DNA from: a virus | Length of the DNA stretch: 34,737 nucleotides | Strand: one strand, 5' to 3' | IMG/VR virus record: IMGVR_UViG_3300025319_000066 | Location: 1 to 34,737 of that record | Shown here: in pieces, positions 1 to 34,737 of the stretch | Numbering within the stretch: the first letter of the stretch is position 1 | How the letters are laid out: each line of letters begins with the position of its first letter | Program-made: the position numbers and the translations under genes | The notes under the pieces: model-generated | Database searches by the model: none | Seen by the model: the letters and a program-made list of their open reading frames with translations, nothing else | Told to the model about the DNA's origin: nothing

Positions 1-77
1 GCGTCCTTGTTCTCAAGGATCGACCGGGCCTGCGCGTAGAGCGCCTTGCTGCGCTCTACCTTTTCCTTCAGATCCAT
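1..77 (-). CDS. Major capsid protein, N-terminal fragment (cut by window edge)
   Basis: Only the first 25 codons are inside the window. Translation from the ATG at 77 starts MDLKEKVERSKALYAQARS, a charged amphipathic helix of the kind found at the N-terminus (delta/scaffold region) of HK97-fold major capsid proteins. An SD (GGGAGGG) ends four bases before the ATG. It directly follows the prohead protease gene, which is the standard place for the capsid gene in HK97-type phages. The assignment rests mainly on that position, because the HK97 fold itself lies outside the window. A scaffold or decoration protein is the alternative. A TATAAT-type promoter inside the protease gene (243-252) could give it extra transcription. 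Confidence 0.7.
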   Translation of the reverse strand, partial: MDLKEKVERSKALYAQARSILENKD

Positions 78-115
78 CGTACCCTCCCAGCGACGTTCAG
101 TCGCGTAAGTGTGAC

Positions 116-1549
116 CTACTCCTCGAGCAGGTCCAACTCCGCGGCCCCTACCTCTGCCAAGTGCAGCAGGTCCTCGTCGGTGGGTGGCTTGTCGCCGGCC
201 CGGCCGGCCCCGGACTTCGGGGGTGCGGTCTTCGTCCTTTTCATTATATCACGCTTCGTGTCGTCCATCTCGGTTTCGGCGTCCTGGTGCTCGTCCGTCA
301 TGCCCATATCCACGCCCGCGTCCGCGAGCGCTTCGTGCAGGGCTGACATGGCCGCCATGATCCGGTCCACGTTCCGTTGGGCCAGCACGCGCCCCGCCTT
401 CAGCGCCTTGTGCTCGGTCAGCTCGTGCAGGCCGAGGAACTCGACGATGTCGGCGATGTCCAGGTCCGGCCGCGTGTCGGACACCGGTTCAACGACCTTG
501 GTTTCGCCCTTCGGCGTGAACGCCATCGTCCCGTACTCGCCCATCGCCGTGTCGGGCTGGGTCTCGGCCGGGAGAGGCTGGAACTCGTACGTCCCCTCCA
601 CCCACTGGTCGCGGGGTGCGAACGTCACCAGTCCGTCCTGCTGGGTGAACGGCACCTTGTAGCACACTGGACCGAACTCGACGATGCAGAAGCCGAGGTC
701 GAGGTAGGTCGCCCGGACCCACGGAGCGTACTGCGGCTGCACCGCCGTTGGGTCTCCAAAGACCGCCGTGAACTCGGCCTGAACATCGTTGGCCACCTCT
801 TCGATGGACTCGTTCTTCGTTTCGGTGTCCACGTGCACCGCCGCCAACTTGTCCACGTTCGCGTGGAGTGCCGCGATCTGGGCGTTGGCATCCTCCTCGG
901 TGTCGTGCGTTCCGAGAGCCTCACCCGTGCGGTTCCCGTCGGCGTCCACCTTGTACACGCCCCACTTGTCGCCAACCTTGAACACGTCCCAAGGCTTGGC
1001 TTCGTGGTCGGACTTCGTACCCAGCACGGCCGTCTCGGTGTTCATGCCCCACAGCACGGGGGACACCTCCCACAGCCGTACCGTCTTCAGGTTGCGGGCC
1101 GTAACCGTGTGGCCGTTCTTGTCCTTGACCTTGGAGTAGTCCACGTCGAGGGCATCGTACGTGTACGACCACTCGTCGATGCCGCCCTCCCGGATGCGAA
1201 CGAAGGCGCCCTTGCCCTCCGGCGTATCGAGGAAGAACTGGATGGACCCCATGAGCCCGCCGGTCGCCTCTGGGCTCTTGGCCCGAACCGCCTCGGGCAG
1301 TCCGGCGCGATCCACCTCCCAAAGTTTGACTGGCTTGCCCAGGACGCGCATGATGCTGTCCTGGAGGTGATTGTCGCAAACACGGATCTTCCCGGCCCGC
1401 TCGCTAATCGTCTTGACAAAGGAACCGGGGTGAGAGATGTCGCTCCCCTCGTCGAGGATCCCGAACACCGTGATGAGGCCGTCAACGATGCCTTGATCCT
1501 CGTCGATCCGTACCTTGGTAAACTGTACAGATTTTGTCTCGTGCTTCAT
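116..1549 (-). CDS. Prohead maturation protease (HK97/S78-type) with long C-terminal extension
   Basis: A 477-aa protein that would cleave capsid N-termini during head maturation. The S78 fold covers about residues 8-175: a beta core with the ISHPGSF segment, a likely catalytic His61 (CDNH) and a likely catalytic Ser163 in LWEVSPV, followed by the usual hydrophobic strand. The rest is unusually long. It has a GDKWGVYKVDADG / GTHDTEEDANAQIAALHA module often seen in phage proteins, an aromatic beta-rich segment (about 265-340), and a charged helical tail ending DLLEE that could act as internal scaffold. The reading frame stays open upstream to 2014, but that part is shadow. ATG 1549 has a perfect SD (GGAGGG, six bases upstream) and starts just after the head-morphogenesis gene. 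The next gene is the capsid protein. Confidence 0.88.
   Translation of the reverse strand: MKHETKSVQFTKVRIDEDQGIVDGLITVFGILDEGSDISHPGSFVKTISERAGKIRVCDNHLQDSIMRVLGKPVKLWEVDRAGLPEAVRAKSPEATGGLMGSIQFFLDTPEGKGAFVRIREGGIDEWSYTYDALDVDYSKVKDKNGHTVTARNLKTVRLWEVSPVLWGMNTETAVLGTKSDHEAKPWDVFKVGDKWGVYKVDADGNRTGEALGTHDTEEDANAQIAALHANVDKLAAVHVDTETKNESIEEVANDVQAEFTAVFGDPTAVQPQYAPWVRATYLDLGFCIVEFGPVCYKVPFTQQDGLVTFAPRDQWVEGTYEFQPLPAETQPDTAMGEYGTMAFTPKGETKVVEPVSDTRPDLDIADIVEFLGLHELTEHKALKAGRVLAQRNVDRIMAAMSALHEALADAGVDMGMTDEHQDAETEMDDTKRDIMKRTKTAPPKSGAGRAGDKPPTDEDLLHLAEVGAAELDLLEE
243..252 (-). promoter_or_regulatory. Extended -10 promoter GTGATATAAT inside the protease gene, facing the capsid gene
   Basis: On the minus strand the sequence reads GTGATATAAT, a perfect TATAAT with an upstream TGn extension. 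It lies about 165 bases before the capsid start, inside protease codons Arg-Asp-Ile-Met, and uses the ATA Ile codon that is rare in this GC-rich genome. No good -35 is visible. The same TGATANAAT motif recurs near 1569, 7492 and 29521. Confidence 0.5.
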
Positions 1550-1568
1550 GTTGCCCTCCGGCCAATCA

Positions 1569-1578
1569 ATTGTATCAC
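1569..1578 (-). promoter_or_regulatory. Extended -10 promoter GTGATACAAT before the prohead protease
   Basis: The minus strand reads GTGATACAAT directly after the TAG stop of the Mu gpF-like gene, about 20 bases before the protease ATG. It is identical over ten bases to the motif at 7492-7501. A start site about seven bases downstream would leave a short leader holding the SD. No convincing -35 is present. The TGA within the motif is also a second stop codon in frame after the gene, so chance is possible. Confidence 0.45.
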
Positions 1579-2540
1579 TATTCGGTCGCCTCGCCGGGCA
1601 GGACCGGCAGGACCGTGCACCGACAGTTGATCGAGTTTCCTGGACTGCCCGCAGGATCGCCCGGATAGTCCATCTCCTCGTCGTCCACGATGAATGGCTC
1701 GTCGATCGCAACCACCTGGCCGTTGGCCTCCCAGTGCGCCTCCCGCACGCGTTCGTCGGGGGTGGCCAGCCACTCCTTCTGTTCGACGCCCCACTCGGAC
1801 ATCTGCTCCGTGGCGCCAAAGTTCTCCGCCCGCATCGTCTCCGTCCGGGCGATCGCCTCCGCCCGGTAGGGCACCATGCGGTCCTCGAACCAGGCCAGGT
1901 CCTCCGGCTCCACGTCTCCGTACGCCATCTGTCGGAAGACCTCCTCGAGGTGACCTGCCATCGCATCAATGGACCAGCCTTCGTCCACCCCCATGGCGAT
2001 GACCTCCTCGACAAGGTCCGCCGTGGTGCCGTTGACGGGACTGGCGAACTCCAGGGCGTACTCCGTAAACCACTCCTGCGCCCCGATGTTCGGCACGTCG
2101 AACTGAAAACCGAACTCGTCCCGCATGGTGTTGACGCCGTCCGTCATCACCCCCTCCAGCACAGGCAGGAACTGTTCCCGCCAGTTGGCGCCGGCCTGGG
2201 TGCGGAGGTAGTCCCGCGTCGCCTCGCTGTACTTCCGCCAATCGATACTCTGCTTGTTCCGCAGGGCGGACTTGTGTGCCTCCCCGAGCAGAACCAGCAG
2301 TTCCCGCTTGTCTATTTCAAGTGCGGTGCGGGTCGCCGCCAGGGCGTCGGACTCGTACTGCCGGGCGATGCGATCGACCTTCTTCCAGTACAGGAGCTTA
2401 GCGTCAGAGAAAACATGGACTTCGGTACGTTTGGGCCCGCCCTCGTCGCGCTCCTGGTCCTCGGAGTACTTGCGCCCCCGGGGAGCGAACCCCGGGAGGA
2501 AACGCTTGGCGGCATGACGACGCTTCGCAAAGATGGGCAT
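1578..2540 (-). CDS. Head morphogenesis protein (Mu gpF / SPP1 gp7-like)
   Basis: A 320-aa minor head protein, thought in this family to sit near the portal and assist DNA packaging or ejection. The N-terminus is basic (AKRRHAAKRFLPGF), the middle is helical, and the C-terminal Mu-F domain covers about residues 225-312. Its hallmarks are visible: ARTETMRAENFGA, then REAHWEANGQ with His269, and the closing NSINCRC pair (Cys306, Cys308). The start is ATG 2540, with SD AAGGAG nine bases upstream. It lies between a large repeat-containing structural gene and the protease. In most phages this gene directly follows the portal; here two other genes separate them. Confidence 0.9.
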   Translation of the reverse strand: MPIFAKRRHAAKRFLPGFAPRGRKYSEDQERDEGGPKRTEVHVFSDAKLLYWKKVDRIARQYESDALAATRTALEIDKRELLVLLGEAHKSALRNKQSIDWRKYSEATRDYLRTQAGANWREQFLPVLEGVMTDGVNTMRDEFGFQFDVPNIGAQEWFTEYALEFASPVNGTTADLVEEVIAMGVDEGWSIDAMAGHLEEVFRQMAYGDVEPEDLAWFEDRMVPYRAEAIARTETMRAENFGATEQMSEWGVEQKEWLATPDERVREAHWEANGQVVAIDEPFIVDDEEMDYPGDPAGSPGNSINCRCTVLPVLPGEATE

Positions 2541-2563
2541 GTCTCAGCGCTCCTTGGGCACAT

Positions 2564-4816
2564 TCATAGGATATCCATCGCTACGAGGAGTTCGGCCTCT
2601 TCCTCGTCCGTCTCTACGACAGCCGGCTGCTTTACCACCTTCACCGGGGGCTCGGCGTAGTACGGGTAACGCCCGGTATGCTTCTTCTTCACAACCCCGG
2701 TCCCACCGGTTGCAGACTGCGTGTCAATCGCGCTGGCCACTTCCGTGATGCTGACTTCATAGATGGTTCCACCACCCCCAGGTGTGATGGTCGCATCCTG
2801 TGTGTCGGCTGCCGCCGCCGCCTCCCCAACCGAAACCAATGTGATCAGCGCCCAGTCCTGGACATCCAGCGCCACCCCCGCTTCGATGACGGCCGCCTCT
2901 TGCGTCAGCACGGCGCTCTGGGTCTCGGCCGCAGCACCAGCCTCAGCGATGGCGGCTTCCTGGCTGACGGTCGCGCTGGGCGCGTCCGATGCCGCCTCCA
3001 CCTCGACTATCGCCGCCTCTTGGGTCAAGGTCGCGCTGGGCGTATCGGCCGCCGCACCAGCCTCGGAAACGTCACCGACCTGAATCAGCAGGGCAATCGG
3101 CGCATCGGTCGCGGAGACGGCCTCGCTAACGCCGTCCTCGAACAAGAGGCTGGCTGATTGCGCGTCCGCCGCCGCCGCGGGCTCCGCAACGTCGGCTAGA
3201 GTAGTCAGAAGCGCGGTCGGGCTATCCGCTGCTGCCCCTGCCTCGGCCACCGCCGCCGAATAAATCGACCCCGCGGCATCCTGCGAGTCCGCAGCCGCCC
3301 CCGCCTCGGTTACGCCTGCCAGCGTAGTCAACACGGCGGACGGTGCATCGGCGGCGCTGGCAGCTTCCGTTACGTCGGCATCAATCCCCGAGGTATATTC
3401 GATGTGGAGCTTGGCGGCAAGAGCGGTGTTGTAGTCATAAGTTCTGATGGCGAGGTCTCTTGTCGAGCTTGCAGTATGTTGTTCATAGATCATCACCATC
3501 GCGTTTCCGGTCGCCCATGAACCTTGGTCAATCAGCTCCTGGACAATCGCGGATAAATCAGCGCCGTTCGTTGGGTCTCCAGCGGCGGCACCCCATTCGT
3601 AGGCAACATCAGTACCAGATGCAAACAGATTGGTCGAATTCCACTGAACGGTAGCAGTCGTTCGATTACGAGCGTTGATGTCGTTGGCACTCGCTGTGAA
3701 GGTTCCTGGATTGGGGGCGAGTTCACCCCGAATTTGATGCTGGGGTTCGTCAAGGGTGTCATCCACGATCGTGACTTCGACCGTCGCTAAGTCAATGGTC
3801 TCCGTCCCATCTAGTGCTATCGTTGTCCAGCGGAGCCCGACGTGCTCTGTTGTGGCGTCAACCAATTGGTTTTGGCTGGTCAAGAACATGCCGTCGTTTG
3901 TAGCCTGAAACGCGTCGTCGCTGTTTGCCCCCACCTGCTCATCAATCGTCGTATCAATCTCAATCGGATAGTCTGCGGCCTGGAGCCAGGCAATCGGGAT
4001 GCGGTGTTCCACGAACAGATTGGGACCAGTCCTGCGCAGCCTGAATGTCCCTAGCAACTCATCCGGGTCCTGATCCTCAACCGGAGCACCATTAGAGCGG
4101 GGAAGGTTGAACGTCCATAGGACTTCGCCCGTCGTGCTGTGACGGAACTCGATGTAGCCCTGGGTGTTGACCGGATTGTTGACCACCCGATTCCACAAGA
4201 CGCCGTTCACAAAGATGTCTATATTGTTTGAGACCTGGAAGATGAACTGCAAGCGGGCGACAGGATTTCCGCCAGCAACGATCTGCGCCGTGGGGGGCGG
4301 CCATCTGGAGGCCTGATCCACGACAAGGCGCTTATCCAGCCTAGCAGTCTGTGTCTGCCAGCGGATGTCGAAGCCTGTCCCAAATGCGCCCGACCAGAAC
4401 AGGACATCCTCGCCCTGAACGACCGCGTTCGCCGACTGCGGGTTAGCAATAGCCTGAATCTGATCTAAGTCGTTCGTGTACTGGAGTTGCTGGGGCTGGA
4501 AGGCGACGCTCTCGCCGGTGCCCGGATGGACGTACTTGACGATCTGGCCGGAGGAGAAGTTGGCCAGAGCGAAGGCGTTGTAGCCAGCCTGCACCATCTC
4601 GAAGTTCCACGGTGCAGTGCCTGGTTGCCAGGCGCTGTTGATCTCCTGATCCTCGGCCGGCCCGTAGTGCATCGGGCCGATACCAAGGTCAAGCATGAAC
4701 TTGCTGGGAATCGTGGGGTGCTGGTGCTTGATGGAGTTGCGGCGACGCGCAACAACCGTGGCACCAGGCCACAGTTGCTGCGCCCTCTCGCGAGCCTCCC
4801 TAGCGGGATGGGCCAT
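2564..4816 (-). CDS. Large structural-type protein with C-terminal Ala-rich tandem repeats
   Basis: A 750-aa protein not matched to a named family. The first 110 residues are globular (MHYGPAEDQ, NAFALANFSSGQIVKYVHPG). Residues 110-470 look like beta-sandwich or lectin-like domains, rich in Trp and Asn, with phrases such as NIDIFVNGVLWNRV and GYIEFRHSTTGEVLWTF. Residues 476-703 are about eleven repeats of some 20 residues with consensus VxEAxAAADxxSAxLTxxA. The tail is basic then acidic (VVKKKHTGRYPYY, ETDEEEAELL). A virion surface or fibre-like role is inferred from the beta-rich domains, the repeats and its place among head genes. ATG 4816 lies 12 bases after the previous stop and has only a weak SD, so MLDLGIGPM further in is a possible alternative start. 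Confidence 0.75.
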   Translation of the reverse strand: MAHPAREARERAQQLWPGATVVARRRNSIKHQHPTIPSKFMLDLGIGPMHYGPAEDQEINSAWQPGTAPWNFEMVQAGYNAFALANFSSGQIVKYVHPGTGESVAFQPQQLQYTNDLDQIQAIANPQSANAVVQGEDVLFWSGAFGTGFDIRWQTQTARLDKRLVVDQASRWPPPTAQIVAGGNPVARLQFIFQVSNNIDIFVNGVLWNRVVNNPVNTQGYIEFRHSTTGEVLWTFNLPRSNGAPVEDQDPDELLGTFRLRRTGPNLFVEHRIPIAWLQAADYPIEIDTTIDEQVGANSDDAFQATNDGMFLTSQNQLVDATTEHVGLRWTTIALDGTETIDLATVEVTIVDDTLDEPQHQIRGELAPNPGTFTASANDINARNRTTATVQWNSTNLFASGTDVAYEWGAAAGDPTNGADLSAIVQELIDQGSWATGNAMVMIYEQHTASSTRDLAIRTYDYNTALAAKLHIEYTSGIDADVTEAASAADAPSAVLTTLAGVTEAGAAADSQDAAGSIYSAAVAEAGAAADSPTALLTTLADVAEPAAAADAQSASLLFEDGVSEAVSATDAPIALLIQVGDVSEAGAAADTPSATLTQEAAIVEVEAASDAPSATVSQEAAIAEAGAAAETQSAVLTQEAAVIEAGVALDVQDWALITLVSVGEAAAAADTQDATITPGGGGTIYEVSITEVASAIDTQSATGGTGVVKKKHTGRYPYYAEPPVKVVKQPAVVETDEEEAELLVAMDIL
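2708..3391 (-). repeat. Eleven degenerate 60-bp repeats coding VxEAxAAADxxSA units
   Basis: The 3' part of the structural gene encodes about eleven units averaging 20 residues. Most contain an EA[AG]xAAD core and often end LTQEA or LTTLA. The DNA is only moderately conserved between units, so the repeat is maintained at protein level. Some units carry insertions (for example after SQDAAGS, and a GGGG run in the tenth). The count comes from reading by eye. Confidence 0.8.
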
Positions 4817-4828
4817 GCCGCGGGCCGC

Positions 4829-5419
4829 TTACAGCGCGCAGCTGTAGCTGACGTTCAGCGTGTCCGTATTGACCACTACCTTGTCCCCGCCCGTGAACAG
4901 CCCGGCCGAGAACAACGTGCCGCTGGTGTTGTCAATGGTCGAAACGGCCCCCGTCCCGTACACCAGAAAAGCGCCCTTGACCGTCCCGGAGCCTGTAATA
5001 GCGAAGGACAGCGCGGCGCTGAGCGCCTTGCTTCCGCCGGAGGCTGCATTCCAGGCAGCGGTCTTACGCGGTGCGGTGTAGGTTGGTGCGTTGGCGTTAC
5101 CTGCCTCGGTCCAGCCGCCGTGCGAGGACATCGTATCGCCGGCCACCGGTCCGGTGGTGTAGCTCACTGAGCTGATGAGCCCCAGGAAGGGACCGACGAT
5201 GGCCACCGAGGTCTGCAGGTCGTTGTCGAGCATGTGGTTCTTGCCGACGGTCGTCACCACGTTCTTGATGGTGTCTCGCCACTTGACTTCCCCGTCGGCT
5301 CCGACGCACTCCACCGTGAACACGCCGTGGATGCCCGCTTTCTCCGTCACCGCCGCCGCTCGACTTATCCAGGCGTCCACTCGCACCTCTGCCTCCAGCT
5401 TGTCACCCATTGTGTCCAT
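4829..5419 (-). CDS. Phage structural/decoration-type protein of unknown function
   Basis: About 196 aa. The layout resembles a common uncharacterised phage family: a VTTVGKNHMLDND segment, a GPFLGLIS strand, a GDTMSSHGGWTE motif, APRKTAAWNAAS, then beta-rich repeats TVKGAFLVYGTG and GTLFSAGLF ending GDTL-like VNTDTLNVSYS. Members usually lie among head and tail genes, so a virion surface or stabilising role is inferred. Starts are ambiguous. A GTG at 5443 overlaps the portal stop, but AAAGGA motifs place ATG 5419 (MDTMGDKLEA) or ATG 5410 at better distances, so 5419 was chosen. It lies immediately downstream of the portal gene. Confidence 0.7.
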   Translation of the reverse strand: MDTMGDKLEAEVRVDAWISRAAAVTEKAGIHGVFTVECVGADGEVKWRDTIKNVVTTVGKNHMLDNDLQTSVAIVGPFLGLISSVSYTTGPVAGDTMSSHGGWTEAGNANAPTYTAPRKTAAWNAASGGSKALSAALSFAITGSGTVKGAFLVYGTGAVSTIDNTSGTLFSAGLFTGGDKVVVNTDTLNVSYSCAL

Positions 5420-5439
5420 GTTCCTTTTGTTCCTTTCTC

Positions 5440-7419
5440 TCACTCCTCGTGGGAGTAGACTGAAACTTCCTCGGATCCGATTACGCGTTTGTCCTTGTCG
5501 CGGGTAAGTTTGGTCGTTGACCGACTGCCTGTCACCTTCGGCACGATCACCGTTACCTCCGCTGGGGGCACGATGATCGGTTGCGGTGCTTGCGGCGCGA
5601 CGAGGGCCTCCATCTTGAGGCCCATCGCCTCAATGGCCTTGACCTGCTTGTCCAGAGCACCGACGATCAGTTCCGCATTCTTGGACTCCACCGCTGCGCG
5701 CAGTGCCTTGGACTGCTGGGCCAGGACCAGCCGGTTCTCCGCCAGCTCGGTACCCATGCGTTCCCCCAGGGCCAAGATCTGCTCGGACAACCTAAGTACC
5801 TGCTCGGGCTGCGCCCTCATCTCGATGATAAGCTCAGTGAGTACCTTGCTCTGCTGTAGCGCAGCCTCAGCCTGTTCCTCCATGGCCTTGGTATTCACGA
5901 CTACCGTTAGGTTCATATCGTCACTCTCTCCATGGTTCTTCTCGGCGGCATCGGCCGCGGCTCCATGACTCTTCTCGGCCGCATCGGCCACGGCCTCTGG
6001 CGCCCCAGTATTGGTGTCCCCAGACGTGTCCGGCTGTTCAGAAGGCTTGGGCTCCGGGATCGGGGACGCTTGATCTGGCGGTGTCGCCGGCGGCGCGGGT
6101 TCCGGCTCCGGAGCGTTCGGATCGTAGACCGCCTGGAGGGCGCCGCTCATGTACACGACGTCGCCGTCCGCCATGTCGCCGAGCTCCAACTCCAGGAGCT
6201 GCGCGGCCTGGTTCTTGGTGATCCCCGTGGCCACCGCCTGGGCGAAGGCGCCGATCAGCGCCGGCGTGCTGGCCTGGAGCGCCTTCACGCCCGACAGGTC
6301 GAAGCGCCCGAACGTCCTGCCGTCGTCGGCCTGGAGGAAGTAGGCCAGCTCGTCCTCGACGAGGGAGAGCTCCGGGACGAACGTGTCCTCCCAGAACTGC
6401 TTGCGCGCCTCCTCGAAGTTGGAATACGACGATCGCATCAGGCCGATGCGCGTTCCGACGAGAATACCCGGCACGCCCAGCGGCCCGAGAATCCGGCTCT
6501 CGTTGCGCTCGTCGATCGGCTCGAACCCAAGTTGAGAAAACGTCGGCGTGATGGCCTCAAAGTCGCCCTCGTTGTCCAGTACCCCGATCTCGGCCCAGTT
6601 CTCGAAGGAGCCGTACTGCTCCATCCACCGCTCCTTGATGGTGGCGACGGTGGGATCGTCCAACGGCTGCTTGAACTTGAGCAGGCCCATCGGCGCGGTG
6701 CCCTTGTCGAAGAAGATCTTCAGGAACTTAGTGATCGAGTTGTCCACGTCCGCCGAAGACGCCAGGGGCGAGAGCGGCGACAGACCGTATCCCAACCCCT
6801 CCATCGGATCGCCGGGGTTCGGCAGCTTGACGTGCGCCAAGTCCTGGGGTAGGATCGGAGTGCCATCCCTGAACGCCTTCCCCTCCGGTACGTACAGGTA
6901 ACCGAGCAGGTCCTTCTTGTTGTCGGGGCTCGGTACGATGAACACCCGATCGGGTCGCAGGCACCACATCGCCGCGGGCACCGCCCTTGCGCTGGTCCGC
7001 TCGAACCATACGTACGCGTTGCCCGCGACGTTCAGTGACGTGACGATCGAGCCGACGACCTGCCGGGTCGACTGGTAGTCGTTCGGCCGCATGATGAGCT
7101 GGGCGAGAGGATGCGAGGGCCTGACGGCGTCGGGGTTCTCGGGATCCCCCTTGTAGGCCCGCAGGACCGCGGCGTACGACGCCCTGACCTTGTAGTTGAT
7201 CGCCGAATAGATCAAACTGTTGAAGTTGAATCCCTCGTTGACGTAGGCCTGGTAATCGATCAACTGCCACTGCGGGTTGCCCGTGGTCCAGCTAGGCCAC
7301 ATGAGCATCGGGCCCTTCTTCTTCCCACCAGATTGCCACGGCCTGCCGGGCAGGCCGTTCCCGAAGACCTTTAGCGCGATACGGGCCCGCGCCACGATGC
7401 CTGGTCTGGTGTCACCCAT
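5440..7419 (-). CDS. Portal protein (HK97 family) with long coiled-coil C-terminus
   Basis: A 659-aa protein forming the dodecameric ring through which DNA is packaged. Residues 1-430 match the HK97-type portal: FNFNSLIYSAINYKVRA, HPLAQLIMRPND, GNAYVWFER, MWCLRPDRV, the EGLGYGLSPLSPL wing, and ESRILGPLGVPGILVGT with SSYSNFEEARKQFWEDT. After a Pro/Glu-rich linker (about 437-465) comes an Ala/Lys/Glu-rich helical region with likely coiled coil (about 500-620) and a Val/Pro strand (PPAEVTVIVPK). The extension adds some 200 residues to the usual length and could be a barrel or internal scaffold-like domain. ATG 7419 has GGAGG ten bases upstream. The gene follows the large terminase across an 84-base gap that holds a promoter-like motif. 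Confidence 0.92.
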   Translation of the reverse strand: MGDTRPGIVARARIALKVFGNGLPGRPWQSGGKKKGPMLMWPSWTTGNPQWQLIDYQAYVNEGFNFNSLIYSAINYKVRASYAAVLRAYKGDPENPDAVRPSHPLAQLIMRPNDYQSTRQVVGSIVTSLNVAGNAYVWFERTSARAVPAAMWCLRPDRVFIVPSPDNKKDLLGYLYVPEGKAFRDGTPILPQDLAHVKLPNPGDPMEGLGYGLSPLSPLASSADVDNSITKFLKIFFDKGTAPMGLLKFKQPLDDPTVATIKERWMEQYGSFENWAEIGVLDNEGDFEAITPTFSQLGFEPIDERNESRILGPLGVPGILVGTRIGLMRSSYSNFEEARKQFWEDTFVPELSLVEDELAYFLQADDGRTFGRFDLSGVKALQASTPALIGAFAQAVATGITKNQAAQLLELELGDMADGDVVYMSGALQAVYDPNAPEPEPAPPATPPDQASPIPEPKPSEQPDTSGDTNTGAPEAVADAAEKSHGAAADAAEKNHGESDDMNLTVVVNTKAMEEQAEAALQQSKVLTELIIEMRAQPEQVLRLSEQILALGERMGTELAENRLVLAQQSKALRAAVESKNAELIVGALDKQVKAIEAMGLKMEALVAPQAPQPIIVPPAEVTVIVPKVTGSRSTTKLTRDKDKRVIGSEEVSVYSHEE

Positions 7420-7491
7420 GGTGTTCCCGCCTCCGAAATGTGTACTTGGACCCCAGGGCGCTTCTAGGCCCCGGAGCCCCCAGCTCCCTCT

Positions 7492-7501
7492 ATTGTATCA
7501 C
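7492..7501 (-). promoter_or_regulatory. Extended -10 promoter GTGATACAAT before the portal gene
   Basis: The minus strand has GTGATACAAT two bases after the terminase stop and about 70 bases before the portal start. It matches the motif at 1569-1578 over ten bases. The region up to the portal SD contains a small hairpin (GGAGC-TGGGG-GCTCC) that could shape the leader. No clear -35 was found. Confidence 0.5.
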
Positions 7502-7503
7502 AA

Positions 7504-8928
7504 TCATCGAAAGTACTGCCCCGAGGGCGCCTTACCCGCCAGGCACGCCAGGGCCACGGCCCAGAACTTGTCGGCGTGATGCTTCTCCGCCCGGGCCACG
7601 TCGAAGGTCACATTCTTGGAGGGGGTTACTAATCGACGGATCGAGTGAACCTGGTTCGCCAGATCCCGGTCGGCCGGCAGATGGATCGTTCCCTTCTGGA
7701 ACCGCACCTTCGCCTCGACCGCCATGAGCTCCTTCGACTGATTGGTGAACGTTACCGGCATCACCCGCACCCAGAACTTGTGCTTCAGCTTCTCGGCCAG
7801 CATCATCCCAAGACCCGTCTCATCGACACATAGCCTCGTGATGGATAGCACTTCCATGGCGTGCGAGACGACGGCGAGCTGATCGTCGAAGGAAACGGTG
7901 GACAGACTGACCGCCAACCTGCACAACAGCGCGCTCTGGGGATCCCGACCGAACACCCAGAACTCGGTAAGGTCCTTCCGCCGCCCCACGTCCATGCCCG
8001 CCACCATGCTAATCTCGACCTGCCGCGAAGCCACCTTCCCGGCCAATTCGTCGATGGCAGCGTGCGCGTCCCCGACCGACCGAACCACGGTACAGTCCAG
8101 ATCGCCGGTCTGCGCCAACGCCTGCGCCCGCTTCACCTCGTCCCACGTGACGAAGGCCGTGGACTCGTCGATCCAATCACACTCGTACTCCTGCTGAAAA
8201 TCCTCCAGCACCATGTTGGCGTAGATGATCTGGAGGCGTTCGGTACCAAACAACCGCACCCTCTCCTCCGTGGCCTCCCCACCGGCCCAGACCCCGGCCT
8301 TCAGTACGTCAGTACACAGCGCCCGCGTCGTCCACCAGGGGAGGTAGTAGCGCCTGAACCCTGGGTACCGTTGAATGTTCTGCGCCGTGACTTCGTGAAA
8401 CATGCCCCCGGCGCCAAGTGGCGTAGAACCTATCCGGATGCAGCCGCCTCGTGTGGTGACGGGAAGCGCCGAAGCGTAGATGGCCCGATCCCTAGCATAG
8501 TGGGCGAACTCGTCCAGGTACACCCTCGCTCGACCCTTGCCCCGGATCGGCTTGCAGGGGTGCGACAGGATCCGACTCCCGTTGGCCAGGGTGACCGTGG
8601 TGGCGTTGTCGTCCGTTACCGCCGGGCGAACCGACTTGTCCAGCGCCTCGATGATGGCCTTGGCGTAGACGATCTTCTCCTTCGTTTCCTCCATGTTGAT
8701 TGAAACGAACACGCTCGTGATCCGGGGCTCAAGCGTTGCCGCCGCCACCGCATCGGCCGCCGCACAGAACGACCAACCGATCTGTCGGGCCTTGCGGCTC
8801 GTGGACAGCATGCCCTCGTCCGAGAGGAAGACGAGCTGATGCGCCTCCCAGACGGCCGCGTCGTCGTTCGTTGCGGCGGCCAGGTCAAGGTGCTCTATAA
8901 GAAACGCGGCGCGCAGACCGATGGTCAC
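7504..8928 (-). CDS. terL: Terminase large subunit (packaging ATPase/nuclease)
   Basis: A 474-aa packaging motor. The ATPase motifs are clear: a Walker A variant STSRKARQIGWSF (44-54), Walker B RVYLDE (135-140) and coupling motif IGSTP. The RNase H-like nuclease has its three acidic positions in AGMDVGRRKD (Asp313), CVDETGLG (Asp369) and HHADKFWAVA (Asp453). The open frame runs back to 9135, but the upstream part overlaps another gene in a different frame. GTG 8928 was chosen because it overlaps the preceding TGA (GTGA), as at many other junctions here, and gives a natural N-terminus. It lies upstream of the portal gene. Confidence 0.93.
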   Translation of the reverse strand: MTIGLRAAFLIEHLDLAAATNDDAAVWEAHQLVFLSDEGMLSTSRKARQIGWSFCAAADAVAAATLEPRITSVFVSINMEETKEKIVYAKAIIEALDKSVRPAVTDDNATTVTLANGSRILSHPCKPIRGKGRARVYLDEFAHYARDRAIYASALPVTTRGGCIRIGSTPLGAGGMFHEVTAQNIQRYPGFRRYYLPWWTTRALCTDVLKAGVWAGGEATEERVRLFGTERLQIIYANMVLEDFQQEYECDWIDESTAFVTWDEVKRAQALAQTGDLDCTVVRSVGDAHAAIDELAGKVASRQVEISMVAGMDVGRRKDLTEFWVFGRDPQSALLCRLAVSLSTVSFDDQLAVVSHAMEVLSITRLCVDETGLGMMLAEKLKHKFWVRVMPVTFTNQSKELMAVEAKVRFQKGTIHLPADRDLANQVHSIRRLVTPSKNVTFDVARAEKHHADKFWAVALACLAGKAPSGQYFR

Positions 8929-9092
8929 TTCTTCGCCTTCGATGCCCGGGGCTTCTTTTCCGCCTTGGCCTTCTTCACGGCCGCTGAGAGGATGGGCCCC
9001 ATGGGAACCGGGTCCCCGTGGATACAGTAGTGGCGCAGGTACACCACGTGGTCCTCGAACCGATCGCCGCACCAGTAGCAGAGCGTGGTCAC
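8925..9092 (-). CDS. Small zinc-finger protein (55 aa)
   Basis: Begins with GTG at 9092, overlapping the previous TGA (GTGA), with GGAGGGGGA just upstream. The protein has CYWCGDRF ... YLRHYCIHG, a CxxC plus His/Cys set typical of a zinc finger, then a very basic Ala/Lys tail (AAVKKAKAEKKPRASKAKK) suited to binding DNA. It sits directly before the large terminase and overlaps its GTG. A packaging accessory or DNA-binding role is possible but unproven. The family is not recognised. Confidence 0.65.
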   Translation of the reverse strand: MTTLCYWCGDRFEDHVVYLRHYCIHGDPVPMGPILSAAVKKAKAEKKPRASKAKK

Positions 9093-9316
9093 TCCCCCTC
9101 CACGAGGTTCCAACAGTCACGCCTGGAGATCGCATGGTCGCACAGGGTATGCCTGGGCAACCAGAACTCCCAAGCCGCTTGGTCCCGGACGTTCAGGGCC
9201 TCCAGCGCCCCCACCCTGGCGAACGCGTGCTCTCCCACGAGCTCGGGCGCACTAAGCTCCGTGAGATGGTTGGCATACTGCGCCTGCCCGCCGGCGTCGT
9301 TGTACTCGTCCCTCAT
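9089..9316 (-). CDS. Hypothetical protein, 75 aa
   Basis: ATG 9316 overlaps the upstream TGA (ATGA) and has the strong SD GAGGAGG six bases away. The SD lies within a 13-base leader sequence shared exactly with two other genes. The protein begins MRDEYNDAGGQAQYANHL, has an Ala/Glu/Leu helical middle and ends FWLPRHTLCDHAISRRDCW. No known domain was recognised. It is coupled at both ends within the small-gene cluster before the large terminase. Confidence 0.7.
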   Translation of the reverse strand: MRDEYNDAGGQAQYANHLTELSAPELVGEHAFARVGALEALNVRDQAAWEFWLPRHTLCDHAISRRDCWNLVEGE

Positions 9317-9927
9317 CCTTGGCCTCCTCGCTCTGCCTCGAGCCAGAGCCGCAAACACGCCGTTTGCCACTTCCTGGCTGCGTCCCAGGCTGCGTCCCAG
9401 GCTGCGGCCTTGGCTGCGGCCCAGGCTGCGGCCCTGGCTGCGGCCCAGGCTGCGTCCCTGGCTGCGGCCTTGGCTGCGTCCCAGGCTGCGTCCCTGACTG
9501 CGTCCCAGGCTGCGTCCCTGACTGCGTCCCAGGCTGCGTCCCAGGCTGCGTCCCAGGCTGCGGCCCTGGCTGCGACCAACTCGGCACTTGTTGCCTTACC
9601 GTACGCAAACGCCTCCGCCACTTTGACCGCGTTTCGGGAATACTCATCCAACAGCAGGCCATAAACTACGCGCCCATCCCCAAGTGGCGTTGAGCAAACA
9701 AAGTCACAGGCCAGAAGACGTGCCATTCGCTCGACTTCCTTCGGCTGTGCCGTTGCTTGTAGCGCCCACAACGCGTCGTCCAACCCGTTTAGGTCTAGCA
9801 CGCGCTCGATGGTGATAGGCGTATCGACGCCATATCCTCTCCCCAATTTCTTGCGAAGGTGGTCATAACGATCCGAACAGGCGTTGTGTTCTCGAAGCAA
9901 CCGTAGGCTTGTTGTTAGTTCAGTCAT
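9313..9927 (-). CDS. Ala/Trp/Asp-repeat protein (204 aa)
   Basis: Residues 1-120 are an ordinary globular or helical domain (RYDHLRKKLGRGYGV, LNGLDDALWALQAT, GRVVYGLLLDEY). Residues 121-186 are a low-complexity run of AAWD, AVRD and AKAAA units, followed by KWQTACLRLWLEAERG. Proteins with such AAWDAAW arrays recur in phages and some bacteria, and their role is unknown. A long amphipathic helix is plausible, with Trp or Arg every four residues. ATG 9927 has GAGGAGG seven bases upstream. The opposite strand also looks open here, but only because of the repeat. Confidence 0.75.
   Translation of the reverse strand: MTELTTSLRLLREHNACSDRYDHLRKKLGRGYGVDTPITIERVLDLNGLDDALWALQATAQPKEVERMARLLACDFVCSTPLGDGRVVYGLLLDEYSRNAVKVAEAFAYGKATSAELVAARAAAWDAAWDAAWDAVRDAAWDAVRDAAWDAAKAAARDAAWAAARAAAWAAAKAAAWDAAWDAARKWQTACLRLWLEAERGGQG
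9370..9567 (-). repeat. 12-base tandem repeat encoding AAWD-type tetrapeptides
   Basis: On the plus strand the array reads as near-perfect 12-base units such as gctgcgtcccag and gctgcggccctg, about sixteen in a row. Each codes on the minus strand for four residues (mostly Ala, with Trp/Arg/Lys/Asp). Near-identical neighbours suggest growth by slippage, so length may vary between related phages. Confidence 0.85.
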
Positions 9928-9958
9928 CTCTAGCCTCCTCGCTCTGCGATGTGTTCCT

Positions 9959-10174
9959 TTACCATGGATGCCTCCCTACAGCTTCCTTGGGCAACGTGCC
10001 CAGCAGTCGCTCCGTCCCGCCCAACGGCCGGGACCACGCACGAAAGGTGTGGCCCTCCCCGCCGTGCAGACAGAACTCCATGATGATCACCAGGTCACCC
10101 AGGTGCTTGGTACGCCGAACCATGGCTCCACCGCACCGGGCGCACGGGACGAGTGACTCAGTACTTGCGCCCAC
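9959..10174 (-). CDS. Small zinc-ribbon-like protein (71 aa)
   Basis: Contains VPCARCGGAMVRR and later EFCLHGGEGHTF, giving CxxC plus Cys/His spacing typical of a small zinc-binding domain. The GTG start at 10174 overlaps the upstream gene by 17 bases. No better start precedes the first CxxC, and the SD is weak. Function unknown. It lies in the block of small genes between the terminase subunits. Confidence 0.55.
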   Translation of the reverse strand: MGASTESLVPCARCGGAMVRRTKHLGDLVIIMEFCLHGGEGHTFRAWSRPLGGTERLLGTLPKEAVGRHPW

Positions 10175-10562
10175 GATACCCCGCCGGCGTCACGATCTTC
10201 GCCCGTGCGCGCTCCTGCGCCTGCATCTCCCGCACCTTCGCGTCGACCATGTCCCTGGCCACCTCGAGCAGTCCGTACAGCACGACCTTGTCGATCGGCA
10301 GATTCTCCAGGGACAAGGAGATTGCGCCGGGCCCCGTGACCTGGATGATCATGGTAGGGTTGGACTCCCTTGAACCGCCCGGGTCCTTGGCGCTCTCGGG
10401 TACGTTCTCCCGAACCTTGCGCACCGCCTCGTCGATCGCCGCCTGCTTCTCCTCCGGTGTTAGCGCCGCGGGGGTCTCGGTACTAGGCTTGTCACCAGGC
10501 TCGGCGTTCATCCGCTCGAGCTCCTCCGCCGTCGTAGCCTTCTGTTCTGGTTCGTCTACCAT
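10158..10562 (-). CDS. Hypothetical acidic/helical protein (134 aa)
   Basis: The start at ATG 10562 (MVDEPEQKATT) has AGAGGA seven bases upstream and overlaps the previous stop by seven bases. The N-terminal third is acidic and Pro/Thr-rich. The centre has a strand-like TMIIQVTGPGAISLSLENLP, and the C-terminal part is a helix (VVLYGLLEVARDMVDAKVREMQAQERARAK) ending in basic residues. No family recognised. Its place between terS and terL fits a late accessory gene. Confidence 0.65.
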   Translation of the reverse strand: MVDEPEQKATTAEELERMNAEPGDKPSTETPAALTPEEKQAAIDEAVRKVRENVPESAKDPGGSRESNPTMIIQVTGPGAISLSLENLPIDKVVLYGLLEVARDMVDAKVREMQAQERARAKIVTPAGYRGRKY

Positions 10563-10825
10563 TTCCATGTCCTCTCGATGAACTGATACTTGGGCGGCAT
10601 CTCCCCGCAAAGGTAGTAGTAACTGGTGATACTCGGCGTGTGCTCTGGGATCGGATCGCCCTCAACCACCGCCGGAAGATCGGGGCATTCTGCGACGAAC
10701 ATGAAGTCGCCCCGATACACTCCAGGACTCTCCAGCACCCGCACGATCCGAGCATTCGCCGGCATGAACAGCGCCTCACGCAGGAGCTGCTCCGTCACCC
10801 GGAAGATCTGGAGGCGGTCACTCAT
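10556..10825 (-). CDS. Hypothetical protein, 89 aa
   Basis: Begins MSDRLQIFRVTEQLLREAL from ATG 10825 with AAGGAG eight bases upstream, and ends RTWKW. It appears alpha/beta with an acidic middle (ECPDLPAVVEGDPIP). The start overlaps the end of the terS reading frame by eight bases. No domain recognised. Confidence 0.65.
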   Translation of the reverse strand: MSDRLQIFRVTEQLLREALFMPANARIVRVLESPGVYRGDFMFVAECPDLPAVVEGDPIPEHTPSITSYYYLCGEMPPKYQFIERTWKW

Positions 10826-11549
10826 CGTTGTCTCCTTGTTTGTATCCGCGACTGGCGGCGGCCAGCCCCACGTGCAGGTGCGGGTAACGGGGCTTCCTCA
10901 CCTTGACCCCGTCGACGGCCTTCCCCCCATCTCCTTGATCGCTTCCCGCTCCGCCCTCACCAACTGGTTGGTCAGGGCCGACAGCTCGTTGATCGCCCGC
11001 GTCAACTCCTGCACCGCCTGTGTCGTTCGCGCCAACTGCAACTCCAGCGCCAACGTTTCCTGGCTCATGAAACTCTCCCTCCACCGCGGCGGGGTCTGCA
11101 AAGGCGGACGGATCCGCCAACAGCTGTCCGACGGGTGTATCCTTGATCTCCTCCCACCGTTGGGCGCGCAGCCCCTCGGCGTCGACACTCACGTTTACCT
11201 GCACCGCCGGCGCCTGCCGGCCGTACACGATCTGACTGACGAACACGAGATCCTTCACGAGACCAACGGCCTTCGGCGAACCCGCCGCGGCCGCCTCCAG
11301 CACGATACCCCACAGCATATCGAGACGGTCAAGGTCGAGCTGCCGTCGCTCCTCGAGCTCGACCTGGTTCCGCCCCCGCCACCGCCGCACCAGACGGGCC
11401 ACGATTTGGGCGCCGCTCGGCGACCGGATGCCCATGGCCTCGGCCGTGGCCTCCAGCGTCTTGCCGGACACGCGGTACCGAACCGCCTCGCGTTCTCGTT
11501 GGCGGACCGCCTCCTCGGCGGGGGTCAGGGTTCGTTCCAGGGTCTTCAT
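10818..11549 (-). CDS. terS: Terminase small subunit-like protein; 3' part overlaps another gene
   Basis: The first 160 residues fit a small terminase: a helix-turn-helix segment (TLEATAEAMGIRSPSGAQIV), then ELEERRQLDLDRLDML and AAAGSPKAVGLVKDLVFVSQIVYGRQAP, the pattern seen in TerS proteins of several actinophages. It would recognise the packaging site and hand DNA to TerL. After about residue 160 the frame stays open but turns Gly-rich, and third-position G/C falls exactly where the nested 56-aa gene (10898-11068) gains coding character. High third-position G/C returns for the last 27 codons. These may be a separate GTG-started ORF (10901-10818), because that GTG overlaps the nested gene's TGA. 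ATG 11549 has almost no SD but lies 16 bases after a TATAAT box, so translation may be nearly leaderless. Confidence 0.7.
   Translation of the reverse strand: MKTLERTLTPAEEAVRQREREAVRYRVSGKTLEATAEAMGIRSPSGAQIVARLVRRWRGRNQVELEERRQLDLDRLDMLWGIVLEAAAAGSPKAVGLVKDLVFVSQIVYGRQAPAVQVNVSVDAEGLRAQRWEEIKDTPVGQLLADPSAFADPAAVEGEFHEPGNVGAGVAVGANDTGGAGVDAGDQRAVGPDQPVGEGGAGSDQGDGGKAVDGVKVRKPRYPHLHVGLAAASRGYKQGDNDE
10898..11068 (-). CDS. Nested 56-aa coiled-coil protein within the terS frame
   Basis: ATG 11068 has a strong SD (GGAGGGAGAG). The product begins MSQETLALELQLARTTQAV and is a clean heptad-like Leu/Ile helix ending MGGRPSTGSR. Nearly every codon ends in G or C, as in real genes here, whereas the overlapping terS frame does not. 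A small coiled-coil protein could be a packaging or head-tail accessory. The other explanation is a frameshift joining terS to this frame. Confidence 0.65.
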   Translation of the reverse strand: MSQETLALELQLARTTQAVQELTRAINELSALTNQLVRAEREAIKEMGGRPSTGSR

Positions 11550-11564
11550 TCGCGGTTAACACGT

Positions 11565-11570
11565 ATTATA
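11565..11570 (-). promoter_or_regulatory. -10 box TATAAT just before terS
   Basis: The minus strand has a perfect TATAAT 16 bases before the terS ATG, in otherwise GC-rich DNA. No TTGACA-like -35 lies at 16-18 bases. A start site six to eight bases downstream would yield an almost leaderless terS mRNA, which fits its lack of an SD. It is the first promoter-like site after the large palindrome, consistent with a late-gene promoter. Confidence 0.45.
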
Positions 11571-11622
11571 CACCTGTTTCTCCCGGACCGCCGGGTGTTT
11601 CGGCCGCCCCTGTTCAAATTTG

Positions 11623-11736
11623 GATCTCGTTTACAGTTTTACTTCGAGTAGAAACCCTCATAAGGGGGGTTACCTTACATATAAAGTAACCCCCTCTAAG
11701 GAGGTTTCTTCTCCGGGTAAAACTGTAAACGAGATC
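11623..11736. repeat. 114-nt nested palindrome between early and late genes
   Basis: Outer arms are a perfect 19-bp inverted repeat: gatctcgtttacagtttta at 11623-11641 and its complement at 11718-11736. Inside lies a second imperfect hairpin (11651-11673 with 11686-11708): gaaacc stems, a mismatched middle, then a 9-bp gggggttac/gtaaccccc stem around a 12-base AT-rich loop. It starts four bases after the primase-helicase stop and ends about 70 bases before the terS start. Both strands fold. Possible roles are bidirectional terminator, replication origin, recombination or end-processing site, or a small mobile element. No long U-run follows on the minus strand. Confidence 0.85.
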
Positions 11737-11740
11737 GGCT

Positions 11741-14095
11741 CTAGCCTCTCCATTCCGACTCCGCCAGCGCCCTGGCCTGCCACTCCTCCCGGATCCGCAG
11801 GCCCAAGACGGCCCGGACCGTCGTTTCTCCTCGCCCAACGGTCTTGAGAGAGTAGCCCAGAGCCTGGAGCACCTGACTAAGGTCCCGCTTGGTCGGCGGC
11901 CACCTGGTGCTCTGGTTGTCCTTCCACCAGGCGGTCAGAACGTTGTGAAGCTCTCCTAGTGATGCCGACCCCTTCCCGACCTCGGTCGGGTCGTTCCCGG
12001 GTACCTGCAGCGTGGTGTCCTCCAGAAAGCTCTGCCGCCAGTCCTCGAGCTCCACGAAGGAGTCCGTCCACTCCTGGGTCTTCGCCGGCGGTCGCAGCCC
12101 GTTCTCCCAGACGTCACCGGCGCCCCGGATCGCCCACCCCAGGATCCCCTCGGGTCCCGCCGCCAGGATCTCGTCCATCAGGTGCGGGTTGGCCTCCTCC
12201 GCCGAGCACGTGCTCTCGAACTCGACCACCAGTAGGCGGCGGCGCATCGCCAGGTCCCAGTTGGGCACGACGGGGTACGTGTTCGTGTCCAGCACCACCA
12301 GGACGGTCGGCGTGAACTCGTGGATGTCCGTATACTTCAGGCGGGCGGCGATCGGGTTGTGCCCTGTGATCTCCTTCACCCGATCCTGCCGCAGTTCGTC
12401 CCCCGGCCCGGGCTCGCTGATCCAGACGAGGCGCCTTCCCTCCAGAAGGGTCAGGGCGTTCTCCAGGTCCACCTCTTGTCGTGGCCGGGACAGGATCACC
12501 CGCTTGTCCGTCGTGCCCGCCAGCTCCGGTCCGAGCACGCTAACGAGCGTGCCGCAGAACGTCCCCTTCCCGTTCCTCCCCCACCCGTGCAGGATCGGAA
12601 ATACCTGCTCGTTGTTCGTCCCGATCAGGGCGTACCCCGCCAGCCGCTGCATGAACGCCGCCAGCTCGGCATCTCCGCCCATCGTCCACGCCACGAACTC
12701 TTCCCACCGGGCGTTAGCGGCGCCCTCGACGTACCTCGTCGGGCAGCGACGGGTGATGTAGTCCTCGATCCGGTCCTCGCGGAACATGCCCGTCGCCAGT
12801 TCCACCGTACCGTTGGCCACCTTCACCAGCCCGGGCGTCGCGTCGAACCTGATCCCGCTCGCCTCTAGGCTCGTCTCCTCGAAGCCACTGTACGCCTTGA
12901 TCACGTTCCGCATCCACGGATCGTTGCGTAGGTGCTTGGCCTCGTGTACCAACAGCAGACTCCGCCGCCGGGCGCTTCGGGTCTGGGCGATCTCGGCCGG
13001 AATGATCCGCTGTCGAACGGCCCGAAAGGCGTCGAACACCACCGAGGCCGCGGCGTGCCCCGTCCGCCACACCCCCAGGCGGTGGTCGAAGGCGTACCAC
13101 GTTCGGGCCCTGCGATCGAACCACGTTTGCCCCTTCATCACCTGGTGAAGGCGCTTCCCGTCGTCCACGTGCTCGAACCCTATTACCCCGGCGTTCGGGT
13201 CGTCAACGTCGTTGGCACCCTCGTCTGGTGGTTCGGTCTGTCCACCAGCCGAACGACTGCCCCCCAGAATGGCGCCTGCGTACTTCTTCCTTCCGCTCTC
13301 GATGAACCGCCGGAGCCTGGCCTCCTCGATCCCGGTGCCCTGCTGTTCGTTCACCGTCCGCAGAACGGTCATGATCACGTCGTCCGGGTCGCCCCTCGCT
13401 ACCATCCGGGCGGCCTCGTTGCGAAGCCATCCGTGGGCGTCCCCCAACTCGGGGGTCGGTAGGGGCGATAGAACGCGGTTCTCCACCGTCTCCCAGCCTT
13501 CCGGCAGGAGTTCGATCAGCTCGGCTAGGGGCCACGTCCCTTCGGTGTACCGTTCGAAGTCGACCAGGCGGGGCGGATCGTACTTGATGTTCCACGTTCC
13601 CGGCACGCGCAGCACCCGTGCGAGGTCCTTCGCCTCGGGGTCCGCCCCGACCACGCCGACCCAGGCCGCCTGGATCCTCGTCACCCGTTCCCGGATCCCG
13701 TTGGCGTCCAGGGTCACGGTTTCGTCCAGCATCCAGTAGCAGTGAAAGCCGCCACCGCTGTCGACCACCACGTTCGGGACGGCCGACAGACCGTACACGT
13801 GGGCGAGCGCCTTCCCTCGATCTCCTTCGTATATCTTCCAGTCCACGTCGGCGTACAGGCAGTTGATCGCCGTCACCTCGGCGTTGGTCAGTCTGTTCGT
13901 CGCCGTCCGGCGTGCGGCCATGCCGGAGTGTACCGACCAATAGATGTTCTTCTTGCCCTCGGCAACGGCGATCGATCCTCCCTCGGGGATCCAGATGGTC
14001 TTCTTGTGTCCCTCCGCAAGGCGCTGCCACAAGTAGGCGTCGTGCCCGCCCCGCCGAAGGCGATCGAACAAGGATTGGGTCCGTTCGTCACTCAC
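11741..14095 (-). CDS. Primase-helicase (AEP-like primase domain plus SF3/D5-type helicase)
   Basis: A 784-aa replication protein. The N-terminal primase-polymerase-like motifs are CLYADVDWK (Asp83, Asp85), SGGGFHCYW (His118) and DLARVLRVPGTWNIKYDPP. The middle resembles the D5_N region. The C-terminal superfamily 3 helicase has Walker A GWGRNGKGTF (504-513), Walker B RLVWISEP (555-562) and a sensor strand VLVVLDTNTYP (599-608). A winged-helix tail is likely. It would prime and unwind DNA for the phage family A polymerase. GTG 14095 overlaps the glycosyltransferase TGA, with GGAGG four bases upstream. The large palindrome follows the stop. Confidence 0.9.
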   Translation of the reverse strand: MSDERTQSLFDRLRRGGHDAYLWQRLAEGHKKTIWIPEGGSIAVAEGKKNIYWSVHSGMAARRTATNRLTNAEVTAINCLYADVDWKIYEGDRGKALAHVYGLSAVPNVVVDSGGGFHCYWMLDETVTLDANGIRERVTRIQAAWVGVVGADPEAKDLARVLRVPGTWNIKYDPPRLVDFERYTEGTWPLAELIELLPEGWETVENRVLSPLPTPELGDAHGWLRNEAARMVARGDPDDVIMTVLRTVNEQQGTGIEEARLRRFIESGRKKYAGAILGGSRSAGGQTEPPDEGANDVDDPNAGVIGFEHVDDGKRLHQVMKGQTWFDRRARTWYAFDHRLGVWRTGHAAASVVFDAFRAVRQRIIPAEIAQTRSARRRSLLLVHEAKHLRNDPWMRNVIKAYSGFEETSLEASGIRFDATPGLVKVANGTVELATGMFREDRIEDYITRRCPTRYVEGAANARWEEFVAWTMGGDAELAAFMQRLAGYALIGTNNEQVFPILHGWGRNGKGTFCGTLVSVLGPELAGTTDKRVILSRPRQEVDLENALTLLEGRRLVWISEPGPGDELRQDRVKEITGHNPIAARLKYTDIHEFTPTVLVVLDTNTYPVVPNWDLAMRRRLLVVEFESTCSAEEANPHLMDEILAAGPEGILGWAIRGAGDVWENGLRPPAKTQEWTDSFVELEDWRQSFLEDTTLQVPGNDPTEVGKGSASLGELHNVLTAWWKDNQSTRWPPTKRDLSQVLQALGYSLKTVGRGETTVRAVLGLRIREEWQARALAESEWRG

Positions 14096-15108
14096 TCGGC
14101 CTCCGGCACGTCATCGAACGCGTTGGGTTGGGTTACCCACTCGCCGTTCTTCCACTCCTGAAGGACAAAGTCGGCTCCGTTGGGGGGCAAAACGTATCGG
14201 GTAGTTTCGTGTGGCGTTTCTTCCTTCTCTTCGGTCGGGATGACCTCGGCCTCGGTACGGCGGGTGACCCACTTGCCGTCGATGAGGTCCTGGAGCACCA
14301 TCCCGTAGTCGTTGGTCCCCTCGGGAACGACCACGCCGTCCCTTAGCTTGAGCCTGTTGCGTTTCTGAAACCCGCTGTAGTCGACCAGGTGCTGGGGGCG
14401 GCCCCACCGCTCGGTGATCCGGGTAACGTCGGGGTGCTGTTCGACCAGCGACTCGGCCATCCGTAAACGACCCTCGTCCTGGTAGAGCTCGGTCAGGTTA
14501 CCTCCCTTCATCGTCATCGTCTGCATCTTGGCGGCGAGGAAGGTGTTGAACAATACCGTGCACCAACCGTCCTTGAGCGCCCGCAATGATAGGTCGGTAT
14601 CCTCGTTGTACCGGCCCCGCCATCGGTACGGTAGATCGTTTCGGATCAGGATGCAAGAGTAGATTCGGGTGTTTAGGTAGAACGGAGGCATCGCTACCCG
14701 TCGAACCGCGAACATGAAGTATTGGAATCCGGACAACGCCACGTTTTCGTACCGATCGGTGAAGTCCTCGGCCGCTCGAAAGATCGTTCCGGACGATACC
14801 TTGATCTTCATGTTGCGGTTCATGCGACAGAACTTCTGGATGTTGTCGTCCAGAATCCAGTGCCGTTCGGCTCCCGCCGCGATGGAATGCTCCCAGACGA
14901 AGTTGCGAACCGGAATGGAGCCCTGTCCGAGGTTGGAGAAGGGCGTCGTGATGATCTTCGCCGGATCGATGACCGCCGCGTATTCGTCGTATTCCTGGGG
15001 CTCGACCACGATGGAGTAGGGCACCCCGAGTTGTTCTAGTGCCCTTGACGTCATACGGCTCTTGGCCCGCCCCTTTGAGATCACGTAAACAGGGTATTTG
15101 GGGTTCAC
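14092..15108 (-). CDS. TET-associated-type glycosyltransferase (TAGT family)
   Basis: A 338-aa protein starting at GTG 15108 (GTGA junction, SD GAGGAG). It matches the phage TAGT family described with TET/JBP oxygenases: YVISKGRAKSRMTSRAL at the start, VVEPQEYDEYAAVID, PFSNLGQGSIPVRN, the acidic pair in HWILDDNI (Asp87-Asp88), and the long RWRGRYNEDTDLSLRALK segment. By family knowledge such enzymes are predicted to attach sugars to hydroxymethylated bases in phage DNA. The C-terminal tail carries two short copies of a VLQ-x3-[DN]G[KE]WVT motif. The upstream neighbour is a 115-aa protein with a WYP-type end. No TET/JBP dioxygenase is in the window, so the base substrate is unknown. Confidence 0.85.
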   Translation of the reverse strand: MNPKYPVYVISKGRAKSRMTSRALEQLGVPYSIVVEPQEYDEYAAVIDPAKIITTPFSNLGQGSIPVRNFVWEHSIAAGAERHWILDDNIQKFCRMNRNMKIKVSSGTIFRAAEDFTDRYENVALSGFQYFMFAVRRVAMPPFYLNTRIYSCILIRNDLPYRWRGRYNEDTDLSLRALKDGWCTVLFNTFLAAKMQTMTMKGGNLTELYQDEGRLRMAESLVEQHPDVTRITERWGRPQHLVDYSGFQKRNRLKLRDGVVVPEGTNDYGMVLQDLIDGKWVTRRTEAEVIPTEEKEETPHETTRYVLPPNGADFVLQEWKNGEWVTQPNAFDDVPEAE

Positions 15109-15452
15109 GACGTCTCCTCGTCGGCGTACCGCATGTACTTGAACTCCATGGGATCCTTCTGGGGGTACCACATGAACCGGGTTCGACGGCCGATGGGCTG
15201 GTCGACCAGCTTGGCGAAGGAGTCGAGGGCAGCCTGGGAGTCGAAGTGTACGACGATCTGTTTCCAGGATTGGATGTCTTCCTGTTCGTACTCGGGCATG
15301 CCCTTCCATTCCAGGTCGGCCAACCGAAAGTCGTCAGGATCTCCGAACAAGGTACTTTGAACGAGTTCCCTTTCCGGAACACGGAGCAAAGAGTCGTCGG
15401 GCATCTCTGGTCGCGGCGGGGAGGAAAACAGCAAACCCTGTTGTTCGTTCAT
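15105..15452 (-). CDS. Small phage protein with C-terminal FAKLVDQPI...WYP domain (115 aa)
   Basis: ATG 15452 overlaps the previous TGA (ATGA). The N-terminus has MNEQQGLLFSSPPRPE and STLFGDP. The C-terminal half (WKQIVVHFDSQAALDSFAKL, GRRTRFMWYPQKD) resembles a small domain I recognise at the ends of phage DNA methylases and ParB/nuclease-like proteins, where it may aid DNA or partner binding. It directly precedes the TAGT gene and is probably co-expressed with it. That domain link is from memory of family patterns and should be treated as moderate. Confidence 0.65.
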   Translation of the reverse strand: MNEQQGLLFSSPPRPEMPDDSLLRVPERELVQSTLFGDPDDFRLADLEWKGMPEYEQEDIQSWKQIVVHFDSQAALDSFAKLVDQPIGRRTRFMWYPQKDPMEFKYMRYADEETS

Positions 15453-15760
15453 CCTCCGATCCCTTCCGGTACCGGCGGTGCCTTCACCGGTCCGTACCAC
15501 GCCACCACGCCCTCCAGATAGAACTCGTGCTCCACCTCGTAGCCGTTCACCGGCCAGCTAATACTCACGCTCCCGGATTCAATAGTCGCCTCGGCCATCG
15601 TGACCTCCGGTTCGATCCTATTGAACTGCGCGGCTTCCCGGTCCACTTGGACTTGTGTCCAGTACCTATTCACCGCAGGGGGCGGCATGCCCCGACGCGC
15701 TAGGATAAAGTACCATCCCGACCGAGTTGGGTGTTCCGTCGACCACTTCGGGCGTTCCAT
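15449..15760 (-). CDS. Hypothetical protein (103 aa)
   Basis: Two starts compete. ATG 15760 (MERPKWSTEHP) forms a TAATG junction with the HNH gene and has AAGGA nine bases away. ATG 15784 (MAPKGTAVMERP) has the stronger SD GGAGGAGAG but overlaps by 25 bases. The protein is beta-like with GWYFILARRG and EHEFYLEGVVAWYGPV, and ends PPVPEGIGG. The Trp/Tyr spacing is like small beta-sheet phage proteins of unknown role. Confidence 0.65.
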   Translation of the reverse strand: MERPKWSTEHPTRSGWYFILARRGMPPPAVNRYWTQVQVDREAAQFNRIEPEVTMAEATIESGSVSISWPVNGYEVEHEFYLEGVVAWYGPVKAPPVPEGIGG

Positions 15761-16047
15761 TACGGCAGTTCCTTTAGGTGCCATGTTCTCTCCTCCACTA
15801 TCTTGTCGCATACCGGATCGCGTGCGGAGTACCTACCCCTGACCGTAGCCACAGCGTGGTGCACCTCGCACAGGACCACTAGGTCATCGCTCGACTCGCG
15901 GTCGAGGGTCTCGTAGTGCCTGTGGTGGACCTCCAGGTCCCGGTCGTCGCCGCACATGGGCCATTCACACGCGCCGCCGGTCATCATCAGCATCCTCGCC
16001 CGGATGCGGCGCCACCGCTGCGAGCGAAGGTATGCCCGATAGTTCAC
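15760..16047 (-). CDS. HNH endonuclease (95 aa)
   Basis: A compact HNH nuclease: ACEWPMCGDD gives one Cys pair, LEVHHRHYETLDRES supplies the HH dyad, and DDLVVLCEVHHAV gives the closing Cys/His. The N-terminal basic helix (RSQRWRRIRARML) could bind DNA. In phages such genes can be homing nucleases or packaging partners. Small size and no insertion in a gene argue for a stand-alone enzyme. GTG 16047 overlaps the stop of a 12-codon mini-ORF (GTGA), with AAGGAG upstream. Confidence 0.85.
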   Translation of the reverse strand: MNYRAYLRSQRWRRIRARMLMMTGGACEWPMCGDDRDLEVHHRHYETLDRESSDDLVVLCEVHHAVATVRGRYSARDPVCDKIVEERTWHLKELP

Positions 16048-16082
16048 CTCTCCTTCGGACCTTCCACTCTTTCGGTGATCAT
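16044..16082 (-). CDS. Mini-ORF MITERVEGPKER bridging two genes
   Basis: A 12-codon ORF fills the 31-base gap between the HExxH protein and the HNH gene. Its ATG overlaps the upstream TGA (ATGA), its TGA overlaps the HNH GTG (GTGA), and GGGAGTGG lies about seven bases before it. It may be a translated coupling peptide rather than a functional protein. Chance is possible at this length. Confidence 0.35.
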   Translation of the reverse strand: MITERVEGPKER

Positions 16083-16603
16083 TCTCGTACCACTCCCTTC
16101 GAGTTGCGCCAATCGCTCGGCGCCCAGACGGCGGGCCGCAGGATCGCGGGGTCCTTTAGCCACCGTTCCCGCCCGGTCAACAGCTCTCTGTCCAGGAGCG
16201 CCCGGACGTACCGGTGGACGATCTCGTACCCCGGGCCCGTGTTGTCCAGGATGCACACCTGGGCCCGCAGGAATGGCGGCCAGTGCCCGTTGTCGACGTC
16301 GCCCCGGGCGCAGTGCGACAGTTCGTGGATCCCGGTGCCCTCGCAGATGTTGCCGATCGTCAGCTCCATCTTCGCCGTTGTCCTTTTGTCGTGGCAGGCC
16401 GACATCCTGTCCCACGACGGGATGTGCGTCCACGAGATGTGCTGGACGCCGGCAATCTCTTCTTCCCACCACTCCTCCCGGAGGATGGCGTCGGACCAGA
16501 GCTGGAGGTCGGCGATGCCCGTGAACGGACGCATGGCCGCTACGCCCGCCGCCCACTCGGCGTCGTACACCAGGTCGGCGCGAAGTGAAGGATTTTCGAT
16601 CAC
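16079..16603 (-). CDS. Zinc metallopeptidase-like HExxH protein (174 aa)
   Basis: GTG 16603 overlaps the RNA ligase stop (GTGA), with GGAG seven bases upstream. The key feature is GTGIHELSHCARGD, an HExxH zinc-metallopeptidase motif preceded by a hydrophobic helix. Downstream is NGHWPPFLRAQVCILDN, which could give the third ligand. The N-terminal half (MRPFTGIADLQLWSDAI, REEWWEEEIAGVQHISWTHIPSWDRM) is rich in Trp and acidic residues. I do not know a named family. It could be an intracellular protease or simply use the fold. Placed after an RNA ligase and before the HNH gene. Confidence 0.7.
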   Translation of the reverse strand: MIENPSLRADLVYDAEWAAGVAAMRPFTGIADLQLWSDAILREEWWEEEIAGVQHISWTHIPSWDRMSACHDKRTTAKMELTIGNICEGTGIHELSHCARGDVDNGHWPPFLRAQVCILDNTGPGYEIVHRYVRALLDRELLTGRERWLKDPAILRPAVWAPSDWRNSKGVVRE

Positions 16604-17511
16604 TCGAACGCTCCGTCCGTCACTACGTCCGTTACGATCTTGCGCTTGTACCACTCGGGCAAGCCCCGCGTCAGTCCTCGACGGATGTCCGGCCAGAACG
16701 CCGCCCAGAGTGCGTCCCGGATCTCGTCCTCGGCGTCCTTGCGTACGTCCTCAGGGATCTCGTGGACGAGCAGCCCAATGTCCTGCGGTGTGGTCGCCAG
16801 TTTGCCCTGCTCCTGGAGGTGCTGCACCGCCTTGAGCCACCGCGCCTCTGTGGCGTACCGCTTGATCAGGGTGTCGACGGGCGACGCCTTCGCCGCCTTC
16901 CACATCGCTTTGTTCTCCTCGACGAAGTCGCGCCGCACAAGCTTGGCCATGAGCACTTTCTTGTCCGGACCGAACCGCGCGTAGTTTTTGAGGACCACGC
17001 CCTCGATCTTGGTGCCGCCTAGCAGTGCATCCCGCTCCAGGTATGCCGTGAGTTCGTCCAGTGTGGGCCGTGTCGTGAACTGTCCCAGCAGAGGGACGAA
17101 CTCCAGGCCCAGCCGTCTCGCTTCCGCCGCCGCTTCGAACGGAGTGGCATAGTCTTCCAGCCCGCGGTCGACGTCGAAGAGAATGACGTTGCCTACCGGT
17201 ACGCGTTCGTAGGCCAGCGTGTTCTGCTTCGGTTTGGCCAAGAATTCTCCGCGGTAGGACCATCCCTCGTGTAGGTCTGGCAGCAGGCGAAGGGCCGTTT
17301 CCAGCGCAAGTCGGAACATGCCGGCATGCTCCGGCTCGCCGGTGAACATCGTCAGGTCCTGCTTGTGCGCTCGGGCCAGTAGAGTGCTGCCCTCGCGTCG
17401 GAAGGAGAACTGCGAACCGTCCACCTTCTCCTCAACCCAGACGGCCCCTTCCCAGAAGTCTTCGAGGACCTTGTGCCCCACTGCGAAAGGAGAACTGTAG
17501 GATCCGATCAT
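16600..17511 (-). CDS. ATP-dependent RNA ligase (Rnl2-like)
   Basis: A 303-aa nucleotidyltransferase. Motif I is EEKVDGSQF with the AMP-accepting Lys29. Further motifs are SYRGEFLAKPKQN (RGE at 87-89, motif III), TKIEGVVLK (168-175, motif IV) and VLMAKLVRRDF (motif V, Lys190). A C-terminal helical domain follows (about 200-303). Such enzymes seal nicked or broken RNA, for example tRNAs cut by host defence nucleases. No polynucleotide kinase partner is seen in this window. ATG 17511 forms an ATGA overlap with GGGAG seven bases upstream. The open frame to 17604 is shadow. Confidence 0.9.
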   Translation of the reverse strand: MIGSYSSPFAVGHKVLEDFWEGAVWVEEKVDGSQFSFRREGSTLLARAHKQDLTMFTGEPEHAGMFRLALETALRLLPDLHEGWSYRGEFLAKPKQNTLAYERVPVGNVILFDVDRGLEDYATPFEAAAEARRLGLEFVPLLGQFTTRPTLDELTAYLERDALLGGTKIEGVVLKNYARFGPDKKVLMAKLVRRDFVEENKAMWKAAKASPVDTLIKRYATEARWLKAVQHLQEQGKLATTPQDIGLLVHEIPEDVRKDAEDEIRDALWAAFWPDIRRGLTRGLPEWYKRKIVTDVVTDGAFE

Positions 17512-17672
17512 CGTTCCGCTCCCTTTCCCCTGGACTTCTTGAGTTCTAGTTTCCGGGCCGTTCCGTCCACGATCACGTATGACTTTGCAGGGCAGGTATG
17601 CCATCGAAGGTACGCCCGCAGAATGTGGTGCCCGCAGGATCCGCAGCGTTGGATAGCCATGCGCGCCCTCAT
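17508..17672 (-). CDS. Small zinc-finger protein (54 aa)
   Basis: ATG 17672 overlaps the FtsH stop (ATGA), with AAGGCGG upstream. The protein has QRCGSCGHHILRAYLRWHTC, a CxxC ... HxxxC-type site, then a basic tail (RKLELKKSRGKGAER). Likely a small zinc-binding, nucleic-acid-binding protein linking FtsH and RNA ligase genes. No specific family recognised. Confidence 0.65.
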   Translation of the reverse strand: MRARMAIQRCGSCGHHILRAYLRWHTCPAKSYVIVDGTARKLELKKSRGKGAER

Positions 17673-19363
17673 TTTTCCGCCTTCTGTATGATCTTCGTTG
17701 CCTCCTCGCCGCTCAATTCCGACTTTTCCACAAGGGCAGTCGCCAGCGCTTCGATCTCGGGCTGATGCGCCGCCAGCAAGTCCTCGGTGGCGCCCATCTG
17801 CTCCTTCAGCCACTTGTCGATGCGTTCGGACTCTCCCTGTGATGGCTTACCGTACTCCTGAGAGATGCCGCCAAACACACCGTGCCAGCTAAGGTAAGCG
17901 ATACGCTCCCTGACGTGCCTGAAGTCCGCAGCTCCACCCACCCATCTCTCGCCCAGCACCACCTTGGTCCCAATGTCCCCGGCTAAGGACACCCGAATGT
18001 CTGCAACGATGTTGGCCATCGGGAAGGTATAGGTGGCCTCTTTGTCTATCGGTAACATAAAGCCAAACCCGATCCCACGCCGGATGATGGAGACGAAGGC
18101 GATTGTCTTACTAGGCGACAGGTGGTAAGATGCAACGCAGTGCGACGCTTCGTGGACTGCCAGTTGCCACCGCTGCTTCTCCGGCATATCGGTGATGGGG
18201 TTGGGAATCCCAGCCACCCCCTCCATCAGAGCCGTGAGAATGTCCATCTCACTGATCTTACTCCGCCCGGCAGCGTTGGCAAGCCGCGGAGCGCCTCGCT
18301 GAGTAGCAGACTGGATCGCAGCGGGCGTGAGTCCTTGCGTGCCAGAAACGAGCCGGTCAATGTCCAGGTCCTCGTGCTTGACCTTGGCGGCGTAGTAGAC
18401 GAAGATTTCCTTGCGCCCAGGGCCGTCAGGGGGATCTACTTTGATCATGTGCTCCATTCGACCAGGACGAATCAACGCTGGATCGAGCCTCTCCGGCATA
18501 TTGGTGGAGCCCATCCATAGCACCACGCCTTCCTTTAGCGGCGGAAGGCGGAGCCGGCGACGCGCAATGTTACGGGCCGTCGTCATCCCCCGCTCTTCAC
18601 CCATGCCGTCGATGGCCACCAGGAGCTGGGTGAGGGCGCCGCCACCCATCATCCCGCCCATCATCCCGCCCATCATCCCCATGCCGCCCATACTACCCCG
18701 TGACCCGAGGGCATCTAGTTCGTCTATGAATGCAATGCACGAACCGTGCTCCGCGGCTAGCGAGCGGCACTTGTTTACGAAGGAGATGGTCTTCATGACA
18801 TCCATCCCCATAAACATTGCCCTGAAACCGCTCCCAGCGATCCCGTGCATTGCCACGCCAGCACTTCCAGCTAAACATTTTGCAAGGTAAGACTTCCCCG
18901 TGCCGGGCTCGCCAATCAACACGAGCCCGCTTGGAGATATGCCCCCCATTTGGTAGAAGTTCGCGTCGCCCTGGAGAATGCTGATCCACTCACCCATCAG
19001 AGCAACTAGGCCTGGCTGACCCTTGTAGTCGTCGAGAGTAAGACCTGAGTCGCTTTTATCCCCCGTCACTTCTCCGTACCCATTACCTAGATCGGTAATG
19101 CGACGACGGGGGAGGATCGTGATGGTCTTGCTACGGGACAGGAACATGAGCATTGCGCCGAAATAGAAGACGATGTACACCACGCCAAAGCCGATCTGAG
19201 CTGCGAGGCGCAAGACTATGAGGGTTGCGTCGGGAAAGAAAACGAACCCGATAATTAGCAAGATCACCACGGCTCTGAGAACGCTCGTAATGGCCTTGTG
19301 GCGCTTGAGGAAGCGGCTTATGTAGATCGGATACGCCATCTTGTTAGCGAGCCAGGTACGCAT
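17669..19363 (-). CDS. ftsH: Phage-encoded FtsH-like membrane AAA+ zinc metalloprotease
   Basis: A 564-aa protein with the complete FtsH layout. Two hydrophobic helices (about 25-43 and 46-75) anchor it, with a short loop instead of the large periplasmic domain of bacterial FtsH. The AAA+ domain has Walker A GEPGTGKS (151-158), an aromatic pore loop (GSGFRAMF, Phe180), Walker B CIAFIDELDALGS (Asp214, Glu215) and the arginine finger region IRPGRME (298-304). The peptidase has HEASH (404-408) and a third ligand likely Asp480 in VGGAADF. A Met/Gly-rich insert (about 224-242) sits after Walker B. It should be a hexameric membrane protease. ATG 19363 overlaps the TAA of a 10-codon leader ORF. It shares a cluster with three other envelope-type genes. 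Confidence 0.92.
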   Translation of the reverse strand: MRTWLANKMAYPIYISRFLKRHKAITSVLRAVVILLIIGFVFFPDATLIVLRLAAQIGFGVVYIVFYFGAMLMFLSRSKTITILPRRRITDLGNGYGEVTGDKSDSGLTLDDYKGQPGLVALMGEWISILQGDANFYQMGGISPSGLVLIGEPGTGKSYLAKCLAGSAGVAMHGIAGSGFRAMFMGMDVMKTISFVNKCRSLAAEHGSCIAFIDELDALGSRGSMGGMGMMGGMMGGMMGGGALTQLLVAIDGMGEERGMTTARNIARRRLRLPPLKEGVVLWMGSTNMPERLDPALIRPGRMEHMIKVDPPDGPGRKEIFVYYAAKVKHEDLDIDRLVSGTQGLTPAAIQSATQRGAPRLANAAGRSKISEMDILTALMEGVAGIPNPITDMPEKQRWQLAVHEASHCVASYHLSPSKTIAFVSIIRRGIGFGFMLPIDKEATYTFPMANIVADIRVSLAGDIGTKVVLGERWVGGAADFRHVRERIAYLSWHGVFGGISQEYGKPSQGESERIDKWLKEQMGATEDLLAAHQPEIEALATALVEKSELSGEEATKIIQKAEK

Positions 19364-19395
19364 TAGTACGGCCCAGACCCGTCAATGTCCATCAT
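19363..19395 (-). CDS. 10-codon leader ORF (MMDIDGSGPY) before ftsH
   Basis: Its ATG overlaps the TGA of the upstream gene (ATGA) and has AGGAG exactly seven bases before it. Its TAA overlaps the ftsH ATG (TAATG). ftsH has no SD of its own, so its translation is probably coupled to this mini-ORF. It may regulate protease yield. Confidence 0.5.
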   Translation of the reverse strand: MMDIDGSGPY

Positions 19396-20138
19396 GGAGT
19401 CACTCCTAGTGGCGTCTCCGTCGTGTCCTGTACGGATAGCAGCTTAGCGATGCGCATCGTTCGCTCCGGTATATCGTCGAAACTGAGATCCCCCTCTTTG
19501 ACCTCAATGGGACCGAGCCCAGAGAAGACCGCAAGCCTGGCGAGGTCCACTACGATCACGCGTTCCTCGTCGACCCAGTTAGCAAGTAGCATACCACCTG
19601 GATGCCCCGGTTCACCGGAGGCATACGCCGTCGCGAGGGTTTGGATGTCGCCCCGGTTGCGGAAGATCAGTTGTCCCGAGAGTGTACCGGACATGTCGGT
19701 GTTCCCGTACCGCCAACCATAGTGGGGCTGCACATCGACGATGTTCAGCTTCAAGTATTCTCCCCAGGGGATTTCCTTCAGAAAGCAGGTAAGGAGGGCA
19801 GAGGTGCGGTTGTCGGCTCGTGCTCGTATCCTGGCTAGTCGTCGCTCCGAGATGGCCTTGGTGGTCGGTGGTCCCGACCGCTCAGGGAACGGCTCGGGAC
19901 GGGGGTCGGTGGTCACGGAGGCAATGAATACGCCGACGCCGTCATTGCCGTAACCGGCGTCGATAATCACCAGCCCGTTCGTCCCCCTGTCCACGCACGC
20001 TACGAAGTTGGCAACGTCCTTTCGCATACCGTAACGGTAAGCTGCGGGCAAGACGCTGGGTACGACCAGCCACTGACCGAGCAACACAAGCACAAACAAT
20101 GCAACAGTGCTTGTTGGGTATAGCCACAGTCTTTTCAT
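19392..20138 (-). CDS. Membrane-anchored extracytoplasmic protein of unknown function (248 aa)
   Basis: An N-terminal signal-anchor (about 10-32: STVALFVLVLLGQWLVV) is followed by a soluble mixed domain: VANFVACVDRGTNGLVIID, DRPEP-type Pro-rich turns, and NRTSALLTCFLKEIPWGEYLKL. No family recognised. The orientation suggests a periplasmic or surface domain. It precedes ftsH by only the mini-ORF and may be a substrate, adaptor or regulator of that protease (inference from position). ATG 20138 has GGAGG six bases upstream and an ATGA overlap. Confidence 0.7.
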   Translation of the reverse strand: MKRLWLYPTSTVALFVLVLLGQWLVVPSVLPAAYRYGMRKDVANFVACVDRGTNGLVIIDAGYGNDGVGVFIASVTTDPRPEPFPERSGPPTTKAISERRLARIRARADNRTSALLTCFLKEIPWGEYLKLNIVDVQPHYGWRYGNTDMSGTLSGQLIFRNRGDIQTLATAYASGEPGHPGGMLLANWVDEERVIVVDLARLAVFSGLGPIEVKEGDLSFDDIPERTMRIAKLLSVQDTTETPLGVTP

Positions 20139-20479
20139 CCTGGACCTCCATCACATCCGATTTCTTCAAACTGCCAGCCATTGTAGCGATCCCATCGAAC
20201 CCGATCTAAGTCCCCAACTTCGTAGAAGTAGTAGACCTCTGGGCAAACGACGATGTCAGCGTACTGGCCCCGCCCTCGTTCCACGGTGATGAAGCGGGTC
20301 GGTGCCCGACCGGGGTCAACGGTAACGAATTTGTCCACCACAAGAATGGACATATAGCCGATCTTGGGCCAACCTTCGCGCCTATCGGATACGTATGACT
20401 CGGGTACACATGCGCCCAGCAGGAAGATCGCGCCAAGTAAACCTACTAGCGTCAGCGAGTATCCTAACAGATGTTTCAT
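20135..20479 (-). CDS. Putative lipoprotein (114 aa)
   Basis: MKHLLGYSLTLVGLLGAIFL is a hydrophobic signal followed by the lipobox LGAC, so the mature protein would be lipid-anchored at Cys23 or so. The rest is a small beta-rich domain (GYMSILVVDKFVTVDPG, ADIVVCPEVYYFYEVGD). Function unknown. ATG 20479 forms TAATG with the upstream gene and has AAGGA seven bases away. The nearby two-helix protein, anchored protein and FtsH suggest a joint envelope task. Confidence 0.75.
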   Translation of the reverse strand: MKHLLGYSLTLVGLLGAIFLLGACVPESYVSDRREGWPKIGYMSILVVDKFVTVDPGRAPTRFITVERGRGQYADIVVCPEVYYFYEVGDLDRVRWDRYNGWQFEEIGCDGGPG

Positions 20480-20688
20480 TATCCCATCCTTTCCGCTGCC
20501 CACTTGAAGAAGAAGTAAGGCGGCAAAGCTACAAGAACTAGAGGCCAGGCCAAAGAGAAGAGAACAGCCATGCCAGCTCTCTCTCCGTCGGTCTGGAGCA
20601 TGCCCCGATCCAGATGCACCAGCAGCAGGCCAGTTAGAACGTATCCAACGATGTACACCGCGATGTAGAGTGCTATCATTTCCTTCAT
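20479..20688 (-). CDS. Small two-helix membrane protein (69 aa)
   Basis: Two hydrophobic segments, IALYIAVYIVGYVLTGLLLV and AVLFSLAWPLVLVALPPYFFF, are joined by a charged loop (HLDRGMLQTDGERAG). ATG 20688 has GAGGAGG in the same 13-base leader as two late small genes. Size and topology are like small holin-like or protease-modulator proteins, but the role is not known. First gene of the membrane cluster upstream of ftsH. Confidence 0.7.
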   Translation of the reverse strand: MKEMIALYIAVYIVGYVLTGLLLVHLDRGMLQTDGERAGMAVLFSLAWPLVLVALPPYFFFKWAAERMG

Positions 20689-20717
20689 CCCTCGCCTCCT
20701 CGCTCTAGCCACGCTTT

Positions 20718-21041
20718 TCAGAAGTAAACCCTGAAGCCACCCCAATCTCCGCGACTGGGCGCCGCGTCCATGGCCATCGCATATGCCAAGGCCGCCAATT
20801 CCACGGTCTTCACAAACGGCTCTCGCCACATCATGTCCGCCGCGAGGTCATAGTGCCCCTTGTCGGCAAATTGTTCGGCCTGGGCCATTGCCCGAACCAC
20901 CGCTTCCCGCGCCTGCGAGGCGGCGAGGTCGTTCAGCAAGTCGTGAATGGCTCCGGGGTGGTTTAGGAGATAAGCCACGCGAACAACCCTCTCGGCTGCT
21001 GTATGCGCCAGCACTTCTTCCGGTGTCGGTGTGTTACCCAT
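20718..21041 (-). CDS. Helical hypothetical protein (107 aa)
   Basis: Almost entirely helical: PTPEEVLAHTAAERVVRVAY, LLNDLAASQAREAVVRAMAQ, DMMWREPFVKTVELAALAYA. It ends WGGFRVYF. ATG 21041 has AAAGGAGG. A soluble bundle is likely. No family recognised. It starts 34 bases after the RHH gene ends. Confidence 0.7.
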   Translation of the reverse strand: MGNTPTPEEVLAHTAAERVVRVAYLLNHPGAIHDLLNDLAASQAREAVVRAMAQAEQFADKGHYDLAADMMWREPFVKTVELAALAYAMAMDAAPSRGDWGGFRVYF

Positions 21042-21075
21042 CCCTGGCCTCCTTTCTCTATTCCAACAACCCGGA

Positions 21076-21249
21076 CTACTTTGCCTTCTCTACCAAAGAG
21101 GAGATTACGTCCCCCCGGCTCACTTGTCCAGTGACGCGGGATGCCATCCGTCGGCGCAAGGCGTCGAGGGCGACTAGGATCCGGGCCTCCAGGGTCACGC
21201 TGATCGTCACGCCCGACTTGAACTTCCGTGGTCTTCCGATCTTTCCCAT
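21076..21249 (-). CDS. Ribbon-helix-helix regulator (57 aa)
   Basis: Below the usual size cutoff but convincing. ATG 21249 has the perfect SD AGGAGG six bases upstream, and third-position G/C is high. Translation begins MGKIGRPRKFKSGVTISVTL, with a ribbon strand (TISVTLE) then a helix (ARILVALDALRRR), and ends VSRGDVISSLVEKAK, the CopG/Arc-like fold. It could repress the operon reading into the membrane module. A TGATATAAG motif lies just upstream of its start. Confidence 0.75.
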   Translation of the reverse strand: MGKIGRPRKFKSGVTISVTLEARILVALDALRRRMASRVTGQVSRGDVISSLVEKAK

Positions 21250-21270
21250 CAGTTGCCTCCTGGTAAATTA

Positions 21271-21279
21271 CTTATATCA
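21271..21279 (-). promoter_or_regulatory. Extended -10 promoter TGATATAAG before the RHH gene
   Basis: The minus strand has TGATATAAG about 22 bases before the RHH start, in the only AT-rich gap here (21250-21305). The TGATANAA core resembles the sites at 243, 1569, 7492 and 29521. A -35 is not clear. It would fire into the RHH and membrane-protease cluster and could be autoregulated by the RHH protein. Confidence 0.4.
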
Positions 21280-21305
21280 TAAAATCGGTTCGATTGTACG
21301 CCTAG

Positions 21306-22070
21306 TTACCCGGCGTCCTCTTGGTCAAATGGATCCAGATCCTTCTGTAGCCTATCCAGATCGAGGAGGACTAGAAAGGCCGCCCACTCCCGATCCAGGT
21401 TTCTCATTGGGTACCACGGTGGATACTCCGGATCGGCGAGGTTCGGGGTCTTCCCAAGGTGCAGTATACCGGCCCGGATGGGCGCGCCCGTGACCTCTTC
21501 GTAGAGATGGGCGTAGGCCGCGAGCTGGATCCGCATCTCCGGTCCCATGCGGTTGGACGTTTTGAAGTCTACTATGGTCAGTTCTCGGTCATCAAGATCC
21601 ATCGAGTATGCGGCGGGCCGACCAGCATCGTCCAATGCTTCGTGTATTTTTGGAAACGTACCTACCATGTCGATCGTTCCGCCGTACTTATGGGTCTCGC
21701 TCACCAGGGGCAATTCGATCCCATTTTCTAGACACTGGAATCCGATGCGATCCTTCCACCGCTGGTAGCCGGCCACACACTTCGCCGCCCGACCCATGGC
21801 CTCGGCGTCGATCTCCGGTAACGATTTGTCTCTTTTGAATTCCGGCCCTCGTTCCTGTTGTTCGATCATGGCATGGACGTTTGTCCCAAAGTCGCCTGCG
21901 GCGTCCCGGATGACGTTCGGATCCCCGCCGGCCATAGCGATCTTTCGGCTCCAGCCCATGAGCCCCGACTTGCCCCAGCCGAGGTTGTTTCCGATCACGG
22001 TGGTAACGGATTTTACCCTGTCGCCGTTCTTCAGGAAATAGGCCCGGTGCGGCGGGCGTTTGGCCGCCAT
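21306..22070 (-). CDS. PD-(D/E)XK nuclease (Cas4/RecB-like) (254 aa)
   Basis: Motifs of the PD-(D/E)XK fold: FGTNVHAMIE (His66), a conserved GGTIDMVG (Asp134), LTIVDFKTS (Asp168, Lys170) and RIQLAAYAHLY (Gln182, Tyr186), the QxxxY motif of RecB/Cas4-type exonucleases. No Fe-S Cys cluster is obvious. It could process DNA ends during replication or recombination. ATG 22070 follows GGAGGTGG and sits just after the stop of a small membrane ORF. Upstream residues of the longer open frame are not needed. Confidence 0.85.
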   Translation of the reverse strand: MAAKRPPHRAYFLKNGDRVKSVTTVIGNNLGWGKSGLMGWSRKIAMAGGDPNVIRDAAGDFGTNVHAMIEQQERGPEFKRDKSLPEIDAEAMGRAAKCVAGYQRWKDRIGFQCLENGIELPLVSETHKYGGTIDMVGTFPKIHEALDDAGRPAAYSMDLDDRELTIVDFKTSNRMGPEMRIQLAAYAHLYEEVTGAPIRAGILHLGKTPNLADPEYPPWYPMRNLDREWAAFLVLLDLDRLQKDLDPFDQEDAG

Positions 22071-22071
22071 T

Positions 22072-22221
22072 TCACCACCTCCCGAGCTTTTGCATGATAC
22101 TGACCACCGAACCAAGAACAAAAAAGATCGACCCGGCGGCGTAGAGCAGGTAGGGTAACAGTTCACGAACCATGTTCAGTCTCCGTTTCCGTACGAGTTG
22201 GTCCCAGGATGGGTACGTCAT
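22072..22221 (-). CDS. Small membrane protein (49 aa)
   Basis: Starting at ATG 22221 (ATGA overlap) it reads MTYPSWDQLVRKRRLN and then one hydrophobic helix (LLPYLLYAAGSIFFVLGSVV) ending KLGRW. A second ATG at 22173 has a better SD (GGAG) and gives a 33-aa form. Single-helix phage proteins of this size may be regulators of membrane processes. Function unknown. Confidence 0.5.
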   Translation of the reverse strand: MTYPSWDQLVRKRRLNMVRELLPYLLYAAGSIFFVLGSVVSIMQKLGRW

Positions 22222-22535
22222 CGGTATGCTTGAAGAAAGGCCTCGACACCGTAGTACACCGGGATGCCGTGTTCTTCGGCGAACCTTACTTCGCCGTCCG
22301 AGCCCGAGCTGACTCCTGGCAGGCGGATCATCGCATCGCATTCCGCCAACCACACCAAGTCCATGTCGATCCATACCTGGTAGGGGTGCGGACTGATGAC
22401 GTGCCAGAACCCCGTCAGGTGCGGCACGAACGGTACGTGTCCGGCCGCCAGAACCTGGTCCGCTGCCAGGATCGCCTCGCGGATGTTCAGCATCACGTCC
22501 CCCCGGGTGTACGGTCCAGCGATGTAGACCCTCAC
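22218..22535 (-). CDS. DUF4406/nucleoside 2-deoxyribosyltransferase-like protein (105 aa)
   Basis: Starts MRVYIAGPYTRGDVMLNI and continues with GHVPFVPHLTGFWH, WIDMDLVWLAECDAMIRLPG and SSGSDGEVRFAEEHGIPVYY, the sequence pattern of small nucleoside 2-deoxyribosyltransferase-fold proteins. Such enzymes move deoxyribose between bases or hydrolyse deoxynucleotides. Glu107-type catalytic residues are plausible in DGEVRFAEE, but not proven. GTG 22535 overlaps the upstream TGA (GTGA), with GGAGG seven bases away. It is adjacent to a dATP/dGTP diphosphohydrolase-like gene. Confidence 0.8.
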   Translation of the reverse strand: MRVYIAGPYTRGDVMLNIREAILAADQVLAAGHVPFVPHLTGFWHVISPHPYQVWIDMDLVWLAECDAMIRLPGVSSGSDGEVRFAEEHGIPVYYGVEAFLQAYR

Positions 22536-22966
22536 TTGGTTACCTCCATGTAGCGGGCGGCTTCCCGAGAAAAGACCCGCTGCAGATGGGACACCTTTTT
22601 CTGCATGCGGTCGAACAGGTCGCCGATATCCTGTTTCGGAGGGCGATCGTCGACCCAGTTCCCTTGCTCGATACCATCGATGATGACGGCAATACATGCC
22701 AGGGCACTGGCCAGGTGGGGTACGCCGGTCTTGGGGTCCTCGTCCTCCCCGTTGAAGAACTTTTCGAGGTGGCGGCCCGTCGCGGCCACGTACACCGAGG
22801 CGCGTACGCCGGCGACCCGCCAGTTGAACCCACCGTACTTTAGATCCCCCTCCACCAGGGCCAACGCACCGTAGGCCCGGGCGGAGGCCGGAAACAAAGA
22901 GAGATCCAGACGGCCCGTGGCAGCCGCATCTTTCGGGTTGCTCTCCTTTCGGTCGATCGAAGTCAT
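22532..22966 (-). CDS. dATP/dGTP diphosphohydrolase N-terminal-domain protein (DUF5664-type, 144 aa)
   Basis: Matches the phage family formerly DUF5664: SNPKDAAATGRLDLSLFPAS, then EGDLKYGGFNWRVAGV, AATGRHLEKFFNGEDEDPKTG and HLASALACIAVIIDGIEQG. Family members hydrolyse or sense purine deoxynucleotides, so a pool-shaping role is likely. The NWR and RHL/GED motifs are the parts I recognise. ATG 22966 forms ATGA with the zinc-finger gene. The SD is modest (GGAG at 11 bases). Confidence 0.8.
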   Translation of the reverse strand: MTSIDRKESNPKDAAATGRLDLSLFPASARAYGALALVEGDLKYGGFNWRVAGVRASVYVAATGRHLEKFFNGEDEDPKTGVPHLASALACIAVIIDGIEQGNWVDDRPPKQDIGDLFDRMQKKVSHLQRVFSREAARYMEVTK

Positions 22967-23190
22967 TTGTTTTCTTGCTCCCATTCCTTCTTGACGAGAT
23001 CTGCTCGGCGGCGGCACATCGGCCGACGCTCGTGATCACAGTTTCCGACCACCCAACACTCGCACGTAGAGCACCAACTGACCCCGGGGTAGTCCGGACT
23101 CGGTGCGGAACGATAAGAGTGTTCGTGACCTGACTGGTCACTTTCGGCCTGGACCTCGCCGCCGAAGTCCACGTACTCGGCCCAGGTCAT
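22963..23190 (-). CDS. Hypothetical Cys-rich protein (75 aa)
   Basis: ATG 23190 overlaps the upstream stop (ATGA), with GGACGAGGA just before it. VSWCSTCECWVVGNCDHERRPMC has several Cys/His residues spaced like a zinc site, followed by a basic helix (RRRADLVKKEWEQENK). Function unknown. Lies in the nucleotide-metabolism block. Confidence 0.6.
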   Translation of the reverse strand: MTWAEYVDFGGEVQAESDQSGHEHSYRSAPSPDYPGVSWCSTCECWVVGNCDHERRPMCRRRADLVKKEWEQENK

Positions 23191-23447
23191 TCCTCGTCCT
23201 CCAGGTGCGTCGCCCCGAGTTTGCCCAGGTCGAAGGTGTCGCCGCCTCGTCTCTTGTGCTCGTGGCGCTTCGATCGACCGGTACCCACGGCGGTTACGGC
23301 CAGTACCTCACCAAATCGTTGGCACTCCGCCAGGATCGCGAATGCCTCGCCCGCTGTTTCTGGTAGGTCCAATTCGATCCGGCGTCCGCCGTCCACCAGG
23401 GTTCGCACCCTGGCGACCGTGGCCTGGAAGGAGACCTCAACGGACAT
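23187..23447 (-). CDS. Hypothetical protein (86 aa)
   Basis: ATG 23447 forms TAATG with the phosphoesterase gene and has AGGAGG six bases upstream. Sequence begins MSVEVSFQATVARVRTLVDG, then RRIELDLPETAGEAFAILAE, and ends in an acidic tail (ATHLEDEE). Beta-alpha pattern, no family recognised. Common small-gene type in phage DNA-metabolism clusters. Confidence 0.65.
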   Translation of the reverse strand: MSVEVSFQATVARVRTLVDGGRRIELDLPETAGEAFAILAECQRFGEVLAVTAVGTGRSKRHEHKRRGGDTFDLGKLGATHLEDEE

Positions 23448-24733
23448 TAGTGGCCTCCTGTGTATTCGCCATATGGATTACCCGAAGCGGGTAGGTCGAT
23501 ATTGAACGGACCTGGGTCGAGCCGTTCCGGACCGTCCTCTTCTGGAAACGGTTGCCCTCCGTCATCTCCGTCCGGCCCCTCGCCGTCCTCGGTCTTTGGT
23601 CCTTCCAGTAGGGGACCGACGTGCTCGCTGTCGAAGTAGTCCAAGTCGGTCGGCGGCACAGGGAAGTTTTTCCAATCGTCCTCGATCTCCTCAACTGGGA
23701 GCCAGGAGAACTCGATGCGCTTTACCTTGCCGTTATCGGCGATCATGAACTTTGTGACGACGCCGCCGAGCGCTGGGTTCAGGCCGAGCTGGCGCCCCAG
23801 GTTCGTTTTTCCTTGGAAGCAGCCCGGGTGCATACCGGCCATGGGGAGCTCAGGCATCCACAGGACGATGTGCAGGTGGCCGGCGACCAGTAGGCTAGTG
23901 ACCGGATTCTCTTCCCGTGCGATCGCCGCTTGGAGCGCCTCTACCGCCAGTGTCTCGAGGCCTTTTTGCAGGCGGTAGGACTTGGCGTACGGGAGCCCGC
24001 CGCGTGGGTGCCACATCCGAACGTACACTTTGTCCGTGAGCCACAGCCCGGCGCTGTCGTAGCCTAGGTACTCCATATCATCTCGATTGTCGGCCAGGAG
24101 TCGTACCGGATCCACACCGCTGTGGACCACGTGCGACCAATCGTGGTTTCCGCCCAACGTGTGCCAGGTGGCGCCATCAAGACGCGGGATGTATTGGTCG
24201 GCGAGCCAGACCTGGTTTTGTGTTGCTCGCCACGCACTGTGCCTCGCCCACGGCCGCGCCTCGAGGAGCAAGTCTTCCTCTTGGCCGCGATAGATGTAGA
24301 CGCCCGCAGTGATGTCGCCTGGTTGGCAGAAGTGCCGGACGCCGTACTCCTCGTACATGATGCGGGCTACGGACAAGATTCCGCTCGGTTGGGAGTGCCG
24401 ATCGCCGGCGTGCATGTCGGAGACCCACCCGATGGAGATCCACGTGCCGGGCCCGTCAGCCAGGGTCTTTGCGGGCGTGGCGACGCGCGGACGGACGAAC
24501 TTCACCGCCGACACCGCGTCGTTGGACCTCATGAAGACGTACCCCGAGGCCTCGAATTCGTCTAGCCGATCACTCATCTTTCCCGGGGGTAGGTTGAATT
24601 CGTCACACAACTGCCGGATGGAGTGCGTTCCGGCACGAAGGTATTTCAATAGCTCCGCGTCCGTCGGGTGCTTAGCCTCGGCCTTGGCGGCCTCTGCGGC
24701 CTGTTCAAGTTCTGATTTTGTCTCGTCGTTCAT
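23447..24733 (-). CDS. Metallophosphoesterase with N-terminal winged helix (428 aa)
   Basis: The calcineurin-like motifs are all visible: GWVSDMHAG (Asp106, His108), QPGDI (Asp140), GGNHDW (196-198) and AGHLHI (286-288). An N-terminal segment (DAELLKYLRAGTHSIRQLCDEFNL) resembles a winged helix. The C-terminus is an acidic, Pro/Gly-rich low-complexity tail (about 360-428). Could be a DNA-end nuclease (Mre11-like), phosphodiesterase or other hydrolase; the substrate is not evident. ATG 24733 has AAGGA six bases upstream and an ATGA overlap. Confidence 0.88.
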   Translation of the reverse strand: MNDETKSELEQAAEAAKAEAKHPTDAELLKYLRAGTHSIRQLCDEFNLPPGKMSDRLDEFEASGYVFMRSNDAVSAVKFVRPRVATPAKTLADGPGTWISIGWVSDMHAGDRHSQPSGILSVARIMYEEYGVRHFCQPGDITAGVYIYRGQEEDLLLEARPWARHSAWRATQNQVWLADQYIPRLDGATWHTLGGNHDWSHVVHSGVDPVRLLADNRDDMEYLGYDSAGLWLTDKVYVRMWHPRGGLPYAKSYRLQKGLETLAVEALQAAIAREENPVTSLLVAGHLHIVLWMPELPMAGMHPGCFQGKTNLGRQLGLNPALGGVVTKFMIADNGKVKRIEFSWLPVEEIEDDWKNFPVPPTDLDYFDSEHVGPLLEGPKTEDGEGPDGDDGGQPFPEEDGPERLDPGPFNIDLPASGNPYGEYTGGH

Positions 24734-24984
24734 GTCCGGTCCTTGAAGTACTGTTGGATGAGTTTCTTTGCGTCTTCCTTGCTAACGGCCCATGCTAGCC
24801 GTCCATGTTCGGTGGGAACACGCGCTGTTTTGAACTCGTTGTTCTTTGCCATTTCCATCAGGCCCTCAATCTTTGGGGCTTTTTTCAGTATCTTGGCAAT
24901 TTCTGTTAGTGTTACCGGGTCCTCGAGTTGCGGTTCCATACTTGCCGCCAGGGCCTCGAGTTCTGTCCGTGTGTTTTCGTTCAC
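24730..24984 (-). CDS. Small helical protein, possibly DNA-binding (84 aa)
   Basis: GTG 24984 follows AAGGAGG and overlaps the stop of a 22-codon ORF (GTGA). Sequence MNENTRTELEALAASMEPQL, then TLTEIAKILKKAPKIEGLM, a helix-turn-helix-like segment, and a C-terminal helix KEDAKKLIQQYFKD. Lower GC at third positions than neighbours. It precedes the phosphoesterase. A DNA-binding role is plausible but unproven. Confidence 0.6.
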   Translation of the reverse strand: MNENTRTELEALAASMEPQLEDPVTLTEIAKILKKAPKIEGLMEMAKNNEFKTARVPTEHGRLAWAVSKEDAKKLIQQYFKDRT

Positions 24985-25049
24985 TTGTCCTCCTTGGATT
25001 CTTCGTCTAACTGTCGAAGCTTCTTCTCCCGTCCGGTGTCACCGTACAT
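24981..25049 (-). CDS. 22-aa ORF MYGDTGREKKLRQLDEESKEDK
   Basis: ATG 25049 has the SD GGAGG four bases upstream and follows the polymerase stop by one base. Its stop overlaps the next GTG (GTGA). Highly charged, short, perhaps a coupling peptide. It fills what would otherwise be a 66-base gap. Confidence 0.5.
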   Translation of the reverse strand: MYGDTGREKKLRQLDEESKEDK

Positions 25050-25050
25050 G

Positions 25051-26808
25051 TTACCTCCAATAGTCGTCTATCTTGATCTTGGCCCTTGGGCTACACGGAC
25101 AGGCCCGGTTCATGCCTGTCAGCATAGCGTCCCGCAATTCGGCCGCATACTCCTCGGCCATCGTTGCGAGCACGGTGGCGACCAACTCGTCATGGTTCTG
25201 AAGTCCAACATATCCTTGGATCAAGCCCTGGCGGTGCGCCTCTAGTATCCCGTACTTGATGCCGGCTGCCGCCGTTCCCTGCACCATGGTGTTGAGAAGA
25301 ATGGTGGGTCGGAGCTGCGCGCCGGCAAGCATTCGTTTCAGGCCGCTGGGCAACTTGACCATCACCATCCGACGCGCCCGTGCGGTATCCTTGGCGCGCT
25401 GGTGAAAGTTCGCTACGTCCCGAAATCTATCGAAGAACGCGTCGACCACGTTCTGGGCCTCTTGCGGAGACAGTGTTCCGCCGCCCCGTCGGGCGTACTC
25501 GTACAGCTTGGCCACCCCACCCCCAAACAGAATGGTGAAAGAGATCGCCTTGGCTAGCTTTCGAAGCTCGGGGGTAACCTCGGCGATCGGTACCTTGAAC
25601 ACCGTGGCAGCGATTGCCGTATGAACGTCGTCCGTCTCTAACAGCTGAAGAAGAATGGGGTCGTTGGCCAACTTGGCAATGATCCGAACTTCGATCTGCG
25701 AGTAGTCTATGGCGACGATCTTCTTTCCTTCTTCCCACCCAAAGATCTTTCGCATCTTCACAGGGAGTTGTTGTCCGTTCGGTTCGCTGCTTGCATAGCG
25801 GGTCGTGTCCGTGGAGCACTGCCAGAACTTTGGGTGAATGCGCCCGTCGGGTCCGACGTACTGGGCGACCCACGCCTCGTCGTACATCCGGATGTCGTGA
25901 TCCGCTGCCCGGTACCGAAGCACAAGACCGGCCAGGCGCCCGGCCTCGCCACCAAGATCCACAAGGTCTTGGAGCACCTCGGCGGCGGTACTGTCAATAT
26001 CGACGCCACGAGCCTGAAAGGCCTGTCGAAGCTTGACGTGTTGACGAACCGAGATGTCCCCGAACTCGGCGGCGTACTGCGGTGCGACCTCGTCTAGTTC
26101 GGCTTGCAGGTCTCCGAGGTATGCTGTCAACTTGTTCGTACTCAGGGGCAGGCCGTTGATCGTCATCCAGGCGGTGGGCAGCCCGAGCTCCGTTTCCATG
26201 TCCAGACCCGCACGGGTCCCCGTTTCCTCCGCCCGTTCGAGTTGAGCACGCCGTAGGGCAGGAAGGTGCAGGACGTCCGTCATGGCGTACGAGACCTGCT
26301 GCTCCGTTAGTGCTTCTTCCCAATGTCCGTGCTCGATATCCTTGTCGATGGGCAGTCCCAGGCGACGCTTCACGGAGGCCTTGAGACTCTTCGAGACGTT
26401 TCGACGTTGTGTCATGGTGATGGCGGTTTCGCCGACCAGCGTGTCGTACCACGAAGCCTTGTTGATGTCGATCCCGGCCTGGTGCAGGAACGGAATGTCG
26501 AACGATACGCCGTTGTGGGCGACGAACAGCTTCTTGGCCTCGAGTACGTCCTTGATGGGGTCGGGGATCCTACCGTTCACCGTACGGACAAGCCCGGCGG
26601 TTCCGGTTTCGTCGCCGTAAAACTGGAGGATGGCCAGTCGATCCCGCCAGGGACTGAAGCCCGTGGTCTCGGTGTCGAACCCAATAACGGTATCGGGCCC
26701 AAGACGCCGAGCGATCTCTGCCGGATCGAGAATGATCGGGTGGCCCTCCACCATGGGTCGAAAGGGGCCGGGTTCGTCGAACTGGTCGGAACCGATGACT
26801 AGTCCCAC
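25051..26808 (-). CDS. polA: Family A DNA polymerase with 3'-5' exonuclease domain
   Basis: A 585-aa replicative polymerase. The exonuclease has GFDTETTG (Asp45, Glu47), AHNGVSFDIPF (Asp104) and YAMTD (Tyr174, Asp178). The polymerase has motif A AIDYSQIEVR (Asp368), motif B RKLAKAISFTILFG (416-429) and motif C QNHDELVA (His539-Asp540-Glu541). Motif B differs from the usual RRxxKxxNFGxxYG: Asn to Ser, Gly to Thr and Tyr to Phe. No 5' nuclease domain is present. GTG 26808 has GAGGA six bases upstream and overlaps the zinc-finger gene. Works with the primase-helicase and possibly the nearby nucleotide-pool enzymes. Confidence 0.93.
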   Translation of the reverse strand: MGLVIGSDQFDEPGPFRPMVEGHPIILDPAEIARRLGPDTVIGFDTETTGFSPWRDRLAILQFYGDETGTAGLVRTVNGRIPDPIKDVLEAKKLFVAHNGVSFDIPFLHQAGIDINKASWYDTLVGETAITMTQRRNVSKSLKASVKRRLGLPIDKDIEHGHWEEALTEQQVSYAMTDVLHLPALRRAQLERAEETGTRAGLDMETELGLPTAWMTINGLPLSTNKLTAYLGDLQAELDEVAPQYAAEFGDISVRQHVKLRQAFQARGVDIDSTAAEVLQDLVDLGGEAGRLAGLVLRYRAADHDIRMYDEAWVAQYVGPDGRIHPKFWQCSTDTTRYASSEPNGQQLPVKMRKIFGWEEGKKIVAIDYSQIEVRIIAKLANDPILLQLLETDDVHTAIAATVFKVPIAEVTPELRKLAKAISFTILFGGGVAKLYEYARRGGGTLSPQEAQNVVDAFFDRFRDVANFHQRAKDTARARRMVMVKLPSGLKRMLAGAQLRPTILLNTMVQGTAAAGIKYGILEAHRQGLIQGYVGLQNHDELVATVLATMAEEYAAELRDAMLTGMNRACPCSPRAKIKIDDYWR

Positions 26809-27059
26809 AGCAAGTCCTCGAGGAGGGCCTTCCGGACTTGTCGGCGTTTCGCCGTAGCCTCGGGATCAGCTGCACACGCCGGACAGTAAGCGAACCACTG
26901 GATGTCGGAGAGCGGAAACGAAGTCGAGAGCATACCGCCTTCGCCCACGTTCTCGCACGCCAGCGCCAAAAGGCGATCCAGCGAGGACGCCGAAGCGATG
27001 CGTCGTTCGCATCCGTCACAATAAAGGCGATGAACGCTTTTGCGAGAGATAAGAATCAT
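26799..27059 (-). CDS. Small zinc-binding protein (86 aa)
   Basis: Two CxxC pairs, YCDGCERR and YCPACAAD, separated by about 40 residues, suggest one zinc site. The protein starts MILISRKSVHRLYCDGCERR at ATG 27059 (ATGA overlap) and ends in a basic helix (AKRRQVRKALLEDLLWD). SD is weak. Upstream neighbour is the methyltransferase, downstream is the polymerase. Likely nucleic-acid or protein binding. Family not recognised. Confidence 0.65.
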   Translation of the reverse strand: MILISRKSVHRLYCDGCERRIASASSLDRLLALACENVGEGGMLSTSFPLSDIQWFAYCPACAADPEATAKRRQVRKALLEDLLWD

Positions 27060-27883
27060 GCGTATTTCCAAAAGGCTGGGCGCCCGTTCCAGTTTTTAGT
27101 CGGGATTTTCTGGTATCCGAGTGTACGCAGATGGGTATTGAATATACGCCCGTATTGCTTACCTGGTATGCCTTCATACAGCTCGAAGTGTCCGAAGGAT
27201 GTTGAACCAAACGAATTGGCGATTAGGGCATATCTTGGTTGGCGCCGAAAAATCGTTTCGGCGTGAAGCCTAGGGTTTTCAAAGTGCTCAAAGTACTCCG
27301 AGGCAAAGACCAAATCAATGGCGTCGGGGACCTCTGCGATATTCTCGACCATGAGAAAATTCGCTGCTTGGGCAACGTGCTTACAGATCTCATACTGTTT
27401 TGTATTTTTGAGATTTGTCCCGTAGACTTGTGCGGTCGGAAACAGGGTCTTTAGCTTGGCTGTAGTAAAACCGATCCCACACCCGACGTCTACAATGCAG
27501 TGGGGTTCTCCGATCATGGATAGGATACTTCGATCGCCTAGGGATTTAGGGGACTGACAGCTTTGCAAATATCCACGAGAGTAAACAACCCAACAGGCAA
27601 AAACATCAGCGATGATGAATACATCGTCGTACAGGGCATAGTTAGGAGTTCCGCTCCGTACTGACGTGTACCAGGCCTGTTCTAGGTTTTGTAATTGACG
27701 CATTTGGGAGCGCAAGATAGCGGATCCTGAATAGTATCGCACGGCGGTTCGAGCTAAACGAGTAAAATCGTCTTTATTGCAGCCGAACAAATTATATACC
27801 GTCTGGGTTAGTTCACTTAGGGCTTGCTCGTCTTCCTTACGAAGGGCGCGAATAGCAGCCCACTCAGTAAATGTTGGTTCCAT
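27056..27883 (-). CDS. Class I SAM-dependent methyltransferase (275 aa), low GC
   Basis: Motif I is CIVDVGCGIGFTTAKL (129-144), followed by a strand with TAQVYGTNL, and later DAIDLVFASEYFEHFENP, typical of Rossmann-fold methyltransferases (type 11/12). The N-terminal 110 residues are helical and unlike DNA methylases, so the substrate could be nucleic acid, protein or a small molecule. The gene is visibly less GC-rich than its neighbours (near 45-50%), which suggests recent acquisition. ATG 27883 has GGAAGG close upstream. It is preceded by a strong hairpin, and its stop overlaps the next gene by four bases. Confidence 0.85.
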   Translation of the reverse strand: MEPTFTEWAAIRALRKEDEQALSELTQTVYNLFGCNKDDFTRLARTAVRYYSGSAILRSQMRQLQNLEQAWYTSVRSGTPNYALYDDVFIIADVFACWVVYSRGYLQSCQSPKSLGDRSILSMIGEPHCIVDVGCGIGFTTAKLKTLFPTAQVYGTNLKNTKQYEICKHVAQAANFLMVENIAEVPDAIDLVFASEYFEHFENPRLHAETIFRRQPRYALIANSFGSTSFGHFELYEGIPGKQYGRIFNTHLRTLGYQKIPTKNWNGRPAFWKYA

Positions 27884-27910
27884 TATAGCCTTCCTCTTTC
27901 TTATTGATTT

Positions 27911-27950
27911 CCCCGGGGTGGGGAAGGAGGAGGAGGACCCCACCCCGGGG
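27911..27950 (-). terminator. 13-bp perfect hairpin before the methyltransferase
   Basis: ccccggggtgggg (27911-27923) pairs with its complement at 27938-27950 around a 14-base loop. On the minus strand it is followed by AAATCAATAAG and then the SD, not by a U-run. It may act as a weak terminator, processing site or mRNA stabiliser. Confidence 0.6.
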
Positions 27951-28008
27951 TAGTTCAACCGACCGGCGGTTTACCGTTGTCCGGGCCGACGGCCGGGGGA
28001 ACCCTAGA

Positions 28009-28650
28009 CTAGACGCCGGCGGCCAGTCGCTTGGCGGCCTCGTCAAGTGCGGCGGCCTCGACCTTGATCGGCGACACCGTTGGGACGAAGAACATCACGT
28101 TGTTCTTGCCGGCGGACTGTGCAGACTTCAGGGTCAGGGCTACGTTCCCCAGACCTCCCCGGGCCACGGCGGTGTTGAAGATGCGTCCCGCACGTTCGGC
28201 CGAGCGGCGAAACCGCAGGGTGGCCAGGGTCCCGTGCGTCACGGAGTACACGACGTACCGGTAGACCTTGGTGCATTCCGGCGCCTTGCGGTGCTCCTTG
28301 TCGCCGGTCCATTCTCGCAGCTGGCAAGTGTCCCCATTCGGACACTCGATGGTCTTGGTGTCGTCTTCCGGGTCCCTGTGCTCGTATGCCTTGGCATACA
28401 GTAGGGGGACGACGGTCACCTCGTTTTCGGGTGGAAATCCAAGGATCAACCACTGCCCGGGCGTTGCCTCCCGCTGCTGAACCTCGGGCGTCAGGCCCTG
28501 GGCCAGTCGCAGGTTGGGGATGAACACGTCGCCAGAGTCGAAGTCCGGAGCGCCGCCCGCGTACCCCTGGATGGCGGTCGTCTGGGCCTCGTGCTCGGCG
28601 GGAACTGCTGCATCTCCGTCCACCATGTCGTCAAACTTGTCCTTACTCAT
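28009..28650 (-). CDS. Hypothetical replication-associated protein (213 aa)
   Basis: ATG 28650 (MSKDKFDDMVDGDAAVPAE) has GAGGAG five bases upstream and ATGA overlap. An acidic N-terminus is followed by FIPNLRLAQGLTPEVQ, TPGQWLILGFPPENEVTVVP, a CPNGDTCQLREW/ECTK pair that might bind zinc, and a Gly/Asn strand region ending KRLAAGV. It resembles a type of phage protein found near polymerase genes and might be a single-strand-binding or accessory factor. No specific family is certain. Confidence 0.6.
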   Translation of the reverse strand: MSKDKFDDMVDGDAAVPAEHEAQTTAIQGYAGGAPDFDSGDVFIPNLRLAQGLTPEVQQREATPGQWLILGFPPENEVTVVPLLYAKAYEHRDPEDDTKTIECPNGDTCQLREWTGDKEHRKAPECTKVYRYVVYSVTHGTLATLRFRRSAERAGRIFNTAVARGGLGNVALTLKSAQSAGKNNVMFFVPTVSPIKVEAAALDEAAKRLAAGV

Positions 28651-29501
28651 TTTGTCTCCTCGACGATTTGTCGAATTTTTGCCAGCTTCTCTCGGTGAGC
28701 GGCCAACCGTTCTTCGTGACCTGTTTTCCACCTGTAGACGTAGGCCGGGTGGTCGATCTGAATTACCTCATTGACACCTCCGACGTGATACTTGATCCAT
28801 CGTGCGGCGTTGTTTCCGCACGCCACAAGCAGTCGGCGATCAGATAGGGTCTGGGGTACGCATTCCGCCGCGTTCGTCCATCCGCACTGTAGGGCCGCGA
28901 TTCCTAGGTCTCGCCCCAGCATGGTGCACAGACGGGACGTCATCGGCAAAAAGCCACCCGGCGTTGTTTCTTTCTTTGAACGTTCGTCCCCGACCACGAC
29001 CACGGGCGCGTTGGGTGGTCCCCCGTAGAAGGGGAGCCCTATCTGCCGGTCGATCGTGTTCTGTTCTTGAAAACGGGCCGCTGTCCATAGGGAGGAAGCA
29101 ACGGCTTCGTGAAACAGGGGATCGTGCAAAAGGTTGATGAGAACGTCGTACCCAAACTCCAGTCCGTACCGGGTGAAGGCTGCTCGAACCTGAAGCTGAT
29201 CGTCCGGGTGCAGAAGAATTGCTCCAACGCCGACCGCCCTTAGGGCTCGTCCGTAAATCCATTCACCCAACCATGGGTCCGCTTGGAGCCGATTGTCCAC
29301 ACTACCGTACACGCTACGACTCGGCCAGCCGTGGTCCCACACGACGCACGGATGTTCCCGGAGGTCAGCCAGGAGGGTAGGGCCGTACTCCCGGTCGTCC
29401 TGGGTCGGTTCCCATCTTCGAAGAAAGGCGCCCCGATCGGCTAGCCGGTCGAGGACCAGGGTCTTGTTTACGTTGTCTGATCCGTCCAGTAGGATGAACA
29501 A
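28647..29501 (-). CDS. Thymidylate-kinase-like domain fused to uracil-DNA-glycosylase-fold domain
   Basis: About 284 aa. N-terminus MFILLDGSDNVNKT resembles thymidylate kinases, but the Walker A is GSDNVNKT, lacking the second Gly. Then RWEPTQDDREYGP and CVVWDHGWPSRSVYG follow, with HGWPSRS at the place of the TMK DR(Y/S) region. The second half (about 165-284) has APVVVVGDERSKKE, GGFLPMTSRLCTMLG, CGWTNAAECVP, LLVACGNNAARWI and IDHPAYVYRWK, the order of motifs in the UDG superfamily. Such fusions may make or police modified pyrimidines. TTG 29501 follows AGGAG, and ATG 29522 is inside a TAGAAT promoter box. Confidence 0.7.
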   Translation of the reverse strand: MFILLDGSDNVNKTLVLDRLADRGAFLRRWEPTQDDREYGPTLLADLREHPCVVWDHGWPSRSVYGSVDNRLQADPWLGEWIYGRALRAVGVGAILLHPDDQLQVRAAFTRYGLEFGYDVLINLLHDPLFHEAVASSLWTAARFQEQNTIDRQIGLPFYGGPPNAPVVVVGDERSKKETTPGGFLPMTSRLCTMLGRDLGIAALQCGWTNAAECVPQTLSDRRLLVACGNNAARWIKYHVGGVNEVIQIDHPAYVYRWKTGHEERLAAHREKLAKIRQIVEETK

Positions 29502-29520
29502 GCTGCCTTCTCCTGAATTC

Positions 29521-29548
29521 ATTCTATCACGTTTCGGATATTTGTAAA
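29521..29548 (-). promoter_or_regulatory. Promoter TTTACA-N16-TAGAAT before the kinase-glycosylase gene
   Basis: -35 TTTACA at 29548-29543, 16-base spacer, -10 TAGAAT at 29526-29521 with a TGA extension (GTGATAGAAT). Best sigma70-like site seen in the window. It follows a strong hairpin, so it probably starts a new transcript. The start site would fall past ATG 29522, favouring TTG 29501. Confidence 0.6.
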
Positions 29549-29560
29549 CAGGGAAAGGGG

Positions 29561-29596
29561 GGACGGGACGACCCAATTTCCTGGGCCGTCCCGCCC
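29561..29596 (-). terminator. 15-bp stem-loop with G-U pairs after the 68-aa gene
   Basis: Arms 29561-29575 and 29582-29596 pair fully in minus-strand RNA, with two G-U wobbles around a 6-base loop. On the plus strand those positions would be C-A mismatches. It begins just three bases after the stop of the 68-aa gene. Likely a terminator or RNA processing structure ahead of the promoter at 29521. Confidence 0.6.
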
Positions 29597-29599
29597 GTC

Positions 29600-29806
29600 T
29601 TATGCCGCTACCCTGGCGGCTAGGCCCTCGGCCGTGGGAACAATGAAGCGCCGTCTTTGCGCAGCCAGTACCGGACAGTCGTGGATGCGGTGCCAACCTT
29701 CGTCATCGTCGATCCCTAACCAAAGTAGTGCTACCTTGGTTAGATTGGAGGGGACGCCCTCGCCCTCTTCATCGATGTCGTCGAGTACCCAGGCAAGCAT
29801 GCTCAT
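29600..29806 (-). CDS. Hypothetical protein (68 aa)
   Basis: ATG 29806 (MSMLAWVLDDIDEEGEGVP) overlaps the previous TGA and has GGGAG seven bases upstream. Acidic with a short Leu-rich centre (VALLWLGIDDDEGWHRIHDC) and an Ala-rich end. No family recognised. A hairpin follows its stop. Confidence 0.65.
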   Translation of the reverse strand: MSMLAWVLDDIDEEGEGVPSNLTKVALLWLGIDDDEGWHRIHDCPVLAAQRRRFIVPTAEGLAARVAA

Positions 29807-30105
29807 GCTAGAGCTCCCTCTTCTTCAACGGCGACTGACTGGTCACCATGCTTGATGCCGTGGTTCTGCCCGGTGCAGATGCAGTGACACGGCGTCGTGG
29901 GGTCGGCCCTCTTGCAGTTCTCGACGCATAGGCCGGTCTCCGACACGGTGTCGGGTCGGAGGTTGGCGTCGCACAGGCGGCCGTCCACGATGACGAACGC
30001 CTTCTTGTGGTTTCCGCCGCGATAACCCTTGAAGCCAGAATGACTGGCGATGTCACCGACCCACACCGACCGATGGTCCTGATGGTAGATCACCCAGCGA
30101 TCCAT
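29803..30105 (-). CDS. Small Cys/His-rich protein (100 aa)
   Basis: MDRWVIYHQDHRSVWVGDI, then a beta segment KAFVIVDGRLCDANLRPD and a Cys/His cluster CVENCKRADP, CHCICTGQNHG that likely binds zinc. Ends acidic (AVEEEGALA). ATG 30105 has a full SD (GGAGGTGAT) and overlaps the upstream gene by 16 bases. Function unknown. Confidence 0.65.
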   Translation of the reverse strand: MDRWVIYHQDHRSVWVGDIASHSGFKGYRGGNHKKAFVIVDGRLCDANLRPDTVSETGLCVENCKRADPTTPCHCICTGQNHGIKHGDQSVAVEEEGALA

Positions 30106-30320
30106 CGGCGCATCACCTCCCTCAGGGACGGGCTGCCGCCCTCCGACAGCGGTCGGGTCCTGCCGAATTGAACCTCGTCGTCGATCTCGACGAGGGGAGT
30201 GCCGAGGTTCCACCCGACGAAGCCCGGCATCTCCTGGGGGTGAACGTCGAACTTGCGCTCGACCGACGTGGTGGGGTTGCAGTAGTACCAGACCGGTGGT
30301 GAAAATCTCAGTACGCTCAT
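30090..30320 (-). CDS. Hypothetical protein (76 aa)
   Basis: ATG 30320 with AAAGGAGG upstream. Begins MSVLRFSPPVWYYCNPTTSV and ends REVMRRWIAG. Beta-like, no domain recognised. A strong GC hairpin lies in its leader. Confidence 0.65.
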   Translation of the reverse strand: MSVLRFSPPVWYYCNPTTSVERKFDVHPQEMPGFVGWNLGTPLVEIDDEVQFGRTRPLSEGGSPSLREVMRRWIAG

Positions 30321-30342
30321 TGCAGTTCCTCCTTTGTTTGGT

Positions 30343-30373
30343 GGGGCCCGGGGCGGACTGCACCCCGGGCCCC
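30343..30373 (-). terminator. 11-bp perfect GC hairpin downstream of parB
   Basis: ggggcccgggg at 30343-30353 and its complement at 30363-30373, with a 9-base loop. It lies 14 bases after the parB stop and just before the SD of the 76-aa gene. No U-run follows on the minus strand. Confidence 0.6.
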
Positions 30374-30387
30374 TGGCGGAATTTGGG

Positions 30388-31296
30388 CTACTCGTCCAGT
30401 GCCTTCTCGATCTGCACCGTGAGTTTCTTGGACAGATGGAGCAGGTTCTTCAGTACCACCCTACCCCCGCCTCTATCCTCTTCCGACTTGGCGATCGACG
30501 CCACGAGCGCCGATGCCGCCTTCAGTCCTTCCTCCGCGAGCATCGATTGCGGGTCCTTCAGCCAAGAGAAGTGGGTCTTGACCACCCGCCCGGGCGCCTT
30601 GGCCTTTTTGTCGGGCCGGCGTGCCGGGAGTACGGCGTGGGCGTTGAGGATGGAGTCCTTGTCCTGCTTCAGCAACGCCGTAACCGCCTTGGGTCCGCCG
30701 AGGTCCTGGGCGCGCCTGGCGACCTCGGCCACCATGCGGGTGTCGCGGGCGGAGAGCTTGTCCTTGGCGGCCTTCTGAAGAACCTGCCCGGCCAGCTTGA
30801 GGTCGCCGCCGGTCCCGGCCTTGGCCTCCCGAACCGCGTACTCGGTTATATCGCGCGATATATTTCCCAATTCGGGGTCCAGCATGTTGAGATAGGCGCC
30901 GACCCAACTTTGAGCATGTCCCAACTTCCTGGCGAGCACCTCCTGCGTGCACCCCGTCGTCTCGATGATCGCCTGCAGGGCATTGGCCACGTCGATGGCA
31001 GCCATGTTCTCCCGGACGACGTTCTCGATCAGGCTCTGCGTCAGCAGGTCGCCGTCCTCGCCGGTGACCACCAGTGCGTCGACCTCCGTCATCCCGGCGG
31101 CCTTGGCGGCCTGGACCCGACGGTGCCCGTACACTAGGACGTACGCCCCGTTGTACGCCCGAACCTTGACCGGCACGAGCTGGCCCACCTCTCTCAGGCT
31201 GGCCTCGAGCTCCTCGAGCAACTCGGGCGACATTGATTTGCGAACCCTTTCCGACAGGCCTTGGATCTTGTTGAGCGGAATCTTTTGCAGTTCCAT
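30388..31296 (-). CDS. parB: ParB-like partition/CTPase protein (302 aa)
   Basis: The ParB/Spo0J fold is clear: GQLVPVKVR, the GHRR box (57-60) in VLVYGHRRVQAAKAAG, ENVVREN (91-97, CTP-binding region) and an HTH segment (CTQEVLARKLGHAQSWVG). The C-terminal helical region (about 160-302) is long. In phages, ParB-like proteins can aid plasmid-style partition, gene regulation or DNA modification. No ParA partner is seen in the window. ATG 31296 has AGGAG six bases upstream. A 16-bp palindrome lies inside its own coding sequence (30847-30862). Confidence 0.88.
   Translation of the reverse strand: MELQKIPLNKIQGLSERVRKSMSPELLEELEASLREVGQLVPVKVRAYNGAYVLVYGHRRVQAAKAAGMTEVDALVVTGEDGDLLTQSLIENVVRENMAAIDVANALQAIIETTGCTQEVLARKLGHAQSWVGAYLNMLDPELGNISRDITEYAVREAKAGTGGDLKLAGQVLQKAAKDKLSARDTRMVAEVARRAQDLGGPKAVTALLKQDKDSILNAHAVLPARRPDKKAKAPGRVVKTHFSWLKDPQSMLAEEGLKAASALVASIAKSEEDRGGGRVVLKNLLHLSKKLTVQIEKALDE
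30847..30862. promoter_or_regulatory. 16-bp perfect palindrome TATATCGCGCGATATA inside parB (parS candidate)
   Basis: The site is perfectly self-complementary over 16 bp, the size of known parS sites. It codes for Ile-Ser-Arg-Asp-Ile using two ATA codons, which are otherwise rare in this GC-rich genome. That argues for pressure on the DNA itself. Binding by ParB is a proposal. Confidence 0.45.
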
Positions 31297-31319
31297 TCAT
31301 ATCTCCTTTTGCGTGGTGG

Positions 31320-31348
31320 TGGGGGCAGGGGATGGACCCCTACCCCCA
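31320..31348 (-). terminator. Stem-loop with one G-U pair downstream of the DUF932 gene
   Basis: Arms gggggcagggg (31321-31331) and cccctaccccc (31337-31347), plus a flanking T-A pair, surround a 5-base loop. The odd position pairs G-U only in minus-strand RNA. It lies between the DUF932 stop and the parB SD (AGGAG). No poly-U follows. Confidence 0.6.
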
Positions 31349-31364
31349 ACCGTATCGGATCGAA

Positions 31365-32447
31365 CTACACTGTTCTGATGGCCTCGGCGAACGCACGGAC
31401 CTTGGCCTGCGCCCGTCCGCCGAATAGTGCGGCGACCAGGATGTCGCCCTTCCCCTCACGGTAATCTTCGAGCTCGACCACCGCGTTGTACGCCGCCCAG
31501 GCAGTGCCGCCCAGGCCTGGGAACTCGTCTCCGAACTTCGTGTACAGTTTCAGCGCGGCGTCGCGGAGCTGCTGTGCCCTCTCTAGCCCGTGCTGGACAC
31601 CGTTCTTGGCATCGTGCAGTACAGCAGCGTCGGCAGAGGAAAGCTGAACGTCCGTGCCGAATAGCTCTTGTGCCAGCATTGCCTTTTCTCCGACCTTGGG
31701 GTCCGGGTAGGCGGATCGCAGGATGCCCTCCAAGGCGTCGGTATTCAGCAACGCTTTGGCCAAGCGATCGAACTCTGCCAGGGTCCTGCCTTGGGCCTGC
31801 TCGAGCTGCTTGATCAGTCCGACGCGAAAACCGAGCTGACCGGCAACGGACTTCGTGTGGATGATCCGCGCCTGCACCGTGGCCTGCCGCAGCCCGGTGA
31901 CGAGCGTATTCTGGCAGACCACCCGCACGGGAGTGAAGGCGATCTTGAGCGAAGTACCGCCGTCCTTCGTATCCGTTACGAGGAAGTACCGATGGATCCG
32001 CTCCGTACCGTTCCCGTTGCCCAGTACCGTTTCACCGGCGTCCAGTACCAGGAACATCGTCTTGCCGGCGTCCAGGGCGCCGATCGTCTCGACTGGCCAC
32101 CGCTCGGTCAAAGGGTCGAGGGCGGCGCCGATGTCCGTGTTCTGGATGACGGTATAGCCCTCGCCGGCCCAGCCGAAGCACCGGTACTGGTCGTCATCCG
32201 GCGTCGGCTCGCGCACGATCGCCACGCGCCCTTCGATCGGTCTCCATCCGGCCGGGATTGTGATCCCGGCGTCGGAGGTAAACGCCGGCGCCTCGAACCC
32301 GATGGGTCGGGTTACCACCTGGAAGTGCAGGCAGGCGGCCGTCACCGCCTCGAGCGCCCCGAGAGGAGCGTCGAAGGTTCGACCCAGCCCGTGCCAGGCC
32401 GGTTCGCGCCTCCCGAGGAAGCGTTCCCCAAAGATGTTCGCAGACAT
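31365..32447 (-). CDS. DUF932 family protein (360 aa)
   Basis: Matches the phage/plasmid DUF932 (TIGR03299-like) family: REPAWHGLGRTFDAPLGALE at the start, AWRPIEGRVAIVRE, CFGWAGEGYTVIQN and the core IAFTPVRVVCQNTLVTGLRQ. Helical tail. The role of the family is unknown. ATG 32447 has AAAGGAGG six bases upstream within a hairpin leader. It is often found near replication or partition genes. Confidence 0.85.
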   Translation of the reverse strand: MSANIFGERFLGRREPAWHGLGRTFDAPLGALEAVTAACLHFQVVTRPIGFEAPAFTSDAGITIPAGWRPIEGRVAIVREPTPDDDQYRCFGWAGEGYTVIQNTDIGAALDPLTERWPVETIGALDAGKTMFLVLDAGETVLGNGNGTERIHRYFLVTDTKDGGTSLKIAFTPVRVVCQNTLVTGLRQATVQARIIHTKSVAGQLGFRVGLIKQLEQAQGRTLAEFDRLAKALLNTDALEGILRSAYPDPKVGEKAMLAQELFGTDVQLSSADAAVLHDAKNGVQHGLERAQQLRDAALKLYTKFGDEFPGLGGTAWAAYNAVVELEDYREGKGDILVAALFGGRAQAKVRAFAEAIRTV

Positions 32448-32461
32448 GTGTTGCCTCCTTT

Positions 32462-32506
32462 TGGGCAGGTCCGCCCAGCGCCGCACCGGTGCCGTCACCG
32501 GTGCGG
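32462..32506 (-). promoter_or_regulatory. Double stem-loop leader before the DUF932 gene
   Basis: A TGGGC-N6-GCCCA hairpin (32462-32477) sits immediately before the SD AAAGGAGG. Further upstream is an 11-bp perfect hairpin ccgcaccggtg / caccggtgcgg (32481-32491, 32496-32506). Both form in minus-strand RNA. The same TGGGC-N6-GCCC layout occurs before two other genes. Confidence 0.6.
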
Positions 32507-32531
32507 GACCTCGATGGACCTGGTTGAAGGT

Positions 32532-33299
32532 CTACCGTCCTAGCGGCACGCACTGACCGCCCATGCAGCTTGTGAGCGCCTGGGCCTGTTTCTGGCTCAG
32601 AGGCCTGCCCGGAAGGTTGCTCACGGCTACCCAGCCCAAGCATCGGAACTGAGATTCCTTGGCCGGGGGGTACCAGCTCGATCCCTCGTTGGGATCCATG
32701 TCGGATCGCAAGGAGTACGATGCGAACCAAGCGTCCTGTCCGTCAGGTCCTACCAGGTGCCACAGCCAGCCGCACGGATCCTGGTGACACTGCTTTGGCT
32801 CCGGGGTCGACTCCGGCGTCACCGTCGGAGTACCGCCCACCCCAGTTGGCGTAGGAGAAACATCACCCGGAGTAGACGTCGCTGTTTCGGTAGCTGTGTC
32901 TCCAGGCGTCGGAGTTGACTCTGGCTCTGTGGGACTGGCGGTAGGAGTCTCACTTGGCACCTCCGTCGGCTCGATGTTTACCGTAGCGGTAAAGATAGGC
33001 GTTTCGGTAAAGATCGGCGTCTCACTTGGCGCCTCTGTGGGAAGTACGCAGGCCCCGAAGTAGTCCTGCTCGTGCCCGGCTTGGGGTGTGCCGTCCTCGT
33101 TGAAGTGCCCGCCCGGCCCGTAAACCGCTGGGTACGGTAGCGTCAGGGTGACGTAGTTGGCCGGGTCGGACGCAAGTCCGGCCACATGGCAGATAGTGAA
33201 CGTCTCTGGCGGACCACCCGCCTCCGCCCGAAGCAAGCTGGCTGCCAGTACAGCGAGGATCAGGATCAGACCCACCACAATCCACGATCGTTTCGTCAT
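32532..33299 (-). CDS. Secreted/anchored Thr-Pro-rich protein (255 aa)
   Basis: A signal peptide or anchor (about 5-24, WIVVGLILILAVLAASLL) is followed by a small domain with TICHVAGLASDPANYVTLTL and GGHFNEDGTPQAGHEQDYFG, then a Thr/Pro/Glu linker (87-168) and a C-terminal Cys-containing domain (CHQDPCGWLW ... QFRCLGWVAVS). The TPTETPTP-type linker is typical of cell-surface proteins, notably in Chloroflexota, which is a weak clue to the host. Four or more Cys may form disulphides. ATG 33299 has AAAGGAG upstream. Function unknown, perhaps superinfection exclusion or surface modification. Confidence 0.8.
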   Translation of the reverse strand: MTKRSWIVVGLILILAVLAASLLRAEAGGPPETFTICHVAGLASDPANYVTLTLPYPAVYGPGGHFNEDGTPQAGHEQDYFGACVLPTEAPSETPIFTETPIFTATVNIEPTEVPSETPTASPTEPESTPTPGDTATETATSTPGDVSPTPTGVGGTPTVTPESTPEPKQCHQDPCGWLWHLVGPDGQDAWFASYSLRSDMDPNEGSSWYPPAKESQFRCLGWVAVSNLPGRPLSQKQAQALTSCMGGQCVPLGR

Positions 33300-33313
33300 T
33301 CGTATTCTCCTTT

Positions 33314-33359
33314 CGGGCCGGACTGCCCGCGCCCTCCCCCGAGCGGAACTCGGGGGAGG
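33314..33359 (-). promoter_or_regulatory. Double stem-loop leader before the secreted-protein gene
   Basis: Hairpin CGGGC-N6-GCCCG (33314-33329) directly precedes the SD AAAGGAG. Upstream is a perfect 11-bp hairpin cctcccccgag / ctcgggggagg (33333-33343, 33349-33359). Same layout as at 32462. Confidence 0.6.
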
Positions 33360-33371
33360 TGGCTGGAAGTC

Positions 33372-33812
33372 CTACTTGCAAGGATCGCCTCGGGTCTGAA
33401 GATAAGAACCTCTGGACTGTTGGAAGACTACAACTTGACTTCCTGGTTCAACGGATGCCGGGAGAGTTCCAACAATTTTGATTAGTGTTCCAGACCCCGA
33501 TCCAGTTGTCTTTAGGGTAGCAGGATAGATCTTGATGACCACCCTGCATTCAATCAGAAACGGCGGCATCGGGGTTGGGTCCGCCCAACGCCAGCCCCCC
33601 AGCAGACAGGTCTTTACCGCGTCACCCACGCTGTTCGGAAGGTGTATCTCGTTGATGATTTGGTGAGCTAGGATGCCCTCGTCTCCCTCCGGTACTGTAA
33701 GGGTATCCCAGTTCAGTTGGCACAGCGCAGGATCCAGAATTGGAGCAGCCTTGGGACCACAAGCCGCCAACATCGGTACAAATAGTGCAAGGGCCAACAG
33801 CAGCTTCTTCAC
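33372..33812 (-). CDS. Putative lipoprotein (146 aa)
   Basis: MKKLLLALALFVPMLAAC is a signal with lipobox LAAC (Cys18). The mature domain has ILDPALCQLNWDTL, CLLGGWRW and LIECRVVIKIYPATLK, a beta-rich fold with paired Cys. It starts with GTG 33812 after AAAGGAGG. Function unknown; surface exclusion is one idea. Confidence 0.78.
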   Translation of the reverse strand: MKKLLLALALFVPMLAACGPKAAPILDPALCQLNWDTLTVPEGDEGILAHQIINEIHLPNSVGDAVKTCLLGGWRWADPTPMPPFLIECRVVIKIYPATLKTTGSGSGTLIKIVGTLPASVEPGSQVVVFQQSRGSYLQTRGDPCK

Positions 33813-33827
33813 GTCAACTTCCTCCTT

Positions 33828-33872
33828 TGGGCCGGTGCGCCCATCCCTGCCGCTGAGCCTCGAGGTTCAGCG
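33828..33872 (-). promoter_or_regulatory. Stem-loop leader before the lipoprotein gene
   Basis: Hairpin TGGGC-N6-GCCCA (33828-33843) precedes the SD AAGGAGG. A 10-bp hairpin with one imperfect pair lies further upstream (33851-33860 with 33863-33872). Third copy of the leader layout. Confidence 0.55.
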
Positions 33873-33896
33873 ACAGTGCATCGGCGGGCCGACGGG

Positions 33897-34337
33897 TCAT
33901 TGAACGGGAATGACCAACCCGAGTTCGATCTGCTTGACCAGGATCGGTGGGGCGCAGGCGACGCATGCCAGTTTGCCGTCCCACCAGATCCTCTCGCTGT
34001 CCGGCACGGGGTAGATGTATCTGCCCTCGCCGGACGGAACGTGTACCCCACAGAACCCGCATTTGCGGGCCCGGGCGCGCCTTCCGGTTGGTTCCTCGCC
34101 TCCGTCCTCTTCGACGACCTGGTGAACGCCGCGGAGGACCCGGACGATGTCCCTGCTGGTGACCGCCTTCGCGTCCGGCACGTACCTCCCACGCATGGCC
34201 TTTGGCAGGTCGTAGTGCGCGTGCCTGGAGCCCGTGTGGAACATCCGGCGCCGGATACCGTGGGACCCGGCGAACTCGTGCAGTTCGTGCAGGCCCTTGT
34301 CCGACACGACGTGGACGCCGTCCGTGTAGATGGTCAC
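33897..34337 (-). CDS. DUF4031-domain protein with C-terminal zinc finger (146 aa)
   Basis: MTIYTDGVHVVSDKGLHELH, GIRRRMFHTGSRHAHYDLPK and DAKAVTSRDIVRVLR match the DUF4031 pattern. The C-terminal half has CGFCGVHVPSGEG and LACVACAPP, a zinc site. GTG 34337 overlaps the upstream TGA (GTGA). SD weak. Role unknown. Confidence 0.8.
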   Translation of the reverse strand: MTIYTDGVHVVSDKGLHELHEFAGSHGIRRRMFHTGSRHAHYDLPKAMRGRYVPDAKAVTSRDIVRVLRGVHQVVEEDGGEEPTGRRARARKCGFCGVHVPSGEGRYIYPVPDSERIWWDGKLACVACAPPILVKQIELGLVIPVQ

Positions 34338-34546
34338 GGCGTCACCGGGTGCCGTTCGGTGAACGTCCTCATCCAGTGCGTCAGGACCCTGGCGGCCAGG
34401 GGCCCGGCAAGGTCGAAGGTGTTCATCAGGTACGGACGGGCCCCGAACATGTTGGTGATCCCGGACTCTCGGAGTTCGTCCAGGTACTCCAACATCTCGT
34501 CGAGCTGCCCCTCCACCTGTGCGTTGAGTTCCAAGTCGGGGAGCAT
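34334..34546 (-). CDS. Hypothetical protein (70 aa)
   Basis: ATG 34546 (MLPDLELNAQVEGQLDEML) overlaps the previous stop (TGATG), with AAGGTGG upstream. Helical, ends THWMRTFTERHPVTP. No family recognised. Confidence 0.6.
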   Translation of the reverse strand: MLPDLELNAQVEGQLDEMLEYLDELRESGITNMFGARPYLMNTFDLAGPLAARVLTHWMRTFTERHPVTP

Positions 34547-34734
34547 CAGTCCACCACCTTCTCGTTCGGATTGAGCCGCACGAGGATACGACCGAGTCGC
34601 TTGTGTCCGGTCATCTTGTAGTGCTTCTGCCACCAGGTGATCACGTCGGACGCCAGCGGGGTGTGCGCCCGAGCACCTTCGCCGTTGAAGAGCTCCATCA
34701 GTTCTTCCTCGGCGACTGTTGCAGCCTCGTCCAT
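34546..34734 (-). CDS. Hypothetical protein (62 aa), at window edge
   Basis: Reads MDEAATVAEEELMELFNGEG from ATG 34734, three bases from the window end, so the start may lie further upstream. C-terminal part (HKRLGRILVRLNPNEKVVD) is basic. Function unknown. Confidence 0.5.
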   Translation of the reverse strand: MDEAATVAEEELMELFNGEGARAHTPLASDVITWWQKHYKMTGHKRLGRILVRLNPNEKVVD

Positions 34735-34737
34735 TCG

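Follow-up and report, generated by a model that had tools for sequence, protein, structure and literature searches.

The palindrome and its genomic surroundings

The window analysed here is an uncultured tailed-phage record taken at its full length of 34,737 bases. The genes that could be recognised are encoded on the − strand, those for replication and metabolism coming from the right, followed by a primase-helicase gene and then by head and packaging genes (terL, portal and head morphogenesis). Immediately behind the primase-helicase gene lies a 114-nt palindrome at 11623-11736, the sole inverted repeat of at least 24 nt within the window. On the − strand the palindrome begins 5 nt past the primase-helicase stop (11741-11743), and the next gene starts at 11549. 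The features of the locus are the following:

11741..14095, − strand: SF3/D5-type primase-helicase, proposed initiator (PHROG primase families, E down to 2e-76; Pfam D5_N and DUF5906)
11792..12046, − strand: predicted C-terminal winged helix of this protein (approximately residues 684-768), proposed origin-binding domain (AlphaFold2 model; match to 1ka8)
11623..11736, no strand assigned: whole palindromic element, proposed replication origin (symmetry, fold, and a place and layout common to other primase-helicase genes)
11623..11642, + strand: arm 1, 20 nt and perfect, proposed initiator-binding site (TTTAC units at 11630-11634 and 11638-11642; repeat marginal)
11643..11716, no strand assigned: core, itself an imperfect palindrome, proposed melting region (low GC)
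11717..11736, − strand: arm 2, inverted copy of arm 1 and a perfect match to it, proposed initiator-binding site

The original prediction had described this element as a 114-nt nested palindrome, with a perfect 19-bp inverted repeat, placed between the primase-helicase stop and the terS promoter. The observation was confirmed and its coordinates were exact. Arm complementarity runs on inwards at 82% over 55 nt, with a 4-nt gap in the middle; the perfect outer repeat, GATCTCGTTTACAGTTTTAC, is in fact 20 bp long (arms 11623-11642 and 11717-11736). The location next to the primase-helicase stop also stood. On the other side, a search for sigma-70-type promoters near the element found none, despite a TATAAT at 11565-11570 on the − strand, so the label 'terS promoter' is a guess. 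The name terS is a weak, putative assignment for the gene after the element, whose one PHROG match is to a family that carries the annotation 'RNase E' (E 8e-7).

Folded as RNA, the element reached approximately −70 kcal/mol on either strand (z approximately −9.7), and none of 200 shuffled sequences was as stable. A branched core in place of the long hairpin was rejected, since a rough fold under constraints gave it a much lower stability. No other 114-nt stretch of the window has a GC content as low as the one beginning at 11616 (39.5%); the core between the arms has 46% GC versus 61.5% for the window, falling to 24% at its centre (11670-11690). Each arm contains TTTAC twice, 8 nt apart, a direct repeat of marginal significance (P = 0.054). 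The element had no match in Rfam, and phage and plasmid DNA similarity searches returned no match covering it. GC skew did not change sign at the element, although the main genes all lie on one strand, which could mask a switch.

A search for further copies of the arm, suggested in the original prediction as a check, gave no second site in the window when as many as 3 mismatches were allowed (0 expected by chance) and, among viral contigs, recovered the exact arm in a single near-identical contig (99.97% over 6,770 bases). This contig carries the element unchanged and adds no information. No other relatives with the same gene order were obtained when the primase and the terS candidate were used as scan queries.

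Several other features of the window were recorded. Matches were found to a TET-associated glycosyltransferase (14092-15309), a nucleoside deoxyribosyltransferase-like protein (22218-23141), a methyltransferase (27056-27958) and, weakly, a uracil-DNA-glycosylase-like protein (28647-29696). Judging from these four matches, the phage may modify bases of its own DNA. The region 17669-19363 encodes a phage protein that combines an AAA+ domain with a partial peptidase M41 domain, resembling the cell protease FtsH, and a run of 12-nt tandem repeats occupies 9373-9589 within the ORF at 9313-9927.

Inverted repeats at the ends of primase-helicase genes

The ends of related primase-helicase genes were surveyed using a profile built from the window primase and known phage homologues. 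It retrieved 532 relatives, of which the best 80 IMG/VR loci were kept; the SF3/D5 primase-helicases surveyed share only about 25-37% identity with that of the window. Palindromes near the primase-helicase stops were present at 5.8 per 10 kb, versus 0.66 per 10 kb elsewhere in the same 80 loci (approximately a 9-fold difference). After exclusion of the window's own relative and of duplicates, an inverted repeat (score of at least 14, span of 70-160 nt) was detected at 17 of 69 primase ends versus 7 of 219 control gene ends with a non-coding gap from the same contigs (Fisher P = 4e-7, a value to be taken only as a guide, related loci not being fully independent). About three-quarters of the surveyed primase ends had no strong inverted repeat by the criteria used.

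The survey yielded 22 distinct elements. Nineteen of them span 93-126 nt, compared with 114 nt in the window, and most begin a few to a few tens of nucleotides past the primase stop. Their arms contain 7-11-nt direct repeats (mean score 9.0 versus 3.3, sd 0.23, for shuffled arms), and core GC is below that of the respective contig in 19 cases (mean −0.18). The arm sequences, exemplified by TGTCCCCTCTGTCCCCTCA, ATGACGCATATGACGGATATGACGCT and GCGTGACCCCGTGACCCTTCGTGACCC, vary between phages; membership of the group is therefore a matter of layout and place, not of sequence homology. When a wider search range was applied to cultured phages, inverted arms with scores of 13-24 were found 95-183 nt past the primase stop in Pan4, Peanam, Marcoliusprime and Erutan, while the same scan gave no element in TG1, IndyLu, Wildwest, JasmineDragon, JuneStar or Shambre1. 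A 295-nt near-perfect inverted repeat was also noted at the end of one contig (L157, 1-295); it is probably an assembly artefact.

The C-terminus of the window primase-helicase was analysed at the structural level. The last 134 residues, modelled by AlphaFold2 with 36 relatives, gave a confident winged helix, with pLDDT mostly above 90 over the domain. Among the best matches to the model in solved structures were RFX domains, a viral primase-polymerase (its C-terminus) and, in fourth place, the origin-binding domain of P4 (1ka8), with a Z of 7.3 over 82 residues, which is in the range reached by common winged helices. The predicted similarity to the P4 domain supports an origin-binding role, without being proof of it. 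A PDB sequence search with the same C-terminus returned nothing meaningful.

Alternative explanations for the element

A palindrome that lies between the last early gene, 5 nt past its stop, and the next gene could act on the transcript, as an intrinsic terminator, an RNase III processing site or a 3′-end-stabilizing hairpin of the early mRNA at the early/late boundary, and the fold of its sense strand is highly stable (−71.6 kcal/mol, z −9.5). We nevertheless regard such a function as quite unlikely. On the sense strand the stem is followed by CAAATTTGAA, where a U-tract is absent; a T-rich tail was seen in just 1 of the 22 surveyed elements, and terminator-like matches in the region were at chance level (4 found, 4.4 expected). 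The bidirectional terminator that had originally been offered as one option found no support. The G-U pairs arising from arm mismatches are split almost evenly between the strands (4 and 3) and thus give no hint of selection acting on the sense RNA, and the 50-70-nt cores of the relatives, together with the direct repeats in their arms, are ill-suited to a terminator. An RNA-processing role is likewise not favoured, though the element may have one as a side role alongside that of an origin.

The element also lies upstream of the packaging operon, which would suit a cos, pac or telomere-resolution site beside the terminase genes; large palindromes are telomere-resolution sites in some linear prophages. 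This explanation appears very improbable. TerL relatives are plentiful (59 loci) but have no primase or terS neighbours, and among them long palindromes upstream of terL showed no excess (1.08 versus 1.19 per 10 kb), which indicates that the element goes with the primase and not with terS. No telomere resolvase was found among the ORFs scanned, which were a part of the ORFs of a record that may itself be a fragment, and two assemblies continue unbroken through the element. Neither the link to terS or packaging nor the option of genome-end processing is supported. In the course of these comparisons, two phage contigs were seen to carry palindromes of other kinds. One has a dispersed family with CAACCTTAACAAATC arms (L082, 3012-3060, 4451-4506 and 5330-5386) and the other has palindromes of short tandem units (L077, 3195-3271, 7097-7181, 13591-13650 and 14676-14772), one of them approximately 0.9 kb upstream of terL. 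Literature searches yielded no papers about either heptanucleotide palindromes or long palindromes close to terminase genes.

A miniature inverted-repeat mobile element that landed by chance between two genes would account for the perfect 20-bp terminal inverted repeats, for a GC content below that of the genome and for the GATC at both ends, readable as part of a target duplication. The original prediction had included this option too, but it found no support in any search for a further copy: the element occurs once in the window, its exact arm in viral contigs is limited to the near-identical contig, an arm-pair search across 84,980 species genomes recovered other elements with the searched core but none with the arms of the window, and plasmids gave no match. 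Moreover, random insertion does not explain why unrelated primase genes are followed, at a matching position, by elements of this kind. We consider this origin of the palindrome extremely improbable.

The matches of the arm-pair scan were palindromes of approximately 90-110 nt made of 7-nt units such as AGTTTAC and AGTTTTC in Fibrella, Spirosoma, Acidobacteria and Kiritimatiellota genomes (L013 1471-1566, L014 5106-5200, L028 7243-7338, L044 4155-4244, L029 1174-1278 and others), several per genome in Fibrella forsythiae. Their likeness to the window element was dismissed as coincidence, since the TTTACAGTTTT that they have in common with it was a requirement of the search pattern.

A proposed replication origin and its known counterparts

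Taken as a whole, our analysis indicates that the element is probably a replication origin of the Sfi21/PICI kind, a known origin type, used by the adjoining primase-helicase. This interpretation, one of the options in the original prediction, is favoured because of the survey of primase-helicase gene ends, the annotated origin of phage Sfi21 and the predicted fold of the initiator C-terminus. The marginal repeats of the window element (P = 0.054), its palindromic core and the lack of a GC-skew switch count against it. So do the majority of surveyed primase ends, which have no strong inverted repeat, the variation in arm sequence, a Z that common winged helices also reach and the dependence of the helicase Cch2 on direct repeats.

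In the mechanism that we propose, the winged-helix C-terminus of the primase-helicase would bind both inverted arms and thereby place two helicase assemblies face to face across the AT-richer core. The core would then melt, allowing the helicases to load and unwind the DNA, and the primase part would supply primers to the family-A DNA polymerase encoded by the phage. A single site might even do two jobs, serving both as an origin whose whole palindrome, arms and core, extrudes as a cruciform for initiator loading, and as the border that separates early transcription from the packaging operon. We think this dual role unlikely; if true, it would couple the start of replication to late expression.

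In the survey, many phages of distant relationship proved to have this layout behind their SF3/D5 primase-helicase genes, one annotated phage origin being among the cases. This offers a simple rule for finding the origin in the genome of an uncultured phage, namely to search just past the primase-helicase stop. Two questions also become accessible to testing, one being whether phages and their satellites have an initiation system in common, the other whether the winged helix and the arms co-vary in sequence.

A close comparison is with Streptococcus thermophilus phage Sfi21 (record AF115103), in which the origin is annotated at 34487-34784, at the 3′ end of the primase gene. In pairwise comparison its helicase is a distant relative of that of the window (21% identity, E 5e-9). 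The Sfi21 origin contains CTTTAGTTACTTAGTTAC...GTAACTAAGTAACTAAAG, 18-nt perfect inverted arms with a span of 107 nt, versus 20 nt and 114 nt in the window. Both lie directly 3′ of an SF3-type primase/helicase gene, with an 8-nt repeat spacing and a lower GC between the arms. They differ in that Sfi21 has clear 8-nt repeats and a core of 11% GC, whereas the repeats of the window are degenerate and its core, at 46% GC and palindromic, is AT-richer than the window but falls short of that of Sfi21. The arms begin 59 nt past the stop in Sfi21 and 5 nt past it in the window.

The P4 alpha protein is, like that of the window, a primase-helicase. Its C-terminal winged helix binds the origin, and it is with this domain that the predicted window C-terminus aligns (1ka8). 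A difference lies in the layout of the P4 ori, which uses two separate sites, with type I iterons.

In PICI satellites the origin lies immediately 3′ of the initiator gene, with two iteron sets around an AT-rich region, and the function of this pri-ori unit has been tested (PMC6092414); plasmid maintenance was the assay used for the EcCICFT073 PICI. The window resembles PICIs and SaPIs in the position of the element immediately 3′ of a pri-rep initiator, and some PICIs have terS downstream, as the window may. PICIs, however, are satellites with clear iteron sets, whereas the window, a phage record, encodes its own terminase, portal and polymerase. According to PMC7581432, the C-terminal domain of SaPI Rep recognises the origin directly downstream of the rep gene. 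The D5_N-type helicase Cch2 of SCCmec likewise uses its C-terminal domain to bind direct repeats downstream of its own gene, these repeats being needed for binding and inverted repeats not (PMC7581432). Cch2 is thus similar to the window protein in helicase type and in having repeats directly downstream of its own gene; it departs from our proposal in binding through direct and not inverted repeats, and replication in vivo was not shown for it. The palindromic core sets the window apart from most of the surveyed relatives. Its place 3′ of the initiator gene, its inverted sets approximately 100 nt apart and the predicted C-terminal DNA-binding domain of the initiator are all as in the Sfi21/PICI layout.

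Follow-up and report, generated by a model that had tools for sequence, protein, structure and literature searches.

Double-hairpin leaders ahead of the SD in a viral genome as possible divergent members of a repeated intercistronic RNA element

The window, that is, the whole 34,737-nucleotide stretch of viral DNA analysed here (IMG/VR record IMGVR_UViG_3300025319_000066), carries a run of minus-strand genes between 30.3 and 33.9 kb, among them genes encoding DUF932, ParB-like and DUF4031 proteins (Table 1). With gene borders of our own choice, taken from the SD and the open reading frames, five consecutive gaps of 67–84 nt are delimited, and in each the coding strand folds into hairpins more stable than those of shuffles (z −3.0 to −4.5). 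Among the other window gaps of at least 20 nt, comparable stability is reached only at 11550–11740 (z −9.5) and 29502–29599 (z −6.2), and the gap at 27884–28008 has z −2.0. The repeated hairpin-SD leaders described by the initial annotation are confirmed as real, with the hairpins at the positions and with the sequences given there, on the minus (coding) strand; likewise, the pair change at 31320 reads as C-A on the plus strand and as U-G on the minus strand. Both classes of hairpin that it distinguished are present, but those it called "second" and "single" belong together as the long hairpin B, which is found in all five gaps and begins 12–24 nt past the upstream stop, whereas the short SD-abutting hairpin A is restricted to three. 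In the two leaders with B only, we note, by eye alone, that each loop matches the leader's own start region: the loop UGCAGU at 30343–30373 is complementary to ACUGCA before the ATG at 30320, and the loop UCCAU at 31321–31347 to AUGGA at 31296.

Table 1. Coordinates of the intergenic gaps, leader elements and neighbouring genes in the window.
Feature	Coordinates	Strand	Remarks
Gap	30321..30387	-	fold z −3.2 and −4.6 (two estimates)
Gap	31297..31364	-	fold z −3.0 and −3.4 (two estimates)
Gap	32448..32531	-	fold z −4.5 vs shuffles
Gap	33300..33371	-	fold z −3.2 vs shuffles
Gap (element 1 region)	33813..33896	-	fold z −3.1 vs shuffles
Leader element 1	33814..33896	-	upstream of 146-aa gene 33372-33812; fold z −2.9; descriptor-scan match without 5-nt loop complement
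Element 1 strand a CCGATGC	33878..33884	-	6/7 positions pair with loop region, one A-C mismatch
Element 1 hairpin B	33847..33876	-	
Element 1 hairpin A TGGGC-GCACCG-GCCCA	33828..33843	-	adjoins SD
SD AAGGAGG	33821..33827	-	gene starting at 33812 (GTG)
Leader element 2	33305..33374	-	upstream of 255-aa gene 32532-33299; top R1 match of whole window
Element 2 strand a AGGACT	33368..33373	-	overlaps upstream TAG stop (33374-33372); GGACT complementary to loop AGTCC
Element 2 hairpin B	33333..33359	-	12 bp
Element 2 hairpin A CGGGC-AGTCCG-GCCCG	33314..33329	-	
Leader element 3	32453..32522	-	upstream of DUF932 gene; second-best R1 match in window
Element 3 strand a CAGGTCC	32516..32522	-	AGGTCC pairs with loop GGACCT (6 bp)
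Element 3 hairpin B	32481..32506	-	11 bp
Element 3 hairpin A TGGGC-GGACCT-GCCCA	32462..32477	-	
B-type hairpin, no A	31321..31347	-	leader of ParB-like gene 30388-31296
B-type hairpin, no A	30343..30373	-	leader of 76-aa gene 30090-30320
DUF932 gene	31365..32447	-	PF06067 E 1.5e-27; downstream of element 3
ParB-like gene	30388..31296	-	PF02195 E 1.7e-16
DUF4031 gene	33897..34337	-	PF13223 E 1.3e-12; own stop codon upstream of element 1

The exact pattern GGGC-N6-GCCC, placed 0–1 nt before AAAGGAG, occurs three times in the window, as originally noted (the A hairpins of Table 1), and in none of 300 dinucleotide shuffles. When up to three mismatches are tolerated, the pattern is not unusual, with four matches, two of which are the same site read in different registers, where 1.95 would be expected; 14 of 100 shuffles reach this number. 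Exact hairpin-SD motifs are also scattered in viral contigs, in 87 stretches with a paired stem versus 48 with a broken stem (distinct start-associated sites, 35 versus 22; outside long open reading frames, 8 versus 4), and the bare motif is thus weak evidence; many of these stretches lie in collagen-like coding repeats, and the motif before AAAGGAG was discarded as a general signal and is not used as support. Such counts speak for ordinary local structure, in which stable hairpins arise by chance or from GC-rich composition without any common family, a reading that we nevertheless regard as the least probable of those considered, given the presence of hairpins in five of five consecutive gaps, the shuffles, and the covariation in relatives and independent model match described below.

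The element extends from the stop codon to the SD, an extent that the initial annotation had missed, together with a short strand near the upstream stop whose letters complement the loop of hairpin A, the one adjoining the SD, with the long hairpin lying between the two. Its parts follow in the order strand a (~7 nt, at or just past the upstream stop), hairpin B (10–14 bp), a spacer of 2–3 nt, hairpin A (4–6 bp with a loop of mostly 6 nt), the SD and the start codon. The start of the element falls −5 to +6 nt from the end of the upstream stop in 27 of 31 elements, and SD and start codon come next in 30, L216:1726 being the one without an SD. In elements 1 and 3 of the window, strand a begins ~12 and ~9 nt past the stop, respectively, which makes its coverage by a ribosome less certain. 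All three double leaders of the window pass a descriptor of B, then A, then SD and start codon, which retrieves 19 double-hairpin-SD leaders from 2.30 Mb compared with 1.5 per shuffle; demanding a loop complement of at least 5 retains seven leaders (five in group G001 and two in the window), compared with none in shuffles.

The window strand a matches the A loop over 5–6 bp in two of the three elements and with a mismatch in the third, element 1, where the nested fold presents an alternative register for strand a, GTCGG:CCGGC. By itself, this complementarity is modest (joint P 0.007 with dinucleotide and 0.0005 with mononucleotide shuffles; P 0.04 for the longest run with dinucleotide shuffles). 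Across 26 elements, a count that leaves out L216:1726 and those of group G005, a mean of 6.35 of 7 positions pair; when the loops are dealt anew, the observed mean is reached in 1 of 20000 trials with the window's three elements and in 157 of 20000 without them. The G005 elements themselves have a loop-a pairing of four contiguous bp only. The loop-a and hairpin A pairings may coexist as a pseudoknot or may be mutually exclusive: in the lowest-energy nested folds, taken at the unconstrained energy minimum, the A loop pairs with strand a in 25 of 27 elements and hairpin A is kept in 2. These counts use the folds and not their energies; for L216 7969 and L215 6031, one of the computed energies is that of a different hairpin.

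Besides the window, the element is carried by four other phage groups (G001, G054/55, G056 and G005) with 28 copies, 27 of which stand directly before an SD and start codon. In an alignment of 15 leaders from G001 and G054/G055 (A3), 95.9% of cells are paired, and both sides have changed in 14 of 23 pairs, amounting to 36 such cells, a result seen in 0 of 500 shuffles; sliding the alignment by one column leaves at most 50% paired. The loop-a helix is 97.1% paired, with covariation at two positions. Three rows of A3 (2, 3 and 5) have hairpin B partly out of register and were counted against structure, and two TAGAAC elements (L216:9044 and L222:10105), in which 5 of 7 positions pair, are left out because MAFFT shifted them. 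Between L215 and L216, which are 99% identical over 6.6 kb, one leader differs as GAGGC/GCCTC versus GGGAC/GTCCC, that is, by two compensatory pairs. The copies of any one phage group do not count as independent cases, and changes have possibly spread by gene conversion. Loss of pairing, the result that would have refuted the initial annotation, was sought, and the relatives gave the opposite, pairing kept while the letters change. RNA structure in the relatives has very probably been under selection.

A DUF932 relative in G056 shares 39% identity with that of the window, and the element lies in both leaders. These two are the ones with the full element among six DUF932 genes examined; that of L002 has an SD-abutting hairpin only, and the element is absent from those of L003, L242 and G001. 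The terminase of G005 is 52% identical to the window's, and terminase relatives are spread over MAGs from a range of phyla (twice Chloroflexi; also Omnitrophota, Bacillota and others). Among the contigs found, none spans 30–34 kb of the window. A covariance model, R1, was built from G001, G054/55 and G056, with the window outside the training set; A5 and R1 leave out the TAGAAC elements, L066:9921, L216:5819 and two G056 leaders with long B inserts (17098 and 18270). The top two window matches of R1 fall exactly on elements 2 (28.0 bits) and 3 (16.0 bits), the latter only modestly above the control maximum of 12.7 bits in unrelated GC-rich sequence, and in G005 the model picks up three copies, all GC-rich. 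Chance structure is disfavoured for elements 2 and 3 by this match together with the shuffles, the descriptor scan and the covariation. Element 1 scores 8.5 bits, inside the noise, and may still be ordinary structure. Overall, the window leaders probably belong to the element of the relatives. The TTC loop core conserved in the four other groups was not found in the window loops (GGACCT, AGTCCG and GCACCG), which are therefore divergent members at most; this core is not needed for the architecture and may simply follow from pairing.

The element is present in these five phage groups, where copies range from ~40 to 73% GC and none is in Rfam; at the gathering score, Rfam 15 gives no match in the window, L066, L068, L069, L102, L104, L215, L216, L244, L071 or L243. 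When one element was compared by BLASTN with 50,697 phage records, no match was returned, nor did R1 match anything in five MAG genomes or in stretches of seven phages (phiLo, Emery, MN1, Clawz, AnnaSerena, NTR1 and Enygma), and the stretches of Hyperion, phiLo, Emery, MN1, Clawz, AnnaSerena and Enygma hold few or chance matches. SD-abutting repeated hairpins are present as well in the leaders of L209/L158, L069 and L002; R1 does not match those of L209, L069 and L002, which, along with L158, are set apart from the family.

Control of translation, termination or RNA processing had been proposed for the hairpins. Translation-level control or processing forms the best class, whereas termination is not supported because no hairpin in the five gaps is followed by a T-run on either strand, as an intrinsic terminator would require. 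From its sequence, the plus strand was considered for CsrA-type loops as well, an idea that was dropped because this is not the coding strand. As a processing or stability element, the gap would be cut or would block exonucleases to yield separate mRNAs, with B at the new 3' end and A at the new 5' end by the SD. Since B begins near the stop and A reaches to the SD, cleavage between the two would leave each new end capped by a hairpin; some gaps have B alone, and leader stability is high (mean z −5.9 over 29 elements). This account leaves the a-loop complementarity and the start at the stop codon without a reason, and we consider it unlikely.

A role at the DNA level, as operator, promoter, or recombination junction or cassette border, has been the reading of the cluster K ESAS, cluster O and EG repeats in the relevant parts of PMC3203893, PMC4351075 and PMC7302621. 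A similar-looking double repeat in Nocardia phage NTR1 also resembles a promoter plus operator; it differs from the present element and is promoter-like, and NTR1 was rejected as a carrier. For our leaders such a role is very improbable: promoter hexamers and promoter-like sites are absent from the five gaps, the single site of the region being at 29548–29521; the orientation to SD and stop is fixed; the sequence varies while pairing is kept, with nested and crossing complementarity; and the L215/L216 leader with its two compensatory pairs lies inside the 99%-identical block rather than at a break.

More plausible, if still doubtful, is that a putative phage or host protein binds the leader, at A and its loop or at the pseudoknot, and thereby sets translation jointly for all the genes that carry it. 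A conserved loop core on varying stems, as in the four other groups, is the pattern of a protein-bound hairpin, the copies are many per genome and stand before unrelated genes, and T4 gp32 acts on its own mRNA at the gene 32 leader pseudoknot, according to the section of PMC3014915 on this leader. However, the three window loops differ with only pairing kept, and loop conservation is also expected where two pairing sides constrain each other.

Stem-loops repeated between phage genes are found in the T4-type PeSL cassettes, which carry an early promoter, and two adjacent hairpins form the HK022 PUT antitermination RNA at operon starts. The present elements are distinct from PeSL in that the five gaps hold no promoter, and from PUT in that they precede each SD. 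The SAS/ESAS of cluster K mycobacteriophages, as described in PMC3203893 and PMC11373665, are likewise repeated within one genome just upstream of non-structural gene starts, in gaps >50 bp, and about half of them are preceded by a further inverted repeat. The initial annotation was right that the sequences differ: the cluster K SAS is a fixed 13-mer with the SD inside (PMC3203893, in the part on these repeats), whereas here the SD lies outside the hairpin, and the 13-mer GGGATAGGAGCCC around the SD was not found in the window leader sequences. The ESAS, as presented there, have a sequence consensus with promoter hexamers, and the variation in their inverted repeats gives no support to RNA pairing; here, sequences vary, pairing is kept and no promoter is present. 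The EG repeats, for which the Hyperion sites were read directly, are similarly inverted repeats in short gaps, 14–22 bp upstream of starts; as far as the relevant parts of PMC7302621 and PMC4351075 go, the EG/O type is one nearly invariant repeat with no second hairpin and no loop complement, whereas in the five gaps the B hairpins vary in sequence and no such invariant arms are seen. Like the T4 gene 32 leader, the elements are phage leader RNAs predicted to be capable of a pseudoknot and to control translation initiation; in T4, by the same section of PMC3014915, this concerns a single gene, an autogenous protein and a pseudoknot 67 nt upstream of the start, unlike the many copies here, each filling the gap up to the SD. 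Compared with translational coupling of neighbouring genes as outlined in part of PMC12548453, a dedicated repeated RNA fold would perform the coupling.

The best reading is an intercistronic RNA element that controls translation initiation and that is most likely released by a ribosome at the upstream stop. We infer the switching and its direction as follows. In the free leader, strand a would pair with the A loop and hairpin A would open, so that its pyrimidine-rich 3' arm could pair weakly with the SD and keep initiation low. A ribosome at the upstream stop would cover strand a, allowing A to re-form and the SD to be freed, and the element would thereby couple or meter the translation of successive accessory genes. 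In silico removal of the first 12 nt raises SD availability in 23 of 29 leaders (means 0.12 to 0.29) and lowers the opening cost by 0.63 kcal versus 0.10 in shuffles, a drop reached by 25 of 2000 sets; six of the 29 move in the wrong direction, L066 8160 strongly so, and the SD-blocking helix of the alternative fold has ~3 bp only. Two other arrangements were set aside. Insulation of the SD by the hairpins is weak, with native availability barely over that of shuffles (0.52 versus 0.44; higher in 18 of 29 leaders) and below their own shuffles in all three window elements, and a loop-SD pseudoknot in the three double leaders amounts to 2–3 bp by eye.

We put at roughly 0.4 the probability that the three double-hairpin leaders of the window represent a repeated intercistronic RNA element, in divergent and GC-rich form, that acts as a translation-coupled switch. 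Somewhat more tentatively, phages may possess a family of such switches, reused as gene punctuation and sensing through strand a that a ribosome has come to the upstream stop. To our knowledge, phage start-associated repeats have been listed since 2011 and their function is not known. Distantly related phages hold the present element in numerous copies, with pairing preserved as the letters change, and it thus has the look of an RNA control element that can be reused and is still to be catalogued. Strong RNA covariation, clear limits from stop to SD and compensatory variants that occur naturally come together in this set and make the mechanism directly testable. If the switch reading is true, phages carry a portable module that sets the translational linkage of neighbouring genes.

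All genes of this 34.7-kb phage record, among them those for portal, terminase, primase and family A polymerase, lie on the minus strand, with small genes occupying 28.6–34.7 kb. The five gaps in which the initial annotation had placed hairpins upstream of the Shine-Dalgarno (SD) sequence measure 67–84 nt and are indeed each more stable than their own shuffles. Two hairpin types are observed: a long hairpin (B), which is present in all five gaps and begins 12–24 nt past the upstream stop codon, and a short hairpin (A), which lies 0–1 nt from AAAGGAG in three gaps but is missing from the other two. By eye, each of the two single hairpins has a loop complementary to its own start region (UGCAGU with ACUGCA; UCCAU with AUGGA).

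Elsewhere in the window, a very long, nearly perfect intergenic inverted repeat (MFE -90 kcal/mol, z -9.5) may be a site of termination, processing or replication. A strong hairpin directly follows a stop codon and precedes a promoter-like site (TTTACA-16-TAGAAT), the sole one within 29.4–34.7 kb. The match to PHROG 842 (beta-glucosyl-HMC-alpha-glucosyltransferase, E 2.3e-42) points to possible base modification of the phage DNA.

Coordinates of leaders and other features
Feature	Record	Position	Strand
Element 1	window	33814-33896	minus
Element 2	window	33305-33374	minus
Element 3	window	32453-32522	minus
Single hairpins	window	30321-30387, 31297-31364	
ParB-like, DUF932, DUF4031 and unnamed genes	window	28.6-34.7 kb	minus
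Uracil-DNA-glycosylase-like gene (below Pfam cut-off)	window	28.6-34.7 kb	minus
Inverted repeat	window	11550-11740	
Hairpin after stop codon	window	29502-29599	
Promoter-like site	window	29548-29521	minus
PHROG 842 match	window	14092-15309	
Additional element copy	L216	1726-1794	
Second leader class	L066	12435, 12087, 11008	minus
Second leader class	L216	454, 800, 1137	plus
Phage-specific leader	L209	9715, 8857	minus
Phage-specific leader	L158	1429	plus
Palindrome leaders	L069	9422, 9225, 8944	minus
NTR1 leader starts	L231	8022, 8347, 8737, 9872, 14524	plus
NTR1 leader starts	L231	25773, 4190	minus
Variant EG repeats	Hyperion (L065)	60733, 57000	

The exact A-plus-SD motif occurs three times in the window and in none of 300 shuffles, while with three mismatches permitted its frequency in the window is not unusual. 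In viral contigs, enrichment of the bare motif over a control with broken stems is only weak, so the argument depends on the relatives and on the anatomy as a whole. Related loci, obtained by terminase and DUF932 searches, carry SD-abutting hairpins that are repeated inside one phage with phage-specific sequences. In five leaders of group G001 (L043/L066), TTGAACG or YTGAACC is followed by a long hairpin, an A hairpin (GGGAT-CGTTCA-ATCCC, GGGAC-GGTTCA-GTCCC or GAGGC-GGTTCA-GCCTC) and the SD; the A loop is complementary to the strand preceding B (strand a), and both vary in concert. The window has equivalent pairs (AGGTCC with GGACCT; GGACT with AGTCC) and a third, CCGATGC with GCACCGG, with one pair missing. 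The element also occurs in G054/G055/G053, in G056 (DUF932 39% identical to that of the window) and in G005 (terminase 52% identical). Against this, the full element is absent from four of six DUF932 genes examined, and the window loops have no sequence in common with those of relatives.

Over 2.30 Mb of fetched DNA, a descriptor scan found 19 double-hairpin-SD leaders versus 1.5 per shuffled replicate; requiring the loop to have a complement of 5 nt or more left seven (five from G001, two from the window) versus none when shuffled. Among 15 aligned leaders, 95.9% of cells are paired (97.1% for the loop-a helix alone), with both-side changes at 14 of 23 pairs, matched by 0 of 500 shuffles. One leader differs by two compensatory pairs between L215 and L216, which share 99% identity over 6.6 kb. 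Copies of the element are not mutually independent, and this, like the lack of A in two window gaps, counts against the case. An additional L216 copy (strand TAGAGC, loop GCTCTA) is changed on both sides and has no SD directly after it.

The position of 31 elements (28 from relatives and three from the window, the latter with hand-set starts) was also compared with the flanking genes. The element starts -5 to +6 nt from the end of the upstream stop codon in 27, in several of which the stop is the TGA of YTGAAC itself, and an SD and start codon follow in 30. Strand a starts ~9 nt past the stop in element 3 and ~12 nt past it in element 1.

A covariance model (R1), trained on 17 leaders with the window excluded and giving rough E-values, recovered the G005 copies. 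Searching the whole window with filters off ranked element 2 first (28.0 bits) and element 3 second (16.0 bits), with element 1 fifth of ten (8.5 bits); the maximum in 66.7 kb of GC-rich relatives was 12.7 bits. Because of these scores relative to the control, we grade element 2 as a clear and element 3 as a probable member of the family, whereas element 1 is placed there by anatomy only.

Rfam gave no match, with hits at the permissive limit only far below gathering scores, and searches of open-licence papers gave no matching description of a repeated phage leader pseudoknot. Of the published systems examined, the nearest are SAS/ESAS, the repeats of clusters EG and O, and the pseudoknot of T4 gene 32 (PMC3203893, PMC7302621, PMC4351075, PMC11373665, PMC3014915). 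Two Hyperion variants of the EG repeat (AATCAACC..GGTTGATT) have both ends changed together, and EG repeats may thus also function as RNA hairpins. Other leader types were also seen. A second class in element-bearing phages has two long hairpins, then one whose loop reads AATTCG, ATTTCG or CATTCA, and then the SD, with overlapping alternative pairings. In L209 and L158, a variable long hairpin is followed by GTGGGGGCAAGCCCGCCC and that by AAGGAG; in one phage (L069), palindrome GGAAACGGCCGTTTCC immediately precedes AGGAGG in three leaders. In the repeated leader of Nocardia phage NTR1, a box reading TTGCAC or TTGTAC is followed by palindrome GCACGGAACCCGTGC or one of its variants, by TAA or TAC, and by a hairpin (for example GGTGG-TCTCA-CCACC) ahead of the start; this arrangement looks like a -35, operator and -10, plus a hairpin located at the 5' end of the mRNA.

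Nested folding of the element yields two states, in which either A is formed or strand a pairs with the A loop and encloses B. The latter, which frees the 3' arm of A, often to fold as a 3-bp helix with the SD, is the lowest-energy nested fold in 25 of 27 elements, and the A-formed state in two, judging by the printed folds. The covariation fits a pseudoknot holding both pairings equally well, and the shortness of the SD-blocking helix counts against a switch between the two states. A terminating ribosome would cover the first 12 nt of the leader; removing these in silico raised SD availability in 23 of 29 leaders (mean 0.12 to 0.29), compared with a rise in 52% of shuffled leaders. As this support is modest and non-independent, we assign a probability of about 0.42 to the leader acting as a ribosome-responsive switch, which would release the downstream SD once a ribosome reaches the upstream stop codon.
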